From Nitrososphaerales archaeon TH703 (lineage in GTDB: Archaea; Thermoproteota; Nitrososphaeria; Nitrososphaerales; Nitrososphaeraceae), in assembly GCA_014523525.1 (NCBI GenBank), contig JAATVL010000013.1:1-10441 (forward strand): 10,441 nt of DNA, given 5' to 3'. Each line of letters starts with the position of its first letter. Position 1 is the stretch's first letter. Below, piece after piece: positions 1 to 10,441 of this stretch. A program made the translations under genes and the position numbers. The notes under the pieces were generated by a model, which had not been told where the DNA came from, did no database searches, and was given only the letters and a program-made list of their open reading frames with translations.

Positions 1-2
1 GT

Positions 3-1340
3 ACCAACATTAAGAAATTTACTTATTATAATATCGTAGATTTTCCAGAAGAAAAGGAAGGTAAAGCCCCAACAAAAGCAATACCAAAAAGTTTGCTCCA
101 AGATTTTCTTAAAATCTTAGGGAGGGAAATTCTGAAAGAAGATCAGCCGAAACTCGAAGAAATTGAACAGGAATTACAGAATTTGAAGAAAGAAAAAGAA
201 AAAGAAAATAGCGAAAGCCAATCAGTTGAACCTGAGTCCTTTAATAAAACATCGTCAATAATTGCCCAACTCCAACAATCAGGGTATATCAAAGATTCAA
301 GAAAATGGCTGAGCAAAAAGGGGTTTTTTGCAGTAGGAATGAGATTGTTAGAAGATGTAATTAGAGCCCTTAATAAGGGGGCCATTGGACTGCATGAGAC
401 AACTTTTAGCGGAAGTGGTTCCTTAAATTTAGATTCTACAAAAAAATACGAACCACCTGACGATCTAAGACTGATTAATGTCCCAAGATCCTTATTAAAT
501 GCCATCGAAAGAAGATCTGGTTCTAAATCATCTATCCAATTACCGATTGAATTACAACCCGATGATTTGGAAGTTTACGAAACAAAGAGAGACGTAAGTG
601 TTGCCGTTGTTTATTGTATTGATTTGAGTTCTACAATGAGATATTCAACTATGTTTGGTGATATGAGTAGAATTGAAGCAGCAAAAAAAGCATTATGGAG
701 CTTGTTCTTGTTGAATCAAAAATTTTTCCCTTCAGACTCAATCTATATTGTAGGGTTTGGGGCATTGGCTTCAAAGGTGACACCATATGATATACCATAT
801 TTGAAAACTTTTGAATCTGGTGTAGGGTTTATGCACTATACAAACTACCAAGCCGCGTTTAGACTAGCAAAGAAGATTCTTCAAAATGAAACTACGAATA
901 ACAAAAAGATAGTTCTTATAACAGATGGTCATCCTAGTGCCTGTTTTATTGACACGGAACAAGAACGAAGTAAAATCCTAAGTGAAAGACCTTATTCCCA
1001 ATTTTATGCTCCGGACAAAGAATCGATAACTTCAGTAAAAGAAAAACAGGAATTATCACTTGATACTAAGTCAGGGAAATTAGTTTATCTTTGTTATAGA
1101 TACAGACAGGTAGATCAATACATCGGTGAAAAAACCATTTTAGAAGCAAAAAAATGTCATAAATCAGGTATTGATATCGATACAATCATGGTGAGTGAGG
1201 AAGACTCGCTGTTGAGTTATGTAAATGAATTAGAAAAATATGTCAAGGGAAGATCTTATTATATCAATCCAGCCGAGATAGATAAGATTCTCATTACAGA
1301 TTATCTGAATGACAAAAAATCTATATTAAGGTCGAAATGA
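3..1340 (+). CDS. VWA-domain protein (5' partial), MIDAS-containing partner of an AAA+ ATPase
   Basis: The reading frame is open from the first bases of the window, so the true start lies upstream. The first possible start, TTG at 93, has no ribosome site, and residues before it continue without a stop. 445 residues are visible (numbered from the codon at 3). Residues about 44-69 are a Lys/Glu-rich probable coiled coil. The VWA domain begins near 195. Its metal site (MIDAS) is nearly canonical: D207-L-S-S-T211, T280 in HYTNYQAA, and D308 in ITDGHPS. The stretches DLRLINVPRSLLNAI (154-168) and PDDLEVYETK (186-195), and the ending SGIDIDTIMV...LITDYL, match from memory a bacterial VWA family found beside Mg-chelatase-like ATPases. 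About 50 residues after ITDGHPS look inserted relative to that family. It is probably a cytosolic adaptor, as no signal peptide or membrane segment is visible in the part present. The gene lies 53 bp before the AAA+ gene. Its client is unknown. Confidence 0.85.
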   Translation, partial: TNIKKFTYYNIVDFPEEKEGKAPTKAIPKSLLQDFLKILGREILKEDQPKLEEIEQELQNLKKEKEKENSESQSVEPESFNKTSSIIAQLQQSGYIKDSRKWLSKKGFFAVGMRLLEDVIRALNKGAIGLHETTFSGSGSLNLDSTKKYEPPDDLRLINVPRSLLNAIERRSGSKSSIQLPIELQPDDLEVYETKRDVSVAVVYCIDLSSTMRYSTMFGDMSRIEAAKKALWSLFLLNQKFFPSDSIYIVGFGALASKVTPYDIPYLKTFESGVGFMHYTNYQAAFRLAKKILQNETTNNKKIVLITDGHPSACFIDTEQERSKILSERPYSQFYAPDKESITSVKEKQELSLDTKSGKLVYLCYRYRQVDQYIGEKTILEAKKCHKSGIDIDTIMVSEEDSLLSYVNELEKYVKGRSYYINPAEIDKILITDYLNDKKSILRSK

Positions 1341-1360
1341 GAAATGAGAACAACAATTAG

Positions 1361-1370
1361 TTTTTATTTA
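1361..1370 (+). promoter_or_regulatory. possible TATA box for the AAA+/VWA pair
   Basis: TTTTTATTTA is centred about 28 bp before the ATG at 1394. If it is used, transcription would begin at or next to the start codon, giving a leaderless mRNA as is common in archaea. The gene could equally be transcribed through from the VWA gene upstream. This is weak evidence in AT-rich DNA. Confidence 0.3.
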
Positions 1371-1393
1371 CATGTTCTAAAAATAAATAATGA

Positions 1394-2203
1394 ATGACAA
1401 TAGACCCTTCGGACTCGAATTATTTTGATTGGAATAATTCGTTCAGTGTAATTAAGAAAGCATATGATTCGTCACTTTTTGTACTTATAATAGGACCAAA
1501 AGGAACTGGGAAAACTAGTTTGGTTAGGAAATTTGCTTCTGAGATTGGAAAGACACTTTATTCAATTAATTTTAGTTTAAGAACTCGTGAATCACATCTA
1601 GTTGGAACCAAAACGATGAATCAAGGTGAAGTTACATTTGTTGAAGGTATATTGATCAAATCCATGAGAGATGGTGGAATTCTATATTTGGACGAACTCA
1701 ATGCGGCAGAAGCTGATGTACTGTTGCGTCTGGATGAAGCTCTTGATGATAGAAGACAGATTGTACTGAAGGAAGCTGAAGGCCAAGTAATAAAGGCAGT
1801 GGAGAATTGGTTTGTATTTGCTACAATCAATCCACTATCTCATGAAGGAACCAAGGAATTACCACCACAAATATTGAGCAGATTTCCTGTTAGACTAAGA
1901 CTCGAATATCCACCGAAAGAAATTGAGAAGCAGATTATCAAACAACATGTAGATTTTGATGCTTCCAACGAAAATGAAATAGACAATGCACTAAAACTAG
2001 CAAATAGTCTAAGAGAAGCTGCCTCCTTAGAAGAGCTATACTACAGTCCTAGTATACGAGAATCCATAGCATTTGCAAAGTTGTTAAGAAATCAAGTATC
2101 CCCAAAGAAAGCTGCTGAAGTAGTATATGCAAATGTTTACGATCAGTGGGGAGAAGTAGAATTTAGAAAGGTAATGGACATGATAACGTCTATTTTTGTG
2201 TGA
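1394..2203 (+). CDS. AAA+ ATPase, MoxR/CobS/NorQ/CbbQ type
   Basis: The protein has 269 residues, the usual size for a single-domain NorQ/CobS-like ATPase. Visible motifs are Walker A GPKGTGKT (34-41), Walker B ILYLDE (96-101, with D100 and E101), sensor 1 in ATINP (N146), a candidate arginine finger R163 in ILSRF, and a sensor-2-type Arg (R222) in SPSIRESI. The stretch DELNAAEADVLLRLDEALDD is typical of the CobS/NorQ/GvpN branch of MoxR ATPases. Members form hexameric rings that remodel or metallate a client through a VWA partner, and here such partners lie on both sides. The start is ATG 1394. The ATG at 1390 is out of frame and soon stops. The downstream VWA gene begins 4 bp after this stop, so the two are almost certainly co-translated. 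The family call is firm, but the client cannot be read from the sequence. Confidence 0.93.
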   Translation: MTIDPSDSNYFDWNNSFSVIKKAYDSSLFVLIIGPKGTGKTSLVRKFASEIGKTLYSINFSLRTRESHLVGTKTMNQGEVTFVEGILIKSMRDGGILYLDELNAAEADVLLRLDEALDDRRQIVLKEAEGQVIKAVENWFVFATINPLSHEGTKELPPQILSRFPVRLRLEYPPKEIEKQIIKQHVDFDASNENEIDNALKLANSLREAASLEELYYSPSIRESIAFAKLLRNQVSPKKAAEVVYANVYDQWGEVEFRKVMDMITSIFV

Positions 2204-2207
2204 TAAG

Positions 2208-3788
2208 ATGTCCTTCTCTTATGTACAAAATTTTTCTTTAAGAAATGATATCCTGATAAATCTAGGAACGTTTCTTTCTAGAAGATGGTCCGGAAATAAA
2301 AAAGCAACTATTTTACTCATAGAAGATAAACCGCCTACGACTAAACTAGATAAAAATACTATCACCATGCCTTCATTAAGATACTATAATGGAACAGAAT
2401 TTCAAAAATATCGTCAGTGGCGTGTTTCGTTATGGTATGAATCGATGCGATTAGCACTTTCAACAAAAGCTCTAAGCAATGATCATGCCTTTGGATTTAT
2501 TTTAAACTCAATAGAATTGAAGAGGATAGAAATTTTAGGACTAAGAGAATGGAGAGGTATGGAAAATGAAGTAATATTCAATGAAGGAATTTCATGGTTA
2601 TCACGCCCTTTACTTAATTCATTATATGGGAAGCATAAGATTGTGGAGGCATTCTCTCAATACCTTATTACAGGTTATGTAAAGGGCGAACTGTTTGGTT
2701 CAGAATCAGATCGGGTTCAGAGTGCTGTTAACTTTGCCAGAGAATTGATTGATGAATCAATAGAAGAAAATCACAGAACCGAATGGATAGAGCGGCAAAT
2801 ACCTAAAATAATTAAGATTCTTCAAATCGATTCTCTTTTCACTATCCCAATTGTTACTCTTAAGAGTAAAATTGGATTATCGATGACAGAAAAAAATTTA
2901 ATAAAAGAAATAGAAAGGATGATAAAAATTAGAAATAAAGAAAAGGAAAAATCCACTAATGACATTATGGCTGGTACCCAGATATTAAGGGAATATGAAA
3001 GTCTTGTAAAGGAGAGTAAGAAAATAGATAACAAAGGTTATTCAACAATGGAACAATTTGGATTGGAGGTTCCCGAGAGCGTCGATTTAGACGAAAGTGT
3101 AATTTATGATAATGATTTGATTACAAAGTTAAAATCGGTCATTAGGTCTTGGAAAAGAGACTGGAGAGAAATCCATGACATAACCGGTGACGAGATTGAC
3201 ATAGAATCCGTAATAGAATCGCAGCCAAAACCATTTCTCACGGATTTTAAAAATACTATAAATACCAAAATAGCGCTATTATTAGATCATTCTAGCAGCA
3301 TAGACGATTACGAATTAGAGTACAAGAAGGCAACAGTTGCCCTTTGTGAAGCTTTAAAATTTTTGGATGTAAAATTTTCTGCTTATGCGTTTAGTACCAA
3401 AAACAAGAAAGTTACGTGTTGGGTAATTAAACATCCGGATGTTAAATGGACTTCTATAAATGCACGTAATTTGGTCCAAATTAAGGCAAGTGGTGGAACA
3501 CCTCTTGCAGAAATTTATAATTTATTGTTACCATTAATGAAGATATATAAACCCGATATAATGATAACATTAACCGATGGAGAACCTTCTGACTACAATG
3601 CAGTTCGATCTGCAATCAAAACTTACAAAATGAATGGAATTCACATGGTTGCTGTAGGCGTAGGCAAAACTGTAAATAATGCTATCAATATTGGCTTGAA
3701 TCTAAAATACCTAGAGTACGAAAGGATTCTGGTTGTTAGTCAACTTAATGAAATCCCAACAAGAGTTCTTTCGCTTTTACAAGTTTGA
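2208..3788 (+). CDS. protein with C-terminal VWA domain, CobT/NorD/ViaA-like layout
   Basis: The protein has 526 residues from ATG 2208. A TTG at 2196 would add four residues, but the ATG is preferred: GTGAT at 2200-2204 can pair with the archaeal 16S 3' end. A long helical N-terminal part (about 1-330) precedes a VWA domain (about 350-526) whose metal site is complete: D360-H-S-S-S364, T431 in GGTPLAE, and D457 in TDGEPS. Residues 236-252 are strongly charged (KIRNKEKEKS). The N-terminal stretch with WRVSLWYES and LNSIELKRIE faintly recalls the N-terminal region of CobT/NorD proteins. This is a memory-based resemblance, not an alignment. Together with the ATPase 4 bp upstream it forms a CobS-CobT or NorQ-NorD type pair. 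It is likely cytosolic, as no membrane segment is evident. It differs strongly from the first VWA protein, so the pair is not a recent duplication. Confidence 0.85.
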   Translation: MSFSYVQNFSLRNDILINLGTFLSRRWSGNKKATILLIEDKPPTTKLDKNTITMPSLRYYNGTEFQKYRQWRVSLWYESMRLALSTKALSNDHAFGFILNSIELKRIEILGLREWRGMENEVIFNEGISWLSRPLLNSLYGKHKIVEAFSQYLITGYVKGELFGSESDRVQSAVNFARELIDESIEENHRTEWIERQIPKIIKILQIDSLFTIPIVTLKSKIGLSMTEKNLIKEIERMIKIRNKEKEKSTNDIMAGTQILREYESLVKESKKIDNKGYSTMEQFGLEVPESVDLDESVIYDNDLITKLKSVIRSWKRDWREIHDITGDEIDIESVIESQPKPFLTDFKNTINTKIALLLDHSSSIDDYELEYKKATVALCEALKFLDVKFSAYAFSTKNKKVTCWVIKHPDVKWTSINARNLVQIKASGGTPLAEIYNLLLPLMKIYKPDIMITLTDGEPSDYNAVRSAIKTYKMNGIHMVAVGVGKTVNNAINIGLNLKYLEYERILVVSQLNEIPTRVLSLLQV

Positions 3789-3813
3789 TCGTGCTGATGT
3801 TGGCACAGGCTTA

Positions 3814-3840
3814 CTTATTCTAAAAATATGGAAAATAAAT
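3814..3840 (-). terminator. possible T-rich terminator of the pentose phosphate operon
   Basis: Read on the - strand, just past the transaldolase stop, the sequence has two T-rich patches (TTTATTTT and ATATTTTTAG). Archaeal RNA polymerase often terminates at such runs without a hairpin. The 52-bp gap separates two convergent transcription units, so termination in both directions is needed near here. No clear hairpin is visible. Confidence 0.3.
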
Positions 3841-4503
3841 CTAGATTTTATATTTGTGTTCTTTCTTGACTTTTTCCCAATCTGAAAGAAATAGAGATAA
3901 TCCTTTATCAGTAAGGGGATGAGCTAGCATTTTACCCAATATATCTGGTGGAAGTGTAACTATATGTGCGCCTATCCTTCCTGCTTCAATAACGTGAATG
4001 GGATGCCTCACACTAGCGACCAAAACTTCTGATTGATAATCATAATTCTTAAAAATCTGAACTATTTCTCTAATAACAGCCATTCCTTCCTGACCAGCGT
4101 CATCAAGTCTTCCTATAAAAGGACTAACATAGGATGCTCCTGCCTTTGCAGCCAGCAATGCTTGATTTGACGAAAAGATCAAGGTCACATTTGACTTTAT
4201 TTTATCTTCACAAAGTTTTCTTACTGCTTTTAACCCATCCATCGTCATGGGAACTTTTACAACAACATTATCCCCAAATTTTTTCAATCGTAATCCCTCT
4301 TCAATCATTTCTTCAGTTTTTGTTGCGACAACCTCCAAATTTACTGGGCCTTTTACAATTCTTACAATCTCTCTCATTATATCTTCTGGGTGCCCTTTTT
4401 CTTTTGAAATAAGAGTAGGATTTGTTGTAATCCCATCAACCACGCCCATATCAGCAAATTTCTTGATAGACTCGATACTCGCAGTATCAAGAAAAATTTT
4501 CAT
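3841..4503 (-). CDS. tal: transaldolase, short TalC / fructose-6-phosphate aldolase family
   Basis: The 220-residue protein has the length typical of the TalC/FSA family. It transfers a dihydroxyacetone unit between sugar phosphates (sedoheptulose-7-P + glyceraldehyde-3-P to erythrose-4-P + fructose-6-P). The Schiff-base lysine is K83 in VVVKVPMT; D6 in FLDTAS and N28 in TTNPTLI are also conserved. Two positions separate transaldolases from the E. coli FSA aldolase. Here position 57 (EVVAT) is Glu where FSA has Gln, and F129 (SPFIGRLDD) replaces the FSA Tyr. Both favour true transaldolase activity. The start ATG overlaps the stop of the upstream transketolase gene in ATGA (4 bp), which implies translational coupling. 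It is the last gene of the operon. Confidence 0.95.
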   Translation of the reverse strand: MKIFLDTASIESIKKFADMGVVDGITTNPTLISKEKGHPEDIMREIVRIVKGPVNLEVVATKTEEMIEEGLRLKKFGDNVVVKVPMTMDGLKAVRKLCEDKIKSNVTLIFSSNQALLAAKAGASYVSPFIGRLDDAGQEGMAVIREIVQIFKNYDYQSEVLVASVRHPIHVIEAGRIGAHIVTLPPDILGKMLAHPLTDKGLSLFLSDWEKVKKEHKYKI

Positions 4504-5474
4504 TTCTTTATCTTTTTCCTCGTCTTAAGAACAGATTCTACTATATGATCCGAGCATAGACCATATTTACTCAAAAGTGATTCTATTTCCGTTTCCCGAG
4601 CGGATTCACCAAAAATATCTGTTACACCCATTCTATTTACAGGAACAGGATGATTTTCGGCCGTTACTTCACAGACAGCACTCCCTAGGCCTCCTATAAT
4701 GCTGTGTTCTTCAATAGTAACAATTGCCCCAGTATCTATTGCTGCCTGATATACATGCTCTACATCGATTGGTTTAATAGAATACATATCTATCACTCTG
4801 CAAGAGACATCGTATTCCTGTTCAAGTGTTTGTGCCGCATCGATCGCTTTTGAAACCATTAGACCACATGCAATTACAGTTATATCAGAACCGTCTTTAA
4901 TAACGTTACTCTTTCCAATATCGAATTGGTCAAAATTATCTTCGTATGTATTGGAATTTGATGGACGTGCAAGACGCATGAAAAAGGGCCCAGGCGTATA
5001 ACTTAGAGTGGGAATCAAATTTTTTACAGCTATTGAATCTGAAGGAACAAGTACCCTCATGTTTGGAATTGTTCGCATTGTAGATATGTCCTCAATTTGT
5101 TGATGAGATGCACCATCCGGACCAACAGTAAGTCCAGCGTGTGATACTACAAGTTTTACGTCGAGGAATGGATAACAGATAGTATTTCTAATCTGATCAA
5201 GACACCTGCCAGGTAAAAATGCAGCGTACGTACTTGCGAAAACCACCTTACCCGCAATAGCCAATCCAGCAGCTATTGAAACAAGATTTGCCTCTGCTAT
5301 TCCAACATTGTATAATCTATTAGGGAATTTATCACCGAATAGCTTTGTTTTGAGTGAATCAGTAGTATCTGCTCCAACACAGACAATATTTGAGTCCTTC
5401 GATCCTAGTTCGATTAATGCTTTCCCATAAGCAGTTCGCATATCAGAAATAACGTTCTTATCACTTAATTGCAT
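4500..5474 (-). CDS. transketolase, C-terminal subunit (pyrimidine-binding and C-terminal domains)
   Basis: The 324-residue protein is the second half of a split transketolase, which moves a two-carbon ketol group between sugar phosphates. The catalytic Glu that activates the ThDP pyrimidine ring is E61 in NVGIAEANL. H112 in SHAGLTVGPDG and H124 in SHQQIED are conserved. GGLGSAV marks the C-terminal domain. It has no ThDP-pyrophosphate motif of its own and needs the N-terminal subunit encoded just upstream. I place the start at ATG 5474 because GAGGAGGA lies 5 nt before it. A TTG at 5495 would add seven residues and lie upstream of that site. The gene overlaps the preceding one by 14 bp and the following transaldolase by 4 bp. 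The closest alternative, a DXS-type or 2-oxoacid dehydrogenase beta subunit, fits the neighbours less well. Confidence 0.95.
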   Translation of the reverse strand: MQLSDKNVISDMRTAYGKALIELGSKDSNIVCVGADTTDSLKTKLFGDKFPNRLYNVGIAEANLVSIAAGLAIAGKVVFASTYAAFLPGRCLDQIRNTICYPFLDVKLVVSHAGLTVGPDGASHQQIEDISTMRTIPNMRVLVPSDSIAVKNLIPTLSYTPGPFFMRLARPSNSNTYEDNFDQFDIGKSNVIKDGSDITVIACGLMVSKAIDAAQTLEQEYDVSCRVIDMYSIKPIDVEHVYQAAIDTGAIVTIEEHSIIGGLGSAVCEVTAENHPVPVNRMGVTDIFGESARETEIESLLSKYGLCSDHIVESVLKTRKKIKK

Positions 5475-7101
5475 GGAGATCCTCCTCAATTCCAAGCTCC
5501 TTTGCCAAAGGTATTAGCATATTTTTACGTGATTTTATCCAATCAGATCTCATGTCATTTATAGTTGCCAATTCTACTAATTTTGTTTCAATCGCCACAT
5601 TAGCCTTATGTCTTAATTGTATAATATTTGAGTTGATATCTGGTGAGCCATATACTGCATTGCCTGCTACCATAATTCTAGCCCCTGCATCAAAAACTTG
5701 TTGAAGGGTGTTTGCATCTATACCTCCATCAGCTTCTATGAATCCTTTATAGTTGTTACTTTTCAATATCTTGACTATTCTGGCCATTTTATCCAATGAA
5801 TCTGGAATAAATTTTTGACCAGCAAAACCAGGATTCACTGACATAATTATCATAACATCAATATTATTAAGGTGTCCAATGAGCCATGATGGAAACGGAG
5901 TTCCTGGATTTATAGCAATTCCAGGACTGATACCAGCTTTTAGTAGCATTTTATTAATATCCACAAATTCCCTTTCATTGCACGCTTCAACATGAACTGT
6001 AATAATATCACAACCAGCATTTATGTAATCTTTTACGTGATTGATTGGTTTTTCGATCATCAAATGAGCATCAAATGGAATACTGGAGATTTTTCTCAAG
6101 TGTTTAATAGTATCTGCAAAAAATGAAGTGCTGGGTACAAATTTACCATCCATTATGTCTAAGTGAATAAGATCTGCGCCGGCACGTTCTGCTCTTCTTA
6201 CTTTTTCTTCATAATTCTCAGGCTCTCCTGCAATTATAGAGGGTGCTATCAAAATTTCGCTTTGAAGTTCTTCCAACAAAATTGGGGTGTGTTTTTTTGC
6301 AGGAGCTTTGCCATGCCATTGTGGATTATTCGCCATATGCTTAATTCCCTTGCCCTTAGTTGTATATGCGATAATTATTGATGGCTTATCTTCTACTTTT
6401 TCAATTCTACTTAAGGCATCTATAATCTGTTCTATTTTATGTCCATTTACCTCTACTACATTCCAATTAAATGCAGCCCATTTGTCTCTAACAGGGTCCA
6501 GAGGCATTATCTCTTCTGTAAAACCATCCTGTTGAATCTTGTTTCTATCTAGGATAGCTACAAGATTGTCTAGCTTGAACTTTGAAGCAGCCATTGCAGC
6601 TTCCCATATTTGTCCCTCATTTGATTCACCATCACCGATTAAAGTATATACTCTATTTTTTCCCCCATCTCTTTTCTTTGCGAGTGCAATTCCTATTGAT
6701 ACAGATAAACCAATTCCTTCGGACCCACCAGAATATTCTATACCTGGAAAGCTGTGATTTTTTTGTCGCTCCGAATATCTAACTGGATGTCCTTGAAGAC
6801 GCGAACCAAGCTTTCTTAGTGTTTTTATTTCCTTAGTATCGATATATCCAGCAATAGCCAAAACTGCATAGAAGCCGGGTGCAGAATGTGCTTTTGAATT
6901 AATAAAATAGTCTCTTTCTTCCCATAATGGATCACTAGGTCTATGTTTCAATTTATGAAAATATAGAACCCCCATAATTTCTGCAGCTGAAAAAGATGCT
7001 CCAGGATGTCCCGAACCTGCTTCAGCGATTCCTTGAATCGCCAACATTCTTACATCCCTTATTTTCCGATTGAGCTCAAGGTATCTCATTTTTAGTGCCA
7101 T
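5461..7101 (-). CDS. fusion of transketolase N-terminal subunit and ribulose-phosphate 3-epimerase
   Basis: The 546-residue protein carries two enzymes in one uninterrupted frame. Residues 1-270 are the ThDP-pyrophosphate half of transketolase: GSGHPG (29-34), SKAH (69-72), GDG at 156-158 ending at N187, and WHGKAP (262-267). Residues about 282-500 are a ribulose-phosphate 3-epimerase barrel with the full metal set, H313 and D315 in IHLDIMDG, H346 in DAHLM and D458 in EADGGID, plus S288 in IAPSI and VNPGFAGQ (422-429). The epimerase makes xylulose-5-P, the donor used by transketolase, so channelling is plausible but inferred. The last 46 residues are unassigned. The start is ATG 7101, because a TAA directly precedes it in frame; ATG 7089 is a possible alternative. 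No nearby frameshift or strong internal start suggests two separate proteins. Confidence 0.93.
   Translation of the reverse strand: MALKMRYLELNRKIRDVRMLAIQGIAEAGSGHPGASFSAAEIMGVLYFHKLKHRPSDPLWEERDYFINSKAHSAPGFYAVLAIAGYIDTKEIKTLRKLGSRLQGHPVRYSERQKNHSFPGIEYSGGSEGIGLSVSIGIALAKKRDGGKNRVYTLIGDGESNEGQIWEAAMAASKFKLDNLVAILDRNKIQQDGFTEEIMPLDPVRDKWAAFNWNVVEVNGHKIEQIIDALSRIEKVEDKPSIIIAYTTKGKGIKHMANNPQWHGKAPAKKHTPILLEELQSEILIAPSIIAGEPENYEEKVRRAERAGADLIHLDIMDGKFVPSTSFFADTIKHLRKISSIPFDAHLMIEKPINHVKDYINAGCDIITVHVEACNEREFVDINKMLLKAGISPGIAINPGTPFPSWLIGHLNNIDVMIIMSVNPGFAGQKFIPDSLDKMARIVKILKSNNYKGFIEADGGIDANTLQQVFDAGARIMVAGNAVYGSPDINSNIIQLRHKANVAIETKLVELATINDMRSDWIKSRKNMLIPLAKELGIEEDLHAIK
5480..5487 (-). promoter_or_regulatory. 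strong ribosome binding site for the transketolase C-terminal subunit
   Basis: Read on the - strand, GAGGAGGA is followed by TCTCC and then ATG (5474). It matches the archaeal anti-Shine-Dalgarno sequence well and decides the start. It lies inside the last codons of the upstream fusion gene (Glu-Glu-Asp), so ribosomes ending the fusion protein are close to where this subunit begins. Confidence 0.85.
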
Positions 7102-7164
7102 TTAGATACCCCAAATAGAACCCAGGAACACCATCATTGGATATTTATTGTAATAAGATTGTAC

Positions 7165-7172
7165 GATAAAAA
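7165..7172 (-). promoter_or_regulatory. candidate TATA box of the pentose phosphate operon
   Basis: On the - strand TTTTTATC lies about 64-71 bp before ATG 7101, predicting a transcript start near 7142 and a leader of about 40 nt. An alternative ATAAATATC lies at about 7140-7149 and would give a shorter leader. Neither is decisive. A GGGGT run about 10 nt before the ATG may be a weak ribosome site. Confidence 0.3.
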
Positions 7173-7308
7173 CATATGTAATTGTCACTTTAAGTTTTCT
7201 AATTACGTTCTCATGACTTCATAAAATGTGTGGATGTTTATTATGTAATTTATTAGTCAAAAAAGGCAATCAAAATTAGTGATATTCTCAAAATACACAC
7301 GTAAGGTC

Positions 7309-7315
7309 TATAAAA
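7309..7315 (+). promoter_or_regulatory. candidate TATA box of the pyruvate oxidase-like gene
   Basis: TATAAAA lies 55-61 bp before ATG 7370, so transcription would start near 7339 and leave a leader of about 30 nt. No purine-rich ribosome site is seen before the ATG. Confidence 0.4.
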
Positions 7316-7369
7316 TCTCGAAAATTGGACGCATTTAGATTTATTAGAAATAAGAACCAATAATAGCAT

Positions 7370-9193
7370 ATGAGTGAATATGAGGATCTAAAAACTGGAG
7401 ACATAGTGGCTGAAGCACTCATTGATTGGAAGGTTGATGTTGTTTTTGGTATTCCTGGAGATAGCATCAACGGGTTTATAGAAGCCCTAAGGGTAAGAAA
7501 AGACAAAATCAAATTCGTGCTTGTAAGACATGAGGAGTCTGCCGCCTTGATGGCATGTGGATATGCAAAATATACCGGAAAGCTTGGTGTATGCACGGCG
7601 ACAGCAGGTCCAGGTGCAATACATCTTTTGAACGGATTGTATGATGCTAAGGCCGATAACACTCCTCTAATTGTTATTACGGGAGGAACATCGACTGATT
7701 TAATGAATTCAAGTTTTCAACAGGATATAAATTTATTACAACTTTTCTCTGATGTTTCAGTTTACAACAGCATAATAGGATCACCGCAACAGGCGGAAAT
7801 GGCTGTAGACATTGCATGTAGAACCGCAAATGTTCGTAAAGGAGTTAGTCATCTTAACATACCGACTGACGTACAGGAACAAAAACTAGAGGGTCATTAT
7901 TCACGACACAAAGTCCCAGGCCATACGTCTGATATCTTTGTAACGCCAACATCTGCTGATAGAAAATTAATTGAAAAAACTGCTGAAATTCTTAACAATG
8001 GAAAAAAAATTGTAATCCTAGTTGGTCAAGGTGCCTTGAATGCCTCAGAAGAAGTCATATGCGTAGCAGAGAAACTAAATGCTCCGATAATAAAAGCAAT
8101 GTTAGGCAAAGCCGTTGTTCCTGACGATCATCCTTATAGCTTGGGTGGTATCGGTTTTTTGGGAACAGAGCCTTCGAGTGACGCTATGGCTGAAAGTGAT
8201 ACGCTTTTCATGGTAGGAACATCTTTTCCTTACATAGAATATCTTCCCAAGCCAGGACAGGCCGTAGGTATTCAAATTGATATAAAACCAGAAAAAATTG
8301 GATTAAGATATCCAGTTAAAATTGGTTTAATAGGCGATTCCAAACTAGTGTTATCAGAGTTAATTCCGTTACTGCATGATAGAAGAACTCCGGGCAGAAA
8401 CGATGACCCAAGTGTGGAATTTCTAAAATCAAAACAATATGCTATGAAGAAATGGAATGAAGTATTAAAGGAACAGAGTAGTCGTGTTGATGAACCCATA
8501 AAGCCCCAAGTAATCGCTGCTGCAGTATCAGATGTGTTAGACGATAACACAATAATATCAGTAGATAGTGGAATTAATACTTGCTGGGCCGCAAGATTTT
8601 TAAAAATAAAAAATGGTATGAAGTTCTCAGGATCGGGATCACTTGCAACAATGGGATGCGCAGTACCGTATGCCATTGCCGCCAAGATTGCATATCCAGA
8701 CAGACAGAGCATTGCATTTGTTGGAGATGGTGGATTTACAATGCTTATGAGTGAATTTGCAACGGCTGTTCAATATCATCTTCCTATTAAAGTGATAATA
8801 CTGAATAACAAAATTTTGGGAATGATAAGATGGGAACAAATGGCTTTTCTTGGTAACCCAGAATATGGGATAGAATTTTCACCTATTGATTTTGTCAAAA
8901 TTGCTGAGGCATGTGGTGGAAAGGGATTTTCGATTACAAAAATAGAAGAGGTAAAACCGGTTATTCATGAGGCTATAATGGAAGACAAAGTACCTGTTAT
9001 AGTCGATGCTCATGTAGATCCATTTGAAGCACCATTACCTCCAAAAATCAGTATGGAATTTGTTAGAAATATTGCAAAGGCGTTTGCAAAAGGACAACCA
9101 TATGCAAAAGAAATTGGCCTTACTTTATCAATAGATCAGTTGCATGAAAAATTAAGGCGTTTGCATTCGCATAAACAAGAAAGTTCAAACTAG
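7370..9193 (+). CDS. ThDP-dependent enzyme of the pyruvate oxidase / acetolactate synthase superfamily
   Basis: The 607-residue protein has the three-domain POX/AHAS layout. The N-terminal pyrimidine-binding domain carries the ThDP-activating Glu in RHEES (E55). A central domain (about 195-335) contains GTSFPYIEYLPKPGQA (283-298) and QIDIKPEKIGLRYP, a hallmark of the pyruvate-oxidase-like subgroup rather than acetolactate synthase. The C-terminal domain has the ThDP-pyrophosphate motif from GDGG (452-455) to NN (479-480). The closest function is pyruvate oxidase or pyruvate:quinone oxidoreductase, oxidative decarboxylation of pyruvate with FAD, but substrate and acceptor cannot be fixed from sequence. 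The end is mildly longer than E. coli PoxB, and whether its tail binds membrane lipid is unclear. No small regulatory subunit gene follows, which argues against acetolactate synthase. Being divergent from the transketolase operon, it may share regulatory DNA with it. Confidence 0.85.
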   Translation: MSEYEDLKTGDIVAEALIDWKVDVVFGIPGDSINGFIEALRVRKDKIKFVLVRHEESAALMACGYAKYTGKLGVCTATAGPGAIHLLNGLYDAKADNTPLIVITGGTSTDLMNSSFQQDINLLQLFSDVSVYNSIIGSPQQAEMAVDIACRTANVRKGVSHLNIPTDVQEQKLEGHYSRHKVPGHTSDIFVTPTSADRKLIEKTAEILNNGKKIVILVGQGALNASEEVICVAEKLNAPIIKAMLGKAVVPDDHPYSLGGIGFLGTEPSSDAMAESDTLFMVGTSFPYIEYLPKPGQAVGIQIDIKPEKIGLRYPVKIGLIGDSKLVLSELIPLLHDRRTPGRNDDPSVEFLKSKQYAMKKWNEVLKEQSSRVDEPIKPQVIAAAVSDVLDDNTIISVDSGINTCWAARFLKIKNGMKFSGSGSLATMGCAVPYAIAAKIAYPDRQSIAFVGDGGFTMLMSEFATAVQYHLPIKVIILNNKILGMIRWEQMAFLGNPEYGIEFSPIDFVKIAEACGGKGFSITKIEEVKPVIHEAIMEDKVPVIVDAHVDPFEAPLPPKISMEFVRNIAKAFAKGQPYAKEIGLTLSIDQLHEKLRRLHSHKQESSN

Positions 9194-9326
9194 TTTAATA
9201 ATAGAGTCAAGTTTACAAGGTTAGGTAGTCATTCGCAAGAGTCAATATTTGTTATCTCATCTTTAACCTGAATTCTAAATTGAAAAATCATTACCTTGGA
9301 ATGATGTCAATGATGATACACCTGGA

Positions 9327-9400
9327 AGCCTTGGCCGGGATTTGGACCCGGGACCTTTGCCTTACCAAGGCAACGCTCTACCAGGCTGAGCTACCAAGGC
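9327..9400 (-). tRNA. tRNA-Thr (anticodon GGT)
   Basis: Read from 9400 down to 9327, the sequence folds into a full cloverleaf. The acceptor stem is GCCTTGG/CCAAGGC, the D stem GCTC/GAGC, the anticodon stem TTGCC/GGCAA with loop TTGGTAA, the variable loop has 5 nt, and the T stem is CCGGG/CCCGG with loop TCCAAAT. The anticodon GGT (9364-9366) reads ACC and ACU. The discriminator base is U, as expected for archaeal tRNA-Thr. There is no intron and no encoded CCA (TCC follows). Confidence 0.96.
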
Positions 9401-9433
9401 ATCTTGAAAACAAGACATAGAACAATAGTAGGG

Positions 9434-9442
9434 TTTTATATT
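9434..9442 (-). promoter_or_regulatory. TATA box of the tRNA-Thr gene
   Basis: On the - strand AATATAAAA lies 34-42 bp before the first tRNA base, predicting a transcript start near 9412 and a leader of about 12 nt. That spacing is good for an archaeal tRNA promoter. A palindromic GTATATAC at 9443-9450 just upstream is a second possible TBP site. Confidence 0.5.
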
Positions 9443-9503
9443 GTATATACTTAAGAAAAAAAAGAGCAAAAAGTAAGAATGAGTATGACTCTAGTGTAGA
9501 TAA

Positions 9504-9513
9504 TTATATAAAT
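9504..9513 (+). promoter_or_regulatory. TATA box of the UDP-sugar dehydrogenase gene
   Basis: TTATATAAAT is a near-consensus archaeal TATA box. Transcription would begin around 9534-9538, leaving 14-18 nt before the proposed CTG start at 9552. With the tRNA TATA box it defines a divergent promoter pair in the 151-bp gap 9401-9551. Confidence 0.5.
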
Positions 9514-9551
9514 ACTATTAATTATTCCCCATCTTACAGAGTGATTTCGGA

Positions 9552-10441
9552 CTGAGCAGGATAAGTATTATTGGTTCTGGTGTTGTAGGGAGCGCGACTG
9601 GGCAAGGGTTTCACAAACTGGGCCATAAAGTTATTTTTTACGACATTTCAAAACAAAAACTTAAAGCTTTAAAGAATGATGGATATAATGTAGCAAATAA
9701 TTTAAGTCAAGCACTCTCGCAAACTGACGTATCGTTTGTTTGTGTGAATACTCCAACCCATAATTCCGAACAAGATCTGTCTCAAATATTTTCCGTATTA
9801 CAACAGATAACTGAGTTTCTCAATACAGCACAAAAACAACATCTATTTGTCTTCCGGAGCACAATTTTGCCTGGGACAATGCGTAATGTAATTGTAAATT
9901 ATCTTGAAAAAAATTGTATAACAAAGAGAGGAATTGACTATGATGTTGTTTACAACCCAGAATTCCTGAGACAAAATACATCATACGATGATTTCTTCAA
10001 ACCAGATAGGGTAATAATAGGTGAAGATCATGCTCAGTTATCCAAAATTTTAGTAGAGATATACAAACCATTAACTAAAAATATAATTGTTACATCTTTT
10101 GAGGCTGCAGAGCTAATTAAATACGCATCAAATTGCTTTTTGTCATTGAAGATTTCGTTTTTTAACGAAATAGGTTTGATATGCCAACATCTTGGAATAG
10201 ATCACAAGGTCGTAAGTTTGGGGGTATCTTTAGATAAAAGAATTGGAAAGTATGGCACCGAATTTGGCAGACCATTTGATGGAATGTGTTTACCTAAAGA
10301 CACTCAGGCATTAGCTTCATTCATAAAACAAAACAGAATTGAACCTGACTTATTGGAAATAGCGTTAAATATAAACAAGAAAATCGAAGATCTGACTAGT
10401 GCTAGTCAGCTAGTTTCAGACTCTAAGGAAACTTATTCTTA
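9552..10441 (+). CDS. UDP-glucose/UDP-ManNAc-type 6-dehydrogenase (3' partial)
   Basis: 296 residues are visible before the window ends, where only the TA of the next codon is present. NAD-dependent UDP-sugar 6-dehydrogenases oxidise the sugar C6 to a uronate for surface polysaccharide or glycoprotein glycans. The NAD-binding motif is GSGVVG (8-13) with acidic D31 after the second strand. The active site is present: E137 in NPEFLR, K190 and N194 in LIKYASN, and the catalytic C246 in GMCLPKD. The central dimerisation helix follows (KISFFNEIG). The third, UDP-binding domain is not reached, so full length is unknown. There is no ATG, GTG or TTG in frame after the stop at 9519. CTG 9552 gives MSRISIIGSGVVG, a natural N-terminus for the family, and GTGAT lies 6 nt upstream. 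ATA at 9561 is an alternative. The sugar substrate cannot be told. Confidence 0.9.
   Translation, partial: MSRISIIGSGVVGSATGQGFHKLGHKVIFYDISKQKLKALKNDGYNVANNLSQALSQTDVSFVCVNTPTHNSEQDLSQIFSVLQQITEFLNTAQKQHLFVFRSTILPGTMRNVIVNYLEKNCITKRGIDYDVVYNPEFLRQNTSYDDFFKPDRVIIGEDHAQLSKILVEIYKPLTKNIIVTSFEAAELIKYASNCFLSLKISFFNEIGLICQHLGIDHKVVSLGVSLDKRIGKYGTEFGRPFDGMCLPKDTQALASFIKQNRIEPDLLEIALNINKKIEDLTSASQLVSDSKETYS

Follow-up and report, generated by a model that had tools for sequence, protein, structure and literature searches.

A thaumarchaeal fusion of the transketolase N-terminal half with ribulose-phosphate 3-epimerase: operon, unfused relatives, likely direction of flow and an opposite-order counterpart

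Introduction

Ammonia-oxidising archaea are abundant autotrophs. The available text of a study by Padalko, Nair and Sousa (2024, PMC11237513) reports that the N-terminus of transketolase (Tkt) is fused to ribulose-phosphate 3-epimerase (Rpe) in 73 of 98 Thaumarchaeota assemblies (cluster 341.1). Transketolases that are split into two chains are also known, and the split enzyme of Carboxydothermus is active as an alpha2beta2 assembly, as stated in the accessible part of its description (PMC7661550).

We analysed a stretch of 10,441 nt from Nitrososphaerales archaeon TH703 (contig JAATVL010000013.1), which is called the window in the following and harbors a gene for a transketolase N-terminal half (TKN) followed by ribulose-phosphate 3-epimerase (RPE). 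The fusion of TKN and RPE itself is already known, and the preliminary description of the locus, which treated such a layout as undescribed as far as known, erred on this point. New here are the operon around the fusion, the stepwise unfused relatives, the status as the only copy in the checked genomes, the C-terminal tail, the likely direction of sugar flow and a fusion in the opposite order.

Results

Domain architecture and active sites of the fusion protein

The features of the locus are listed in Table 1. As the preliminary description had proposed, one frame of 546 aa holds a transketolase half together with a complete epimerase, and this frame was intact in relatives. The protein matched PF00456 (transketolase ThDP-binding; Pfam) over residues 12–266 (E 1.3e-48) and PF00834 (RPE; Pfam) over residues 285–484 (E 6.7e-56). 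The PF00834 match reached 189.3 bits at a gathering score of 21.1, which placed the C-terminal part in the RPE family, and the NCBIfam subfamily NF004076 was also exceeded (213.5 bits, cut-off 165). The equivalog TIGR01163 was missed by 1.1 bits (211.5 versus 212.6 bits). The score for the full-length transketolase equivalog NF004559 was 279.4 bits at a cut-off of 488, and only half of that protein is present. The solved structure closest to the TKN half was the N-terminal subunit of a split-chain transketolase, 6yak (E 2.7e-70, fusion residues 14–280). Since this match ended at residue 280 and the matches to solved epimerases started at residue 280–281, the junction must be very short.

Table 1. 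Features of the fusion locus in the window
Feature	Position	Strand	Description
TKN-RPE fusion gene	5461..7101	(-)	546 aa, ATG start at 7101, TGA stop ending at 5461; single open frame
Transketolase PP (ThDP-binding) half	6262..7101	(-)	residues 1-280; GDG 156-158 ... N187; H32, H72, H105, H263
Ribulose-phosphate 3-epimerase barrel	5611..6261	(-)	residues 281-497; H313, D315, H346, D458
C-terminal tail	5464..5610	(-)	residues 498-546, about 50 aa; no Pfam match
TKC (transketolase Pyr + C-terminal half)	4500..5474	(-)	324 aa; PF02779 + PF02780; likely ATG at 5474
GAGGAGG, ribosome-binding-site-like stretch for TKC	5481..5487	(-)	within the terminal part of the fusion gene; read directly
Transaldolase/FSA family gene (TAL)	3841..4503	(-)	220 aa; PF00923 2.3e-61; TIGR00875 above cut-off

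The residues G156-D157-G158, N187, H313, D315, H346 and D458, which had been cited before, were all found at these positions by direct reading. The last four are the predicted metal ligands of the epimerase, so that the complete RPE ligand set is present; two of the four we take to be the acid/base aspartates. We surveyed these sites in 173 fused rows, comprising the window, 52 locus frames taken without a motif filter and 120 database proteins (171 distinct sequences, many of them from close relatives). All 21 inspected positions were constant except for M420L (L061) and H32 (L027), each changed in one row; the row with the H32 change is a frame from a draft assembly with a stop further downstream. 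The four metal ligands were unchanged in 173/173 rows. A dead domain was ruled out by this near-invariance of the catalytic residues.

The tail gave no domain match against Pfam up to E 10, by which a known domain was ruled out for this part of the protein. In the alignments its outline LL..A..LG....W......K..L..A.EL was common to both families that carry the fusion (termed f1 and f2 below), and none of the 12 unfused epimerases read at their ends had such a tail. It is probably helical.

The fusion gene is followed by the second transketolase half and a transaldolase-like gene

The preliminary description had expected the other half of transketolase to be supplied in trans, and it is indeed encoded by the next gene, TKC (positions 5474–4500). 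Its start overlaps the fusion gene by 14 nt. The list of open reading frames alternatively puts the TKC start at a TTG at position 5495; the ATG at 5474 was chosen by reading. The start of TAL in turn overlaps the TKC stop by 4 nt. TIGR00875 bears the name fructose-6-phosphate aldolase (NCBIfam), and we take a glutamate at the E57 position of TAL to mark a transaldolase rather than an aldolase. The order fusion-TKC-TAL was also present in all five other fused operons that were read with their flanks (L171–L174, L176) and in four fused named records (L107, L110, L137, L163), of which two, L107 and L110, are apparently identical to the contigs of L025 and L024.

The locus has the features of a split transketolase: the PP half with its GDG...N motif lies on a chain without a Pyr domain, and the Pyr + C half is encoded separately in the same genome, where TKC is the sole strong PF02780 match (genome G000).

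The fusion frame is widespread in two families and is no assembly error

The draft assembly to which the window contig belongs has 309 contigs, which by itself would be compatible with an assembly artefact or a missed stop codon, the latter having been raised in the preliminary description. We found the fusion frame intact in seven genomes of the same genus at 93–95% identity and in an eighth at 81%; matches in genomes outside the genus were at most 75% identical to the window protein. Of 400 genomes sampled from the class, 346 had a match, 59 of them in the family of the window (f1) and 209 in a second family (f2), presumably Nitrosopumilaceae, to judge from a fused record of that name (L137). 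The junction at about residue 281 lay within one open frame in 58/59 genomes of f1 and 200/209 of f2, together 258 of 268 as counted from the listed rows; these are counts of genomes with matches, mostly drafts, and related species do not represent independent events. The 258 take in five f2 genomes in which the frame is otherwise fragmented or the match is in two pieces, and five genomes, G364, G190, G028, G216 and G377, whose match carries a flagged stop close to one of its ends. Two of the latter five were inspected (L171, L172), and in both the frame was open across the junction.

Eight of the ten exceptions were fragments, of which no fewer than five could be seen to lie at a contig end. 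In another (G396) the fusion was disrupted inside the contig, and the last (G168) combined a piece cut at the contig end with a second, RPE-less copy of the operon. A small number of f2 genomes other than the 18 whose genes were checked also had a second TKN match (e.g., G087, G229 and G168).

Because the same frame is present in many independent assemblies, including the single-contig genomes G070, G093, G100, G109, G132 and G136, we rejected an artefact or a missed stop, for which the probability is practically nil. The fusion frame is no assembly error.

Among the 46 matching genomes of families f3, f4, f5 and f12 no fusion was observed: the two parts were in separate frames, one match was broken by a stop, or the matches were fragments. 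In a sample of 398 genomes of the phylum, matches spanning from TKN to RPE occurred solely in f1 and f2 among the matches listed, sorted by E-value. Most of the named archaeal matches among the best 120 listed proteins were from Nitrososphaeraceae, and the host of the window belongs to the Thaumarchaeota. Public databases name the fusion either transketolase or ribulose-phosphate 3-epimerase. A plasmid origin was also considered and rejected. Six plasmid records (H1–H6) covered at least 80% of the query, and no fused match was listed among the plasmid records; H1–H6 covered the query in two pieces, with separate tkt and rpe genes in the five that are annotated.

The values for pN/pS among nine sequences of the genus were 0.060 for TKN, 0.075 for the junction, 0.096 for RPE and 0.083 for the tail (residues 497–536), at synonymous differences of 0.57–0.67 per site, which is close to saturation. 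Judged by these ratios, the junction codons are under strong purifying selection equal to that on the domains.

Unfused relatives point to a single in-frame fusion

In one genome each of families f7, f21 and f22, TKN directly precedes TKC. In the nearer unfused families TKN, RPE and TKC are consecutive genes that overlap or lie apart by at most a few tens of bases. We read the junction in 13 unfused loci, 12 from f3, f4, f5 and f12 and one, L182, from a family that does not belong to the class. A stop was present in all 13, and RPE was in the same frame in five. Six unfused relatives have both genes in one frame with one or two stops between them. In phylogenetic trees the 21 fused rows formed one clade, with SH-aLRT support of 99 for TKN (65 rows) and 98 for RPE (53 rows). 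This clade stood beside the rows with neighboring genes in the TKN tree and inside them in the RPE tree. Because of the unfused TKN-RPE-TKC neighbors and the one fused clade in both trees, the simplest account would be that TKN and RPE were fused in frame once, in an ancestor common to f1 and f2.

We scanned 53 loci for remnants of the former RPE start; three gave no pattern. An ATG was located exactly at this position in 14 of the remaining 50 fused sequences, 12 of them from f2, as if it were left over from a separate gene, and one of the 14 (L063) also had a ribosome-site-like match. The codon at this position is TTG, itself a possible start, in the window and in 6/7 rows of the same genus. 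These observations would be in line with an RPE that is also made from an internal start, or with a chain that is cleaved, so that the working enzymes are separate. However, neither the window nor its genus has an ATG at the old start, the ribosome-site-like match occurred in 1/50 sequences, and purifying selection runs through the junction. A general internal start at the epimerase was unsupported, with this single match among 50, and we consider separate working enzymes to be very improbable.

The gene content of fused genomes suggests flow towards pentoses

According to the preliminary description, the epimerase would produce xylulose-5-P and pass it to transketolase as ketol donor, i.e., from pentose to hexose. 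This is correct biochemistry as far as the donor is concerned, and both reactions are reversible by general knowledge. A sugar-uptake system is also encoded by most of the metagenome-assembled genomes in one soil study (PMC11131427, from the available text). We checked pathway genes in 23 genomes, 18 fused ones from f1 and f2 and five unfused ones. RpiA was present in 23/23 genomes. 6-Phosphogluconate dehydrogenase (6PGDH) was missing from 22 of the 23, and the fused genome G109 had two partial matches, one with an internal stop. Hexulose-phosphate synthase (HPS) did not exceed the cut-off in any of the 23 genomes, the 18 fused ones included; two f3 genomes had matches of 170 bits at a cut-off of 200. 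Since 6PGDH was missing or broken and HPS remained below the cut-off, xylulose-5-P is more likely the product of transketolase and the epimerase its consumer. Among the pathway genes searched (RPE, TKC, RpiA, 6PGDH and HPS), the direction is read from missing ones, in the window genome, which is only 88% complete, and in near-complete relatives. For soil ammonia-oxidising archaea the accessible text of the study cited above ties transketolase expression to the gluconeogenic FBP aldolase/phosphatase (PMC11131427), which also speaks against a flow from pentoses. We therefore regard the direction originally proposed as improbable and probably reversed: most likely, xylulose-5-P is released by transketolase and then drawn off by the tethered epimerase in the direction of ribose-5-P.

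In 18/18 fused genomes the fusion was the only strong RPE match (174–200 bits). Six of them had a further weak RPE match of 18–24 bits, four of these above the Pfam cut-off of 21.1. Likewise, the TKC of the operon was the only strong PF02780 match in these 18 genomes; the other PF02780 matches were weak (20–38 bits) and were located, with one exception, in frames of 638–666 aa. In the 18 checked genomes the fusion is probably the sole source of epimerase and supplies one half of what is probably the sole transketolase.

The same two enzymes are fused in the opposite order in other lineages

Family f25 belongs to the phylum but not to the class. Its genomes G671 and G666 each have a single frame, 537 or 539 aa long, in which RPE precedes TKN. 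TKC and TAL follow (L183, L187), and G671 also has a PRPP-synthase-like gene on this strand upstream of the fusion. Among the best 120 listed proteins of a search with RPE-TKN, 44 matched at coverage of at least 98% and identity of at least 79%, and a second set at 39–53% identity included P0231, named Patescibacteria. L183 and nine returned proteins were RPE-first by Pfam coordinates, the RPE match of P0231 being the weakest (2.9e-15). Neither the open-licence literature search nor the available text of PMC11237513 gave any mention of this order.

A single origin of both orders was rejected by the TKN tree (p-AU 1.3e-92). The RPE tree alone, in which long branches meet, did not reject it (p-AU 0.065). 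The RPE-TKN rows themselves need two changes in both trees.

Discussion

The frame, the domains, the catalytic residues, the gene order, the conservation throughout the clade and the unfused relatives observed here are best explained by a bifunctional one-chain subunit that forms a split transketolase with TKC, carries a working RPE, serves a flow towards pentoses and arose by loss of a stop. We assign this reading a probability of roughly 0.65; enzyme activity, the complex, the direction of flow and any kinetic benefit are what we infer within it. The N-terminal half would pair with the separately encoded TKC chain, most likely as alpha2beta2, and the C-terminal half would be a functional metal-dependent ribulose-phosphate 3-epimerase. 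The enzyme set of these archaea, which are autotrophic and make sugars, would run from fructose-6-P and glyceraldehyde-3-P to pentoses. Transketolase, aided by the adjacent transaldolase, would yield xylulose-5-P, which the tethered epimerase would convert to ribulose-5-P and RpiA to ribose-5-P. The fusion would hold the producing and the removing step close together and at a fixed ratio, and would pull the near-equilibrium transketolase reaction. The gene itself may have been born by loss of the stop between adjacent TKN and RPE genes of a TKN-RPE-TKC operon. The open-licence literature search returned no activity, complex or protein-level data on the fusion. Related families use separate proteins, so the fusion is not needed for the pathway as such.

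The fusion could also be a by-product of the operon, with domains that act independently and equal enzyme amounts as the sole effect, without channelling or kinetic pull. The very short junction is consistent with this, and the unfused relatives that have both genes in one frame indicate that fusion is mechanically easy. Yet the fusion was retained in nearly all matching genomes of two families (258/268), and the tail, found in fused but not in the 12 unfused epimerases, hints at an added function. The second fusion of the same pair in the opposite order suggests that joining is favored, although it discriminates poorly between the two explanations. We consider a mere by-product possible, at somewhat below even odds.

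Beyond the bifunctional subunit, a more far-reaching interpretation is that TKN and RPE were fused at least twice, in opposite orders and in distant lineages, each time in cells that make pentoses through the reversed non-oxidative pathway. Ammonia-oxidising archaea have the TKN-RPE order, and RPE-TKN occurs in Patescibacteria and in an archaeal family that is not part of the class. Such convergence would then point to a genuine machine of two enzymes, in which xylulose-5-P is taken away at the transketolase site and the tail assists docking onto the partner chain. We regard this as rather unlikely; the direction of flow was examined for the TKN-RPE genomes only.

The fusion is likely to lie on the route of ammonia-oxidising archaea to ribose, and public names that refer to a single enzyme hide one of its two steps. 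The two fusion orders represent a natural experiment on whether joining consecutive enzymes changes flux, for which the relatives with both genes in one frame and a stop between them are ready-made controls.

Comparison with known systems

By all appearances the window protein is a typical representative of the known thaumarchaeal fusion. It shares the domain order and the host group with the cluster 341.1 fusion and has TKN followed by RPE in one frame, as far as the available text of PMC11237513 allows the comparison. That text gives the presence of the fusion and infers a complete non-oxidative pathway; active sites, operon, unfused intermediates, tail, direction and the opposite-order fusion are not treated in it.

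The split transketolase of Carboxydothermus hydrogenoformans (6yak) resembles the window in having the PP and the Pyr+C halves on separate chains and no PP-Pyr linker (PMC7661550, available text). Its chains differ in that no epimerase is attached; the His-tagged proteins are 31.0 and 33.2 kDa (PMC7661550, same text). Solved RPEs (PF00834, e.g., 2fli and 1rpx) correspond to the window over the whole domain and in all four metal ligands, but they are free proteins of about 220–250 aa, whereas the RPE of the window is fused and followed by a tail. The RPE-TKN proteins (L183 and L187 of f25, P0124 and P0231) join the same two enzymes as the window, and L183 and L187 are likewise followed by TKC and TAL. 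They differ from the window in that RPE comes first, the middle stretch varies in length, TKN is of another subtype and the origin is separate in the TKN tree.

Genes around the fusion operon

The sugar operon that holds the fusion of the ThDP-binding transketolase half (TKN) with ribulose-phosphate 3-epimerase (RPE) is adjoined by a run of three genes, and the gene of a ThDP enzyme is oriented divergently from it. The top NCBIfam model for this enzyme was pyruvate oxidase (NF006377), with a score of 638 bits, below the cut-off of 742. The UDP-glucose/GDP-mannose dehydrogenase frame is truncated by the contig end. Its NAD-binding domain aligned only from profile position 85 onward, so the N-terminal part is absent or lies in a different frame.

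Features in the window and at one related locus
Feature	Location	Strand	Basis or source
VWA protein, AAA ATPase (AAA_5, MoxR-like), second VWA protein	window 93-3788	+	
ThDP enzyme, 607 aa	window 7370-9193	+	NCBIfam search
tRNA-Thr (GGT)	window 9327-9400	-	
UDP-glucose/GDP-mannose dehydrogenase, partial	window 9744-10441	+	profile match
RPE-TKN fusion, order opposite to the window's	L183 2684-4297	-	archaeal family outside the class

Related genes in other genomes

Most rows of the sister family f2 in alignment A2 (e.g., L072) carry an 18-residue insertion in TKN after about residue 202 (window numbering), which is shorter in L066. It was not present in the rows of the window's family or the unfused rows shown in the alignments. 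In some f2 genomes (G087, G229, G168; loci L185, L186, L167) there is also a second transketolase of the split type, a TKN-TKC pair that lacks the epimerase. It might represent a distinct enzyme or, in the case of G168, contamination.

The fused genome G109 showed a 6-phosphogluconate-dehydrogenase-like match with an internal stop (C1:480917-481360) and, about 1.6 kb away, a second RpiA match (482936-483430). Together they are possibly a leftover oxidative-pathway cluster. Among the 23 genomes checked, hexulose-phosphate-synthase-like genes were found only in the two of the unfused family f3 (G067 C1:239317-239940 and G077 C11:49880-50500; 170 bits versus a cut-off of 200).

Locus L187, from the same archaeal family outside the class as L183, likewise holds an RPE-TKN fusion; at both this locus and L183, the fusion is followed by TKC and the transaldolase-family gene.
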